DNA from: Blastopirellula marina
GTDB lineage: Bacteria > Planctomycetota > Planctomycetia > Pirellulales > Thermoguttaceae
DNA: 46,447 bases
Assembly (NCBI GenBank): GCA_020721965.1
Contig: DYLS01000028.1
Span: 1 to 46,447, forward strand
Direction: 5' to 3'
Under the pieces are notes generated by a model. The model did not search any database. It saw only the letters and a program-made list of their open reading frames with translations, and was not told the DNA's origin. The translations under genes and the position numbers were made by a program. Below are positions 1-46,447 of the stretch, one piece after another. The number at the start of each line of letters is the position of its first letter. The stretch's first letter is position 1.

Positions 1-70
1 AACCCGTCGCAACCCGTCACAACGTATCGCCACCCGTCACAATCCGCCGCAATCCCTCGCAGCCCGGCTG
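1..70. repeat. 10-nt tandem repeat at window edge
   Basis: Seven degenerate copies of a 10-nt unit close to AAYCCGTCRC run from the first base to about position 70, for example aacccgtcgc followed by aacccgtcac. The array probably continues upstream of the window. The rest of the gap up to the first gene at 320 shows no gene, terminator or clear promoter. Confidence 0.7.
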
Positions 71-319
71 CAATCATCCAAATGCAGGCCAGCGCGTGGG
101 GCCGGTCGTTTGAGGTATCGCGGCGGGCCAGAGCGGATTTTGCGCGACCCCAAGACGGTCGGACCCGCCGGGCGGCATCTTTCTGGCAGCGCCGAAGGTG
201 TACAATGAAATCGTTGTAGCCGTATCCCCACCGGGTGTGCCAAGAGTCGGCAGGGGAAACGGCTGGGTTGCAAACGCCTTGGCGATCCGTTCGGCCGCGC
301 GGCGGTCGTCCTTTCCACA

Positions 320-1780
320 ATGATGGCTGGCTCGACAACGCTTTCTCCGATCTACGCTTGGGATTTTTTGGCCACGTATCTTCAACGGCACGATGCCCAT
401 GCGGCACAGCACGTAGAGCTTCTAGGGACGATCCGCACCCGCTTGGAATCGACCGCGTTCGGCGGAAATGCAGAGACCCGTTGCACCGGCTCGGGTGCGG
501 CTGGGCTTTGCGACGTGGCGACGCGAGTCGTGGGCCAGGACGCGGCCCTGGCGGAACGGCTGGAACGGCTCCGCTACCAATTATTGAACGAACGCGCAGC
601 GGTCTTGACGGCGGAGGACCTCCGCGCGGCAGAGGAGCTGGACCGTATTTTCGCCCGTTTGACGGGACGTGCGGAACAGCCAGGCCGCCATATCCGGCGC
701 GTGCTGTGGGAGGACGGATTCGCAGCGGACACCGTCGAGCGATTGGAGCGGTGCCTCCATCCCGACCTCCCGTTGGAGCGTGTGACGGCTTCCGCGCGGC
801 GGCTTACAGACGAGCACTTCCGCCCAGGTTCGGCCGGGTTTCAGCAAGGGCCGGCAGGGCACCGCGTCTTGCTGTATGCCCCGCTGTACCTCTCCAGTTA
901 CTGCGTCAATCGCTGTCTGTATTGCCATTTCAAGTTCGACAATCCGATCACGCGGGTGCACCTGTCGCCTGAGCAGGCCGTGGGCGAGGCCGATTATCTC
1001 GTTCAGCAGGGTTTGCGGCAGATTTTGTTGGTGGCGGGCGACTTTCCGCAACGCACAAGCATCGAGTATTACGTTTCTGTGCTGAAGGCGCTACGGGAGC
1101 GGTTCGACGCCCAGTGGTCGGTCGAGATCGCCGCTCAATCGACACGGAGTTATGCGGCCTTGGCGGCAGCGGGCGTATGCGGTGTGACCCTCTATCAAGA
1201 GACCTACGACTTTGCCCGCTACGCCCGACTTCACCCCCGCGGACCCAAGACCCACTTCGATTGGCGGCTAGAGGCCCTGGAGCGGGCGGCGGAGGGAGGC
1301 ATCCGCCGGCTCGGATTGGGCATCCTTTTGGGGCTGGCCCCTGCCGTGGACGATGCCCGGCTGCTCGTCCGTCATGCGGTGTACCTGCGGCAGCGGTTTC
1401 CGCATTGCAGGCTGGCGGTCAGCCTGCCGCGACTCCACCAGCCGCCCGACGGCTTTTCCGTGCCGCATCCCGTGGCGGACGCAACGCTCATCCGCCTGTA
1501 CTGCGGGCTGCGCCACGCCCTACCGGACTTGGAGCTGGTGCTCTCCACGCGCGAGCGGGCATCTCTGCGCGACTTGCTGGCCGGCGTGTGCGTCACGCAA
1601 TTGTCGGCAGGCAGTAGCACGGCGCCGGGCGGGTACGGAGATCGGGCCGCAGGGCGTGCCACCGCCGACGGCGAGCAGTTCCCCGTCAGCGATGAACGCT
1701 CCGTCGAGGAGGTCGCGGCGGCTCTGCGAGGGCAGGGCCTCACCGTGGCATGGGAAGCCGTGGCGGGAGAGATGGGGTAG
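320..1780 (+). CDS. thiH: ThiH/HydG-like radical SAM protein
   Basis: A radical S-adenosylmethionine enzyme of the ThiH/HydG (tyrosine lyase) type. ThiH cleaves tyrosine to dehydroglycine for the thiazole of thiamine; HydG uses the same chemistry for hydrogenase maturation. The CX3CX2C iron-sulfur motif is C195, C199, C202 within YCVNRCLYC, followed by the family-typical LYQETYDFARYARLHP and GPKTHFDWRLEALERA. Length is 486 aa. The roughly 190 residues before the cluster are much longer than in ThiH (about 85) or HydG (about 95). The C-terminal second-cluster motif of HydG (CX2C plus a distal Cys) is absent, which favours ThiH-like function. No other thiamine or hydrogenase gene is nearby. The ATG at 320 has no clear Shine-Dalgarno. 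The family is confident; the exact substrate is inferred. Confidence 0.75.
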   Translation: MMAGSTTLSPIYAWDFLATYLQRHDAHAAQHVELLGTIRTRLESTAFGGNAETRCTGSGAAGLCDVATRVVGQDAALAERLERLRYQLLNERAAVLTAEDLRAAEELDRIFARLTGRAEQPGRHIRRVLWEDGFAADTVERLERCLHPDLPLERVTASARRLTDEHFRPGSAGFQQGPAGHRVLLYAPLYLSSYCVNRCLYCHFKFDNPITRVHLSPEQAVGEADYLVQQGLRQILLVAGDFPQRTSIEYYVSVLKALRERFDAQWSVEIAAQSTRSYAALAAAGVCGVTLYQETYDFARYARLHPRGPKTHFDWRLEALERAAEGGIRRLGLGILLGLAPAVDDARLLVRHAVYLRQRFPHCRLAVSLPRLHQPPDGFSVPHPVADATLIRLYCGLRHALPDLELVLSTRERASLRDLLAGVCVTQLSAGSSTAPGGYGDRAAGRATADGEQFPVSDERSVEEVAAALRGQGLTVAWEAVAGEMG

Positions 1781-1862
1781 CTTGCAGCCAACCTTCTGGC
1801 AGCGGCGGTAAAGCCCAACCAAAGTCGCAAGCCAAGCATCGAAGACGGCGGGAGAACCACTT

Positions 1863-3362
1863 TTGGAGTCCGAGCTTTCCAGCGACGCCATCCATCAGGC
1901 TGTGCGACGAGGCGGCTCGGCCGTCTTCCTCGCCCAACTCGCCTCCCAGCTCCTGTCGCTCATCTTCCTGGGCATCCTCCTGCGGCGATTGGGACTCATC
2001 CCCTACGGCTGGATGGGGATGGTAGCCCCGCTGCTGATCCTGGTCCGCGTCCTGATCCATTCCGGCCTGGATGTGGCCGCCATCCAGAAAGGGAGGCTGG
2101 ACGATCGCCAGGTCTCCGCCCTGTTTTGGGTCAATCAAGTGTTGGGCCTCTTCGGGGCACTGCTGGTGCTCGCCGCAGCGCCCCTGATGGTGCGGCTGTA
2201 TGATGAGCCGGAGCTGCTGGGGCTGACAGTGGCACTGGCGGGCACGATGCCTGCTACCACCCTTGGCGCCCAGCATCAGGCGTTGCTGCAACGGCGCTTG
2301 CGACTGGGGGCCTTGGCCGCCGTTCGTTTGGTGGCCCAGATGCTTTCTGGCGTGGCGGCGGTGGCGGCTGCTTGGGCCGATTGGGGCGTTTGGGCCCTGG
2401 TGGTGCAACAGTATGCCGAAATCAGCCTCACATCTCTCTTGGCGTGGTGGATCGAGCCGTGGCGACCTCGTTGGGTCCTCCGTCACACCGGGAGCCGCGG
2501 TCTGCTGACCTTTGGGGGACACTATGCGATCAGCAATGTGCTGTTCTTCGTGTTGGCCAACCTGGACAAGGTTCTCGTTGGCTCGTATCTCGGCCCGGCC
2601 GCCCTGGCGGTCTATAGTCAGGCCTTCAATCTGGCCCAAAAACCGGTCGGATTGGTGGCTGCTCCGCTGATCACCGTAATGCTTCCCACGCTCTCGCGAA
2701 GCCGTTTTCATCAGGAGGAATACCGCCGGTGGTTCGCAGCCTTCCTCCGCTTTTTGGCGTGGCTGATGGTGCCGTCCGGGATCGGCCTGGCCGTCGTTGC
2801 CCCAGAGACGATGCAGGTGCTCGGCGGGGAGCAATGGGCGTCGGCGGGGCCGATCCTCCGCGTCTTCGCCTTGATGATTCCCTTCCAGGCCTGTTTCAAT
2901 GTGCTGGGCAGCGTATTCTCATCGGTCGGTCGGGCGGATCGCATGGCGTGGGGGAGCGCCGCCGTGGCCGCCGTCTCCGCTAGTCTTTTCACCTCAACCA
3001 TCCTCGTGGTCCGTGGGCAGCCGCACGCCGAGTGGCTCTTCGCCGCGACGTACGTGGGCGCGTTCTGCGGGCTGATCTTCCCGCCCTACCTGGCTTGGGC
3101 ACTGCGGACGGCCGGGCTGCAATGGAGCGACGTCCTGATGCCCCTCAAAGACGCCCTCCCCCCCTCCCTGGCAATGGCTGCCACGGTCCTGATGTTGCAC
3201 CTGGCGGGGAACCGGGCCTGGCCCATCTCGCCCTGGACCCTGCTGCCCGTCGAGGTCTTCGCCGGTGTGGCGGTTCACCTCGGCATTGGCCACCGACAGC
3301 TCCGTTTTTACCTCAGCGAGGGGCTTCGCGGTTTCTTGCCGCACACCGCGGGCAAGGCCTGA
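1863..3362 (+). CDS. MOP-superfamily polysaccharide flippase (Wzx-like)
   Basis: A 499-aa polytopic inner-membrane protein of the polysaccharide transport/flippase family, which moves lipid-linked oligosaccharides across the cytoplasmic membrane for surface polymer assembly. About a dozen hydrophobic segments cover the whole length. The early motif LIPYGWMGMVAPLLILVRVL and the central FVLANLDKVLVGSYLGP are typical of Wzx/RfbX relatives, the latter with the conserved D-K pair before the YLG turn. Translation appears to start at a TTG at 1863, preceded by a GGGAGA at about 8 nt; no ATG lies nearby. It follows the radical SAM gene by 82 nt on the same strand, but no functional link is obvious. 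No glycosyltransferase cluster surrounds it, so its lipid-linked cargo cannot be inferred. Confidence 0.85.
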   Translation: MESELSSDAIHQAVRRGGSAVFLAQLASQLLSLIFLGILLRRLGLIPYGWMGMVAPLLILVRVLIHSGLDVAAIQKGRLDDRQVSALFWVNQVLGLFGALLVLAAAPLMVRLYDEPELLGLTVALAGTMPATTLGAQHQALLQRRLRLGALAAVRLVAQMLSGVAAVAAAWADWGVWALVVQQYAEISLTSLLAWWIEPWRPRWVLRHTGSRGLLTFGGHYAISNVLFFVLANLDKVLVGSYLGPAALAVYSQAFNLAQKPVGLVAAPLITVMLPTLSRSRFHQEEYRRWFAAFLRFLAWLMVPSGIGLAVVAPETMQVLGGEQWASAGPILRVFALMIPFQACFNVLGSVFSSVGRADRMAWGSAAVAAVSASLFTSTILVVRGQPHAEWLFAATYVGAFCGLIFPPYLAWALRTAGLQWSDVLMPLKDALPPSLAMAATVLMLHLAGNRAWPISPWTLLPVEVFAGVAVHLGIGHRQLRFYLSEGLRGFLPHTAGKA

Positions 3363-3371
3363 CCCGCATAG

Positions 3372-3614
3372 CGAGCGCGGTAGTCGTTCACAGGGATGCG
3401 CCTCACTCCAAAACCACTCGCCGAGACGCAAGCGGCTCGCCCCTTTGTCATTTCGATCCGAATCGCCTGTCATTTCGAGCAAAGCACCTGTCATTTCGAG
3501 CAGAGCGGGAAATCTTGCGAAGCGTGACGTCTTGCGAAGCGAGAAGTCTTGTGAAGCGGGAAGTCTTCCCGGCAGGGGTGAAGATTTCTCTTCGCTACCG
3601 CTCGTCGAAATGAC
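3372..3614 (+). repeat. Dispersed element, family B (full copy 1)
   Basis: A palindromic dispersed element. It begins near cgttcacaggga, passes through a conserved block ending gcccctttgtcatttcga, and ends with tcgaaatgaca, so TGTCATTTCGA and its reverse complement lie at opposite sides of an internal aagatttctc segment. The whole module, including the outer flank, recurs at 27262-27436 and, reversed, at 42494-42664. This copy has two extra internal TGTCATTTCGA units in tandem. It is non-coding; open frames through it are meaningless. Confidence 0.8.
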
Positions 3615-3694
3615 ATGGTTGACCCTCAATGGCATTGGTGAGATCGTCCAAGTGACGGCCCATTCCGAACGTCTGAACTACCTTCGGGAACGTC

Positions 3695-3940
3695 TAAACC
3701 AAACTTCCTGGACGTATTTTTACGTAAATCGTTACTGCGTAAAGACTTCCTATTGATTTACACTGCTTGTCGTAGTCATGTAATGGTTTTTCGTAAGTTC
3801 TTGTCCCGTAATGAATTGCGTGATTTGCCTTGTACTCAGAAAGCGGGGGGAGAATCAGGACGCGCCATTGACGTAAGTCATCTTCTTACAATCACTTGCA
3901 ATTAGCATACCCCTAGTTCGCGGGGGGGAAGTTTGGTCTA
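3695..3940 (+). mobile_element. MITE-like element, family A copy 1
   Basis: A 246-bp non-coding element. The ends are inverted repeats (aaccaaacttcc at 3697, ggaagtttggt at 3928-3938), each bordered by TA. Near-identical copies lie at 46108-46352 (reverse) and, more diverged, at 29069-29330. The interior is AT-richer than the surrounding DNA and carries ttacgtaa-type palindromes and an agaatcagg block. The shape (short, terminal inverted repeats, TA at both borders, no gene) fits a miniature element mobilised by an IS630/Tc1-mariner type transposase. That mechanism is inference. Confidence 0.8.
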
Positions 3941-4224
3941 AGCAACGCTCGTTTGAACAATCCTCAGGAGCGACTAAACGATCCTCGTTGTTTCACAATT
4001 CTTTTCTTTTCCGTTACAGATCAGCCGTGAAGGGTTACAAAGATTTGAGCCTGAAAAAAGTGTGGACATCACAATACTGATAACTCTACAATCAGAGCAG
4101 AGCGGCCTCGACTGCTTGGTGGGGCAAATGACGTATGCCGCTCTGCGTTTATGCTGGGCGAGGCGAGTCGGGACGTTGTCCCACGTTCTTCAACCATCAT
4201 TTGGGATTGGACGGGAGTTTGCAC
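3941..4224. other. AT-rich leader region before the Tat-exported protein
   Basis: About 280 nt of AT-richer DNA without a gene. It contains a stretch near 4012-4040 (ttccgttacagatcagccgtgaagggttac) that resembles one at about 21970-22010, so it may hold a decayed copy of the CCGTGAACGGTTAC-type repeat. No convincing promoter could be assigned. Confidence 0.4.
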
Positions 4225-5238
4225 ATGGCGGAACGAGCAGATCGCAGGCGTTTTTTGGGGACTGCGGCGGCGGGCGCCTTGGCCGCCGGCGCAACATGGA
4301 GCATGGAAGAGCGAATTTTGCTGGCGGCCGTTGAGGAGGGGAAGTCCGGGCAGCCTCAGCCGCCGGGCGACCCCGCATCGATGCCTTATGGGCAGGTGGG
4401 CGGCGTCCGCGTGAGCCGGCTCATGATCGGCGGCAACCTCATCGGGGGCTGGGCACACAGCCGCGATTTGATGTACGTTTCGCGCTTGTTCAAGGCCTAC
4501 AACACCGATGAGAAGGTCTTCGAGACGCTGGCCTTGGCCGAACAGCACGGGATCAACACCATCCAGAACGATCCGTCGTGCATGGACCAGGTATATCGGT
4601 ACAACAAGGAGCGGGGCGGCAAGATGCAGTCGCTGGTCTGCATCCACCCAGAGTCAGATGAGGCCAAGGTCCGCAACGAGATCGCGCACCTCATCGACCG
4701 TGGCGCCACGCTGCTTTATACGCACGGCGGGATGACGGACCGGCTGACCATGTCCAGCCGTGTCGATGTCCTGGCCAAGTGCATGGAGCTGATCAAGGAG
4801 GCGGGGGTGCCCGCAGGCATCGGCAGCCACTCCCTCGAAACCCCCAAGGCCTGTGAAAAAGAGGGCGTGGGGGCCCAGTTCTATGTGAAGACCTTCCACA
4901 GCGATCAATACTGGTCGGCCACCCCCACCGACAAACGCCAGGAGTGGTGCTGGTATTTGCCTCCTAGCGGCGAGTCCGGCCATTACTTCGACAACATGTG
5001 GTGCATCAATCCCACCGAGACCGCGGAATTCTTCAAGAGCGTCAAGAAGCCCTGGTTCGCCTTCAAGACCCTCGCGGCGGGGGCCTTGCATCCACGGGTG
5101 GCCTTCCCCTTTGTCCTCCGGAACGGGGCGGACTTCGTGATCGCGGGGATGTTCGATTTCCAGATCGCCGAGAACGTCGCCATGTTCAAGGAGACGTTCA
5201 ATAAGGTGGGAAATCGCGAACGACCCTGGTACGCGTGA
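4225..5238 (+). CDS. Tat-exported aldo/keto-reductase-like TIM-barrel protein
   Basis: A 337-aa exported protein. The N-terminus MAERADRRRFLGTAAAGA is a twin-arginine signal (RRRFLG then an Ala-rich hydrophobic stretch), so it is probably folded in the cytoplasm before export. The mature part begins like an aldo/keto reductase (GGVRVSRLMIGGNLIGGWAH), and the C-terminal KPWFAFKTLAAGALHP resembles the AKR strand-8 segment. The catalytic Tyr/Lys/His set of AKRs is not clearly recognisable, so a reductase activity is unproven. The start at 4225 is chosen over an upstream ATG at 4135 because the Tat motif then sits at the N-terminus and GGGAG lies 8 nt upstream. Such proteins are common in planctomycetes and usually unnamed. 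Confidence 0.75.
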   Translation: MAERADRRRFLGTAAAGALAAGATWSMEERILLAAVEEGKSGQPQPPGDPASMPYGQVGGVRVSRLMIGGNLIGGWAHSRDLMYVSRLFKAYNTDEKVFETLALAEQHGINTIQNDPSCMDQVYRYNKERGGKMQSLVCIHPESDEAKVRNEIAHLIDRGATLLYTHGGMTDRLTMSSRVDVLAKCMELIKEAGVPAGIGSHSLETPKACEKEGVGAQFYVKTFHSDQYWSATPTDKRQEWCWYLPPSGESGHYFDNMWCINPTETAEFFKSVKKPWFAFKTLAAGALHPRVAFPFVLRNGADFVIAGMFDFQIAENVAMFKETFNKVGNRERPWYA

Positions 5239-5270
5239 GTAGCCGGGACGAGCGCTACGCCGCGAGTGCC

Positions 5271-5374
5271 ACAGCGCAACGTGGTCTGCTTGACTCGACC
5301 TCTTGCAGCCACGGCAGGTGATGTCACGCACCCCATGCTGCGGACACCGTGGGTCAAGGCGGACTTTGCGCTGG
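5271..5374 (+). mobile_element. MITE-like element, family C copy 1
   Basis: A 104-bp element starting acagcgcaacgtgg and ending ggactttgcgctgg, so the ends are inverted repeats of the type CWSCAGCGCAA. It has internal cgcaccccatgc and a gcttg(g/a)ct block shared with the copies at 8861, 13466, 16673, 22096 and 30935. It contains no gene. The copy lies just downstream of the AKR-like gene and is followed after a shared spacer by a family B end, forming a composite that is repeated at 8861-9089. Confidence 0.75.
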
Positions 5375-5454
5375 AGTAGGAACCGGACAGCGGCCAGCCC
5401 CGGCTGCGCCCACGATAACGCCGTACCGCCGACGATCATCCTGCCTCGCCGCAA

Positions 5455-5513
5455 GATTTCTCCCTCCGTAAGGTTTGTCGCTTCGCGAGATTTCTCGCTT
5501 CGCTCGAAATGAC
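5455..5513 (+). repeat. Dispersed element, family B (partial)
   Basis: Partial copy of family B: two successive variants of aagatttctc(gcttcg) ending in the diagnostic gctcgaaatgaca. The preceding roughly 30 nt (taccgccgacgatcatcctg) is shared with 9029-9048, showing that the C element, spacer and B end were propagated as one block. Confidence 0.7.
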
Positions 5514-5579
5514 AGGGGGGGGCACTGACGAGCGGCGGGGGGCGGCTGTTCGTCTGAACCGGTTCGCCGGCGTGGGTCT

Positions 5580-6422
5580 TCAGCGTCGCAATCCCGCCAG
5601 GGCGAGGCTGAAAAGGTACGCGCCCCCCGCTGCCAATACGATGGCGGCCTCGGGGCTGACGGGGGTGCCGTACACGGCAATCCGCGGCGCCGTGGCCAAG
5701 GCGCAGCCCAGCAACGTACTGCCGACAATCAGCTTGCCCATGCCAGTCACGTGCTGCGCCACGGCGGCGGCGGGTAAGCACAGCAGGGCCAGCACCAAAA
5801 TCAGGCCCACCACTTGCATCAGGCAAATGACCGTCAGGGCCATCAGGCACAACAGCACGAGATTCACCCGCGAGACGGAAACGTTTTGCAATTGTGCCGT
5901 CTGAGGGTCCAAGCACACCGCCAGGAATTGTTTGTGAAATAGGAGTACCACCGCGAGGATGACGATATCTAGGATGGCCATCCAAACCACGTGCGACCAG
6001 GGGACTACGGCGAGATTGCCGAAAAGATAACCCAGCAGTTCACCCTGGTAGCCAGGGGTGAACTTGATGAGCAGGATGCCGATGGCCATGCCCACCGCCC
6101 AGAGGGCGCCGATGATGGTGTCGCTGCGCTCATTTCCCCGTTCGGTGATCCAGTTGATAAAAATTGCCGCCAGCAGGGCTGCCGCGGTGGCTCCATGCAG
6201 CGGCGCCAGCCATCCGCAGTAGCGGGGAAAGGCATAGGCGAGGAAAAACGCCGCTCCCACGCCGCCCACCGCGATATGCGACAAAGCTCCGCTCAGGAAG
6301 ACGATCCGCCGCGTGACCACGTAAGGGCCGATGACACCGCAGGCCACGCCCGCCAATAGGCCGGCGATCAGCCCGCTCATCAAGAATGGGTTGACGGACA
6401 TGTCACGAAAGAAGGCGATCAA
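5580..6422 (-). CDS. Zn/Mn-type ABC transporter permease
   Basis: A 280-aa membrane subunit of a metal-ion ABC importer of the ZnuB/MntB (ABC-3) family. About eight membrane segments are visible. The pattern of the N-terminal half (GVIGPYVVTRRIVFLSGALSH, given here only in part: PYVVTRRIVFLSGALSH) is the family signature, and the conserved His after SGA(L)S is present. The chosen start is TTG at 6422: it overlaps the TGA of the ATPase gene as TTGA and has GGGAGGGG about 8 nt upstream, whereas the first ATG (6401) lacks a ribosome site. It is the last gene of the three-gene operon. Substrate (Zn or Mn) is inferred from the His-rich binding protein. Confidence 0.9.
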   Translation of the reverse strand: MIAFFRDMSVNPFLMSGLIAGLLAGVACGVIGPYVVTRRIVFLSGALSHIAVGGVGAAFFLAYAFPRYCGWLAPLHGATAAALLAAIFINWITERGNERSDTIIGALWAVGMAIGILLIKFTPGYQGELLGYLFGNLAVVPWSHVVWMAILDIVILAVVLLFHKQFLAVCLDPQTAQLQNVSVSRVNLVLLCLMALTVICLMQVVGLILVLALLCLPAAAVAQHVTGMGKLIVGSTLLGCALATAPRIAVYGTPVSPEAAIVLAAGGAYLFSLALAGLRR

Positions 6423-7429
6423 GGAATGGCCCCTCCCGGTTCCGCGTTCCGTGTGGGGGGCGGCGGGGGCGTCTCCGAAGTCTTCGACCGATGGACCGGG
6501 CAAGAGTTCTCGGCACTGTCCGTCGGGGAGCTGCACCCTTGATCGCAGCCGGGGTCCGTGAGCGGGCAACAGTCGGCGTGATGCATCAGGCGGACGTGGT
6601 CGTGATACAGTCCCACGAACAACTCCTGACTCACCTGGTCCACGGCGTGCACGGTGAGACGCCGATTGAGACACGCCACCCTCTTCAGATGCCGCGAAAC
6701 GAAGCCGATATCGTGGCTGACGATGGCAATCGGCAGCGAGTGATTCAATTGGTGGAGCAAGTCGGTGAGGTTGCGTTCCACGGCGGGGTCGATCCCGGCC
6801 GTCGGTTCGTCTAATAGCAGCAAGCGGGGGCGGGAGACCAAGGCCCGGGCAATCAGCACCCGTTGCCGCTGCCCGCCCGAGAGCGTCCCCAGGGCCCGGC
6901 CCGCCAGATCCGCCACCCCCGTTTGCCGCAACGCCTCCAGTGCCGCTTCACGGTCCGCCCGCGAATAACGAAATCCCCAGCGGGACTGGGAGATGCGGCC
7001 TGCCAAAACCACGTCCAAAACGGATGCCGGGACGGAGGTATCGACTCGGGCGTGCTGCGGTACGTAGCCGATCCACTGCCGCACCTCCGCCGGACGACGC
7101 CCAAAGACCGTGATGCGGCCGGACTGAGGCTCGATCAGCCCCAGCAGGAGCTTTAAGAGGGTGGTCTTGCCAGCCCCGTTCGGCCCGATGATCCCCAAAA
7201 AGTCATCGCCGTAGATATCGAGCGAAACATCCTCCAACACGGGGATTCGCGACCCACCCTTTTCGGTCGGATAGGCGAAATGCACGCCCTCCAGCCGCGC
7301 GATCAGCTCGCGGGCCGCGCCGCCGGCGCCCTTTTCCGCCTCCGGTGGTAGAGTCGGTTTTCCTTCGATAGTGCACACGGTCAGCCTGCTGAGCTGGGTT
7401 GGGGGCCTGGCGACTACTCCTGGGGGCAC
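6419..7429 (-). CDS. Zn/Mn-type ABC transporter ATP-binding protein with metal-binding tail
   Basis: ATPase subunit of the metal importer. Walker A GPNGAGKTT is at 82-90, the ABC signature LSGGQ at 183-187, Walker B LLLLDEP at 203-209, and the switch His in IVSHD near 239. At 336 aa it is some 80 residues longer than typical ZnuC/MntB ATPases. About 40 extra residues precede the nucleotide-binding fold, and a C-terminal tail contains HHADCC (283-288), two more Cys at 294 and 299, and Cys and His at 310-313, followed by a Pro run. That tail looks able to bind metal and may sense it. The assumed start is GTG at 7429; the fold itself begins near residue 44, so a shorter start is possible. The stop overlaps the permease start. 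Confidence 0.9.
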   Translation of the reverse strand: MPPGVVARPPTQLSRLTVCTIEGKPTLPPEAEKGAGGAARELIARLEGVHFAYPTEKGGSRIPVLEDVSLDIYGDDFLGIIGPNGAGKTTLLKLLLGLIEPQSGRITVFGRRPAEVRQWIGYVPQHARVDTSVPASVLDVVLAGRISQSRWGFRYSRADREAALEALRQTGVADLAGRALGTLSGGQRQRVLIARALVSRPRLLLLDEPTAGIDPAVERNLTDLLHQLNHSLPIAIVSHDIGFVSRHLKRVACLNRRLTVHAVDQVSQELFVGLYHDHVRLMHHADCCPLTDPGCDQGCSSPTDSAENSCPVHRSKTSETPPPPPTRNAEPGGAIP

Positions 7430-7563
7430 GATCCGCGAAGCGGCCCAAACGGGACGACGCGCGACGAGTCGTGCAGCTCACCGCGAGGTGCAGCCATCGG
7501 GGCGAGACCGCGCAGGAGCCCCCCACGCCGCGTCGTCGCGGCGGGCGGGAGCGGCTGCCTGCC

Positions 7564-8685
7564 TTACCTCTCCTTATTCCCTTCACGATAGGCCGAAAGC
7601 AGCAGCTCCGCAAGGCGACGGAGTTCGGCGAGCGGTTCGGCCGCCAGCGGATCTACCGACACAACTCGCAGCCCGATCTCATCCGCCATCGCCACCGCCG
7701 CAGGCGACGCGATTTGGGGCTGGATCAAGATCAGCTTGATAGGAGTCTTGGCGACCGACTGCTGCAACTGCGAAAGCTCGTGGTCGCTAGGCGGCTTCCC
7801 CTCTCGCTCCATCGCCTCCTGCCGCAAATCATACGCGTCGGCAAAACACTCCCAAGCCGGGTGATACACGAAAAACGTCTGTCCGCGGAGGGCGGCGAGT
7901 TTCTCTCGCAACTCGGCATCGAGGGCATCCAGCTCCTGGGAAACCGCGGCCAACCCCTTCCGATAGCGATCCCTGCTCGCAGGATCGACCTCTTCCAGCA
8001 CCCGAGCCACCGTCTCGGCCTGGGATCTCAGCAATCGGGGGCTGAGCCAGATATGCAGGAAGTCCTGATGCGTGTGTGCAGGATGGGCGTCGGCCCCGGC
8101 CGTCTCGTGATCCGATGGATCGTGGGCCTGGTGTTCGTGATGGGGATGGTTGCCATCCTCGCCGAGGCCATGGCCGTGCTCTTCAGAATGATCGTGCTCC
8201 GCGGGATGGCCATGCGATACGGAATGATCGTGCTCTACGAGACGGCTCGGAATCAGCCCGCCTTGAGCCAGCTCCTGACGCAAATCGATCACCCTTACCC
8301 CGCTTCCTTGCAGCAACTGGCGGCAGGCGGGGCTTTGCTCAAACGGCATGCCCGTGACGAAAAAAACGCGAGCCCGGGCTAGCCGCGTGACGTCGGCATC
8401 GCTGAGCTGAAAGCTATGCGGATCGGACTGGCCGCTGATCATCACTTCCACTTGAACCCCGTCCCCCCCGATCTGCCGCACGAGCCAGGCATACGGGGGG
8501 ATCGTGACCGCCACTACCAGTGGCCCTTGCGTATCCGGGCTGGGCGATCTGCGGCAACCAAGCGCCGACAGAACTCCCAGCAGCGCAAGTCCGATGGAAA
8601 GCCAGCAGCCTTGGGTCCAATGCATCTTCCCCCAAAGGGACGGGGCCTGCGACTGCCACAAACTACGGCAACGGAATGGCATCAT
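7564..8685 (-). CDS. znuA: Zn/Mn ABC transporter substrate-binding lipoprotein (ZnuA-like)
   Basis: A 373-aa periplasmic metal-binding protein of the cluster A-I (ZnuA/TroA) family. After a membrane segment ending LSALGC (probable lipobox, slightly atypical) come VVAVTIPPYAWLVRQIGGD and the metal-ligand site SDPHSFQLS (first His). A long His/Asp/Glu-rich loop follows at about residues 150-200 with repeated HDHS, HGH and HPHH clusters, then HIWLSP and, further on, VYHPAWECFADAY. The His-rich loop is the hallmark of zinc rather than manganese binding proteins. The start at 8685 (ATGATG) is preceded by a purine-rich GAGAGAGA. It is the first gene of the operon, with the ATPase 134 nt downstream. 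Confidence 0.9.
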   Translation of the reverse strand: MMPFRCRSLWQSQAPSLWGKMHWTQGCWLSIGLALLGVLSALGCRRSPSPDTQGPLVVAVTIPPYAWLVRQIGGDGVQVEVMISGQSDPHSFQLSDADVTRLARARVFFVTGMPFEQSPACRQLLQGSGVRVIDLRQELAQGGLIPSRLVEHDHSVSHGHPAEHDHSEEHGHGLGEDGNHPHHEHQAHDPSDHETAGADAHPAHTHQDFLHIWLSPRLLRSQAETVARVLEEVDPASRDRYRKGLAAVSQELDALDAELREKLAALRGQTFFVYHPAWECFADAYDLRQEAMEREGKPPSDHELSQLQQSVAKTPIKLILIQPQIASPAAVAMADEIGLRVVSVDPLAAEPLAELRRLAELLLSAYREGNKER

Positions 8686-8797
8686 GGTGTGTCTCTCTCT
8701 TCGATGGTCCACGGCTGACAAGATGCACACATCAGTGCGTTACGCAGCCGACTCGATGCTGCGGATCGCCCTTTTCCCGAGTGTTTATCTTCTTTCT

Positions 8798-8835
8798 ACG
8801 AACCACGGTTCGGTTTACGAAACACGGTTCGGTTT
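8798..8835. promoter_or_regulatory. Candidate operator: tandem 19-nt dyads upstream of metal ABC operon
   Basis: Two direct copies of a 19-nt unit lie back to back: acgaaccacggttcggttt (8798) and acgaaacacggttcggttt (8817). Each contains a dyad, cgaacc-ac-ggttcg in the first and cgaaac-ac-ggttcg in the second. They lie about 115-150 nt upstream of the znuA-like start and could bind a dimeric regulator such as Zur or MntR. Which one is not shown by the sequence. Confidence 0.5.
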
Positions 8836-8860
8836 CCGGACTTTTTTCTGCTCTAATCCT

Positions 8861-8964
8861 ACAGCGCAAGGTGGTTTGCTTGGCTCGGCAGTCTTGGCGG
8901 CGGGACGCGACGCCGCGCACCCCATGCCGCGCACGCCGTGAATCGAGGCGGACTTTGAACTGGA
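8861..8964 (+). mobile_element. MITE-like element, family C copy 2
   Basis: A 104-bp copy beginning acagcgcaaggtgg and ending ggactttgaactgg, with the internal cgcaccccatgc block. It lies upstream of the metal importer operon and is the same orientation as copy 1, which lies downstream of it. Confidence 0.75.
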
Positions 8965-9028
8965 ATATTAAGAGGATCAAGAGGATCGCGGTCAGCTCCG
9001 GACCGTGCTCAAGACAACGTCGTACCGC

Positions 9029-9089
9029 CGACGATCATCCTGGACCACCGTCTCGGTTCGCAAGGTTTCTCGCGTCGCTCGAAATGACC
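9029..9089 (+). repeat. Composite spacer plus family B end
   Basis: Shared spacer taccgccgacgatcatcctg followed by a shortened family B end (caaggtttctcgcgtcgctcgaaatgac). It matches the order at 5427-5513, so the block C-spacer-B occurs twice around the metal ABC operon. Confidence 0.65.
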
Positions 9090-9139
9090 CCGGTGGCATG
9101 CTCTCATTGCACACGCCCATTGAGACACAATATATAGGA

Positions 9140-9170
9140 TTGACAGCGATTTCTATACGCTACCTATAGT
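9140..9170 (+). promoter_or_regulatory. Candidate sigma-70 promoter for Cys-rich protein gene
   Basis: TTGACA at 9140-9145 and TATAGT at 9165-9170 with a 19-nt spacer, in an AT-rich stretch. The spacer is longer than the ideal 17. It would give a leader of about 200 nt containing the dyad at 9264. Confidence 0.4.
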
Positions 9171-9263
9171 GGTGTGTAATGGTGGTGGGGCACTACAGAA
9201 AATCGTGACCCGCGGGGTCGGGGCCGAGAAGGTTGAGATCGACGGGGCCGACTTTTCCCATTT

Positions 9264-9283
9264 ATCACAAGATTTGTTGTGAT
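9264..9283. promoter_or_regulatory. Candidate operator: perfect 7-bp dyad
   Basis: ATCACAA-GATTTG-TTGTGAT, a perfect 7-bp inverted repeat with a 6-nt centre, about 95 nt upstream of the Cys-rich protein gene. Its length and spacing fit a dimeric helix-turn-helix repressor site, for example of a metal sensor. No regulator gene lies next to it. Confidence 0.45.
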
Positions 9284-9378
9284 TTATGCCCTTGCCTCCC
9301 GGAATTTTCCCGCTATCCTTGATTATCAGCAGTTAGTTCTGTCGTTAATCACCGTAAGCCCGTTTTGGAGGTGGTGGC

Positions 9379-10317
9379 ATGACAAAACTCCTCGGCTCGT
9401 TACTATTGGTCTGTGGAGCGGTGGGCTTGGCATTCGTTGCTTCCGGCCAAGGTACCGATTCCGGGGCTTGTAGCGGCTCTGCGTGCCCTGCAAAGGCGGC
9501 TGCCATCCTGATCGGCGGCTACGGAAGTGGGAGTGGTGCGAGGTGCTGCGGGGCCAACCACGCCGTCCACGCCCAGACGGTCTCTTCCGAATTCGCACAA
9601 GATGCGAAGGTAGCCTGCTGCGATTCGAAAGAATCGTGCTGTGGCAAAGGTCGGGCTTGTTGTGCTGAAGGCAATGAATGTTGTGCTGAAGGCAAACAAT
9701 GTTGTGCTGAAGGCAAAGAATGCTGCCAGGGCGGGGCTTGCTGCAACGCCGAGGCAAATGCGGCAAGCGCCGAGACGTGCCCCAAGGAAGGCTGCGGGGG
9801 CAAGGGCGACCAGAAGCAGGCGGAGAGTATGAGCGAAGGCACGCCGGCCCGGACGGTCTCGTATGTCTCGCCCAACGATCAGGCGCAGTCGGGTGAAAAG
9901 AAGGAAGGCAAGGCCCAAAAGCGTGAGATTCACTGCCCTGTGATGGGAGGGAGTGCCCAGCCTGACGTAGCTGCCGATTACAGAGAGGGCATGGTCTTCT
10001 TCTGCTGCCCAGACTGCATCGGGGAGTTCAAGAAAAACACGAGCAAATATGCCACGAAGGCCAATTTTCAACTAGCCAGTACCAAGCAGTACGTGCAAAA
10101 GGCTTGCCCCTTGACCGGCCGTCCGGTCGCCGAAGACAAAAAGGTTGTAGTCGCCGGAATCCCGGTCGGTGTGTGCCGCGGCGGTTGCGAGAGCAAGATC
10201 AAGGGCGCCGAAAATGATGAAGCCCGTTTGAGCTTGATCTTCGCGGATACCGCTTTCGAAAAGGGCTTCGCAAAACGCAGCAAGCCAGCCACCAAGAAAG
10301 AACAAGGCACCAACTGA
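9379..10317 (+). CDS. Exported Cys-rich protein with CC-pair array and TRASH/YHS-like segments
   Basis: A 312-aa exported protein. Residues 1-23 form a signal peptide. Residues 80-122 contain Cys-Cys pairs spaced exactly seven residues apart (80, 87, 94, 101, 108, 115, then 121), with the unit CCAEGK(E/Q) repeated, encoded by 21-nt DNA repeats. From about 183, REIHCPVMGG with FFCCPDCIGEFKKN forms a TRASH/YHS-like metal-binding segment, and a second weaker one (ACPLTGRPV then GVCRGGCESKIKG) follows. Metal (copper, zinc) binding outside the cytoplasm is a reasonable inference, and the divergent neighbour is a metal importer. A strong GGAGGTGG precedes the ATG. No known enzyme family is recognised. 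Confidence 0.85.
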   Translation: MTKLLGSLLLVCGAVGLAFVASGQGTDSGACSGSACPAKAAAILIGGYGSGSGARCCGANHAVHAQTVSSEFAQDAKVACCDSKESCCGKGRACCAEGNECCAEGKQCCAEGKECCQGGACCNAEANAASAETCPKEGCGGKGDQKQAESMSEGTPARTVSYVSPNDQAQSGEKKEGKAQKREIHCPVMGGSAQPDVAADYREGMVFFCCPDCIGEFKKNTSKYATKANFQLASTKQYVQKACPLTGRPVAEDKKVVVAGIPVGVCRGGCESKIKGAENDEARLSLIFADTAFEKGFAKRSKPATKKEQGTN

Positions 10318-10478
10318 AACACTTAGCCTCGTAAGAGGTTAGCTCCCGATCCCCTTTGTCCCTCCCGGAAGCGGCCGCGTCCCGAATGGATTGTTTGGGG
10401 CGCGGCTCATTTTTTGGCTTTTCTTCTCCGCGATGGGACGAGATTAGGAGTCTCCAGGCCTCGCCGGGCAAGAGGGCA

Positions 10479-11568
10479 TCATCCGCCAAAGAGCTGCGTG
10501 TAATGCATGCCCACCCGGCCAACCCCTACCCGTTTGTGGTTCCCCAGCATGTTTTTGTGATGGCCGGGACTGTGGAACCAACCCTCGTTCACGGCGTTGC
10601 CGTCAGGATAACCGGCCGCGATGTTCTCTGCCGAGGCCGTGGTACCAAAGAGCTTGGCGCGATCCCAGGGGGCTGTCTTGCCGGGCACCGGTGACTCGTG
10701 CGAGAAAAAGTTCAAGGTTTTCATGTCGTTGGCGTGGTCCCGGGCGGCGGCGCACAACCGGAGGTCTAGCTCCAAGGGCGCTAGACCAAGCAGGGTGCGA
10801 GTCAGGTTCAGGGCCGTCACGGCGCGGGCCTCTTGTTCGTCGATTTGGTTGGCCAAGCGGGCGTTTACGGCCAGAATCTGTCGGGTAGCAGGAGGAATCG
10901 GGGCGGCCAAGCCCACGGCGAGCGTCTCTTCTCCAAGGAGATATTCTTCGAAGGATGGCGGCTGATCGGGACGCCCCTCTGCCGGGGCTGCGTTCCATAG
11001 CACGCCAGCGCACCGTTCCCACAGGCTACCCAATTCCGAAAGCCGCTCCCGCTCTCGCGGAATTGCGGGCAAGGCACCGCGGACCTCTTCCGGCGAGATT
11101 AAGAGCAGCACGCGTAACCGCTGCATGGCCGGGTCCGCTGTCTGCCGAATCAGCTCCTTGCTGAAATCGGGTCGCTGTTGCAGGCCGAGAATTGTGGCAC
11201 GCAGCGTCCCCACCTCCTCCAGGGAGGCTCGTCTTGCCCGCCAGCTCCGCGGCCTGGCGATAAAAGATGTCGTGATAGCGCCGCAATTGCGGTCCCAATT
11301 CGCGTTCGATGACCCGCAATGCTGCCTCGGCCGCCTCGGGACCGCGCGTTGCCATCTCCTCCACCAATTGCCGTCGTGCGGCGGAGTCGCCTCGAGTTGC
11401 GCGGAAGCGGGCCTGGAGGGCCGCCAGCTCGCGTGAAGACAGTCTGTCGCCCGTCGCCTCGGCTTCAACCTTCGGCAACAGGCCCAGCCAACGGCATTCC
11501 AATACCACAAACGCGGCGAGGCAAGCCACGGCGAATCTTATCTTTCTGTTCTTGCGCACCTCACGCAT
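10479..11568 (-). CDS. Secreted CAP-domain (SCP/PR1) protein, frame broken by a 1-nt shift
   Basis: A CAP-superfamily protein whose frame is interrupted. The N-terminal part starts at 11568 (signal-like MREVRKNRKIRFAVACLAAF) and reads to about YRQAAELAGKTSL near 11226. The rest continues in the next frame from SLEEVGTLRATILGLQQ to the stop at 10479. Removing one C from the CCC run near 11223-11227 joins them into about 362 aa. The CAP domain at the C-terminus is complete, with NLTRTLLGL, CAAARDHANDM, SAENIAAGY and HSPGHHKNML. CAP proteins are extracellular, with diverse roles. The cause may be sequencing error, recent mutation or recoding; the sequence cannot tell. Confidence is high in the family, moderate in the frameshift being real. 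Confidence 0.75.
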
Positions 11569-11629
11569 AAGGCGCTCCTTGAGCCATCCCAGTCAACAAT
11601 TCGGCAATCGTCAGGACAGGTGCCCCTTC

Positions 11630-12994
11630 CTAGCCGTCCGATTCCTGATCCATATGCGTCGGCTTACCGCTGCGTTCGAGGTGCTCTTCGTCGGGCGAGG
11701 CCCATTCGATCAGAACCTTTTGCACGCGTCGTGGCGTGGCCTCCAAGACATGCAATCGCACGGGCCCAACGGTCGCCAACTCTCCCGCCTGGGGAATACG
11801 GCCGAGATGAGACATCAGAAGCCCCGCGATGGTGTCGTAGTCGGGGTCCTCGGGCAAATCCAGGTGCAAGCGGCGGTTGACCTCCTCCACGCGTGCCGAG
11901 CCTAGGACCTCCGCTCGCCCCTCCTCCAAGGGGTGAATCTCTTCGACTTGCTCCAGGTCCAGTTCGTCGCCGATCTCGCCGACAATCTCTTCCAGGATGT
12001 CCTCCAGCGTCACCACCCCGGAGACACCGCCATACTCGTCCAGTACGAGAGCCATGTGGTTGTGCGTTCGCTGAAAGTCCTCCAGCAAGGCATCGACGGG
12101 CTTGGTTTCGGGCACGAAGAGCGGCTCGCGAAGCAAGGAAGTCCAGGGGGGGCGTTCGGCCGTGGACTCGGGCCGGGCCAAAAACGGGAGCAGGTCTTTC
12201 GTGTACAAGATGCCGATGATGTTGTCCCGCGTTTGATCGAAGACCGGAATCCGGCTGTGCCCCTCGTCAATCACCGCCGCCAGCATCTCTTCCCAAGAAC
12301 ATTCACCGGGGAGGGCAAACATTTCGCTGCGGGGCGTCATGATCGCGGCGGCATCCACGTCACTCAATTTAATCACGCCCTCGATCATTTCCTTGGCATC
12401 CTCTTCCAAGTAGCCCTGCCGTTCCCCCGCCGTCATCAACGAACGGATTTCCTCCTCGAACTCATCCCCCTCTTCCTCGTCGGGCACGTTGTCGGTGACC
12501 CGCGCCAGGAGCACCTGAATGCTATCGCCGATGGCGACGACGGGCCGCAAGATTTTGCCCAGCAAGCGCCAGACCGGCCAAAGGTAGAAGACCACCGGGG
12601 CTGCCCAAATGGAGGCCACCGCCCGCGGCACATAGATGCCGCCCACCAGAATCGCCAGGGCCAGCGAAACGGCCAGGAATGCAGGCCGGAGGACGAAAAT
12701 CGTGGAGGGCCTGATTGTGTCCGCATTCTGGTCCCAGGCGGGCAAGAGCACCAGCCGGGCAGCGATCAAAATGAGGACGGCCAGGAGCAGCCATTGCAGG
12801 ACTTCGGCGGCGTCCGCCGTGCGGCGATATTCCCGAAGCACTTCGACCAGGCGTGGCGCGCGATCACGGCGGCGGCATAAATCGGCCAGGTCGTGCCGAG
12901 GAAAGTTGCGGAGCGAGCGAATACCAGCAGACAGCACCCCCAAGCCCAGCACGCCGCACGCCAAAATCCAAAAGCTAGAGTCGTAAACCTCCAC
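11630..12994 (-). CDS. CorC/HlyC-family membrane protein with CBS pair
   Basis: A 454-aa inner-membrane protein of the hemolysin-related CNNM/CorC family, associated with magnesium or other cation homeostasis. The N-terminal 150 residues have several hydrophobic segments. Two CBS motifs follow: AAAIMTPRSEMFAL with HSRIPVFDQTRDNIIGILY, and VLDEYGGVSGVVTLEDILEE. The C-terminal CorC_HlyC domain contains RVEEVNRRLHLDLPEDPDYDT. The start is taken as GTG at 12994, with GAGG just upstream. A TTG at 13018 overlapping the ybeY stop as TTGA is an alternative. It is the last gene of the phoH operon; ybeY next to corC is a widespread arrangement. Confidence 0.88.
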   Translation of the reverse strand: MEVYDSSFWILACGVLGLGVLSAGIRSLRNFPRHDLADLCRRRDRAPRLVEVLREYRRTADAAEVLQWLLLAVLILIAARLVLLPAWDQNADTIRPSTIFVLRPAFLAVSLALAILVGGIYVPRAVASIWAAPVVFYLWPVWRLLGKILRPVVAIGDSIQVLLARVTDNVPDEEEGDEFEEEIRSLMTAGERQGYLEEDAKEMIEGVIKLSDVDAAAIMTPRSEMFALPGECSWEEMLAAVIDEGHSRIPVFDQTRDNIIGILYTKDLLPFLARPESTAERPPWTSLLREPLFVPETKPVDALLEDFQRTHNHMALVLDEYGGVSGVVTLEDILEEIVGEIGDELDLEQVEEIHPLEEGRAEVLGSARVEEVNRRLHLDLPEDPDYDTIAGLLMSHLGRIPQAGELATVGPVRLHVLEATPRRVQKVLIEWASPDEEHLERSGKPTHMDQESDG

Positions 12995-13014
12995 GTGACC
13001 TCGCCGATCTCCCC

Positions 13015-13446
13015 TCAAGTGGTTTCCAGACCAAGACGCCGCAAGATCTCATCCTGTCGCCGGAACATGACGGCCCGATCGCCAGGGGCCATGTCGTCAT
13101 ACCCCGACAGATGTAATGCCCCATGCACAGCGTATAATATCAGCTCCTCTTCGGGGGAGCGGCGGAGCCGCCTTCCCTGCCGGACGGCGGTCTCGGCACA
13201 AACCACAATCTCCCCCTCCAAGTGATTATTCTCAACTTCCAACGGAAAACTCAAGACATCGGTGGGAGAGTCGTCCCCAAAATAGCGGGCGTGCAACCGC
13301 CGCATCTCGGCATCGTCCACGACGGCCACGCTGATCTCGCCGGTCTCGAATCCCGCCTCCGAAAGGACCAGTCGGATGGCGCGGCGAATGCGTGGGCGAT
13401 CCACGGCCACGGCTCGGCAAAGCACGGCAATCGGTACGCGAATCAT
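13015..13446 (-). CDS. ybeY: Endoribonuclease YbeY
   Basis: A 143-aa metal-dependent RNase involved in 16S rRNA 3-prime maturation and ribosome quality control. The UPF0054 motif HGALHLSGYDD (residues 108-118) supplies two His ligands. The third position, often His, is Asp here, a variant seen in several lineages. TDVLSFPLE (62-70) is also family-typical. It lies between the HD phosphodiesterase and the CorC-like gene on the same strand and its stop touches the alternative start of the latter. A family C element (13466-13568) is inserted in front of it. Confidence 0.95.
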   Translation of the reverse strand: MIRVPIAVLCRAVAVDRPRIRRAIRLVLSEAGFETGEISVAVVDDAEMRRLHARYFGDDSPTDVLSFPLEVENNHLEGEIVVCAETAVRQGRRLRRSPEEELILYAVHGALHLSGYDDMAPGDRAVMFRRQDEILRRLGLETT

Positions 13447-13465
13447 AAGCAGGCACCACAGTATT

Positions 13466-13568
13466 CCAGCGTGGGGTTGTTGGCTTTCTCAACATCCTTA
13501 GGGTGATGGGGCATAATGCCCCGCACAAAGGGCGGGCACACCATGCTATCCGGCGGACTTTGCGCTGT
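13466..13568 (-). mobile_element. MITE-like element, family C copy 4, inside the operon
   Basis: A diverged copy of family C: ccagcgtggggttgttggct at one end, ccggcggactttgcgctgt at the other, with a palindromic gggcataatgcccc in the middle. Read on the plus strand it has the same orientation as copy 3. It lies between the stop of the HD phosphodiesterase gene and the start of ybeY, so it is transcribed as part of the operon. Confidence 0.65.
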
Positions 13569-13572
13569 CGTG

Positions 13573-15399
13573 TCAACTGGACGAAGGGCCGCCATTGGCC
13601 CCCGGCTCCGTGGGAGATGGGCTTTGCGCTGGAGGGGGTGCCGGCTCGCCGGTCGGGGCTTTTTCGGCCCGTTCTGCTGGCCCTGATCCCGGCCCTGGCT
13701 GCTCGGGCTTTCGCTCCGTGGCCCGTTCCGACCGTTCCGGGTATTTGATCCGCCCGTGATACATGGCCGTCAAGGTCTTGATCATCGAATCCTCGATCGC
13801 CCGCAGCTCCCTCAGCGTCAGATCACTGTAGTCGAATTGCCCCTGGTCGAGCTTGCGCTCCGCGATGTCCCGAACGACGGCCTCGATGCGGGAAGGGGCG
13901 GGGTCCTTCAAGGCACGCATGGCGCTTTCCACCGCATCGGCCAGCATCAGGATCGCCGTTTCCTTGGTCTGAGGGGCGGGGCCGGGATAGCGAAAGGTCT
14001 CGGCGTCAACGGGCGGGTCCTCCGGACGGCCCTCGCTCTTTTCCCTGGCTCGCCCATAAAAATACTCCACCAGTGTGGTACCGTGATGCTGCTCAATGAA
14101 GTCGATGATCACCTCGGGGAGATGGTAGCGCCGAGCCAAATCCGCCCCGTCTTTGACGTGCGAAATAATGACCATGCTGCTCATATTCGGTTCCAACGAC
14201 TCGTGCCGATTCGGATTGCCCGCCTGATTCTCGATGAAATACTGCGGGTTGATCATCTTGCCGATGTCGTGGAAGTAAGCCCCCACCCGGACCAGCAGCC
14301 CGCGCGCGCCGATGGCATTGGCGGCGGCCTCCGCGATGGCGCCCACATTGATGGAGTGGTTGTACGTGCTGGGCGCCCGCCGCGCCAGTTCGCGGAGCAG
14401 CGGATGAGACAGGTCCGTCAACTCCAACAAGCTCATGTCTGTCAGGATGCCGAAGAATCGCTCCACGAAGGGGAGCAGCCCCGTCACCAAAAACCCCGTG
14501 GCCACTGCGGCCACACCAATCCGCACAACCTCGCTCCACAGCGTGGTATTCAAGGGGACTTCATTGGCCAGGGCCAGCAAAAGGCGAATCAAGATCGCGG
14601 CACCGGCCGTCCACAGGCCCACATAGATCAGCTTGGATCGGCCACGCAGATCGTGCAATTGCATCACGCTGACCACGACCGCGGTGCCCAGCAAAATGCC
14701 GCTACCCACGTCCTGGCCGGTCGCCAGCAGGAAGGTGAACACGATCGCCCCCCCGAAGAGCACCGCGAACTCTTGGGAATAGGCCACGGCCAACACCTGC
14801 ATAAACACCAAGAGTGGACAAATCTCGGCATGGGGAAACTCGTCCGCTAGCCACAGGGCAATTGCCAGGGTCACCCAATACAGCACCAAGAGCGTGACCA
14901 ATCGCTGGAGGTTGACCAGAACACGGCGGTAGCGGAGGAAGAGATACACGGCAACCCCCGCGAAGCCGCCGGCCACGATCAACCAGGTGCCCAGAAAGCG
15001 GCGTATCTTTTCGTCCCAACCGCGACCCTCGCGGTATTTCTGGAAGGCCGCTCCGGGAGCGAGGGAGTCCGCGTCCGATCTCTCCCCCGGCGCCACAGCC
15101 TCGTTCGCGCCCTTGCCAAGATCAACCGACGGCGGCCCGAAGAACCGGCGATAGGAGCTTCCGGCGGGCAAGCCGGCCTGGCTGTCCACGGCCAGGTTCG
15201 TGAAATCGCGATAGCCGCCGGGAGGCTCCCATGCCCGAATCACCACCGCGGTCACCAGCGTGCTGAAGATACCGATGGCGATACGGGCGGCAACGTCCCG
15301 ATGTCGGAGCCGGTTCCACGCCTGCTCCCATTTGCCCGGAGTGCGAATCAGTCCGCTCAGCCGGTCCGCTCGTGTGCGTTTTGTCGTTCCGGAAGCCAT
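13573..15399 (-). CDS. 7TM-HD family (PgpH/YqfF-like) phosphodiesterase
   Basis: A 608-aa membrane protein with a cytoplasmic HD domain. The family hydrolyses cyclic di-AMP. After an N-terminal membrane segment near residue 40 and a short extracytoplasmic part, six or seven membrane segments lie at about 155-330. The HD domain follows, with HDIGKM near residue 376, STYNHSINVGAIAE before it, and IEQHHGTTLVEYFY after it. The C-terminal 70 residues are Pro/Gly/Glu-rich and low complexity. It is shorter than Firmicute PgpH (about 700 aa) because the extracytoplasmic part is reduced. Position between phoH and ybeY is the usual one for this family. The nucleotide substrate is inferred from the family. 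Confidence 0.9.
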   Translation of the reverse strand: MASGTTKRTRADRLSGLIRTPGKWEQAWNRLRHRDVAARIAIGIFSTLVTAVVIRAWEPPGGYRDFTNLAVDSQAGLPAGSSYRRFFGPPSVDLGKGANEAVAPGERSDADSLAPGAAFQKYREGRGWDEKIRRFLGTWLIVAGGFAGVAVYLFLRYRRVLVNLQRLVTLLVLYWVTLAIALWLADEFPHAEICPLLVFMQVLAVAYSQEFAVLFGGAIVFTFLLATGQDVGSGILLGTAVVVSVMQLHDLRGRSKLIYVGLWTAGAAILIRLLLALANEVPLNTTLWSEVVRIGVAAVATGFLVTGLLPFVERFFGILTDMSLLELTDLSHPLLRELARRAPSTYNHSINVGAIAEAAANAIGARGLLVRVGAYFHDIGKMINPQYFIENQAGNPNRHESLEPNMSSMVIISHVKDGADLARRYHLPEVIIDFIEQHHGTTLVEYFYGRAREKSEGRPEDPPVDAETFRYPGPAPQTKETAILMLADAVESAMRALKDPAPSRIEAVVRDIAERKLDQGQFDYSDLTLRELRAIEDSMIKTLTAMYHGRIKYPERSERATERKPEQPGPGSGPAERAEKAPTGEPAPPPAQSPSPTEPGANGGPSSS

Positions 15400-15489
15400 C
15401 TCAAAGGTCTACTGGATTTGGGTCTTGTTGGCCTGCGGCGATGACAGCGCAAGGCAGGAAAGACTTCCTCGGCAGCCGCGCCCCTCGGA

Positions 15490-16542
15490 TCACTGGTCCC
15501 GCTCCGCCGAAGTCGGAGATGCTTTTTCCACAGCCCCCTCCGCCACCGTCGGGGTGATCCTGTCCGCGGTCTCCTTCGCGTCCTTTTCATCGCTGGGAAG
15601 TCGTGAATGGCGTCCCCGCCCTTCATAAGCATCCACGATGGCCTGAACGAGAGGATGCCGCACGATGTCGCCTGTCCCCAATTCCACATGGGCGATTCCC
15701 GGCACGCTCCGCAGCCGGGTCCAGGCATCGATCAGCCCGCTGCGAACGTGCGGCGGGAGGTCGATCTGAGTGGTGTCGCCCGAAACGACGATCTTGGACT
15801 GGCGGCCCATGCGGGTCAGGAACATCTTCATCTGCGAGATGGTCGTATTCTGGGCCTCATCCAGGATCATGAAGGATTCATTGAGAGTGCGGCCCCGCAT
15901 GTACGCCAGAGGCAAGACCTCGACCCTTTCTTCTTCCACGAATCGCCGGACCGTATCGTAATCGATCATTTCCCGGAGGGCATCCATAAGAGGGCGGAGA
16001 TAGGGGGAAATCTTGGCCTGCAAATCGCCCGGCAGAAATCCCAGGCTCTCCCCAGCCTCCACGGCAGGGCGCACCAGGACGATCTTTCGCGTTTCTTGTT
16101 CGCGCAGGGCAGCCACCGCCAAGGCCACCGCCAGATATGTCTTGCCCGTGCCCGCCGGACCGCGGCAAAACACCACGTCGTGCTGGAGGATGGCTTTTAC
16201 GAATCGGGCCTGGCCGGGCGTCCGCGGATAGACGCGCCGTCCCGCATACACCTCGATCGGGGGCAGGCCCTCTTGAATCGGACCGTTGCGGACCTCCATC
16301 ACCATCCGCCGGACCTCGTCGGGGGCCACCAGCCCTTGCCGGCGGACGATCTCATGCAGCCGCGTGAATACCTCCGCCGCTTGCGTGACGGCCTCCGCCT
16401 CGCCCGACACGCAAATCCGGTTCTGATTGCTCCTCACCCGCACCCCAAAGGCCTCACGGATCATCCGCAAATGCTGATCGCATGGCCCCAGGACGGCCAA
16501 AAGCGTTTCCGAATCGACGACGCTTAACGTTTTTTCACTCAT
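15490..16542 (-). CDS. phoH: PhoH-family ATPase
   Basis: A 350-aa PhoH-like P-loop protein, ATP-binding with a probable RNA-related role. Walker A GPAGTGKT is at 128-135 and Walker B ILDEAQ at 226-231, with the family-typical GRTLNESFMILDEAQNTT and KIVVSGDTTQIDLP. An N-terminal KH-like segment (residues 10-60) fits the family. An in-frame extension upstream to 16755 is rejected because it runs through a repeat element; the ATG at 16542 gives a normal length. It is the first gene of phoH - HD phosphodiesterase - ybeY - corC-like. Confidence 0.93.
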   Translation of the reverse strand: MSEKTLSVVDSETLLAVLGPCDQHLRMIREAFGVRVRSNQNRICVSGEAEAVTQAAEVFTRLHEIVRRQGLVAPDEVRRMVMEVRNGPIQEGLPPIEVYAGRRVYPRTPGQARFVKAILQHDVVFCRGPAGTGKTYLAVALAVAALREQETRKIVLVRPAVEAGESLGFLPGDLQAKISPYLRPLMDALREMIDYDTVRRFVEEERVEVLPLAYMRGRTLNESFMILDEAQNTTISQMKMFLTRMGRQSKIVVSGDTTQIDLPPHVRSGLIDAWTRLRSVPGIAHVELGTGDIVRHPLVQAIVDAYEGRGRHSRLPSDEKDAKETADRITPTVAEGAVEKASPTSAERDQ

Positions 16543-16672
16543 GCGTTGAGCCGCGCAGCCATTCCGCGGCCAAATTCGACCATGCCCCGCACTCTCAAAA
16601 TTGTAGTCAAAATCCGTGCGGTTTAGTATCGCCCGCCACTTGTTAACCCTTTTTCCAACCGCTGTTAATCCT

Positions 16673-16775
16673 ACAGCGCAGGGTTGATTGCTTGGTTCAA
16701 CATATTGTAGCGCTAGGACGTAACGCGTCGCATGATAGGTGTGGGCATTATGCAATCCGGCGGACTTTGCGCTGG
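16673..16775 (+). mobile_element. MITE-like element, family C copy 3
   Basis: A 103-bp copy from acagcgcagggttg to ggactttgcgctgg, with gcttggttcaacat near the left end. It occupies the region between the divergent phoH and MFS genes and may separate their promoters. The remaining gap (16543-16994) shows no other gene. Confidence 0.8.
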
Positions 16776-16994
16776 AGCGTTACCCCCCTCGAACCGCCAC
16801 GATCCTCGGGTGGGCAGTGATTGCGTAGCCGTGAGATGCTCTGCGGGCACCGCTGGCCCGTTCCATGCTTTCCAGCATTTCATCCCCGTGTTAGAATATG
16901 GCCCAGTCGTGTTGCTGATAGATCGGCGAGGGTGCCGTGCCGACCACCGGCGGAGGCCCTGATTCGCGGCGTCGTACCGAAGGGAGAGATCGCT

Positions 16995-18563
16995 ATGAGT
17001 TCCGAGAGCACCTGGCTGCGAGCGCGTCTATCCATCCTGATGTTCTTCCAATTCTTCGTTTGGGCAAGCTGGATGGTTCCGATCGGGACGTACGGCCCTA
17101 TGACGCTGGGGCTGAAGGGTGGCGAGATGGGCTGGATCTTCTCGACCACGGCCATCGCCGCCATCATCTCGCCGCTGTTTGTGGGCTACATTGCCGACCG
17201 CCTCTTCGCCACGCAGCACGTCTTGGCGGCCCTGCACGTCATCGGAGGCGTGTGCATGATTATGGCGGGCTTTTCAGGGAGTTTCGGCCCGCTGTTCGCC
17301 TTCTTGCTGGTCAGCACGCTGGCCTTCATGCCGACCCTGGCCTTGGCCAACTCCCTCACCTTTCGCAACATCGAAGACCCAGCCTTGTTTCCCAGAATCG
17401 CCCTGTTTGGCACGATCGGCTGGATTGTATCCGGCTTCATCGTGGGGATTGTCTTGGGAGAGAAGTCGCCGGCCTTCTTGTATTTGGCCGGGGTCATGGA
17501 ACTGCTTTTGGCGGGCTACGTGTTGACGCTGCCGCACACCCCGCCACGAAAAAAGGAGGACGGTGACCAAGCCGACTTCCTGGGCCTTTCCGCCCTGCAA
17601 CTCCTCCGCGATCCCGAGTTCCTGCTCTTCACGGTTTGCGCGTTCCTGATCGGAATCCCGGCCGTGTACTACTTCGTAAGCTGCAATCTGTACCTGTCGC
17701 AGATCAACGCCCCGGCGCCCACCACGTTGATGACCTTGGGCCAGGTAGGCGAAATCCTGGTCATGGCCGCCATGCCGATCTTCATCGCCCGATTCGGCTT
17801 GAAAAAGGTCTTGGCCTTGGGGATGACGGTTTGGGCCATCCGCTATTTCCTATTCGCCACGCTCAATTTCCCACTCACCATCCTGGCCATCGTCATCCAT
17901 GGCTTTTGTTACGTCTTCGTTTATGTGGGGGCATATATCTTCGTGGACACCAAGGCCCCACGCGACATGCGAGCCAGTGCCCAGAGCTTCATCTCGTTTT
18001 TGATGCTGGGCGTGGCCTGGCTGTTGGGGGCCAATTTGGCGGGAAAGACGAACGACTTTTACCCGGCTCAAATCAGTGGCATCGAGTCGAAGCTGATGCG
18101 TGCCGAGACGATCCCCACCGATTACAAGGTCCCCACTTGGAGCGAGCTCCTCGGTAAGTATGACGCGAACCAGGACGGCGCCTTGGAGGAAAACGAATTC
18201 CGAGTGGCTCAGAGCAAGGAAAACGACCAGGAGCGAAAGGCTCGGGGTCATGCTGCCGCATTGCTCCGCGAGATCTCGGCCCTCAGCCCAGCGCGGTCCC
18301 GGGCCGCCATTCGCGCGGCCGTGAATGGCGAGTTCTACGTGTCGGCAGAGGACTACGCCGCCATTCAACGCAACGACTGGCAAAACATCTGGCTCTGGCC
18401 CGCCATCGCCTCGCTCGTGGTGGCCATCATCTTCTACCTTGGCATCCAGGATCGAAAAGGCGAGGATCAGGCCAGCTACAAGCAAGAGGACACCCCCTCG
18501 CCGCAGGCTGGCGAAAAGACGCAAGAGGGCACGACTCCAACTGACGAAACTACATCGGCCTAG
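16995..18563 (+). CDS. MFS transporter (nucleoside symporter-like) with EF-hand insertion
   Basis: A 522-aa major facilitator of the nucleoside:H+ symporter (NupG-like) type. Twelve membrane segments can be drawn, with FVWASWMVPIGTYGP and GWIFSTTAIAAIISPLFVGY in the first two. Between the last two segments is a soluble loop (about 365-440) containing DANQDGALEENE at 390-401, a perfect EF-hand calcium loop (D1, N3, D5, G6, L8, E12). The C-terminus is charged and low complexity. AGGGAGAG lies 6 nt before the ATG. Nucleoside transport is inferred from family likeness; the calcium site suggests regulation or a structural role. Confidence 0.85.
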   Translation: MSSESTWLRARLSILMFFQFFVWASWMVPIGTYGPMTLGLKGGEMGWIFSTTAIAAIISPLFVGYIADRLFATQHVLAALHVIGGVCMIMAGFSGSFGPLFAFLLVSTLAFMPTLALANSLTFRNIEDPALFPRIALFGTIGWIVSGFIVGIVLGEKSPAFLYLAGVMELLLAGYVLTLPHTPPRKKEDGDQADFLGLSALQLLRDPEFLLFTVCAFLIGIPAVYYFVSCNLYLSQINAPAPTTLMTLGQVGEILVMAAMPIFIARFGLKKVLALGMTVWAIRYFLFATLNFPLTILAIVIHGFCYVFVYVGAYIFVDTKAPRDMRASAQSFISFLMLGVAWLLGANLAGKTNDFYPAQISGIESKLMRAETIPTDYKVPTWSELLGKYDANQDGALEENEFRVAQSKENDQERKARGHAAALLREISALSPARSRAAIRAAVNGEFYVSAEDYAAIQRNDWQNIWLWPAIASLVVAIIFYLGIQDRKGEDQASYKQEDTPSPQAGEKTQEGTTPTDETTSA

Positions 18564-18603
18564 GCACCGGAGCAGCAATCGCCCCCGCCTCAGTAAACCT
18601 CCA

Positions 18604-18775
18604 CCACCAGCTCACGCTGGTGGCTCGGGATTGGCGATTTGGCTTCGATGCCGGAAGCAGCGCAGAATCACGCGTCAGCGTGAGCCTCGGGCGTCAGCCC
18701 GAGGTGGAGACACCGCCGAAACGTGATACCTTCAGCAGTGGCGTGCAATACCCCACCACCAGCTCACGCTGGTGG
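18604..18775. repeat. REP-like palindrome cluster between convergent genes
   Basis: Three hairpins. CCACCAGC-TCAC-GCTGGTGG occurs at 18604-18623 and again at 18756-18775, each with an 8-bp perfect stem followed by CTCG. Between them CCTCGGGC-GTCA-GCCCGAGG lies at 18685-18704, preceded by tcagcgtgag, the reverse of the REP core. The alternating orientation is like a BIME. The cluster separates the convergent MFS and glycoside hydrolase genes and may act in transcript stabilisation or termination. Confidence 0.75.
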
Positions 18776-18861
18776 CTCGCACTGTGATTCACCATCGGCG
18801 TAAGCGGCGGACGGCCCGGGTTCGATCGCCGCGCGATGGGTGGCAGGGAACAGCACCGACG

Positions 18862-21063
18862 CTAAGGCCCTGCGTCGGCGGGAACGATCTCCGCAGCCAA
18901 GTCCTCGGCGAAGGGCGGCGTCGTGAGGGACGCCTCGGCCGTTGCCGGAGACCAAACGGTCTCCGAAAAGACCTCACCGGTTTGCGTGTTCCACCAGCGG
19001 ACGCGGTAGTTTGCGACCGGCAAGGAAAGACCGGTGACGGCGACCGGCTGGGCTGGGGGCAGCTTCTCGCCCCGTTGTTGGGCAAGCCACGAGGCGGCGT
19101 CGCGGACCATCCAGAGGTAGGCCGCCCGATCGGTCCGCATCCCCAATACCCACACGCCCTCGGAGGTCAAGGCCAGCGACAGCGTTCTAAGATCGGGTCG
19201 ATTCCACGGGATGCTGTTTGCGAACCGCGAGACCGGCAGGTAGTGCCGATAGGCGTCCATGCGGTCCAGGCGCTCCCACCACCAGAAGAGGGCAGTACCC
19301 GATGTCCCCGACACGACCGAGGCCCAGAGGGCTTGGCGGAAGTGGAGCAGCTTTTCGTCGCGGCGCATGTGGGGGTCTTCGGCCCAGCGATCGTCGGCCA
19401 GGCCGAACTCCGCGATCAGGGCTGGCTTGCCTGGGGCGTGCTCCCGGAGAAAGGCCGCTCGATCGAGCACGGCGGCCGTCACATCGCGGAGGCGTTCCCG
19501 ATCTTTCGGCCGGAGATAATAGTGCACCTGTGCCACGTCCAGCGAGGCATGACGGCAATCCTTGGGCGAAGGCCCCCACGTGCTCGTCGTGCGGAGGTGG
19601 CCGTAGGGGTCCGTTCGCGCGAGAAACTCCCCCAGCTCGTGATAGAAGCGGTCCGTCGGCAGGCCAGGGTCCATTTCGTTCCAATATTCCCAGGCACCGA
19701 CCGCCGATGAATAACCCCAGCGAGCGACCGCATAACGTAGCAATCGCTTGGCATCCGCGATCGCCGCGGCGTAGGCCGGATCGTCGGGATTTCGCAGCCG
19801 ACGCATGTACAGATCGCGATGGAGAAGGCAGAGTTGGAGCACGATCCCCTTGTCCTCCGCGACCTGAACGAGACGATCGAGCTGGGCACAGTCGCGCTGG
19901 TGGTACCAGCCCAGGACGGGCAGATTGGGATCGGCTTCCAGGAGCAGGTTGGGACCGCCGTTAACTTCTCGCAGCTCCAAACGGTAGAGATGCACGGCCC
20001 CGGAGACATCCCACCGCAATTCCAGGGGGCCGAGCCACCACTGCTGGCTGCCGGCGCGGAGGGGAAAACGGAGCGTCGTCCAGCGGCCGGCCGCCTCCGC
20101 CGGCAAGTCGGCCGAGAACTCCTGATCCAGGCATTGCCCGTAAAAACGGCCGGGCGACTCGACACGGAAGACCAGCTCCAGGCGGTACTCGCCGTTGGGC
20201 CGAACGGCCACGCGATGCGGCGGATCAGGGCGGAGCGGCTCGCCACCCCGCCAGACAACGACCTTGAGGGGGGCACTGCTACCGGGGGACGCAGGCTCCG
20301 GCGTCGGGGCAATCCCCTCCGGCAAATCCTCGATCGGCGGCTCCCAATTCCAGGTCCGCGACCAGGCGCTCTTCCGCCCCTCCAGGCACAAGGCCCAATC
20401 CTCGCAGCAGGTCCAAATCCGCAGGAAGTTGGCGCCGTTTTCGGAGAGCTTCCCAAAGGCCGCCTCCGCGCGGCTGAGGTTGAAATATTGCCCGCTACCG
20501 ATAAAGGCCAGGTTGTGCCCCATGGCAAAAAACGGTGTGCCGTCGTCCCAAGCGAAGAAACGCGGGTTCTGCGGAGAGACACGCAAGAACCCATGTCCAA
20601 AAGTGCCTTGGCAACGAAAGGTCGTTTCGGGTGAGGTGCGTTTGCCGGACTGATCCCGCATGACGGCTCGGGCACGATAAAGGCCTTCCCGCTGCGGGGC
20701 GAATCGCACGAACCAGCCCGCCTCGCCTTGCGGATAAAACCAGTCCTCGCCCCCTCGCGTTTGACGCTCGTATGGTTGCATCCAAAAGGCGGGGAGGGTG
20801 AAGGACCTGCCATCGGGGTCGATGAATGCGACATCCACCGTGACCTGCTGGGGATCGAAGGGCCGCAAAGATTCCCCCCCGCCGCGAATCCGACCCTCGA
20901 TCTTTTCATACCTGCGAACGGAATCGCGTACCGAGTCGCCGGACCACACCAGTTCGAGTGCCGGCTCGTTCTCGGCAGCGAGGGCCGCTCGCGCTGAGGC
21001 TGCCCAAGTCCCTGCCGCCAATAACAGCCAGAGAAGTACGCGCCACGGCAGGCCACCGGGCAT
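18862..21063 (-). CDS. Exported DUF5060-containing glycoside-hydrolase-like protein (clan GH-A type)
   Basis: A 733-aa exported protein. The signal peptide is MPGGLPWRVLLWLLLAAGTW..., cleaved after about residue 30. A DUF5060-type beta-sandwich follows (VDVAFIDPDGRSFTLPAFW, then FRCQGTFGHGFLRVSPQNPR). The catalytic part begins at RFFAWDDGTPFFAMGHN. The acid/base candidate is E463 in WNEMDP and the nucleophile candidate is Glu near 552 in PALIAEFG, as in GH5-like barrels. A carbohydrate-binding-like jelly roll may be inserted at about residues 260-400. A longer reading from a GTG at 21198 is less likely because the signal peptide starts at 21063. Substrate unknown. Confidence 0.8.
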   Translation of the reverse strand: MPGGLPWRVLLWLLLAAGTWAASARAALAAENEPALELVWSGDSVRDSVRRYEKIEGRIRGGGESLRPFDPQQVTVDVAFIDPDGRSFTLPAFWMQPYERQTRGGEDWFYPQGEAGWFVRFAPQREGLYRARAVMRDQSGKRTSPETTFRCQGTFGHGFLRVSPQNPRFFAWDDGTPFFAMGHNLAFIGSGQYFNLSRAEAAFGKLSENGANFLRIWTCCEDWALCLEGRKSAWSRTWNWEPPIEDLPEGIAPTPEPASPGSSAPLKVVVWRGGEPLRPDPPHRVAVRPNGEYRLELVFRVESPGRFYGQCLDQEFSADLPAEAAGRWTTLRFPLRAGSQQWWLGPLELRWDVSGAVHLYRLELREVNGGPNLLLEADPNLPVLGWYHQRDCAQLDRLVQVAEDKGIVLQLCLLHRDLYMRRLRNPDDPAYAAAIADAKRLLRYAVARWGYSSAVGAWEYWNEMDPGLPTDRFYHELGEFLARTDPYGHLRTTSTWGPSPKDCRHASLDVAQVHYYLRPKDRERLRDVTAAVLDRAAFLREHAPGKPALIAEFGLADDRWAEDPHMRRDEKLLHFRQALWASVVSGTSGTALFWWWERLDRMDAYRHYLPVSRFANSIPWNRPDLRTLSLALTSEGVWVLGMRTDRAAYLWMVRDAASWLAQQRGEKLPPAQPVAVTGLSLPVANYRVRWWNTQTGEVFSETVWSPATAEASLTTPPFAEDLAAEIVPADAGP

Positions 21064-21344
21064 CCGCCCCCAATAGACGCACGATGGGGCAATCTCCAGC
21101 GGGTGCAGCAAGGCTGGCAGGCCACGCTGGGCAAAGAGGGCTTCGGAATCACCAAGATCAGGAGTCTTCCTCAAGGAACCTACCTCTTTTTTGGGCACGT
21201 TGTGGGGGTTGCCATGTCTATCGCGGGTCTATTGAAAAGAAAAGAGTAGTCGACTATGCGGCAGTTGCAATCGCCTGCCTCTCCATCCGGTGCCGGAAGC
21301 GGGGATCGTCGTGGCGTCCGGCGGGACGTCTTTCCCCAGGTCCT

Positions 21345-21835
21345 GACTAAAAACTCCGGCACGGCCTGCGAACCGTGCATCCATTCCTCCGCCTGCGGGT
21401 CGCAAAGCCGTCTGCCGGTCGGAAAGCGAGTACCAAATCTGGATCATATACAGCTTGGGCATCCAGAGCAGCTCCGCGACAGCGGAGGCGATCTCAAATC
21501 TGTAACGAGACGCAGTATATACAGCTTGAACATCCACAGCAGGGGATGGGCCAGTCGGCCCGGGGCCTTCGCTCTTCGAATAGAACGGCTCGATCAGCGT
21601 GACCAAGGCTTCCCAGGGCATGACGAGACATCCCAGGTTATCATGCGATTCATCGTCCGCACGAACCAGGATCTGCCAGTCGGCAAGAGACCGCCCGGCC
21701 ACCTCCCAAGGTACGACGTGATTCATCATCCGCAAGAACTCGTGCCGCCGCGTCGGCCTGCGCATCACGTCGAAGCCCGAACTCGCAAACGCCCGCTGGG
21801 CCCCGCCATTCTTCCCTGCCGAAAGTGTCACCAAA
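21345..21835 (-). pseudogene. Remnant of IS5-family transposase (mosaic)
   Basis: The minus strand keeps recognisable pieces of an IS5-type N-terminus: FASSGFDVMRRPTRRHEFL, MMNHVVPWE, then MPWEALVTLIEPFYSKSEG, and LYMIQIWYSLSD. In an intact IS5 transposase these would read once, in the order TRR-FL-VVPW-LIEP-Y-L-QWY-LSDP. Here parts occur twice. At DNA level 21446-21471 repeats 21517-21543 and 21607-21675 resembles 21700-21760. No catalytic DDE residues remain. It is dead and rearranged. The protein likeness is fairly clear; which IS subgroup is not. Confidence 0.65.
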
Positions 21836-22095
21836 CTCTGTACTATTGCCTGATTCTGTATTGGTACCTGATTCCCTGTTCTATGTCTTCCTCGCGTCAT
21901 TCCTCACGGTTGGCGCAAACACCGCTACGAGTATACTGAAGCTGGAGCGAATTGTGCAGAGGTTCCACAAATCTTTTTCGTTATAGCTCGGCCGTAAACG
22001 GTTAAGGATAGTGTACATAGAGTCCCCGGCGGTCGCGCCCACCATCGCAAAGCGTGTCGCTTATTCGATCGCTTTGCAGTACCATAGGCTAGAAC

Positions 22096-22203
22096 TACCT
22101 TGCAAAGTCCGACTGATTGCATGATGTGCCCAGCATATGTTACGAGGCACCATGTCCCATCACCTCACAATGTTGAGCCAAGTAAACAACCCTGCTGCGT
22201 AGT
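22096..22203 (-). mobile_element. MITE-like element, family C copy 5 (reverse)
   Basis: Reverse-orientation copy: ttgcaaagtccgactgattgc at the left matches the inverted right end of the family, and gttgagccaagtaaacaaccctg at the right matches its inverted left end. It ends about 65 nt before the glycoside-hydrolase-like gene and may carry or displace its promoter. The rest of 21836-22268 shows no gene. Confidence 0.65.
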
Positions 22204-22268
22204 ACTATGCCGGGAGTACTAGGTGGGGCAAAGGCGGATGCGCTACCCGCATCAAGAGGGGGACGCTC

Positions 22269-25058
22269 ATGAAAATTGTGCACAGCATGGTTGTCGGGCT
22301 ATCCGTGATCGCGGGCGGAGTCGCGAACGCCGAAACTCCGCTCCCCTGGCCCGGCACTTACGACCTGGAGTGGCAGTCCCCCAGCGAGGACTGCCGCGGC
22401 TCCATGCCGTTGGGAAACGGGCAAGTCGCCGTCAATGCCTGGATCGAGCCTGACGGCTCACTCCTCTTTTATATTGCCCGATCTGACGCTTGGGACGAAT
22501 ACGGCAGACTGTTGAAACTCGGCAAGGTCCGCGTGAAGCTGGAAGGCGTGGCTGGCACGAACGTCGGCTTCCGCCAGCGTTTGCACCTGGAGGATGCCAC
22601 GATGGTAGCCTCGTGGGGTGAGGGGCCGGGGAGCGCCTCGTGGACACTATGGGTCGATGCCGCGGCGCCGGTGATCCATGTGGAGGCGGAGACCGCCAGC
22701 CCCGCCGAGGCGACGGCCGTGATGGAGTTGTGGCGCCGTGAGCCAATTGAAATTCACCACTTGGAGGTGAGCGATGTGTTGCTGGACCGCGACCATCCGC
22801 AGGGCAAGCGTGCTTCGTTGATCGCCCGGCCGGACACCGTGCTGCACAATTGGCCAGGGGGGATCGGCTGGTATCATCACAACAGCGAGTCGATCAGTCC
22901 GTCGCTTACCGCTCGGATTCAAGGGTTGGACGACTTTCCCCGCCCCGACCCGCTGCTGAACCGCGTATTTGGAGCTGTGGTCACGACCGAAAATGGAGAG
23001 CGGGTCAGTGATCGCGAGCTGCGGACTCCGCACGGAACGCGACATCATTTCGCCGTCTTCGTGCACATCCAGTATCCCGCCACGCCCGACCAATGGCTCG
23101 CCGCTCTCGAAAAACTGCAACGCGACTATGGTGCCCTGCCGTTAGACGGTCATCGTCAGCATCACGTTGCTTGGTGGCATGAATTCTGGAGACGGAGCCA
23201 CGTCGTGATCACCGGCACGGCACCCCCCACCCCTCCGCAGTGCATCCCCAGCAACGATCACCCGATCCGCTTCGGCATCGATCAGTCGGGCGGGAATCGC
23301 CTGCGCGGTGTGCTGGGCCGGGTGTCCATTTGGAACCGTGCCTTGGACGACGCGGAATTGGCGGCGCTGGCGGAAACCCCTGCCGATCAGCCATCGCCCA
23401 TCGCTGGATCGCTTTTTACAGGCTCGCCGGCTGTCGGCGACTCGCTCGCGGATTCGGCAAACACGGACTTCTCGCAAGGAATGACGATTGAGGTCTGGGT
23501 CAAGCCCGAAACACTTCCGGCGGAAGGAGGCCGTTTGGTGGACAAAACCACGCCGGGACAAAACAACGGATTCCTCTTCGACACTCATCCGGGCAACAGC
23601 CTGCGTGCCATCGTCGGCAATCAGATCTTGCAAGTCCCGGATGCCCTGCCACCTGGCGTATGGAGCCACGTTGCCTTGATGGCGGCTCCCGCCGCCGGTG
23701 AGATCAAGCTCTTTCGTGCGGGGGCCATTGCGGCACGGCAGCGGTTCGATGTCTTGGATCCCGCATTCGTGGTCAGCCGCGGATATTGCCTGCAACGGTT
23801 CATCATGGCCTGCGCAGGCAAGGGGCCTTATCCCATCAAGTTCAACGGTTCCTTGTTCACGGTGGCCTGGCCGCAAGGCGAAGGGGATGCCGACTATCGC
23901 CGTTGGGGGCCAGGCTATTGGTGGCAGAATACCCGTCTGCCCTACTATGCCATGTGCGCTGGCGGCGATTCCGAGTTCATGCAGCCGCTATTCCAAATGT
24001 ACGCCCGCGACCTGATCCCTCTATTCCAGCATCGCACAAAAAAATATGTCGGGCACGACGGCATGTTCATTCCCGAATGCATCTACTTCTGGGGAGATAG
24101 CTTCAGCGAGACCTACGGCTGGACGCCTTTTGAGGACCGTGGCGAGGATAAACTGCAAAGCAGCGGTTGGCACAAATGGGAGTGGGTCAGTGGGCTGGAG
24201 CTGGCCTGGCTATTGCTGGACTATTACGAGTACACGCAGGACGAGGCCTTTCTCCGCGAGACGGCGCTCCCTGCCATCCAAGCCGTACTGACCTTTTTCG
24301 ACAAACACTATCCCCTGGGCGACGACGGCAAAATGATCATGCATCCGGCACAGGCGCTGGAGACCTGGTGGGATTGCACCAATCCCATGCCGGAAATCGC
24401 GGGGCTGCGGGCTGTGACGCAACGGCTACTGGCCTTGCCCGAGCACTTGACCTCGTACAGCGACCGGGAATCCTGGGCAAATCTGCTTCGCAAGGTACCC
24501 GATTTGCCGACCCGCGAGGAAGACGGCATAACCCTCCTGGCGCCTGCCGCGAAATTCGCCGATAAACGAAACATCGAAAACCCGGAGCTTTACGCGGTCT
24601 TTCCGTTTCGCTTAGTCTCGTTCGAGAGCGAGAATCGGGAGCTGGCCATCGAGGCCTTGCACCGCCGCATGGATCGGGGACATGTGGGCTGGCGGCAAGA
24701 TGACATCTTCATGGCCTACCTGGGGCTGGCCGAGGAGGCGCGGGACTATGTCGTCGCGCGGGCCAGCGCGTGGAACGAGCAATCCCGCTTCCCGGCGTTT
24801 TGGGGACCTAATTTCGATTGGGTACCCGACCAGGACCACGGTTCGGTACTCATGGCTGCTGTTCAAAGCATGTTGATGCAATGCGAGGGGCGGAAGATCT
24901 TCCTGCTGCCGGCCTGGCCTCGGGATTGGAACGTGCAATTCCGGTTGTGGGCACCCTATCGAACGGTGGTGAGCGGTGAATATCGGGACGGCCGTTTGCA
25001 GTCGCTGGAGGTCACGCCGCCTGATCGCCGTGCCGACGTGGTCTTGCCCGGCGAGTAG
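22269..25058 (+). CDS. Exported DUF5703/GH95-like glycoside hydrolase with LamG insertion
   Basis: A 929-aa exported protein (signal MKIVHSMVVGLSVIAGGVANA). The N-terminal beta part (DLEWQSPSEDCRGSMPLGNG) is DUF5703-like and the C-terminal half is an (alpha/alpha)6 barrel: QRFIMACAGKGPYPIKFNGS, GPGYWWQNTRLPYYAM, HPAQALETWWDCTNPMPEIA, DWVPDQDHGSVLMAAVQSML. This resembles GH95-like alpha-fucosidases. Between them, at about 335-495, is a LamG/concanavalin-like module whose usual C-terminal motif (GVLGRVSIWNRALDDAEL) precedes its usual N-terminal motif (MTIEVWVKPETLP). GAGGGGGA precedes the ATG. Transposase remnants lie on both sides, suggesting an unstable neighbourhood. Substrate is not predictable. 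Confidence 0.8.
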   Translation: MKIVHSMVVGLSVIAGGVANAETPLPWPGTYDLEWQSPSEDCRGSMPLGNGQVAVNAWIEPDGSLLFYIARSDAWDEYGRLLKLGKVRVKLEGVAGTNVGFRQRLHLEDATMVASWGEGPGSASWTLWVDAAAPVIHVEAETASPAEATAVMELWRREPIEIHHLEVSDVLLDRDHPQGKRASLIARPDTVLHNWPGGIGWYHHNSESISPSLTARIQGLDDFPRPDPLLNRVFGAVVTTENGERVSDRELRTPHGTRHHFAVFVHIQYPATPDQWLAALEKLQRDYGALPLDGHRQHHVAWWHEFWRRSHVVITGTAPPTPPQCIPSNDHPIRFGIDQSGGNRLRGVLGRVSIWNRALDDAELAALAETPADQPSPIAGSLFTGSPAVGDSLADSANTDFSQGMTIEVWVKPETLPAEGGRLVDKTTPGQNNGFLFDTHPGNSLRAIVGNQILQVPDALPPGVWSHVALMAAPAAGEIKLFRAGAIAARQRFDVLDPAFVVSRGYCLQRFIMACAGKGPYPIKFNGSLFTVAWPQGEGDADYRRWGPGYWWQNTRLPYYAMCAGGDSEFMQPLFQMYARDLIPLFQHRTKKYVGHDGMFIPECIYFWGDSFSETYGWTPFEDRGEDKLQSSGWHKWEWVSGLELAWLLLDYYEYTQDEAFLRETALPAIQAVLTFFDKHYPLGDDGKMIMHPAQALETWWDCTNPMPEIAGLRAVTQRLLALPEHLTSYSDRESWANLLRKVPDLPTREEDGITLLAPAAKFADKRNIENPELYAVFPFRLVSFESENRELAIEALHRRMDRGHVGWRQDDIFMAYLGLAEEARDYVVARASAWNEQSRFPAFWGPNFDWVPDQDHGSVLMAAVQSMLMQCEGRKIFLLPAWPRDWNVQFRLWAPYRTVVSGEYRDGRLQSLEVTPPDRRADVVLPGE

Positions 25059-25067
25059 CCCGCGTCT

Positions 25068-25437
25068 TCACACGCCGAAGCTGGCGGCGGCACACGGGAC
25101 GCATGTAACGTAAACCACCCGTGCCTTGGAGCGCGGCCAAGGGACGCAGCCTGAGACCCCAAATGTTCCGTGAACGGTCTCCCGCGAGGAATTCCGCGGC
25201 GTCTTGCCTTTCGCTGGTCGCTCCAATTCCTCGATTCGCCTCCTGAGTTCCGCGTTCTCCGCCTCCAACTCGGCGATCCGCGCCAGCAACAGGCGGATGA
25301 TGACCTGCGTCTCCGGCGTCTGGCCAGCAATCACGTCTTCCGTGATTATCGGTTCCACGCTCAATGCTGTGGCACAAAAGCGGTGTCCGAGTCCAGATCA
25401 ATTCTCCATGAAAATCACTCCGGGGTGTGAACGGTTA
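25068..25437 (-). pseudogene. Truncated IS66-family transposase and left end
   Basis: On the minus strand a TTG at 25364 opens SVEPIITEDVIAGQTPETQ and IRLLLARIAELEAENAELRRRIEELERP, the leucine-zipper-like N-terminus of IS66 TnpC, up to KGKTPRNSS. The next expected Pro-Pro-Ser segment and the rest of the protein are missing. About 60 nt upstream, GTAACCGTTCAC (25437-25426) could be the element end, since IS66 ends begin GTAA. A similar gaccgttcacgg at 25165-25180 sits at the other side, in direct orientation. Non-functional. Confidence 0.65.
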
Positions 25438-25450
25438 CCAATCTTCTTCC

Positions 25451-25490
25451 AATAAAACACCACGCCACCGGCGCTGGACCGGTAGCGTGG
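25451..25490 (-). terminator. Rho-independent terminator of alkaline phosphatase gene
   Basis: Minus strand: CCACGC-t-ACCGG, loop, CCGGT-g-GCGTGG, then TGTTTTATTGG. An 11-bp stem with one mismatch and a T-rich tail, about 70 nt after the phosphatase stop at 25563. Confidence 0.7.
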
Positions 25491-25562
25491 GCGAGACACG
25501 CGAGACGATCTGCTGTCGCGGTAGGGGTATTGCCGTGGGAACCCCCGCCGCTTTTGGCCCCG

Positions 25563-27020
25563 TCATTGTGGCGAGTTACCCTGCATCGCCAAGCGGATCA
25601 ACTGGAAGATATCGGTGTTGTCGATATATTCCCCGGAGAAGCCCCAGACCTTGCCGGCCTGCTCGTCCTTGCCGCGGACGAGCTGCCGCAGTGCGTCGGC
25701 CCCCGCTCCTTTGGCATATACTGGAACCAGCATGTTGCTGTGGCCGGAGTGATTGTAGGCCAGGCCGGGCATCTTCCCCACGCCGTTATCCACGAGGGGT
25801 TGGAAGGACTGAACGTTCGACTCCGGCCCCCAAGGCAAACCGCAGTCGTGGTCGGCGGTCAGAATCACGAGCGTTTCGTCCCAGGAGCTGTGCGATTCTA
25901 CCCAATCGCGCACTGCCCGGACGGCAGCCACGAAGTCGGTTTGTTCCTCGATCATCCGCGCCTCTTGGTTAGCATGGTTGGCCCAATCGACGGCCCCGCC
26001 TTCGACCATCAGGAAGAATCCGTCGGGGTCGCTATCGAGGATGTTGAGCGCGGCTCGGGTCATCATCTCCAGGGAGGGGACGTTCTCGTTCATCGGCACC
26101 TCGAAAGGTTGGGACTTGAGAATGGCCTCTTTGACCAGTCCCAGCGCGCCGCCACGGCTCTGCTGAAGCGTGGTGGCGACTTGAGCGGTACCGACAACCT
26201 TGGCGGGTGTATCGCCTTGCGTCAGTCGGGCGAACTCTTCCTTGGTTTGAATCAGAGTCCAGCCGCCAGGATGATTGCCGCTGACGAGCGACTTCCATTC
26301 CTCCAAGCCACCGACATACCGGCAATCCTTGTCGGTGGGATCATCCGTTCTCTTGTGCCCGTCGTCGTCGTAGTAGGGATGACCAGTCCCCATGATGACC
26401 TGGAGGTAGTCGGCGCGGAGCATTTCGCGGGCGATCTCGGGATAGTTATTGCGGCTGACATTGTGCGCCCCACCGAGCGTGGCAGGCGTGGCGTGCGACC
26501 ACTGCACCGACGTGACGACGCCGGCCGATTTCCCGAGTGCGCGAGCGATTTCCGGCAAGGTCTTGCCGATCAAGGGCTGGTCGTTGTCGGACCAATTGAT
26601 GGCATTGTTGTATGTCTTGATGCCGATGGCCAAGGCCGTCCCCGCGGCGGCCGAATCCGTGGCGGTACTTTTCAGGTATTGGTAGCCGGCTTCGGCGTTC
26701 CAAGCTTTCGCCGGGTCATAGACGACGTACTCGTCTTGCAGGCCCGATTTCTTCGGTTTGCTACTTTTATTCAGGGGAAACGTGGTGCATGCGACGTGCT
26801 GCCAGCCCTCGCCTTGGTAGATTTCCCGGCCATGACGACCGTGATAGTATTCCGCCGCCAACCAGGAGTTGTAGCCCGCCCCATCCGAAATCATCAAAAT
26901 CACGTTCTTAGCCCGCTTGGGAGCCGCCGCCCCCTCTTGGCTATACGCCGCGCCAAACCAACCCCACAGCCCCACCACAGCCAGGGCCAGATGGAATAGA
27001 TTTCTTCTCCAAAACTTCAT
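25563..27020 (-). CDS. Exported alkaline phosphatase (PhoA family)
   Basis: A 485-aa exported phosphomonoesterase. The N-terminus MKFWRRNLFHLALAVVGLWG is a signal peptide, cleaved near AAYS. D46 in ISDGAG, the catalytic S123 in TATDSAAAG, VEGGAVDWANHANQ, TADHDCG and NHSGHSNM supply the two-zinc and magnesium site of the alkaline phosphatase superfamily. The start at 27020 has GGAGG at a good distance; an in-frame codon at 27035 is upstream of it. A clear terminator follows. The sulfatase gene lies upstream on the same strand but about 485 nt away, so they are probably separately transcribed. Role: releasing phosphate from extracellular esters. Confidence 0.93.
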   Translation of the reverse strand: MKFWRRNLFHLALAVVGLWGWFGAAYSQEGAAAPKRAKNVILMISDGAGYNSWLAAEYYHGRHGREIYQGEGWQHVACTTFPLNKSSKPKKSGLQDEYVVYDPAKAWNAEAGYQYLKSTATDSAAAGTALAIGIKTYNNAINWSDNDQPLIGKTLPEIARALGKSAGVVTSVQWSHATPATLGGAHNVSRNNYPEIAREMLRADYLQVIMGTGHPYYDDDGHKRTDDPTDKDCRYVGGLEEWKSLVSGNHPGGWTLIQTKEEFARLTQGDTPAKVVGTAQVATTLQQSRGGALGLVKEAILKSQPFEVPMNENVPSLEMMTRAALNILDSDPDGFFLMVEGGAVDWANHANQEARMIEEQTDFVAAVRAVRDWVESHSSWDETLVILTADHDCGLPWGPESNVQSFQPLVDNGVGKMPGLAYNHSGHSNMLVPVYAKGAGADALRQLVRGKDEQAGKVWGFSGEYIDNTDIFQLIRLAMQGNSPQ

Positions 27021-27261
27021 GCTCGTGACCTCCAAATGGATGCGAATCGAGACCGACCAACATTGTTCCCAGCCGTCAAGCGATGGACCGCACGCGCGGC
27101 TGCGCTGCGGAGACGGAACAGAATCTCACGAGGGCAGCGCACAGCGGCAAGACGGGAGCGGTGCGGGCACGAATCGATGCCTACGACGCCACGTCTGCCG
27201 CTCAATTGTACGCCGCGGCGTCGGTAGGGATTGTTAGAAATTGGTTAAAAAGCGTGTACTT

Positions 27262-27436
27262 TTCCAACGGGGGTTCTCGCCACTGCAAAACGGCTTTTCG
27301 AGCCGCACGTGGCCCGCCCCTTTGTCCTTTCGAGCGAAGCACCTATCATTTCGAGCAAAGCGAGAAATCTTGTGAAGCGGGGAATCTCCTCGACAAGCGT
27401 TAAGATTTCTCCTCGCTAGCGCTCGTCGAAATGACA
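27262..27436 (+). repeat. Dispersed element, family B (full copy 2)
   Basis: Second long copy, from the ttctcgccactgcaaaacgg flank through cccctttgtcctttcgagc and atcatttcgagcaaagcgag to gctcgtcgaaatgaca. It fills most of the gap between the phosphatase and sulfatase genes. The remaining parts of 27021-27505 show no gene. Confidence 0.8.
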
Positions 27437-27505
27437 TCGCTGCGCTTATCCCAGTGACATCCCTGACGCTCGTCGCAATGGTATTGCTGGCACTCGGCGA
27501 ACGGC

Positions 27506-28993
27506 TCATCGGCGTTGGGCCGCTCGGCCGCTTGGTTTGCTGGCGTCGAAGGCGGGGTTCTCCGTGGGAAATCGCGCGCCCACCTCTTGTTGCCACGCAT
27601 GGAGACGTTCCGCCAGCGAGGCGGCCAGCGCCGGCTGCTCCTTGGCCAGGTCTCGCGTTTCGCCAATATCATGCTCCAGATCGAAGAGTTCCAATTTGCG
27701 ATCCTCGTACCACTCGATGAGTTTCCATTTACCCAGTCGCACCGCGGCGGACGGCGCCCCACCTTGGTTGCCGTAATGCGGGTAATGCCAGAAGAGCGGG
27801 CGATCGGGCATCGGTTGTCCCGCCCAAAGCGGAGCCAGGCTCCGGCCATCGACGCCAGAAGTCGAGTCGAGCTGCACCCCGGCCAATTCCGCGAGCGTGG
27901 GAACGATGTCGATCCCGCAGACGGGCACGGTGCTAACGCTTCCCGCGGGGATCGTGCCGGGTTGCCGCGCGATCATCGGCACACGGATGCCGCCTTCGTA
28001 CATCCAGCCCTTGCCGCCACGCAAGGGGAGGTTGGAGGTAGGCCAGCCCTCGCTGGTGGATAGCCCCCCGTTGTCGCTGGTGAAAATCACCAAGGTTCGC
28101 TCGGCCAGTTGAAGCTCGTCCAGTTTGTCGAGGACGGTGCCGACGGCCTGATCCATGGCCTCCACCATGCCCGCGTACACGGCGTGCTCCTGCACGAGGC
28201 GAACGTCACGCTCTCCCTCGCGTCCCCATTTGGCCTCCAGTCCGAGCTGGGTCCGTTTTTGTTCGCACTTTTGCCGCAGATCTTCGCGGGCCATCAACGG
28301 CGTGTGAACCGAGTAGAAGCAGAGGACGGCCAGGAAGGGACGATCGCGGTGGGCTTGGATGAATTGAGCGGTCTCGCGGGCGAGTCGCGCCGGCAGGTGT
28401 TCGCCCGGTGGTCCATCCGGCAGCCGAGGGTTGCCATAAGGCGAGAAGTACTTGTTCCCGCCGTACGGTCCCCCGCGATCGATGCCACCCAGGTTGAAAT
28501 CGAAGCCCTGGTCCTCTGGCCAGTAGCCTTGCGGTCCGAGGTGCCATTTTCCTGCGAAGAAGGTGGCGTATCCGGCCTGCCGCGCGAGTTCGGCCAGTGT
28601 CCGCTCTTCCAGGGCCAATTGCGTTTGGTACGGCGCGGGGAGCAGGCGCGTGTTGCGATTCCAGTCCTGGGGTTGGGCCGCCCCGATGTAATCCGTGATA
28701 CCGGTCCGCTGCGGCCACTTGCCCGTCATCAAGGCCGCACGGCTTGGCGAGCAGACCGGGCAGGCCGCGTAGGCGTCCCGAAAACGCATCCCCTGCGCCG
28801 CCAGGCGGTCCACGTTCGGTGTTTCATAAAAGCTGCTGCCGTAACAACTGACGTCGGTCCAACCCAGGTCATCCGCGACAATCAGGAGCAGGTTGCGCGG
28901 AGCCGCCGCCCCCTCTGCCAGTGCCGGATGACTCGCAACCGCCACCAATCCGAAGGCCGCCAGGTATGGGACCATCCTCTGAATTCTGGGCAT
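27506..28993 (-). CDS. Exported sulfatase (formylglycine type)
   Basis: A 495-aa type I sulfatase. After a signal peptide (MPRIQRMVPYLAAFGLVAVA..., cleaved near residue 26), VADDLGW gives the metal-binding Asp pair (41-42). CSPSRAALMTGKWP places the formylglycine-forming Cys at 81 in the CxPSR motif. GKWHLG, SDNGG and the late FDLEHDIGETRDLA are family-typical. The start at 28993 has GAGGGAG about 7 nt upstream; a longer reading to 29077 runs toward a mobile element and is rejected. Together with the two glycoside-hydrolase-like proteins it suggests use of sulfated polysaccharides, although substrate is not visible. No formylglycine-generating enzyme lies in the window. Confidence 0.93.
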   Translation of the reverse strand: MPRIQRMVPYLAAFGLVAVASHPALAEGAAAPRNLLLIVADDLGWTDVSCYGSSFYETPNVDRLAAQGMRFRDAYAACPVCSPSRAALMTGKWPQRTGITDYIGAAQPQDWNRNTRLLPAPYQTQLALEERTLAELARQAGYATFFAGKWHLGPQGYWPEDQGFDFNLGGIDRGGPYGGNKYFSPYGNPRLPDGPPGEHLPARLARETAQFIQAHRDRPFLAVLCFYSVHTPLMAREDLRQKCEQKRTQLGLEAKWGREGERDVRLVQEHAVYAGMVEAMDQAVGTVLDKLDELQLAERTLVIFTSDNGGLSTSEGWPTSNLPLRGGKGWMYEGGIRVPMIARQPGTIPAGSVSTVPVCGIDIVPTLAELAGVQLDSTSGVDGRSLAPLWAGQPMPDRPLFWHYPHYGNQGGAPSAAVRLGKWKLIEWYEDRKLELFDLEHDIGETRDLAKEQPALAASLAERLHAWQQEVGARFPTENPAFDASKPSGRAAQRR

Positions 28994-29068
28994 AAGGTTT
29001 CTCCCTCGATCGAAATCCCAAAAGTTGACAAGCATCCCCCGCCGCCCGGATTGGCCGACCGACAGCGT

Positions 29069-29330
29069 TAAACCCAAGTTCCTGGACGTATTTTTGCGTC
29101 AATCATTACTGGGTAACGACTTCGGGTTGATTTGCACTACTTACTCTCGTGATGTTACTCTCGCCATGCAATGCTTATGCGCAAGTTGTTGTCCTGTAAT
29201 GAGTTGCGCTATACGCCGTGTACACAGAAAATGGCGGGGGGAATCAGGGTGCTCAACGGGTGCAAATCATTGTCTTGAAATCACTTCCAGTTATCAATCC
29301 CGCAGTTTGCAGAGGGGGAGGTTTGGGTTA
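29069..29330 (+). mobile_element. MITE-like element, family A copy 2 (diverged)
   Basis: A 262-bp copy: TA then aacccaagttcctggacgtattttt at the left, gggaggtttggg then TA at the right. Similarity to copy 1 is clear throughout the left and middle and weaker toward the right, so it is an older copy. It lies between the sulfatase promoter side and the YTV gene end. Confidence 0.75.
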
Positions 29331-29403
29331 AGGACGGGTGCTCCGGGGCAGGCCGACACGACGCTGGGACCGTCGACCCAAGCTCGGCGGGTGGAACCCA
29401 AGC

Positions 29404-29438
29404 AAAAAGACCCGGCCTGGGACGCATCCCAAGTCGGG
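29404..29438 (-). terminator. Rho-independent terminator of the YTV protein gene
   Basis: Minus strand: CCCG-act-TGGGA, loop TGCG, TCCCA-ggc-CGGG, then TCTTTTTGCT. It is about 70 nt after the stop at 29509, and the T tract follows the stem directly. Confidence 0.8.
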
Positions 29439-29508
29439 CCAGGAGAAAGCGTTTCCCTCTCGGCATCACCCCAACGGGCGGACGCCGCTACCATTCCGCC
29501 TTCAGGTG

Positions 29509-30492
29509 TCAGGTATCACAACACGCGTCGGCTACCACGCCACGGCGGGGCAGGCAATGGCGCGTTCGGGCGGGGACGGTCACCGTTACCGGAACTCGCT
29601 TGCAAACGCAAACCGGTACCTGCTTTTCCACCACGCAGGGTACCATCACCGTGCACGTCTTGACGACCGGCTCAACGACCTGCTTGCAGACGGTCACTTG
29701 GACCGGTCGTACGACCTTCTTTGGCACGCAAACCGTGTAGGAGACCTGCTTGACGTGCTGCTCTTTTTCCCAGCGGCAAACCTGGACCTGGCAGGTTCGC
29801 TTTTCGGGGACGCAGACCACGCGGATATACTCGCACGGCTCTTCCACCCATTGCGGACGCAGACAGGTGACCTCGACCTCCTTGATGACCGGCTTGGAGA
29901 CCCAAACCTTGCAGGTCGCGGCCGGTGGGGCGCAGGCATCCGGCGTCGGCGGGCAACACGCCGTCACCACGCGGCGGTGATGATGTCCCCGGATCGTGCA
30001 GCACGGCTGGCAGGGACGTTCTTCCCAGCACCCTTCATCCACGCAGATCTTTCGCGTTTCCTTCACCGGCACCATCTTACAGACTTTTCGAGTGCCTTGC
30101 ACCTTTTCACATTTGGGAACCATGACCGTGTACTCACGAGTCACCGTTTCCCACACCGGCTTGCAAGTGGTGTAGCAGACCTCTTTGGTCCGGGTCTCGG
30201 TGGTCCATTCGATGCACTCCTTTTCCACTGTGGTGGTTTCGGGAACCAGCTTCACCACGTGGACCGTGTACTCCTTCTGCTGGGGGACGTATTGGACGCA
30301 TCGCACGGTCCGCATTTCCGTGCACACTTGGCGGACCCACACCGTCTTCTGGACGCAGGGGACCACCGGTTTGCATACCGGCGCACAGGCTGGCGCACAG
30401 GCTGGGGCGCAGGCATCCTGCGCGAAAGCGCCGGCGACTGGTATCAGCAGCCACGCGGCCGCGGCCAAAAACAACACGCTACGCTGGGTCAT
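29509..30492 (-). CDS. Cys-rich YTV-repeat planctomycete surface protein
   Basis: A 327-aa exported, Cys- and Val-rich protein. After the signal peptide (TQRSVLFLAAAAWLLIPVAG) comes ACAPACAPACAPVCKP, then repeated modules starting YTV: KEYTVHVVKLVPETTTVEKE, REYTVMVPKCEKVQGTRKVC, VSYTVCVPKKVVRPVQVTVC, each rich in VP and Cys. YTV-type repeats are known from cysteine-rich cell-surface proteins of planctomycetes, whose envelope is stabilised by disulfides. A short HHH motif (IRGHHHRRVV) lies in the middle. The ATG at 30492 is preferred over GTG at 30501 because GAGGAGG then sits 7-8 nt upstream. It has its own promoter and terminator and is a strong taxonomic marker. Confidence 0.88.
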   Translation of the reverse strand: MTQRSVLFLAAAAWLLIPVAGAFAQDACAPACAPACAPVCKPVVPCVQKTVWVRQVCTEMRTVRCVQYVPQQKEYTVHVVKLVPETTTVEKECIEWTTETRTKEVCYTTCKPVWETVTREYTVMVPKCEKVQGTRKVCKMVPVKETRKICVDEGCWEERPCQPCCTIRGHHHRRVVTACCPPTPDACAPPAATCKVWVSKPVIKEVEVTCLRPQWVEEPCEYIRVVCVPEKRTCQVQVCRWEKEQHVKQVSYTVCVPKKVVRPVQVTVCKQVVEPVVKTCTVMVPCVVEKQVPVCVCKRVPVTVTVPARTRHCLPRRGVVADACCDT

Positions 30493-30715
30493 GGCTTCCA
30501 CCTCCTCGTAAAGAAACCCTCACGGAACTGGGCGACACCGGCGGGAATAGCAACGTCGCCTTACCACGGAACCGAAATCCTTCCGACGATGAACCCTGTG
30601 GGCAAACCCTCCATGCCCCGTGCCAGCGGGTCGGCAGGCAGGCTGGCCACGAGCTTGAGCAGAGACTACCTCGCTGCGATCGCTTTGGCCGGGTGAAAGA
30701 CTTTGGGTTAGTGAA

Positions 30716-30755
30716 GGATAGCTTGCATTCTTTTGCTATCCGGCAAAGTTTGCCC
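30716..30755. promoter_or_regulatory. Paired dyads in the YTV gene leader
   Basis: GGATAGC...GCTATCC (30716-30722 with 30735-30741) and, right beside it, GGCAAA-G-TTTGCC (30743-30755). Both lie just downstream of the predicted transcription start on the minus strand, so they could be an operator or a leader hairpin stabilising the mRNA. Confidence 0.4.
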
Positions 30756-30769
30756 CTTTTCACTTGAGC

Positions 30770-30798
30770 ATGTTAGGGGGGATTTATGGTGTTGTCAA
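30770..30798 (-). promoter_or_regulatory. Sigma-70-type promoter for YTV protein gene
   Basis: On the minus strand TTGACA (30798-30793), a 17-nt spacer and TAACAT (30775-30770). Near-consensus boxes at ideal spacing. It implies a leader of about 270 nt before the start at 30492. Confidence 0.6.
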
Positions 30799-30934
30799 GT
30801 ATCCCAAATTGATCTCATGCTTCGTTCCTGCAAAGAAGAAGCCAGACGGCCCGGCCGGGCTAGCAGGGATTCACCGCGCGGTGGAGCGAGTCGAGCGGCC
30901 GTCGCCATCGCACAAGCTCGCCGAGCGAGAGGCC

Positions 30935-31038
30935 CTAGTAAAGTCCGCCCGATCGCAGATTGTGTGCAGCACGGATTGCGAGGCGGTATGTTTCATCACC
31001 CCAAGATCTCGAGCCAAACAAACAATCTTGGGCCGTAG
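30935..31038 (-). mobile_element. MITE-like element, family C copy 6 (reverse)
   Basis: Reverse copy: agtaaagtccgcccgatcgcag at the left, cgagccaaacaaacaatcttgggccgtag at the right. It begins right after the Flp pilin stop on that strand, so the pilin transcript would run into it. Confidence 0.65.
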
Positions 31039-31052
31039 TACCGAGGAGGGAT

Positions 31053-31271
31053 TTACGGGATGAAGCCAACGGCTTCCAATTTACCGAGGATGCCCGACCA
31101 CAGGCCTCCTGTCTGGCTGCCAAAGGCCCCGATGGCCCCGATCGCCGTGAGAAGGATCAGCCCCAACATGACGGCATACTCGACCGTCGTGGCAGCGTCT
31201 TCTTCAACGATAAAGATGCGGATTTGGGCCCAGAGCTTGGTACGAGAGAGCTGCGTGCGAAAGAGAGACAT
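31053..31271 (-). CDS. Flp-family type IVb pilin
   Basis: A 72-aa Flp/Fap pilin, the subunit of Tad adhesion pili. The short basic leader (SLFRTQLSRTKLWAQIRIF) precedes EEDAATTVEYAVMLGLILL, where Glu31-Tyr32 are the conserved EY at +5/+6 of Flp pilins. That puts Ala26 at -1 of the expected prepilin peptidase site, where Gly is usual. A hydrophobic helix and a short Gly-rich tail follow. The start at 31271 gives normal Flp length; 31286 is an alternative. No tadA, tadB, tadC or cpaA genes lie in the window. The next gene upstream on this strand is a TPR lipoprotein that could be TadD-like. Confidence 0.85.
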   Translation of the reverse strand: MSLFRTQLSRTKLWAQIRIFIVEEDAATTVEYAVMLGLILLTAIGAIGAFGSQTGGLWSGILGKLEAVGFIP

Positions 31272-31598
31272 CGTGAGTTTTCCCATTCGATGGCGAGGGA
31301 CGAGCGATGGCATCCGTTGCCGCCACCCTTTCTTCGTGCGGTCAGTGGCTCTGGGAGTGCCATGCTTGGGTCGCCGCCTCGCGAAGTTAGTCTCGGGCAA
31401 GCGGCCCGAGGCATGGTGATCTGATTCAAAAGAAATATGTCGAGAACTGCGTTCGGATGGCGTGTCGCACGGCCCCGGTTGCGGCCGCGCCGTGGGACGT
31501 ATTAGCTCTTTTCAGCCGCATGGCGCCGATGGGATGAGCCGGGTCTCGGCGCCGATAGAAAGCCCCTCCGGCTGTTTCGAGGAAGCTCTCCATTACAA

Positions 31599-31626
31599 CT
31601 CTAGGTCATGGTGAGAATCGGTCAAA
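31599..31626 (-). promoter_or_regulatory. Candidate promoter for the Flp pilin gene
   Basis: Minus strand TTGACC (31626-31621), 16-nt spacer, TAGAGT (31604-31599). It would give a leader of roughly 320 nt. The rest of 31272-31677 contains no gene. Confidence 0.4.
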
Positions 31627-31677
31627 TGCGGGTCCAGCCGGTGCCGGACGCTGTCTGGAGGGGGGGTTGGCTTGGCG

Positions 31678-32454
31678 TCAGCGTGTCAGGGAGCGGTCGC
31701 GAGCCGGCGCCGCGGCCACGCTCGTCGATTGTGGCGTGGGAGTGGAATGGGCCAGGCGGACTTGAGCCTCGAGCGCCGCCGTCCGTGCGGCAAGTTCTGG
31801 CTGCCGGGGATTGTACTCCAGGGACTGCTGGTAGCTGACCAGGGCCAACTCGCGTTCGCCTGAGACCTCGCGGAGGTGCCCCAGCGCGTTCATGGCACGA
31901 ACGTTTCGCGGATCGACGGCCAGGGCCTCGGTCAGGAAACGCTTCGCGGAAGCCAAGTCGCCCGACTCTTCGTACAGCCGCGCGAGCTCAATCCGCGGAT
32001 CGGGCAGATCGGGCCGTCGCAGCATCCAGTCTTGGAGGAGCTGAAAGGCCTCGGCCGAGCGACCCTGTCGGACGAGCAGCACGGCCAGACCGCGCTGGCC
32101 CGCCGTATGGTCCGCCGATTTGCCGAGGCACAAGCGGTAGTATTGCTCGGCCTTGGGGAACTCCTCTGGGCGACGATAGACCTCGCCCAAACGGTGATAA
32201 ACCGCGGCTATGTTGTAATATGCGTCGGCGTCGTTGGGGTCGTAAACCAAGGCCTGGCCGAATCGTTGCAAGGCCTCTTGATACCGGGATTGCTGATAGA
32301 GTCGCACGCCTTGCGCGTTGAGAGACGAGGCACTGATTCCAGCACAGCCCGACATGCAGGCTGCGATCGCCGCGCAGGCGATGCAGCCTCCTAGTGCCCG
32401 GCCGATTGCTGCGAACCCTTTTTTGGAGTTTGGTCTCAAGTCATCTCTGGCCAC
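31678..32454 (-). CDS. TPR-repeat lipoprotein (TadD-like)
   Basis: A 258-aa lipoprotein. The signal ends in the lipobox MSGC with Cys at 37. Four or five tetratricopeptide repeats follow: NAQGVRLYQQSRYQEALQRF, DADAYYNIAAVYHRLGEVY, GQRGLAVLLVRQGRSAEAF, ARLYEESGDLASAKRFLTEA, AMNALGHLREVSGERELALV. TadD, an outer-membrane-associated TPR lipoprotein, belongs to Tad pilus systems, and the next gene downstream on this strand is an Flp pilin. The link is plausible but not proved, as TPR lipoproteins are common. GTG at 32454 is chosen because GGGGAG lies 7 nt before it; a TTG at 32460 would be too close. Confidence 0.8.
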   Translation of the reverse strand: MARDDLRPNSKKGFAAIGRALGGCIACAAIAACMSGCAGISASSLNAQGVRLYQQSRYQEALQRFGQALVYDPNDADAYYNIAAVYHRLGEVYRRPEEFPKAEQYYRLCLGKSADHTAGQRGLAVLLVRQGRSAEAFQLLQDWMLRRPDLPDPRIELARLYEESGDLASAKRFLTEALAVDPRNVRAMNALGHLREVSGERELALVSYQQSLEYNPRQPELAARTAALEAQVRLAHSTPTPQSTSVAAAPARDRSLTR

Positions 32455-33158
32455 CGCCAAGCTCCCCGTGGGACGTGCCAGTACGGGTCATACTTCGGAA
32501 ACCGTCGCTCGTGAAATCGTCGCTCGCCGCGCCGGCGTCTGAATCTTCAGGCTCCAGCGCGGGCGCGCTCTCTCACCCCGTCCACGACCCGAGGCCGTGT
32601 CGGTGGGCGGGAGCGTACCGAATGGCTGCCGGACGGGCAAGAGCGAATCGCGGACCCGGACGCGGTTAGCCCCTCTCGGCTGGCCTCGGGTGGATGGATC
32701 GCGGATTCGCTATATCCCACACAATCCCAGGCTACAGGCGGCAGACTTTGCGGCCTGCGAGGAATGTTCCGGCAAAAATCCGCGTTTTTCCCATCTTGGG
32801 TCTGTTTCCCGCTGAAAACGGGCAGCTTCCCTTTCACAAAGACTCACACGCACCGCCGATTCCAGCCGAATCAACAGAATAGGCCGCCCAGGGGAAAATT
32901 CGGCACCTGGTGCGCAGGGGAGACACGGGGGCACCGTTTTGATGCCGTTTGATGCCGTTTTGATGCCGACTGAGTCGCGATCGCGGCGCAGCCGCAACGG
33001 TTTTCCCGTTCGCCGCACCGTTTCCCCTCTGCGATCCGGCCGGCGCACGCGAACTGGAAGTTCAAGGGCGTCCGTCGAGGAGGGCGGACGTGCAGGGGCG
33101 GCATAGGCTCCGGCAAGGGCCGGGCGAGTGGGGATGATCTCACGAAAGGATTCGATCC
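32455..33158. other. Intergenic region without recognisable gene
   Basis: About 700 nt between divergent genes. I see no coding region or clear promoter. Features are three close copies of ttgatgccg at 32938-32970 and several GC-rich inverted segments near 32990-33040 (for example gcgatcgcggcgcagccgc). A gap of this size between divergent genes may hold both promoters. Confidence 0.5.
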
Positions 33159-33524
33159 ATGCTACGTTTGGGCTTGAGGATGGTAGTGGCTGTCTCAATG
33201 GTGCTGTTTTTGACGGCGGCCTGGGCGGAACTCGCCGCAGCGCAGAATCCCTGCCCGACTTGCCCGCCCGCGCACGGGCACGCGCGGGCGGTGGACAATC
33301 ACCGTGTGGGCGACTTGTTCCCCAGCTATTGGGCACCGATGGCCCCGGGGCATCTGTCGGCGCCTTTGTATGTGGCACCGGTCCCATCGCCCCCCTATGT
33401 GGGCCACACCTGGGTTACCTATCAGCCGCTTTATCCGCACGAATATCTGCATAAGCACATGAAAGTCTATTGGCGTCAGAATGCCCAAGGCGGTCGGACC
33501 AGGACCGTGGTGGGCTGGTACTGA
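33159..33524 (+). CDS. Small secreted Pro/His/Tyr-rich protein
   Basis: A 121-aa exported protein, no family recognised. The signal peptide MLRLGLRMVVAVSMVLFLTA is cleaved near AELAAAQ. The mature part starts with PCPTCPPAHGHARAV and is rich in Pro, Tyr and His (SYWAPMAPGHLSAPLYVAP, YEQ-like LYPHEYLHKHMKVYW). AAAGGA precedes the ATG. The next gene, on the same strand about 95 nt later, also encodes a small Trp/Pro-rich exported protein, so the pair may form surface or matrix components. Short aromatic-rich secreted proteins are common in planctomycetes. Confidence 0.75.
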   Translation: MLRLGLRMVVAVSMVLFLTAAWAELAAAQNPCPTCPPAHGHARAVDNHRVGDLFPSYWAPMAPGHLSAPLYVAPVPSPPYVGHTWVTYQPLYPHEYLHKHMKVYWRQNAQGGRTRTVVGWY

Positions 33525-33619
33525 TGGCGCTGCTCGCTCCATCGCCGACAGCAGTCTGATGCAGAGCATGGAAAACAGATCCAGAGCATGAAAACCCGCT
33601 GGAAATGAGGATCGCTGAA

Positions 33620-33991
33620 ATGAAGACAAGCATCGGTGTCACGTTGGTGGCGATGCTCGCACTGAGCTTGAGTACCACCGCCGCCTGGTCTGGAGAGAAC
33701 ACGTTCTTTGGAGCTCGGGCGCAGCGCCGCGCCGCCTGTGTGCCGTGGCACATGGGCTATGCCAATGCGACATGGGGTGCCCCAATTGCTGTCGTGGTTC
33801 CGCCCATGGCCGAGTTCCAAACGCACTGGGGCTGGGGGGTGGGCAACACCAGGGTGAACACGATCGATCACCAGTTCAGCCGAAACTGGCCTGGCCCGGC
33901 ACACGGCGGACGCCCGATCTTTCGCGGTGCGCCATCCTGGCCCTCGGATACCGACCAATTTGGTTACAACTACGTCCGCGGTCCGTGGTGA
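33620..33991 (+). CDS. Small secreted Trp/Pro-rich protein
   Basis: A 123-aa exported protein without a recognised family. The signal MKTSIGVTLVAMLALSLSTT is cleaved near AAWSG. The mature part is rich in Trp, Gly and Asn (NATWGAPIAVVVPP, HWGWGVGNTRVNTIDHQF, YNYVRGPW). The ATG at 33620 has GAGGAT 9 nt upstream and is preferred to an ATG at 33605. It may be co-transcribed with the preceding small secreted protein gene. Downstream, cctcatggatgg is repeated at 34010 and 34080. Confidence 0.75.
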   Translation: MKTSIGVTLVAMLALSLSTTAAWSGENTFFGARAQRRAACVPWHMGYANATWGAPIAVVVPPMAEFQTHWGWGVGNTRVNTIDHQFSRNWPGPAHGGRPIFRGAPSWPSDTDQFGYNYVRGPW

Positions 33992-34359
33992 CCGTTCTCC
34001 ACTGCGCCAATTCCTCATGGATGGTCCCGATTCGGATCGGAGGGAGGCCCATCTGTGACAGTTCGCCACGGTGACAACTCCTCATGGATGGGGCGATGGT
34101 CGCCGCGGAATTCGCCGGCACGACGCGGGTAATTCGCAAGGGCGGGCCTTGTGCCCGCTCATTTGTTTGGCACGTCACCGGTGGCTGTTCAGCACTCCAC
34201 CTCTGGATGTTTCGCACGTCGCCTGGGGACGCCTCCTCCGCGCCGCCGTCCAGAGCCCACGTTCGAGCGTCTTCCAAAGCCCGACGCAAGCGTATCTCTT
34301 GGGGATTGGCGGCCCCGGCGTTGCCCGCCTTTCGGCCACCCTAATCCGTGGCGCGATGG

Positions 34360-34511
34360 AAGTCCCGTCGAGCCGTACAGGTCCCGCCGAGTGAGCCAAA
34401 TCCCGTCGGGCGGCACAGGTCTCATTTAGTCACGCAGGTCTCGTCGGGCGGCACAGGTCTTGTCGAGCCGCGCAGGTCTCATTTGACGCCGCAGGTCTCA
34501 TTTGGCGACGC
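34360..34511. repeat. 19-nt tandem repeat array (eight units)
   Basis: Eight contiguous 19-nt units of the form aggtcycrtykrgcsrcrc, for example aggtctcgtcgggcggcac (34436) and aggtctcatttgacgccgc (34474). Units fall into a cgtcg type and a catttg type that alternate irregularly. There are no spacers, so it is not a CRISPR. It lies about 150 nt upstream of plsC. The rest of 33992-34666 shows no gene. Confidence 0.85.
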
Positions 34512-34609
34512 AGGCTACTGCTCGCCTGCCCGCGATGCTCCGGGGGTTTGCGTTCCCCACGCAGCGGGATAATATGAACAGTTAGGGTAGGTGGTAAAGT
34601 CGAGACTGC

Positions 34610-34633
34610 TCGGCCCCGTTTTCAAGATCGGGC
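34610..34633 (+). promoter_or_regulatory. Hairpin upstream of plsC
   Basis: CGGCCC, 12-nt loop, GGGCCG, 34 nt before the plsC start. Without a T tract, so a leader structure rather than a terminator. Function unknown. Confidence 0.35.
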
Positions 34634-34666
34634 CGCTCCGTATGCTTAGCCCGGACGGCGTGGGTT

Positions 34667-35281
34667 ATGATCCCGCATCTTTTGCGGATTCTTCTGGCTC
34701 AGATTGCGCAGTTGCTGAGTGGCGCCAGCGTCCGCTGGGTGGATTGCCAGCCCGATACTTGCCAGCGCATCTACTTCGCCAATCACACGAGTCATCTCGA
34801 CGCCGTGGTGATTTGGTCGTCGCTACCGATGGCAGTCCGCGCGCTGACCCGGCCGGTGGCGGCCAAGGACTATTGGGCCGCGGGACCGATCCGCCGCTAC
34901 CTTTCGCAAGAGGTCTTTAATGCCCTGCTTATTGATCGGCAGGATATCAAGGTCCACCAGACGCCGATTCAAGAGATTCTCGATGCGATTGCCGATCGAC
35001 ACTCGCTGATCCTATTTCCGGAGGGTGGGCGGTCGTCGGGAGAGGAGGTGGGAGAGTTCAAAAGCGGCCTGTACCACCTTGCCCGGCGCCGGCCGGACCT
35101 GGAATTGATCCCTGTTTATTTGGACAATATGAATCGAATTCTGCCGCGAGGCGAGTTCCTGCCCGTGCCGCTTTTGACCCGGATTACCTTCGGTCCGCCC
35201 ATGTGGCTGGAGCAGGGTGAGCACAAGCAGGCCTTTTTGGAGCGTGCTCGGGCGGCGGTGGTCCGGCTGCGCGATTTGTAG
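34667..35281 (+). CDS. plsC: 1-acyl-sn-glycerol-3-phosphate acyltransferase (PlsC)
   Basis: A 204-aa acyltransferase that adds the second acyl chain to lysophosphatidate at the inner membrane, giving phosphatidate. The catalytic NHTSHLD (His40, Asp45) is motif I (HX4D), and FPEGGRS (117-123) is motif III. Length is close to the shorter PlsC forms. The following gene, 127 nt downstream, encodes the enzyme that uses its product, so the two form a phospholipid synthesis pair. The ATG at 34667 has only a weak ribosome site. Confidence 0.9.
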   Translation: MIPHLLRILLAQIAQLLSGASVRWVDCQPDTCQRIYFANHTSHLDAVVIWSSLPMAVRALTRPVAAKDYWAAGPIRRYLSQEVFNALLIDRQDIKVHQTPIQEILDAIADRHSLILFPEGGRSSGEEVGEFKSGLYHLARRRPDLELIPVYLDNMNRILPRGEFLPVPLLTRITFGPPMWLEQGEHKQAFLERARAAVVRLRDL

Positions 35282-35408
35282 TGCTTTTGTAGTGCTGCGC
35301 GATGCGTCATGGACGGAAGAGGCACGGGATGGAAGAGGTACGCCACGCGGCGTCTCCCTCCGTGCTGTTGGCCAATTTCCTGCGGTCTAGCGGATTGTCG
35401 AGCTTCTT

Positions 35409-36374
35409 ATGGATGCGGTAGCCTGGGGTCTGATGGGGGGAGTCGTCGCGCTCCTGATCATCGCCACGGTGGTGGTTCATCTTTTGAGACGCAGGCTCCC
35501 GGACCAGCTCAACCCGGCTCTATTAGATAGCATATCGAGCCGGTTGCGGGCGTGGTGGCTCTTGCTGGCGGGGCTGGCTGGGGCCTTGATGCTCGGCAAG
35601 ACGGCGACCGTCATGCTGTTCTTCCTGATCTCGTTCTGGACGCTCCGCGAGTTTATTACGGTTGCGCCCACGCGGCCGGGTGACCATCGGGCCTTATTTT
35701 GGGTCTTTGTGTTGGCGACCCCTGCCCAATACTTGCTGGTGGCGTTCGCCCAATACGAGCTGTTCGCGATCCTGATTCCCGTTTATGCCATGCTGTTCCT
35801 GCACGCCCGGATCGCCCTCTCCAACGATCCCGTGCAATTCCTGGAGCGGACGGCCAAGATTCAGATCGGCCTGATGATCTGCGTGTATTGCTTGAGTTAC
35901 ACGCCGGCCCTGTTGACGGCCCTCCCGCTCGATCCCAAAGGATACTCGCCGAACACGCGCCTGCTGTTTTTCTTCGTCCTGATTACCCAGCTCAACGATG
36001 CCTTGCAATTTGCATGGTCGCAGCTCCCCAGCCGGCATTATCTGGTACCCAACATCAATCCCACGCGGACCTGGGAAGGGCTGCTCGGCGGAACCGCCAG
36101 CGTGACGCTGTTGGGCGCCTTGCTGAGTTGGGCTACCCCTTTCGGCTCCAGTTGGGTGGCCGCCGGGATGGCCTTGGCCGTGGCTCTGGCCGGCTTCGCG
36201 GGTGGAATCACGATGTCGGCCATCAAACGCGATCGCGGCGTCAAGGACTATGGCACCTTGGTGGAGGGGCACTCCGGCGTGCTGGACCGGCTGGATTCCC
36301 TCTGCTTCGCCGCGCCCGTTTTCTTTCATCTCACCAAGGTCTATTTCCACTATTTCCCCTACGTGCCGAGCTGA
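35409..36374 (+). CDS. cdsA: Phosphatidate cytidylyltransferase (CdsA)
   Basis: A 321-aa integral membrane enzyme making CDP-diacylglycerol from phosphatidate and CTP. Eight or so membrane segments are visible. The C-terminal signature SAIKRDRGVKDYG followed by LVEGHSGVLDRLDS is the CDS family motif, with the catalytic KD and DRLDS Asp residues. An in-frame stop (tag) lies seven codons upstream of the ATG at 35409, which fixes the start. It follows plsC on the same strand. Confidence 0.93.
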   Translation: MDAVAWGLMGGVVALLIIATVVVHLLRRRLPDQLNPALLDSISSRLRAWWLLLAGLAGALMLGKTATVMLFFLISFWTLREFITVAPTRPGDHRALFWVFVLATPAQYLLVAFAQYELFAILIPVYAMLFLHARIALSNDPVQFLERTAKIQIGLMICVYCLSYTPALLTALPLDPKGYSPNTRLLFFFVLITQLNDALQFAWSQLPSRHYLVPNINPTRTWEGLLGGTASVTLLGALLSWATPFGSSWVAAGMALAVALAGFAGGITMSAIKRDRGVKDYGTLVEGHSGVLDRLDSLCFAAPVFFHLTKVYFHYFPYVPS

Positions 36375-36907
36375 ACGAAAACCCTCCGCAAGGCACGCAA
36401 CTTGGAACTATTGACTGGACTTTTGCAACTTGGGTTCATTAGCCCACTTCTCCCCTCCGCAGATGGCAGAGTGAGGGCGGTTTACTGCGAAAACGGCTTT
36501 CGCTGTTTGCCAGAACCTCCCGAGCACCCGATTTGTCACCCTCTTTCAAATGGGAGCGAGCACTTTGCAAAAGTCCAGTATTGCGTCTCCGTGGACGATG
36601 CCCCTTCCCACGCTGGGTCGGATGGTCGGCGCACGAGCTGCCCCTCGCCAGGGCTGAGCATCGGGGACGCAAGCCCTTCTCCCACGGACGGTCCCTGCCT
36701 CGAATTCGAACCGGATGCCCCAAGAGGACGTAATGCCCCAAAATACGACGTAAGCTGAAGAGAGGGGGCGAGCCGCGCCGTTATCTGCAAAAATGGCGCC
36801 CTGTGGCCCCTCAACAAAATCCCGAAAGGGAAATCTGGGCGGACGCTGCTCCCGCTGGTTTCGGGTGATCGTTTGCGGTCGCCCCGATCTTTTTGCTAGT
36901 GGCGAAC
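36375..36907. other. Intergenic region without recognisable gene
   Basis: About 530 nt. No coding region or RNA gene recognised. The segment acttttgcaacttgggttcattagcccac (36420-36447) loosely resembles the right edge of the window (46393-46420, cttttgcaaattgggggcacaagcccc), which may reflect another decayed repeat. Confidence 0.4.
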
Positions 36908-37573
36908 ATGACCCATTCCCCACGCATCATTGCCATCGGCGACATCCACGGCTACTCGAGACCGCTGGCCTCGCTGCTGAATGCGATCCAGCCCCGCCCG
37001 GACGATACGATCGTCACGTTGGGCGATTACGTGGATCGCGGGCCGGACAGCAGGGGGGTCATTGAGATGCTGCTGGCCTTGGAACGGCATTGCCGTCTGG
37101 TGCCGATTCTCGGCAATCACGACGAGATGATGCGCGACATCGCCGGTGGTCAAAGCGCGTTCTTCGACAATTGGCTGAACTACGGCGGGACGGCGACGCT
37201 GGCCTCTTACGACTGCGCGGACCCTTCGCGAATTCCCCCAACGCATCTCGACTTTTTGGCGCGCTGCCGCGACTACTACGAGACGGAGCGGCACTTCTTC
37301 GTGCACGGCAACTATTGGCCCACGCTGCCCCTTTCCCAGCATCGTGCCCTGGAGTTGCGCTGGGAGTCGTTACGGCAGCGAATCCCCGGCCCCCATGTAT
37401 CGGGAAAGATCGCCGTGCTGGGACACACAGCCCAAAAGAACGGGGAGATTCTCGACCTCGGGTATCTCAAATGCATCGACACGTATTGCTACGGCGGCGG
37501 TTGGTTGACCGCCCTCGACGTGGCCGACGGCACCGTTTGGCAGGCCGACCAGGATGGGCGATTGCGGGCTTGA
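36908..37573 (+). CDS. Metallophosphatase, bacterial PPP-type (Ser/Thr phosphatase-like)
   Basis: A 221-aa calcineurin-like phosphoesterase resembling bacterial PrpA/lambda phosphatases. The binuclear metal motifs are GDIHG (11-15), GDYVDRG (39-45) and GNHDE (69-73), with a His in FFVHGNY and VLGHTAQ toward the C-terminus. It probably dephosphorylates proteins or small phosphoesters in the cytoplasm. No kinase gene is adjacent. The ATG at 36908 is used; a TTG 15 nt upstream is in frame. Confidence 0.9.
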   Translation: MTHSPRIIAIGDIHGYSRPLASLLNAIQPRPDDTIVTLGDYVDRGPDSRGVIEMLLALERHCRLVPILGNHDEMMRDIAGGQSAFFDNWLNYGGTATLASYDCADPSRIPPTHLDFLARCRDYYETERHFFVHGNYWPTLPLSQHRALELRWESLRQRIPGPHVSGKIAVLGHTAQKNGEILDLGYLKCIDTYCYGGGWLTALDVADGTVWQADQDGRLRA

Positions 37574-37576
37574 CGG

Positions 37577-37720
37577 CGACCGTTCACGGAACCTTCTGGT
37601 TGTCACGGCCTGACAACCACAACATCGCATGTTGCCTTGAGCAATCGGCGACTGCGAGCAGAGCGTTATTGCCACATGCGTCGTGAAAAGACCTCGTTCT
37701 CCGCGTGATTCCACCCGTGA
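37577..37720. repeat. Inverted-repeat element with GTAACCGTTCAC-type ends
   Basis: The plus strand has gaccgttcacggaacc at 37577 and cccgtgaacggttac at 37706, an inverted pair about 144 bp apart. Inside, GGTTGTCA-cggcc-TGACAACC (37598-37618) is a perfect 8-bp hairpin. The end GTAACCGTTCAC matches the end beside the IS66 remnant (25437). It may be a non-autonomous IS66-derived element, and also serves as the gap between the convergent metallophosphatase and dehydrogenase genes. Confidence 0.5.
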
Positions 37721-37767
37721 ACGGTTACCCGATTGCTTGTCCGCTCATCCCACTCGGCGGGCCTGGC

Positions 37768-39186
37768 TCAAGGGTCCACGGTCTTCGCTTGAGCGAGAAG
37801 GCGGCGGATGATGGCTTCCGTTCGAGCCTGCATTGCGAAGGACGGACTTTGGCCATCCAATGCGGCAAGCTCCTGGAACAAGGCCGATTCGCCGATCGCG
37901 TGCGCCAAGCGGCAAGGCCCGCCCCAGCGTTCGGGAAAGCCCAGGCCGAGCACGGCCGCGGCGTCCACCGCCCGAGGATCGCCGACGACGCCGTCGGCCA
38001 GCAGGCGAAAGCCCTCCAGCATCATCCCCAACACGACCCGGCGGACGACCTCCACCTCAGGCGGCCTGGCGTCTGGCTGCAACTCCCACCAAGAGCGGAT
38101 CCACTCCTCGCAGGCTTCGTCGCGCAGGGGAGGCGTGCTCCAGGCCACCGTATTCGTGTAGCGGTAAAACCCGCCGCCGCCTTTGCGACCCAAGCGATGG
38201 CGCTTCAGAAGCGTCACGAGGATGGGGGAGGGGGCGACGCGATCGGGAAAGGCTTGCCACAATACCCGCCCCACCCGAAACGTCGTATCGATCCCGATCT
38301 CATCGATGATCTTGCACGGTCCGCCGAGCCAACCGCACCGCTCGATCAAGGCGTCGACTTCATGCGGCAAGAAACCTTGCCGCAGCATGTGCAAGGCCTC
38401 GCTGAGGAACGGAAACAGGAGGCGATTGACGGCGAATCCCGGCCCATTGCGGACTTCCAGCGGCAGCCGGTCCAGGCCCAGAAGCAGCTCGCGAGCGATT
38501 CGCAGGGCCTTCGGCGCGGTGGCTGGCCCGCGAATCACCTCGACCAACGATCGCTCTCGCACAGGGTGAAGAAAATGCAGTCCCAGGAATCGGTCGGGCT
38601 GCGACAGGCCGCTGGCTAACACCGTCAGGGATATGCCCGAGGTGTTGCTAGCCAAGACGGCGTCGGGGCGCAACAGGGCCTCCAATCGCATTAACAGATC
38701 GCGCTTGACTGCCTCATCCTCGACCACGCACTCCAGTACGATGTCGCAATCCCGGACATCGCCAAGTTCCTCGCTCAGGCGGAGCCGCCTCAGAATCGCC
38801 CGCGTCTCATCTTCGCCCCAGCCGGCGGCAAGGCAGTCTTGCGCGATGCGTTGCGGTGCGGTGTGTAACGCCTGCGGCTGAACGTCCTGCAAGGTCACGC
38901 CATGACCGTGCCGCAGCAGGAGAGCGGCGATCGTCGAACCCATCCAACCGGCTCCCACGATCCCCACACAGAAATTCGCTATTCCCGCCGCGGCGGTCTG
39001 AGAGGATAAGCCTGCCTGGGCCGTCCCCTCGCCGGCAAGGGGCCTACGATCCGGTTCGCCCGTATCGCCATGGTCTGAATGGGCGGAATCCTCCCGGCAA
39101 TAGCGCCGCAATCCCTGCACGTAAACCGCGGCATCCGGCAGCCCAGGGTGGGAGGACTCCAACATCCATTTCCAAATACCGGTCAT
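37768..39186 (-). CDS. 3-hydroxyacyl-CoA dehydrogenase
   Basis: A 472-aa NAD-dependent dehydrogenase of the 3HCDH family, like the dehydrogenase half of FadB but without hydratase. GAGWMG (78-83) is the NAD-binding loop, NTSGIS begins at 181, GLHFLHPV has the catalytic His204, and the C-terminal domain (GPGFAVNRLLFPFLSEALHM, GLGFPERWGGPCRLA) is duplicated as in FadB. The first 70 residues are an extension of uncertain role. The ATG overlaps the TGA of the HEAT lipoprotein gene (ATGA), and GGGGAG precedes it, so translation is coupled. No thiolase or hydratase gene is near. Direction of the pathway is unknown. Confidence 0.88.
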   Translation of the reverse strand: MTGIWKWMLESSHPGLPDAAVYVQGLRRYCREDSAHSDHGDTGEPDRRPLAGEGTAQAGLSSQTAAAGIANFCVGIVGAGWMGSTIAALLLRHGHGVTLQDVQPQALHTAPQRIAQDCLAAGWGEDETRAILRRLRLSEELGDVRDCDIVLECVVEDEAVKRDLLMRLEALLRPDAVLASNTSGISLTVLASGLSQPDRFLGLHFLHPVRERSLVEVIRGPATAPKALRIARELLLGLDRLPLEVRNGPGFAVNRLLFPFLSEALHMLRQGFLPHEVDALIERCGWLGGPCKIIDEIGIDTTFRVGRVLWQAFPDRVAPSPILVTLLKRHRLGRKGGGGFYRYTNTVAWSTPPLRDEACEEWIRSWWELQPDARPPEVEVVRRVVLGMMLEGFRLLADGVVGDPRAVDAAAVLGLGFPERWGGPCRLAHAIGESALFQELAALDGQSPSFAMQARTEAIIRRLLAQAKTVDP

Positions 39187-40472
39187 GGTTGCTCCCCGGC
39201 CACGTTCGTAGCCCGTCCCGGCTGAATAGGGTGGGCTGTGTCGGATGGGGCTCGCTTGCCGTCGGCTGGATGGCTGCGGGCAAAGGCCTCACGCAAGGCT
39301 TCCCACTCGGCGGCACTGGCAGCAGGATCGGCTTGCCACGGAAACTCGCGAGCCGGTGGCCATTGGGAGGAGAGTTGTTCGTGGGCCAGGTGTCTCGCGG
39401 CGTAAACGTGCGAACCCAGCCCTTCGAAGAGCAGTGGAGCGGCCTGCCGTCCCGGCCACTGTGCGATGGCGCGCAGCGTTTCGACCTGGACGTCGCCGCT
39501 GGAGTCGCGGATCAATCGCCAGGCCGCGGCCCAGACCGGATCGTCGGGCGACTCGCGAGGGGGCACTTCCGCCAACAGGCGCGCGGCCGCCCGGCGAACG
39601 TAGGGCGAGCGGTCGCTGGCTGCCCGGCGGAGGGCCTCCTTGTCGCCCAACCTCACGAGCGACGAGGCCGCGGCGGCGCGAAACACCTCGCCCTCCGCCT
39701 CGGCCAGCCGTCGCAACTCCTGCTGGGCGGAGGCCCCGCCAATCCGCCCGAGAGCCGCCACGGCCGCCAGTCGCGCGCTCAAATCCTGATCCCTCAGTGC
39801 CGCCTGCACAGCGGCCTGGATGCGCCCCTCGCGATCGCCCGATGTGACTCTCTCCAATGCCTTGACGCGCTCGGCAGGTTGCGGACTCGCCAGGCCCTCG
39901 GCCAACTGCTGGAAGGAGGGCGCCTCCGATGGCGGCGTCCCTCGCTTTTGCTCCGCTGGTGCAGGCCCCGCCGCCGAACCCGCGGTCAGGGTAGGCTCTT
40001 TGGGATCGGGCGGGGAAGGGTCGGGCTTGGCCCGCTGCGGCGGCGTCTCCCGCCTGGATGGTACGTCCTTGTCGCCGGTCGCTGGGGCTTTTTCCGCTTT
40101 CAGAATGTCCCGCGAAGGCTGCTCGGCCGGGGCGGCTCGGCCGGGTTTGCTCGCCTCCGGCACACTTGTACAACCGCAAAAACAACTGATGATGGCAAGC
40201 AGGGCGGCGACGGGAAGAATGCGTTTAAGGACGATGCGGCCGCGGACCATACGATCGAGGCCAGTGCGAACGAGGCCAGTGCAGTCAACGTCCGTGCAGT
40301 CAAGGCCAGTGTGGTCAACGTCAGTATGGTCGAGGACTATGCGGTCGAGGATACCGCGAGGGAAAATGCGAATGACGACGTTGCCCTGCGTCGCACGACG
40401 TGCCGTCGGCTGCGGAGACAGGCCCGTCGCTTGCCCCGCCGAGGCTGGCGATAACAAACGAATCGCTTCCAT
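39183..40472 (-). CDS. HEAT-repeat lipoprotein with repetitive leader
   Basis: A 429-aa protein. The strong GGAGGGAGG 8 nt before ATG 40472 supports this start. Residues 43-74 are six pentapeptides (DHTDV, DHTGL, DCTDV, DCTGL, VRTGL) encoded by 15-nt DNA repeats, preceding a hydrophobic segment (RILPVAALLAIIS) with a lipobox ending CGC. A Pro/Lys/Glu-rich linker runs to about 180. Then HEAT-like repeats follow (RIQAAVQAALRDQDLSARLA, QQELRRLAEAEGEVFRAAAA, DRSPYVRRAAARLLAE). If translation really started at an ATG at 40250 the protein would be a plain lipoprotein. The stop overlaps the dehydrogenase start. Likely an envelope scaffold. Confidence 0.75.
   Translation of the reverse strand: MEAIRLLSPASAGQATGLSPQPTARRATQGNVVIRIFPRGILDRIVLDHTDVDHTGLDCTDVDCTGLVRTGLDRMVRGRIVLKRILPVAALLAIISCFCGCTSVPEASKPGRAAPAEQPSRDILKAEKAPATGDKDVPSRRETPPQRAKPDPSPPDPKEPTLTAGSAAGPAPAEQKRGTPPSEAPSFQQLAEGLASPQPAERVKALERVTSGDREGRIQAAVQAALRDQDLSARLAAVAALGRIGGASAQQELRRLAEAEGEVFRAAAASSLVRLGDKEALRRAASDRSPYVRRAAARLLAEVPPRESPDDPVWAAAWRLIRDSSGDVQVETLRAIAQWPGRQAAPLLFEGLGSHVYAARHLAHEQLSSQWPPAREFPWQADPAASAAEWEALREAFARSHPADGKRAPSDTAHPIQPGRATNVAGEQP
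40257..40346 (-). repeat. 15-nt tandem repeat in the leader of the HEAT lipoprotein gene
   Basis: Six 15-nt units of the type gac-ygc-act-ggc-ctt on the minus strand. They stay in frame, giving T(G/D)(L/V)Dx pentapeptides that loosely recall pentapeptide-repeat proteins. Confidence 0.7.
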
Positions 40473-40503
40473 GCATCACGCCTCCCTCCGATCCGTGCTG
40501 GGT

Positions 40504-41931
40504 CTAGCCGGCCGGCGCAGCTGCACCGGTCGGAGTAGCGGCTGGAGCCGCCGCGGCCGGCTGGAGGGCCTGTACCGCGGTACTCACCGCTCCCAAGGCC
40601 TGCGGCAGACGTTGCAGCAGATCGGCGTTGGGATCACGGGCGTCGGCGGAATCGTTCAACGCCTTGGTGACGCCGTCCAGCGAGGTGGAAAGCTTGGCAA
40701 CGGTTTGCTCCAGCGGCTGCCCACTCACGGCGCTACGCACGGAGCGCAACGCCGCCTGGGCGGCATACACATACGATGCAATCCGCCGCGAGGACAATTT
40801 GTTCGCGCTCCCGGCTTGCGAAGCCTGGACATCCGATACGCACAGTTCTAGTACCATTCTGCCCAAGGCCTGCGCCAGCGCCGAGAAATCCACCCCTTGC
40901 GATCCCGCCAGATTCAGTCCGCCCAAGGCCTGCGCGGCAGCCAAACGCACGCGGACCGGCTCCGAAGCGTCGCCGACGACCGTCGCCAGGGCCTGCACGA
41001 CCTGGGCGTTGCCCCCTAAATCCTTTGTCGCACCGAGGATGGCGATGGCTCGCGCACGAAACCAGGCGTGAACCTCCGGATCGCGACCATCGGGCGGGTT
41101 TTTCTCCTGCACCATGCCCAGCAGAAGCGGGATGATTTGCGAATTCAGCAAGTTCGCGTCCGCAATGCCAGCCGCACAGTGCCGTTCCAACCCTGTCAAT
41201 GCGGCCAACTTCAAGGCGTCATCTTGTTGGGCATCGGTCAGCACCGCCATGATGAAGGCCAAGGCCGCAGCGCTGGGTGCCGGCGGCTGGGTGCTTCCAA
41301 GCCCTCGCTCGCGATCGTTCAATTCCCCCAGCGCCAGCATGGCGGACACTCGCACGGCGGGGTCGAGCTGCGTATTCTTAACGTAGTCGCTCAACGTCTG
41401 CACGGCGAGCTGCACCAGCAGATCGTGGGGCGGACCGCCCGCCCGGCCAGCATTGGCCAAGTCTGAATTCGTCAATTGTGTCCGCAATTTCTGCAGGTTG
41501 GAGCGATTCGCCGCCTGCGTCCACGAGGGGAACACGTAATTGACGTAAAAATCCCGAAACACTTGTTGCCCGTTGGGAATCGCGTTGAAATTCCCCTCCC
41601 GCAGCGTCCCCTGTACGTCTCGGCGTCGGCCTGCCAAGGACTCATCGACGGAAAGTTCGAGATACTTGGGCACTTCCGGCGGAATGGGTTTCGGCTCCGG
41701 AGCGGCAGGTTCGGTGCCCGGTATCTGCGGCAAACCGGGAATGTTGGGCACCGCACCCGGCGGCGGAGCGCCAGCACCCGGTCCCGGACCACCTAACCCC
41801 GGCGGTGGACCGGGCGGCTGCGCGGCGATCTCTCTCCAAGCCCACAGTACCATTCCCAAAGCCGCAGCCGCGATTGCAGCTACGAATCTTCCACGACCCA
41901 CAGGGTTGCCAAAGCCCTTCAATTTCTGCAT
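40504..41931 (-). CDS. Membrane-anchored HEAT-like repeat protein
   Basis: A 475-aa protein. An N-terminal hydrophobic segment (RFVAAIAAAALGMVLWAW) is followed by a Pro/Gly-rich linker at about 37-85 (PPGPPPGLGGPGPGAG). The body is all-helical with HEAT/Armadillo character (VRVSAMLALGELNDRERG, DDALKLAALTGLERHCAA, AWFRARAIAILGATKDLG, VRVRLAAAQALGGLNLAG). The C-terminus is Ala/Pro-rich. It precedes the HEAT lipoprotein by 31 nt and probably forms one transcript with it and the dehydrogenase. Function unknown; a periplasmic scaffold is plausible. The ATG at 41931 is preferred over a GTG at 41982. Confidence 0.75.
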   Translation of the reverse strand: MQKLKGFGNPVGRGRFVAAIAAAALGMVLWAWREIAAQPPGPPPGLGGPGPGAGAPPPGAVPNIPGLPQIPGTEPAAPEPKPIPPEVPKYLELSVDESLAGRRRDVQGTLREGNFNAIPNGQQVFRDFYVNYVFPSWTQAANRSNLQKLRTQLTNSDLANAGRAGGPPHDLLVQLAVQTLSDYVKNTQLDPAVRVSAMLALGELNDRERGLGSTQPPAPSAAALAFIMAVLTDAQQDDALKLAALTGLERHCAAGIADANLLNSQIIPLLLGMVQEKNPPDGRDPEVHAWFRARAIAILGATKDLGGNAQVVQALATVVGDASEPVRVRLAAAQALGGLNLAGSQGVDFSALAQALGRMVLELCVSDVQASQAGSANKLSSRRIASYVYAAQAALRSVRSAVSGQPLEQTVAKLSTSLDGVTKALNDSADARDPNADLLQRLPQALGAVSTAVQALQPAAAAPAATPTGAAAPAG

Positions 41932-42119
41932 GTTCTTGGGTTCCGTTGTTCGACGGATGGACGCACGGGGATAAGAAACCACCTTTTAGGCTACTCTCGC
42001 CCGATTCACCATGTCAAGCGAAACCATTTCCCTGGGCCAAAAGCCATCGGAAACGGCCCCGGTTGCGACCAAGCGGAAGTGTCCCTCTACTCGATCTTCC
42101 GAAAAGAGGCCGACTCGGA

Positions 42120-42345
42120 GAGCGGGGCCATGCGCGGCAAGCGTGCTCGGCAAGGATGTTCGGCACGTACTTTGGCGGGCAGGTTCCACAAGCACGTTTG
42201 GCACGTATCTTTGGTGAGCATGTTTGGCAAGCACGTGCCGCAAGAATTTTCGCCGAGCGTACTTGGCAGCGTGCCTGGCGAGCGTGCTCGGCGAGCATAC
42301 TTGGCAAAGATACATGGCAAGAAATTGTCGCGGGCGATGCCTCAC
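42120..42345. repeat. Degenerate short tandem repeats (13-15 nt)
   Basis: A run of variants of gcaagcrygytyggc: gcaagcgtgctcggc, gagcatgtttggcaagcacgt, gcgagcgtgctcggcgagc and others, spaced 13-17 nt. No frame is conserved through it. It lies about 190 nt upstream of the HEAT operon start. Confidence 0.65.
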
Positions 42346-42493
42346 GGGAACTTACGATGGCGTGAAGAGAAGTCGAGGGCGGGGAAGGGATTCGGGGGTG
42401 GGGAGGGGATTCGGAAAAGTCGGCGGGTTGGAAGGCTCGAAGGGAGCGGGGCGACTGGACGAGCGTCGGCCACGTCATTGAACGCCAATAATG

Positions 42494-42664
42494 TCATTTC
42501 GACGAGCGCCAGCGAGGAGAAATCTTGACCCTGTCGAGAAGATTCCTCGCTTCGTAACCATTCGTGATTCAAAAGATTTCTCGCTTCGCTCGAAATGACA
42601 AAGGGGCAAGCCACTTGCGTCTCGGCGAGCCGTTTTGCAGTGCGGAGAATCCCTGTGAAAGACC
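42494..42664 (-). repeat. Dispersed element, family B (full copy 3, reverse)
   Basis: Reverse-orientation copy. It starts tgtcatttcgacgagcgcc, has gctcgaaatgacaaaggggc in the middle and ends tccctgtgaaagac. The outer flank (aaggggcaagccacttgcgtctcggcgagccg) matches copies 1 and 2, showing that the repeat unit is about 170-240 nt, not only the palindrome. Confidence 0.8.
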
Positions 42665-43124
42665 ACGATTGCGGAAGCGAAGCACGCGATGTTGGAGTCG
42701 CCCCGGCGCGCCCCCCCACGCTCCGTGAACGGCTAGTTCTATGGATAGCTGACACTATTTCTCTGGACAGACCTGCCAGAAGCCTCGCCATTTATCGACG
42801 CCGCGGGATTTCTCCGTTAAAATAGGGTTTTTCCAAGGCTGGCCTTCGGGGATCGGGCTAGTACCTTGCACCTGCGGCGGGTAGCGCCAAAACGGCGTCA
42901 AAGCAGCGTCAAAAGAGCGCCAGAGCCTCCGCGAGCCGCATCCAATCTGCGGCGGGCGGCATCCCAGGCGAACCAAACGAGACTGGGCGATGTCTTCAAC
43001 AATCCCTGCCCGGCAGTGCAGGGCAGGGGCCAAACGTGCCATGCAGCGGGCAAACCTGCCAGGCCATGGCCAAACGTCGGCAAATGATTGGACCGTAAAA
43101 TCTGAAAGCGAATGAGGAGAAGTG
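42665..43124. other. Intergenic region before hisI
   Basis: About 460 nt without a recognisable gene. It includes a lone ctccgtgaacggctag (42722) of the CCGTGAACGG family and short repeats such as cgggcaaacctgccaggcc near 43045. No promoter could be assigned. Confidence 0.45.
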
Positions 43125-43565
43125 ATGAGCGAGGCGACATCGCAGCCCGTCGGGGCGAAAAGTGCTGAGCCACGTGCCGCCGAAGGTCCCGACTTCAATA
43201 AAGGTGGCGGTATCCTGCCGGCCATTGCCCAAGATGCCGAGACCGGCGAAGTGCTGATGCTGGCATTCATGAACGCCGAAAGCTACGCCGAGACGTTGGC
43301 CACAGGCCGAGCGGTGTACTTCAGCCGTAGCCGTAACCGCTTGTGGCGAAAAGGGGAAGAAAGCGGTCACGTCCAATTGGTGCGAGAAATCCGGCTCGAT
43401 TGTGATAACGACGCCATCCTGCTGAAGGTGGAGCAAATCGGTGGAGCGGCGTGCCATACCGGTCATCGGTCGTGTTTTTATCGCCGGGTGACGGACGGTG
43501 GGTTGGAGGTGGTGGAGACTCCCGTCTTCGACCCCGAGCATGTTTACGGGAAAAAGGGCGGCTGA
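43125..43565 (+). CDS. hisI: Phosphoribosyl-AMP cyclohydrolase (HisI)
   Basis: A 146-aa enzyme of histidine synthesis that opens the adenine ring of phosphoribosyl-AMP. The motif [18 protein letters not shown] with DCDNDA (92-97) and [12 protein letters not shown] (zinc ligands Cys110, Cys117, with Cys93) is diagnostic. A 25-residue N-terminal extension precedes the domain. GAGGAGA lies 6 nt before the ATG at 43125. The pyrophosphohydrolase half (HisE) is not fused and not in the window. hisG follows on the same strand. Confidence 0.95.
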
Positions 43566-43760
43566 CCAGGGCTGCCGTCCATCTGGCGGATGCCCGTCGC
43601 GGCCCCTCCGGCGGATACGCCGCGGTATGGCGCCCAGGCCGTTGCTTGGGGGTGGGCTGCCTTCCAGGCGATTCAACCAGGGGGTCGGCCAGGAAATACC
43701 CGAAAACGATCCCTACCAGGTGTGCATTGGGAAAATCCTCGTTACTGGGATAGGTTCTGT

Positions 43761-44642
43761 ATGTCTCAAACAATGACGCTGCGATTGGGCTTACCGGCTG
43801 GAAGCCTGCAAGAGGCCACGGCAGACTTGTTCCGCCGGGCCGGTTACAAAATCACGTACACGGCGCGGAGTTACTATCCGTATATCGACGATGAGGAGAT
43901 CGAGTGCGTCTTGATTCGTGCCCAGGAAATGGCCCGTTACGTTCAAGACGGTGCCCTGGACGCGGGTCTGACGGGATACGACTGGGTGATGGAGACCGGG
44001 GCCGAGGTGGTGGAAGTGGCGGAGCTGGTCTTTTCCAAGGTCAGCCGCCGCCCGGTCCGCTGGGTCTTGTGCGTTCCCGAGAATTCGCCCGTCCAGACGG
44101 TCAAGGACCTGGAGGGCAAGCGGATCGCGACCGAGGCGGTGGGGATTACACAGCGTTATCTGGCCCGCCACGGCGTGACGGCCAAGGTGGAGTTCAGTTG
44201 GGGGGCGACCGAGGTCAAGCCGCCCAAGCTGGCCGACGCCATTGTCGAGGTCACGGAGACCGGCAGTTCCCTGCGAGCAAACAACCTCCGCATTGTGGAC
44301 GAGGTGCTCGTCAGTACGACCCGCTTCATCGCGAACAAGCAGTCTTGGGAAGACCCCTGGAAACGCGGCAAGATCGAGGATATCGTGCTGATGCTCCGCG
44401 GGGCGATGGCGGCCGAGGGCAAGGTGAGTTTGATGATGAACGTGCCCCGCGCAAAGCTGGACACGGTCCTCGGCATCCTCCCAGCGCTCCAAAGGCCCAC
44501 CGTGGCCGATCTGGCCGACCGTGGCTGGGTTGCCGTGATCACGGTCTGCGACGAGTCGTTCGTCCGGCGCGTGATCCCCCGATTGAAGGCGGCCGGGGCT
44601 ACCGGCATCGTGGAACAACCCATCACCAAATTGATCGAATGA
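43761..44642 (+). CDS. hisG: ATP phosphoribosyltransferase, long form (HisG)
   Basis: A 293-aa enzyme catalysing the first step of histidine synthesis. It has the catalytic domain ([70 protein letters not shown]) and a C-terminal regulatory ACT-like domain ([19 protein letters not shown]), so it is the long form that is inhibited by histidine. The ATG at 43761 is chosen since the upstream in-frame extension is not conserved in kind. GGGATAGG precedes it. It lies 195 nt after hisI. Confidence 0.95.
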
Positions 44643-44705
44643 CGCCCACGGCGCCGCGATCCAACCAAGATCGTTGTATTGCAGTAGCACAAACAAAACG
44701 GCAAG

Positions 44706-45230
44706 ATGGACACGGCTGGCAAGACGCGCGTTATGACACCTGACGATCGCTTGGCGGAATATCTCAAATCCCTGCACGTGGTCATGCCGCCCGCCCCCGA
44801 GCCGAAAGGGCTGTATCGCCCTGTGGTCGCGGTCGGCGGCCTGCTGTTTACCTCGGGTCATTTGCCGATCGACGAGCAGGGGCGCCTGATCGCGGGGACC
44901 GTGGGCGGAGATTTGAGCGAAGAACAGGGACGCCGCGCGGCGCTCTTGGCAGGGCTGGGTATGCTGGCGTCGGTCCGGGCGGCACTGGGAGGGCTGGCTC
45001 GCGTCCGCCGCGTCGTTAAGCTTACGGGTTTGGTGCAATCCACGCCGGAGTTTACCGGTCAGCCGCGGATCATCAATGCCTGTAGCGAGCTTCTGGCCGC
45101 GGTCTTCGGCGAGGAATGGGGCGTCGGCGCTCGCATCGCATCTGGTACGAATGCCCTGCCTCTGGAAGCCGCCGTGGAGGTCGAGGCCATTTTCGAGTTG
45201 CGGGAGACCGCCAATGGGGACGGGCGATGA
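44706..45230 (+). CDS. RidA/YjgF-family protein
   Basis: A 174-aa protein of the RidA superfamily. RidA removes reactive enamine/imine intermediates, but some subfamilies differ. The C-terminal ARIASGTNALPLEAAVEVEAI carries the substrate-binding Arg and the conserved LPxxxxVEVE. It belongs to the longer (YjgH/TdcF-like, about 150 aa) kind rather than the 130-aa archetype. It lies 63 nt after hisG and 21 nt before the response regulator, so it could share their transcript. The start at 44706 lacks a good ribosome site; 44733 is an alternative. Confidence 0.85.
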   Translation: MDTAGKTRVMTPDDRLAEYLKSLHVVMPPAPEPKGLYRPVVAVGGLLFTSGHLPIDEQGRLIAGTVGGDLSEEQGRRAALLAGLGMLASVRAALGGLARVRRVVKLTGLVQSTPEFTGQPRIINACSELLAAVFGEEWGVGARIASGTNALPLEAAVEVEAIFELRETANGDGR

Positions 45231-45251
45231 CCTTCCGTTTGGGTAACGGTC

Positions 45252-45941
45252 ATGCGTGAAGATCACATTTTGGTGGTCGAAGACGATTTGCGGATTCAAG
45301 AGCTGTTGCAGTACAACCTGCAAAAGGAAGGATTTGCCGTCCTTCCCGCCCATTCCGCGGAAGCCGCCTTGCAAATCCTGGAGCAGACGACGCCGCAATT
45401 GGTGCTCTTGGATTTGATGCTCCCGGGGATGGATGGTTTGACCTTCTGCCGCCGCCTCAAAGGCTCGCCGCAGTGGCGAAGTATCCCCATCATCATGCTC
45501 ACCGCGCGGCGCGAAGAGGCCGACATGGTGGCCGGTCTGGAATTGGGGGCCGACGATTATCTCCCCAAACCCTTCAGCGTGCGGGTCCTTTTGGCCCGGA
45601 TTCGGGCCGTCCTCCGCCGTACCGCGGAAGAACCGGCCGAGAAGGCGGACGGAATCATCCAATTCCGTGAAATCACGGTCCATCGAGAACGGCACGCCGT
45701 GAGCGTCGGCGGCGAACCGGTGGTGCTGACCCCCATGGAGTTCCGCGTGCTGGCGGTGCTCATCTCCAAGCCCGGCAAGGTCTTCACGCGGGGCGAGATC
45801 GCGGATGCCGCCCACCACGAGGAAAACGTGGTCACAGACCGCGCCGTGGACGTGCAAATCGCCGCCCTCCGCCGCAAGCTAGGCTCGGCCGGGCAATACA
45901 TCCAGACCGTTCGCGGGGTGGGCTACCGCTTCTCGGCCTGA
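45252..45941 (+). CDS. OmpR/PhoB-family response regulator
   Basis: A 229-aa two-component DNA-binding regulator. The receiver has the acidic pair (ED 10-11), phosphoacceptor Asp54 in LLDLMLPGMDG, Thr in IIMLTAR and Lys in YLPKPFS. A winged-helix domain follows (LTPMEFRVLAVLISKPGKVF, VVTDRAVDVQIAALRRKLG, YIQTVRGVGYRF). The first 500 nt downstream hold no histidine kinase, so it is an orphan in this window. PhoB-like likeness is general; a link to phosphate cannot be claimed. Confidence 0.93.
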   Translation: MREDHILVVEDDLRIQELLQYNLQKEGFAVLPAHSAEAALQILEQTTPQLVLLDLMLPGMDGLTFCRRLKGSPQWRSIPIIMLTARREEADMVAGLELGADDYLPKPFSVRVLLARIRAVLRRTAEEPAEKADGIIQFREITVHRERHAVSVGGEPVVLTPMEFRVLAVLISKPGKVFTRGEIADAAHHEENVVTDRAVDVQIAALRRKLGSAGQYIQTVRGVGYRFSA

Positions 45942-46107
45942 CCCCGCCTCCCCGCCCTCCTCCGACTATTCGTCCTCACCCGATTTCTCGGCCCTGCCCG
46001 CCTTCCCGCCTTGCCCGCGATTCGCGGTCCGCTCCCGACTGCTCGGCCTGGCTCCGCTCCTCGGCCCTGCCCCGGCGTCCCGTCACTGCGAACTTTCTCT
46101 TGCTGGT

Positions 46108-46352
46108 TAAACCAAACCTCCCCCCGCGAACTAGGGGGATGCTAATTGTAAGTAATTGCAAAAAAACGACTTACGTCAATGTGGTGCCCTGATTCTCCCA
46201 TCGTTTTCTCAGTACAAGGCGAATTGCGCAACTCATTACAGGACAAGAACTTACGAAAAACCATTACATGACTACGGCAAGTAGCGCAAATCAACAGAAA
46301 GTCGTTACGCAGTAACGATTTACGTAAAAATACGTCCAGGAAGTTTGGGTTA
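46108..46352 (-). mobile_element. MITE-like element, family A copy 3 (reverse)
   Basis: A 245-bp reverse copy, nearly identical to copy 1. TA-aaccaaacctcccc begins it and ggaagtttggg-TTA ends it. The internal ttacgtaaaaatacgtcc and gattctccc blocks match. The region between the response regulator and this element (45942-46107) is C-rich with repeated ctcggccctgcc words and no gene. Confidence 0.85.
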
Positions 46353-46392
46353 AACCAAACTTCCCTCTTGCTAATTGCGTAAGTTGTTACTC
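46353..46392 (+). mobile_element. Fragment of a second family A copy abutting copy 3
   Basis: aaccaaacttccctcttgctaattgc follows copy 3 directly. It matches the inward sequence of the family A right end (accaaacttccc...gctaattgc) with an internal deletion. The junction ggaagtttgggttaaaccaaacttcc is a 26-bp near-palindrome of two facing termini. Confidence 0.55.
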
Positions 46393-46447
46393 GACTTTTG
46401 CAAATTGGGGGCACAAGCCCCTCTAGGCCCCTAGGAGAGGGTTAGCC

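Follow-up and report, generated by a model that had tools for sequence, protein, structure and literature searches.

The window, as we call the whole 46,447-nucleotide stretch of Blastopirellula marina DNA analyzed here, carries on its forward strand an open reading frame, 9379–10317, that encodes a Cys-rich protein of 312 residues (Table 1). A ribosome-binding site that was rated good, GGAGGTGG, lies directly 5′ of its ATG. Cys accounts for 28 of the 312 residues, and CC pairs lie at residues 56, 80, 87, 94, 101, 108, 115, 121, and 209. The 19-residue Kyte–Doolittle mean reaches its maximum, 2.28, at residue 4, and the best value past residue 30 is 1.1; because the N terminus is the sole strong hydrophobic segment, the protein is probably exported or anchored. 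At E ≤ 1 it matches no family in Pfam and none in NCBIfam. A scan of genome contigs with the whole protein returned one 22-residue match, in a response-regulator-like frame, which we set aside. Terminator-like hairpins of the kind found 3′ of the gene occur at five sites in the region, against 2.4 expected.

Table 1. Features at the array locus (window coordinates)
Feature	Position	Strand	Evidence
Divergent ZnuA-type metal-binding protein	7564..8730	-	PF01297 E 1.2e-53; same-system membership not established
Perfect inverted repeat ATCACAA-N6-TTGTGAT upstream of gene, possible operator	9264..9283	.	
Probably exported protein, 312 aa: N-terminal hydrophobic segment, Cys-pair array, tandem YHS/TRASH module	9379..10317	+	ORF, ribosome-binding site, order-wide C-terminal homologues
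N-terminal hydrophobic segment, residues ~4–22, likely signal peptide or membrane anchor	9388..9444	+	Kyte–Doolittle
Cys-pair array, residues 80–122; CC at 80, 87, 94, 101, 108, 115 (step 7) and 121 (step 6)	9616..9744	+	
Near-identical 21-nt tandem repeats within array	9658..9722	+	Tandem Repeats Finder, 3.1 copies, 93% matches
First YHS/TRASH segment, residues ~182–235; C186, C209, C213	9922..10083	+	Alignment, AlphaFold2 pLDDT >90
Second YHS/TRASH segment, residues ~240–300; C243, C266, C270	10096..10278	+	Alignment, AlphaFold2
Terminator-like hairpin 3′ of gene	10373..10407	+	16-pair stem and T run, consensus match alone

Upstream, 648 bases separate the array gene from the divergent ZnuA-type gene, which is followed by ABC ATPase and ABC-3 permease genes. 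The metal importer that the initial annotation placed next to the array gene is thus real, as judged by PF01297 and the ABC genes, but it is absent beside both same-genus homologues that we read (genomes G017 and G327). There, as read by eye from translations, the homologous genes sit amid cyclase-type, HAD-type, and other genes, and we therefore give the importer little weight as evidence. The inverted repeat found between the two genes matches the window once when up to two mismatches are allowed, against 0.08 matches expected. Exact copies occur in 4 of 144 loci, all four of them copies of the window itself, and so the repeat gives no sign of shared regulation. The same intergenic region also holds a 19-nt short tandem repeat (8797–8835).

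The C-terminal YHS/TRASH module

On sequence comparison, residues ~178–306 are part of a family that is found across the order and has two YHS/TRASH segments. Used as a query at E 0.001, the whole protein finds matches in 165 of 296 genomes from the order, mostly through residues ~180–305, and a profile of the module matches 21 of 119 genomes of the family at the same threshold, many of these matches being weak and partial. The two segments had been proposed to follow the array as TRASH/YHS-like elements, and both homology and the conservation of ligand-type Cys support this. The spacing is C186-x22-C209-x3-C213 in the first segment and C243-x22-C266-x3-C270 in the second. Across 28 aligned family members C186, C209, and C213 are invariant; a loose form of the double ligand pattern (x21–24, then x20–26) is present in all 28 rows, and the exact spacing of the window protein in 24. 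In the second segment most relatives have FCC where the window protein has VCR, so that a near-invariant Cys is gone (C267 to Arg), with C266-x3-C270 kept. A profile search for the two domains gives a divided answer: the homologues are recognized, 26 of the 28 by Pfam YHS (PF04945; best E 2.7e-13) and 26 of the 28 by TRASH_HVO_1752_C, in both cases at E ≤ 0.1, but the window protein itself is not.

The small relatives that we read are ~140–160 residues long and consist of a hydrophobic N terminus followed by the two segments. YHS-family proteins with three segments rather than two are encoded at L131:4953-5552 (minus strand) and at L026.

AlphaFold2 models the module with a mean pLDDT of 92.6. 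Structural comparisons returned weak matches, to toluene monooxygenase hydroxylases (Z of 4.1 or below) and to the TRASH domain 2das (Foldseek E ~1). In PMC4626032, one such hydroxylase is stated to hold a YHS domain, and a cyclase is described that is activated specifically by copper in dependence on its YHS domain. The same paper cites cadmium binding by the TRASH protein L24e and gives ligand Cys (C181/C204/C208) whose spacing is that of the window segments.

Cys-pair arrays in the window and elsewhere

Ahead of this module, translation of the frame agrees with the initial annotation that six CC pairs, from residue 80 to residue 115, lie exactly seven apart. In 20,000 shuffles of the whole protein at most three CC pairs fell in register, and this was seen once, and in 50,000 shuffles of residues 61–125 at most four did, seen three times; six were never reached in either set. 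The description of the linkers as AEGK(E/Q) holds in part. Of the five spacers, DSKES, GKGRA, AEGNE, AEGKQ, and AEGKE, two are exact and AEGNE is a near match, but the other two differ. The near-identical 21-nt repeats are likewise present, at the positions in Table 1, but do not span the whole array, the outer spacers having diverged.

A script run over 56 distinct YHS-family ORFs picked out eight with at least four Cys ahead of the last module. Four of these (L126, L135, L141, and L142) were rejected as three-segment proteins whose earlier segments had been counted as linker, and true Cys-rich linkers occur in the window protein, in G017 and G327 of the same genus, and in G043 of the same family. 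In both G017 and G327 the linker contains two CC pairs, together with a stretch reading ACCAGKAC or ACCAGKTC, but no heptad array. Because these same-genus proteins have Cys-rich linkers and no array, the array seems to have grown in the window lineage, at least partly through duplication of the 21-nt unit. The window protein was also the only one of the 56 to match the array profile, which supports the earlier remark that a fusion of array and TRASH segments is unusual.

Arrays of this kind do occur alone. A 51-residue array-only query found matches in 11 of 396 genomes when run against the order (E 0.01), and a query built from an alignment of arrays found them in 15 of 392 when run against the phylum (E 0.001), the genome of the window being included in both counts. 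Besides the window, 24 loci from the array queries were scored, of which 18 had an ORF with at least four CC pairs. Those in G390, G330, G283, G463, G722, and G580 had none and are left out of the count; for G580 (L106) the omission is conservative because an array-profile match and the partner gene discussed below were found together there. The commonest spacing in the stand-alone arrays is 7,7,9,7,7,7,7,7, and a block of three CC pairs (7,7) followed by a longer spacer is frequent. Ten aligned arrays, hand-picked among the most regular, share nine CC pairs, and none of these 18 Cys varies. No stand-alone array that was scanned passed the cut-off of a Pfam or NCBIfam family, and plasmid records gave no match to one such array with the low-complexity filter on.

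Two genomes depart from the common form. G262, one of the 18 and of the same family as the window, has a different repeat, of KDCCPKP type, in several heptad copies (L070 and L077–L084, on contigs C429, C125, C444, and C196); these CC heptads are of a separate kind and may be repeat DNA, and L070, the one locus scored, has no partner match. The array of G022 (L133) consists of four CC triplets, spaced 7,7,26,7,7,30,7,7,27,7,7. Around it (L133:6021-12357) the partner and array genes are followed on the same strand by genes for a P-type ATPase and for thioredoxin-family, Cys/His-rich, and outer-membrane efflux proteins. Near the G449 array is a ZIP-like start (E 6.3e-8, below the family cut-off, in a partly masked frame), and a BlaI-type repressor gene lies ~3.2 kb from the array of G066. 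The neighbors at the remaining array loci were mostly judged by eye from translations. One relative also encodes PSCyt2/PSD1 domains, which are typical of planctomycetes.

It is less certain how the window array relates to these proteins. An array profile (A4) built without the window, from the ten hand-picked rows, matches the window protein at E 2.2e-4, a score reached by 4 of 200 shuffles in which Cys were held fixed and by none of 200 full shuffles; most of the score falls on Cys positions. The window protein also shares with the stand-alone CC-x5 arrays the placement of step-7 CC pairs behind a hydrophobic N terminus. Common descent of the two is possible. The Cys pairs of the array fit metal binding and disulfides alike.

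A partner gene and a three-gene set

Directly upstream of the array, on the same strand, 15 of the 18 array genomes encode a small Cys-rich protein with a hydrophobic N terminus. The partner profile, A5, was itself built from ten array loci, so that 10 of the 15 match by construction; the five outside A5 are G362, G470, G779, G775, and G063. No partner match was found in G008, G262, or G425. A short Cys-rich frame noted by eye upstream of the G008 array may represent a diverged partner; G008 is counted here as lacking one. Members of the partner family (for example, L109:9259-9633) have a hydrophobic N terminus and CC or CCC motifs, and ten aligned partners end in CVWxC (eight), CLWRC (one), or SVWRC (one). 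Six partner ORFs that were scanned had no Pfam match, and one of two scanned against NCBIfam had a sub-threshold match to HYC_CC_PP (E 0.022).

The association also appears when the search begins from the partner. At E 0.01, 25 of 296 genomes of the order gave 26 matches, of which 22 were read, leaving out those in G203, G071, and G155 and the second of G022. Just downstream of 19 of these 22 is an ORF with at least three CC pairs; G250 and G038 have none, and G090 ends at a contig edge. Six genomes (G129, G032, G083, G052, G066, and G063) appear in both the array-first and the partner-first counts. In the genome of the window itself no partner match was found at E 0.01, the search having scored 14 of the 81 candidates from its first look.

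Three genomes of genus g47 (G045, G055, and G019) encode a YHS protein, the partner, and a CC-rich protein in this order on one strand, in frames that adjoin or overlap within ~20 bases. Two of these three loci entered the set through their partner match or their genus. The CC-rich proteins of g47 are less regular, with steps such as 7, 8, and 20 or more, and the fourth g47 genome, G036, has the YHS gene without the other two. The 52 other distinct YHS ORFs outside the window have no partner or CC-rich neighbors within flanks of mostly 1.5 kb, and the link from YHS proteins to partner and array therefore comes from one genus. The g47 gene order does place both kinds of part that make up the window protein as near neighbors elsewhere, and the window protein may combine two components of a g47-type set in one chain.

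Possible functions and known relatives

What such a protein does can be read in several ways. Tentatively, we favor an exported metal-binding envelope protein whose Cys pairs are a thiolate store or trap joined to a TRASH-type module. Starting from what is observed, namely the homology, the ligand spacing, the regularity of the array, and the neighborhood, we infer the metal, the redox state, and the function as follows. Copper(I) or zinc, as a soft transition metal, would be bound by the TRASH segments; the Cys pairs, if reduced, would hold that metal in a high-capacity store or trap; and, through the short tandem repeats, the store could grow by duplication of its unit. Related genomes seem to make comparable parts (a TRASH protein, a Cys-rich partner, and a CC-rich protein) as separate adjacent genes.

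Several observations argue for this reading. First, the YHS/TRASH homology keeps both ligand sets, and PMC4626032 describes a cyclase whose copper-specific activation depends on its YHS domain. Second, the CC columns are invariant in the ten stand-alone arrays, chosen as these were among the most regular. Third, the partner lies directly upstream of the arrays in 15 of 18 genomes, and YHS, partner, and CC-rich genes stand together in the three g47 genomes. Fourth, the array of G022 adjoins P-type ATPase, thioredoxin-family, and outer-membrane efflux genes. Finally, the homologues of G017 and G327 also have a Cys-rich linker, even without an array.

Other observations weigh against a metal store. 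The Cys of an exported protein may be oxidized. Metal genes were found near few array loci (G022 and, through the sub-threshold ZIP-like start, G449), most neighbors being read by eye, and no zinc importer lies beside the two same-genus homologues read. The array is fused to TRASH segments in the window only, and only 3 of the 55 other YHS ORFs, all in g47, are beside partner and CC-rich genes. Moreover, the genome of the window has no partner match, and the window protein has lost C267. With greater reserve than for the window protein alone, we suggest that Planctomycetes may have an undescribed envelope system, made up of three exported parts (a tandem TRASH/YHS protein, a small Cys-rich partner with CVWxC or a variant at its C terminus, and a regular Cys-pair array), that stores or scavenges a soft metal extracytoplasmically, and that the window encodes a fused version of it.

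The main rival, which we consider unlikely, is that the array is a structural disulfide ladder resembling granulin, a rigid and protease-resistant stalk that holds the TRASH module off the membrane. Each CC-x5-CC would then be a small hairpin, with stacked pairs cross-linked. AlphaFold2 does place short strands every ~7 residues along the array (86–88, 93–95, 100–102, 107–109, 113–115, and 121–123), in a block with pLDDT of 59–77. A second look at the Foldseek matches also found the granulin 6cku (Z 3.0, rmsd 3.8, 48 residues aligned, model residues 76–123), although the fit is weak and concerns a stretch modeled with low confidence. Four of six weak PDB profile matches are granulins (E 0.3–2.1), and in many stand-alone arrays one spacer, that following the third CC pair, is longer than the others, at the place where the longest spacer of granulins also falls in the PDB-profile alignments. 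Direct comparison speaks otherwise, however: hhalign against three granulin segments gave a probability of 0.4%, in another register, and Pfam Granulin reached E 0.82 at best on the array segment.

Less probable again is a recent and near-neutral expansion of heptads within an already Cys-rich linker, with selection acting on the TRASH module alone. In its favor, about three copies of the unit are 93% alike in DNA, and the same-genus linkers have their ACCAGKAC or ACCAGKTC stretch and no array. But the CC pairs are kept through all seven steps despite the divergence of the outer spacers, and the CC columns do not vary in the ten chosen stand-alone rows. A role for the array in thiol redox rather than metal storage, whether as an oxidant sink or as a substrate for disulfide exchange in the envelope, seems the least probable of these possibilities: vicinal Cys pairs are redox-capable and a thioredoxin-family gene lies near one stand-alone array (G022), but the nearest neighbors searched around the window gene are ABC importer genes, a CAP-domain protein, and a CBS/CorC-type protein, with no oxidoreductase among them.

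Should the array bind metal, as we favor, it would amount to an exported thiolate store built from repeats, with a capacity that could change by the addition of 21-nt units and a link to a known metal-binding domain. Should it be a disulfide ladder instead, the small repeats would form a highly regular scaffold that may be a bacterial counterpart of stacked granulins. On both readings, the gene pair that recurs, extended to a three-gene set in one genus, gives uncharacterized genes a testable common function.

Four known or newly collected groups invite comparison. Granulins (PF00396) resemble the window array in their runs of CC pairs and in the row of short strands predicted for it, whereas profile homology between the two is lacking. 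We rejected granulin homology on the hhalign result and on the behavior of PF00396, whose 14 matches in 20 genomes all lie off the arrays and below cut-off; the same family also matches in 4 of 14 control genomes. Metallothioneins share with the array short Cys-dense repeats, and residues 80–122 are without aromatics. Metallothioneins carry mixed CxC motifs, whereas the window protein is probably exported and has a regular CC-x5 pattern, and no metallothionein family of Pfam matches the whole protein or the array segment at E ≤ 1 (the segment matches Granulin alone, at the E value above).

Like the window protein, the stand-alone CC-x5 arrays have a hydrophobic N terminus, CC pairs mostly at step 7, and spacers rich in Ala, Glu, Gly, and Lys; unlike it, they lack a TRASH module, mostly lie behind a partner gene, and often consist of CC triplets parted by a longer spacer (7,7,9,7,7 or 7,7,8,7,7). 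Among the literature matches listed, the titles and abstract openings mention neither planctomycete CC arrays nor the partner, and the recurrence of arrays with a neighbor gene hints at an undescribed envelope thiol module. With YHS (PF04945)/TRASH relatives, finally, the window protein shares C-x22-C-x3-C, twice over, and differs in falling below Pfam detection, in being probably exported, in having its segments in tandem, and in carrying a Cys-pair array.
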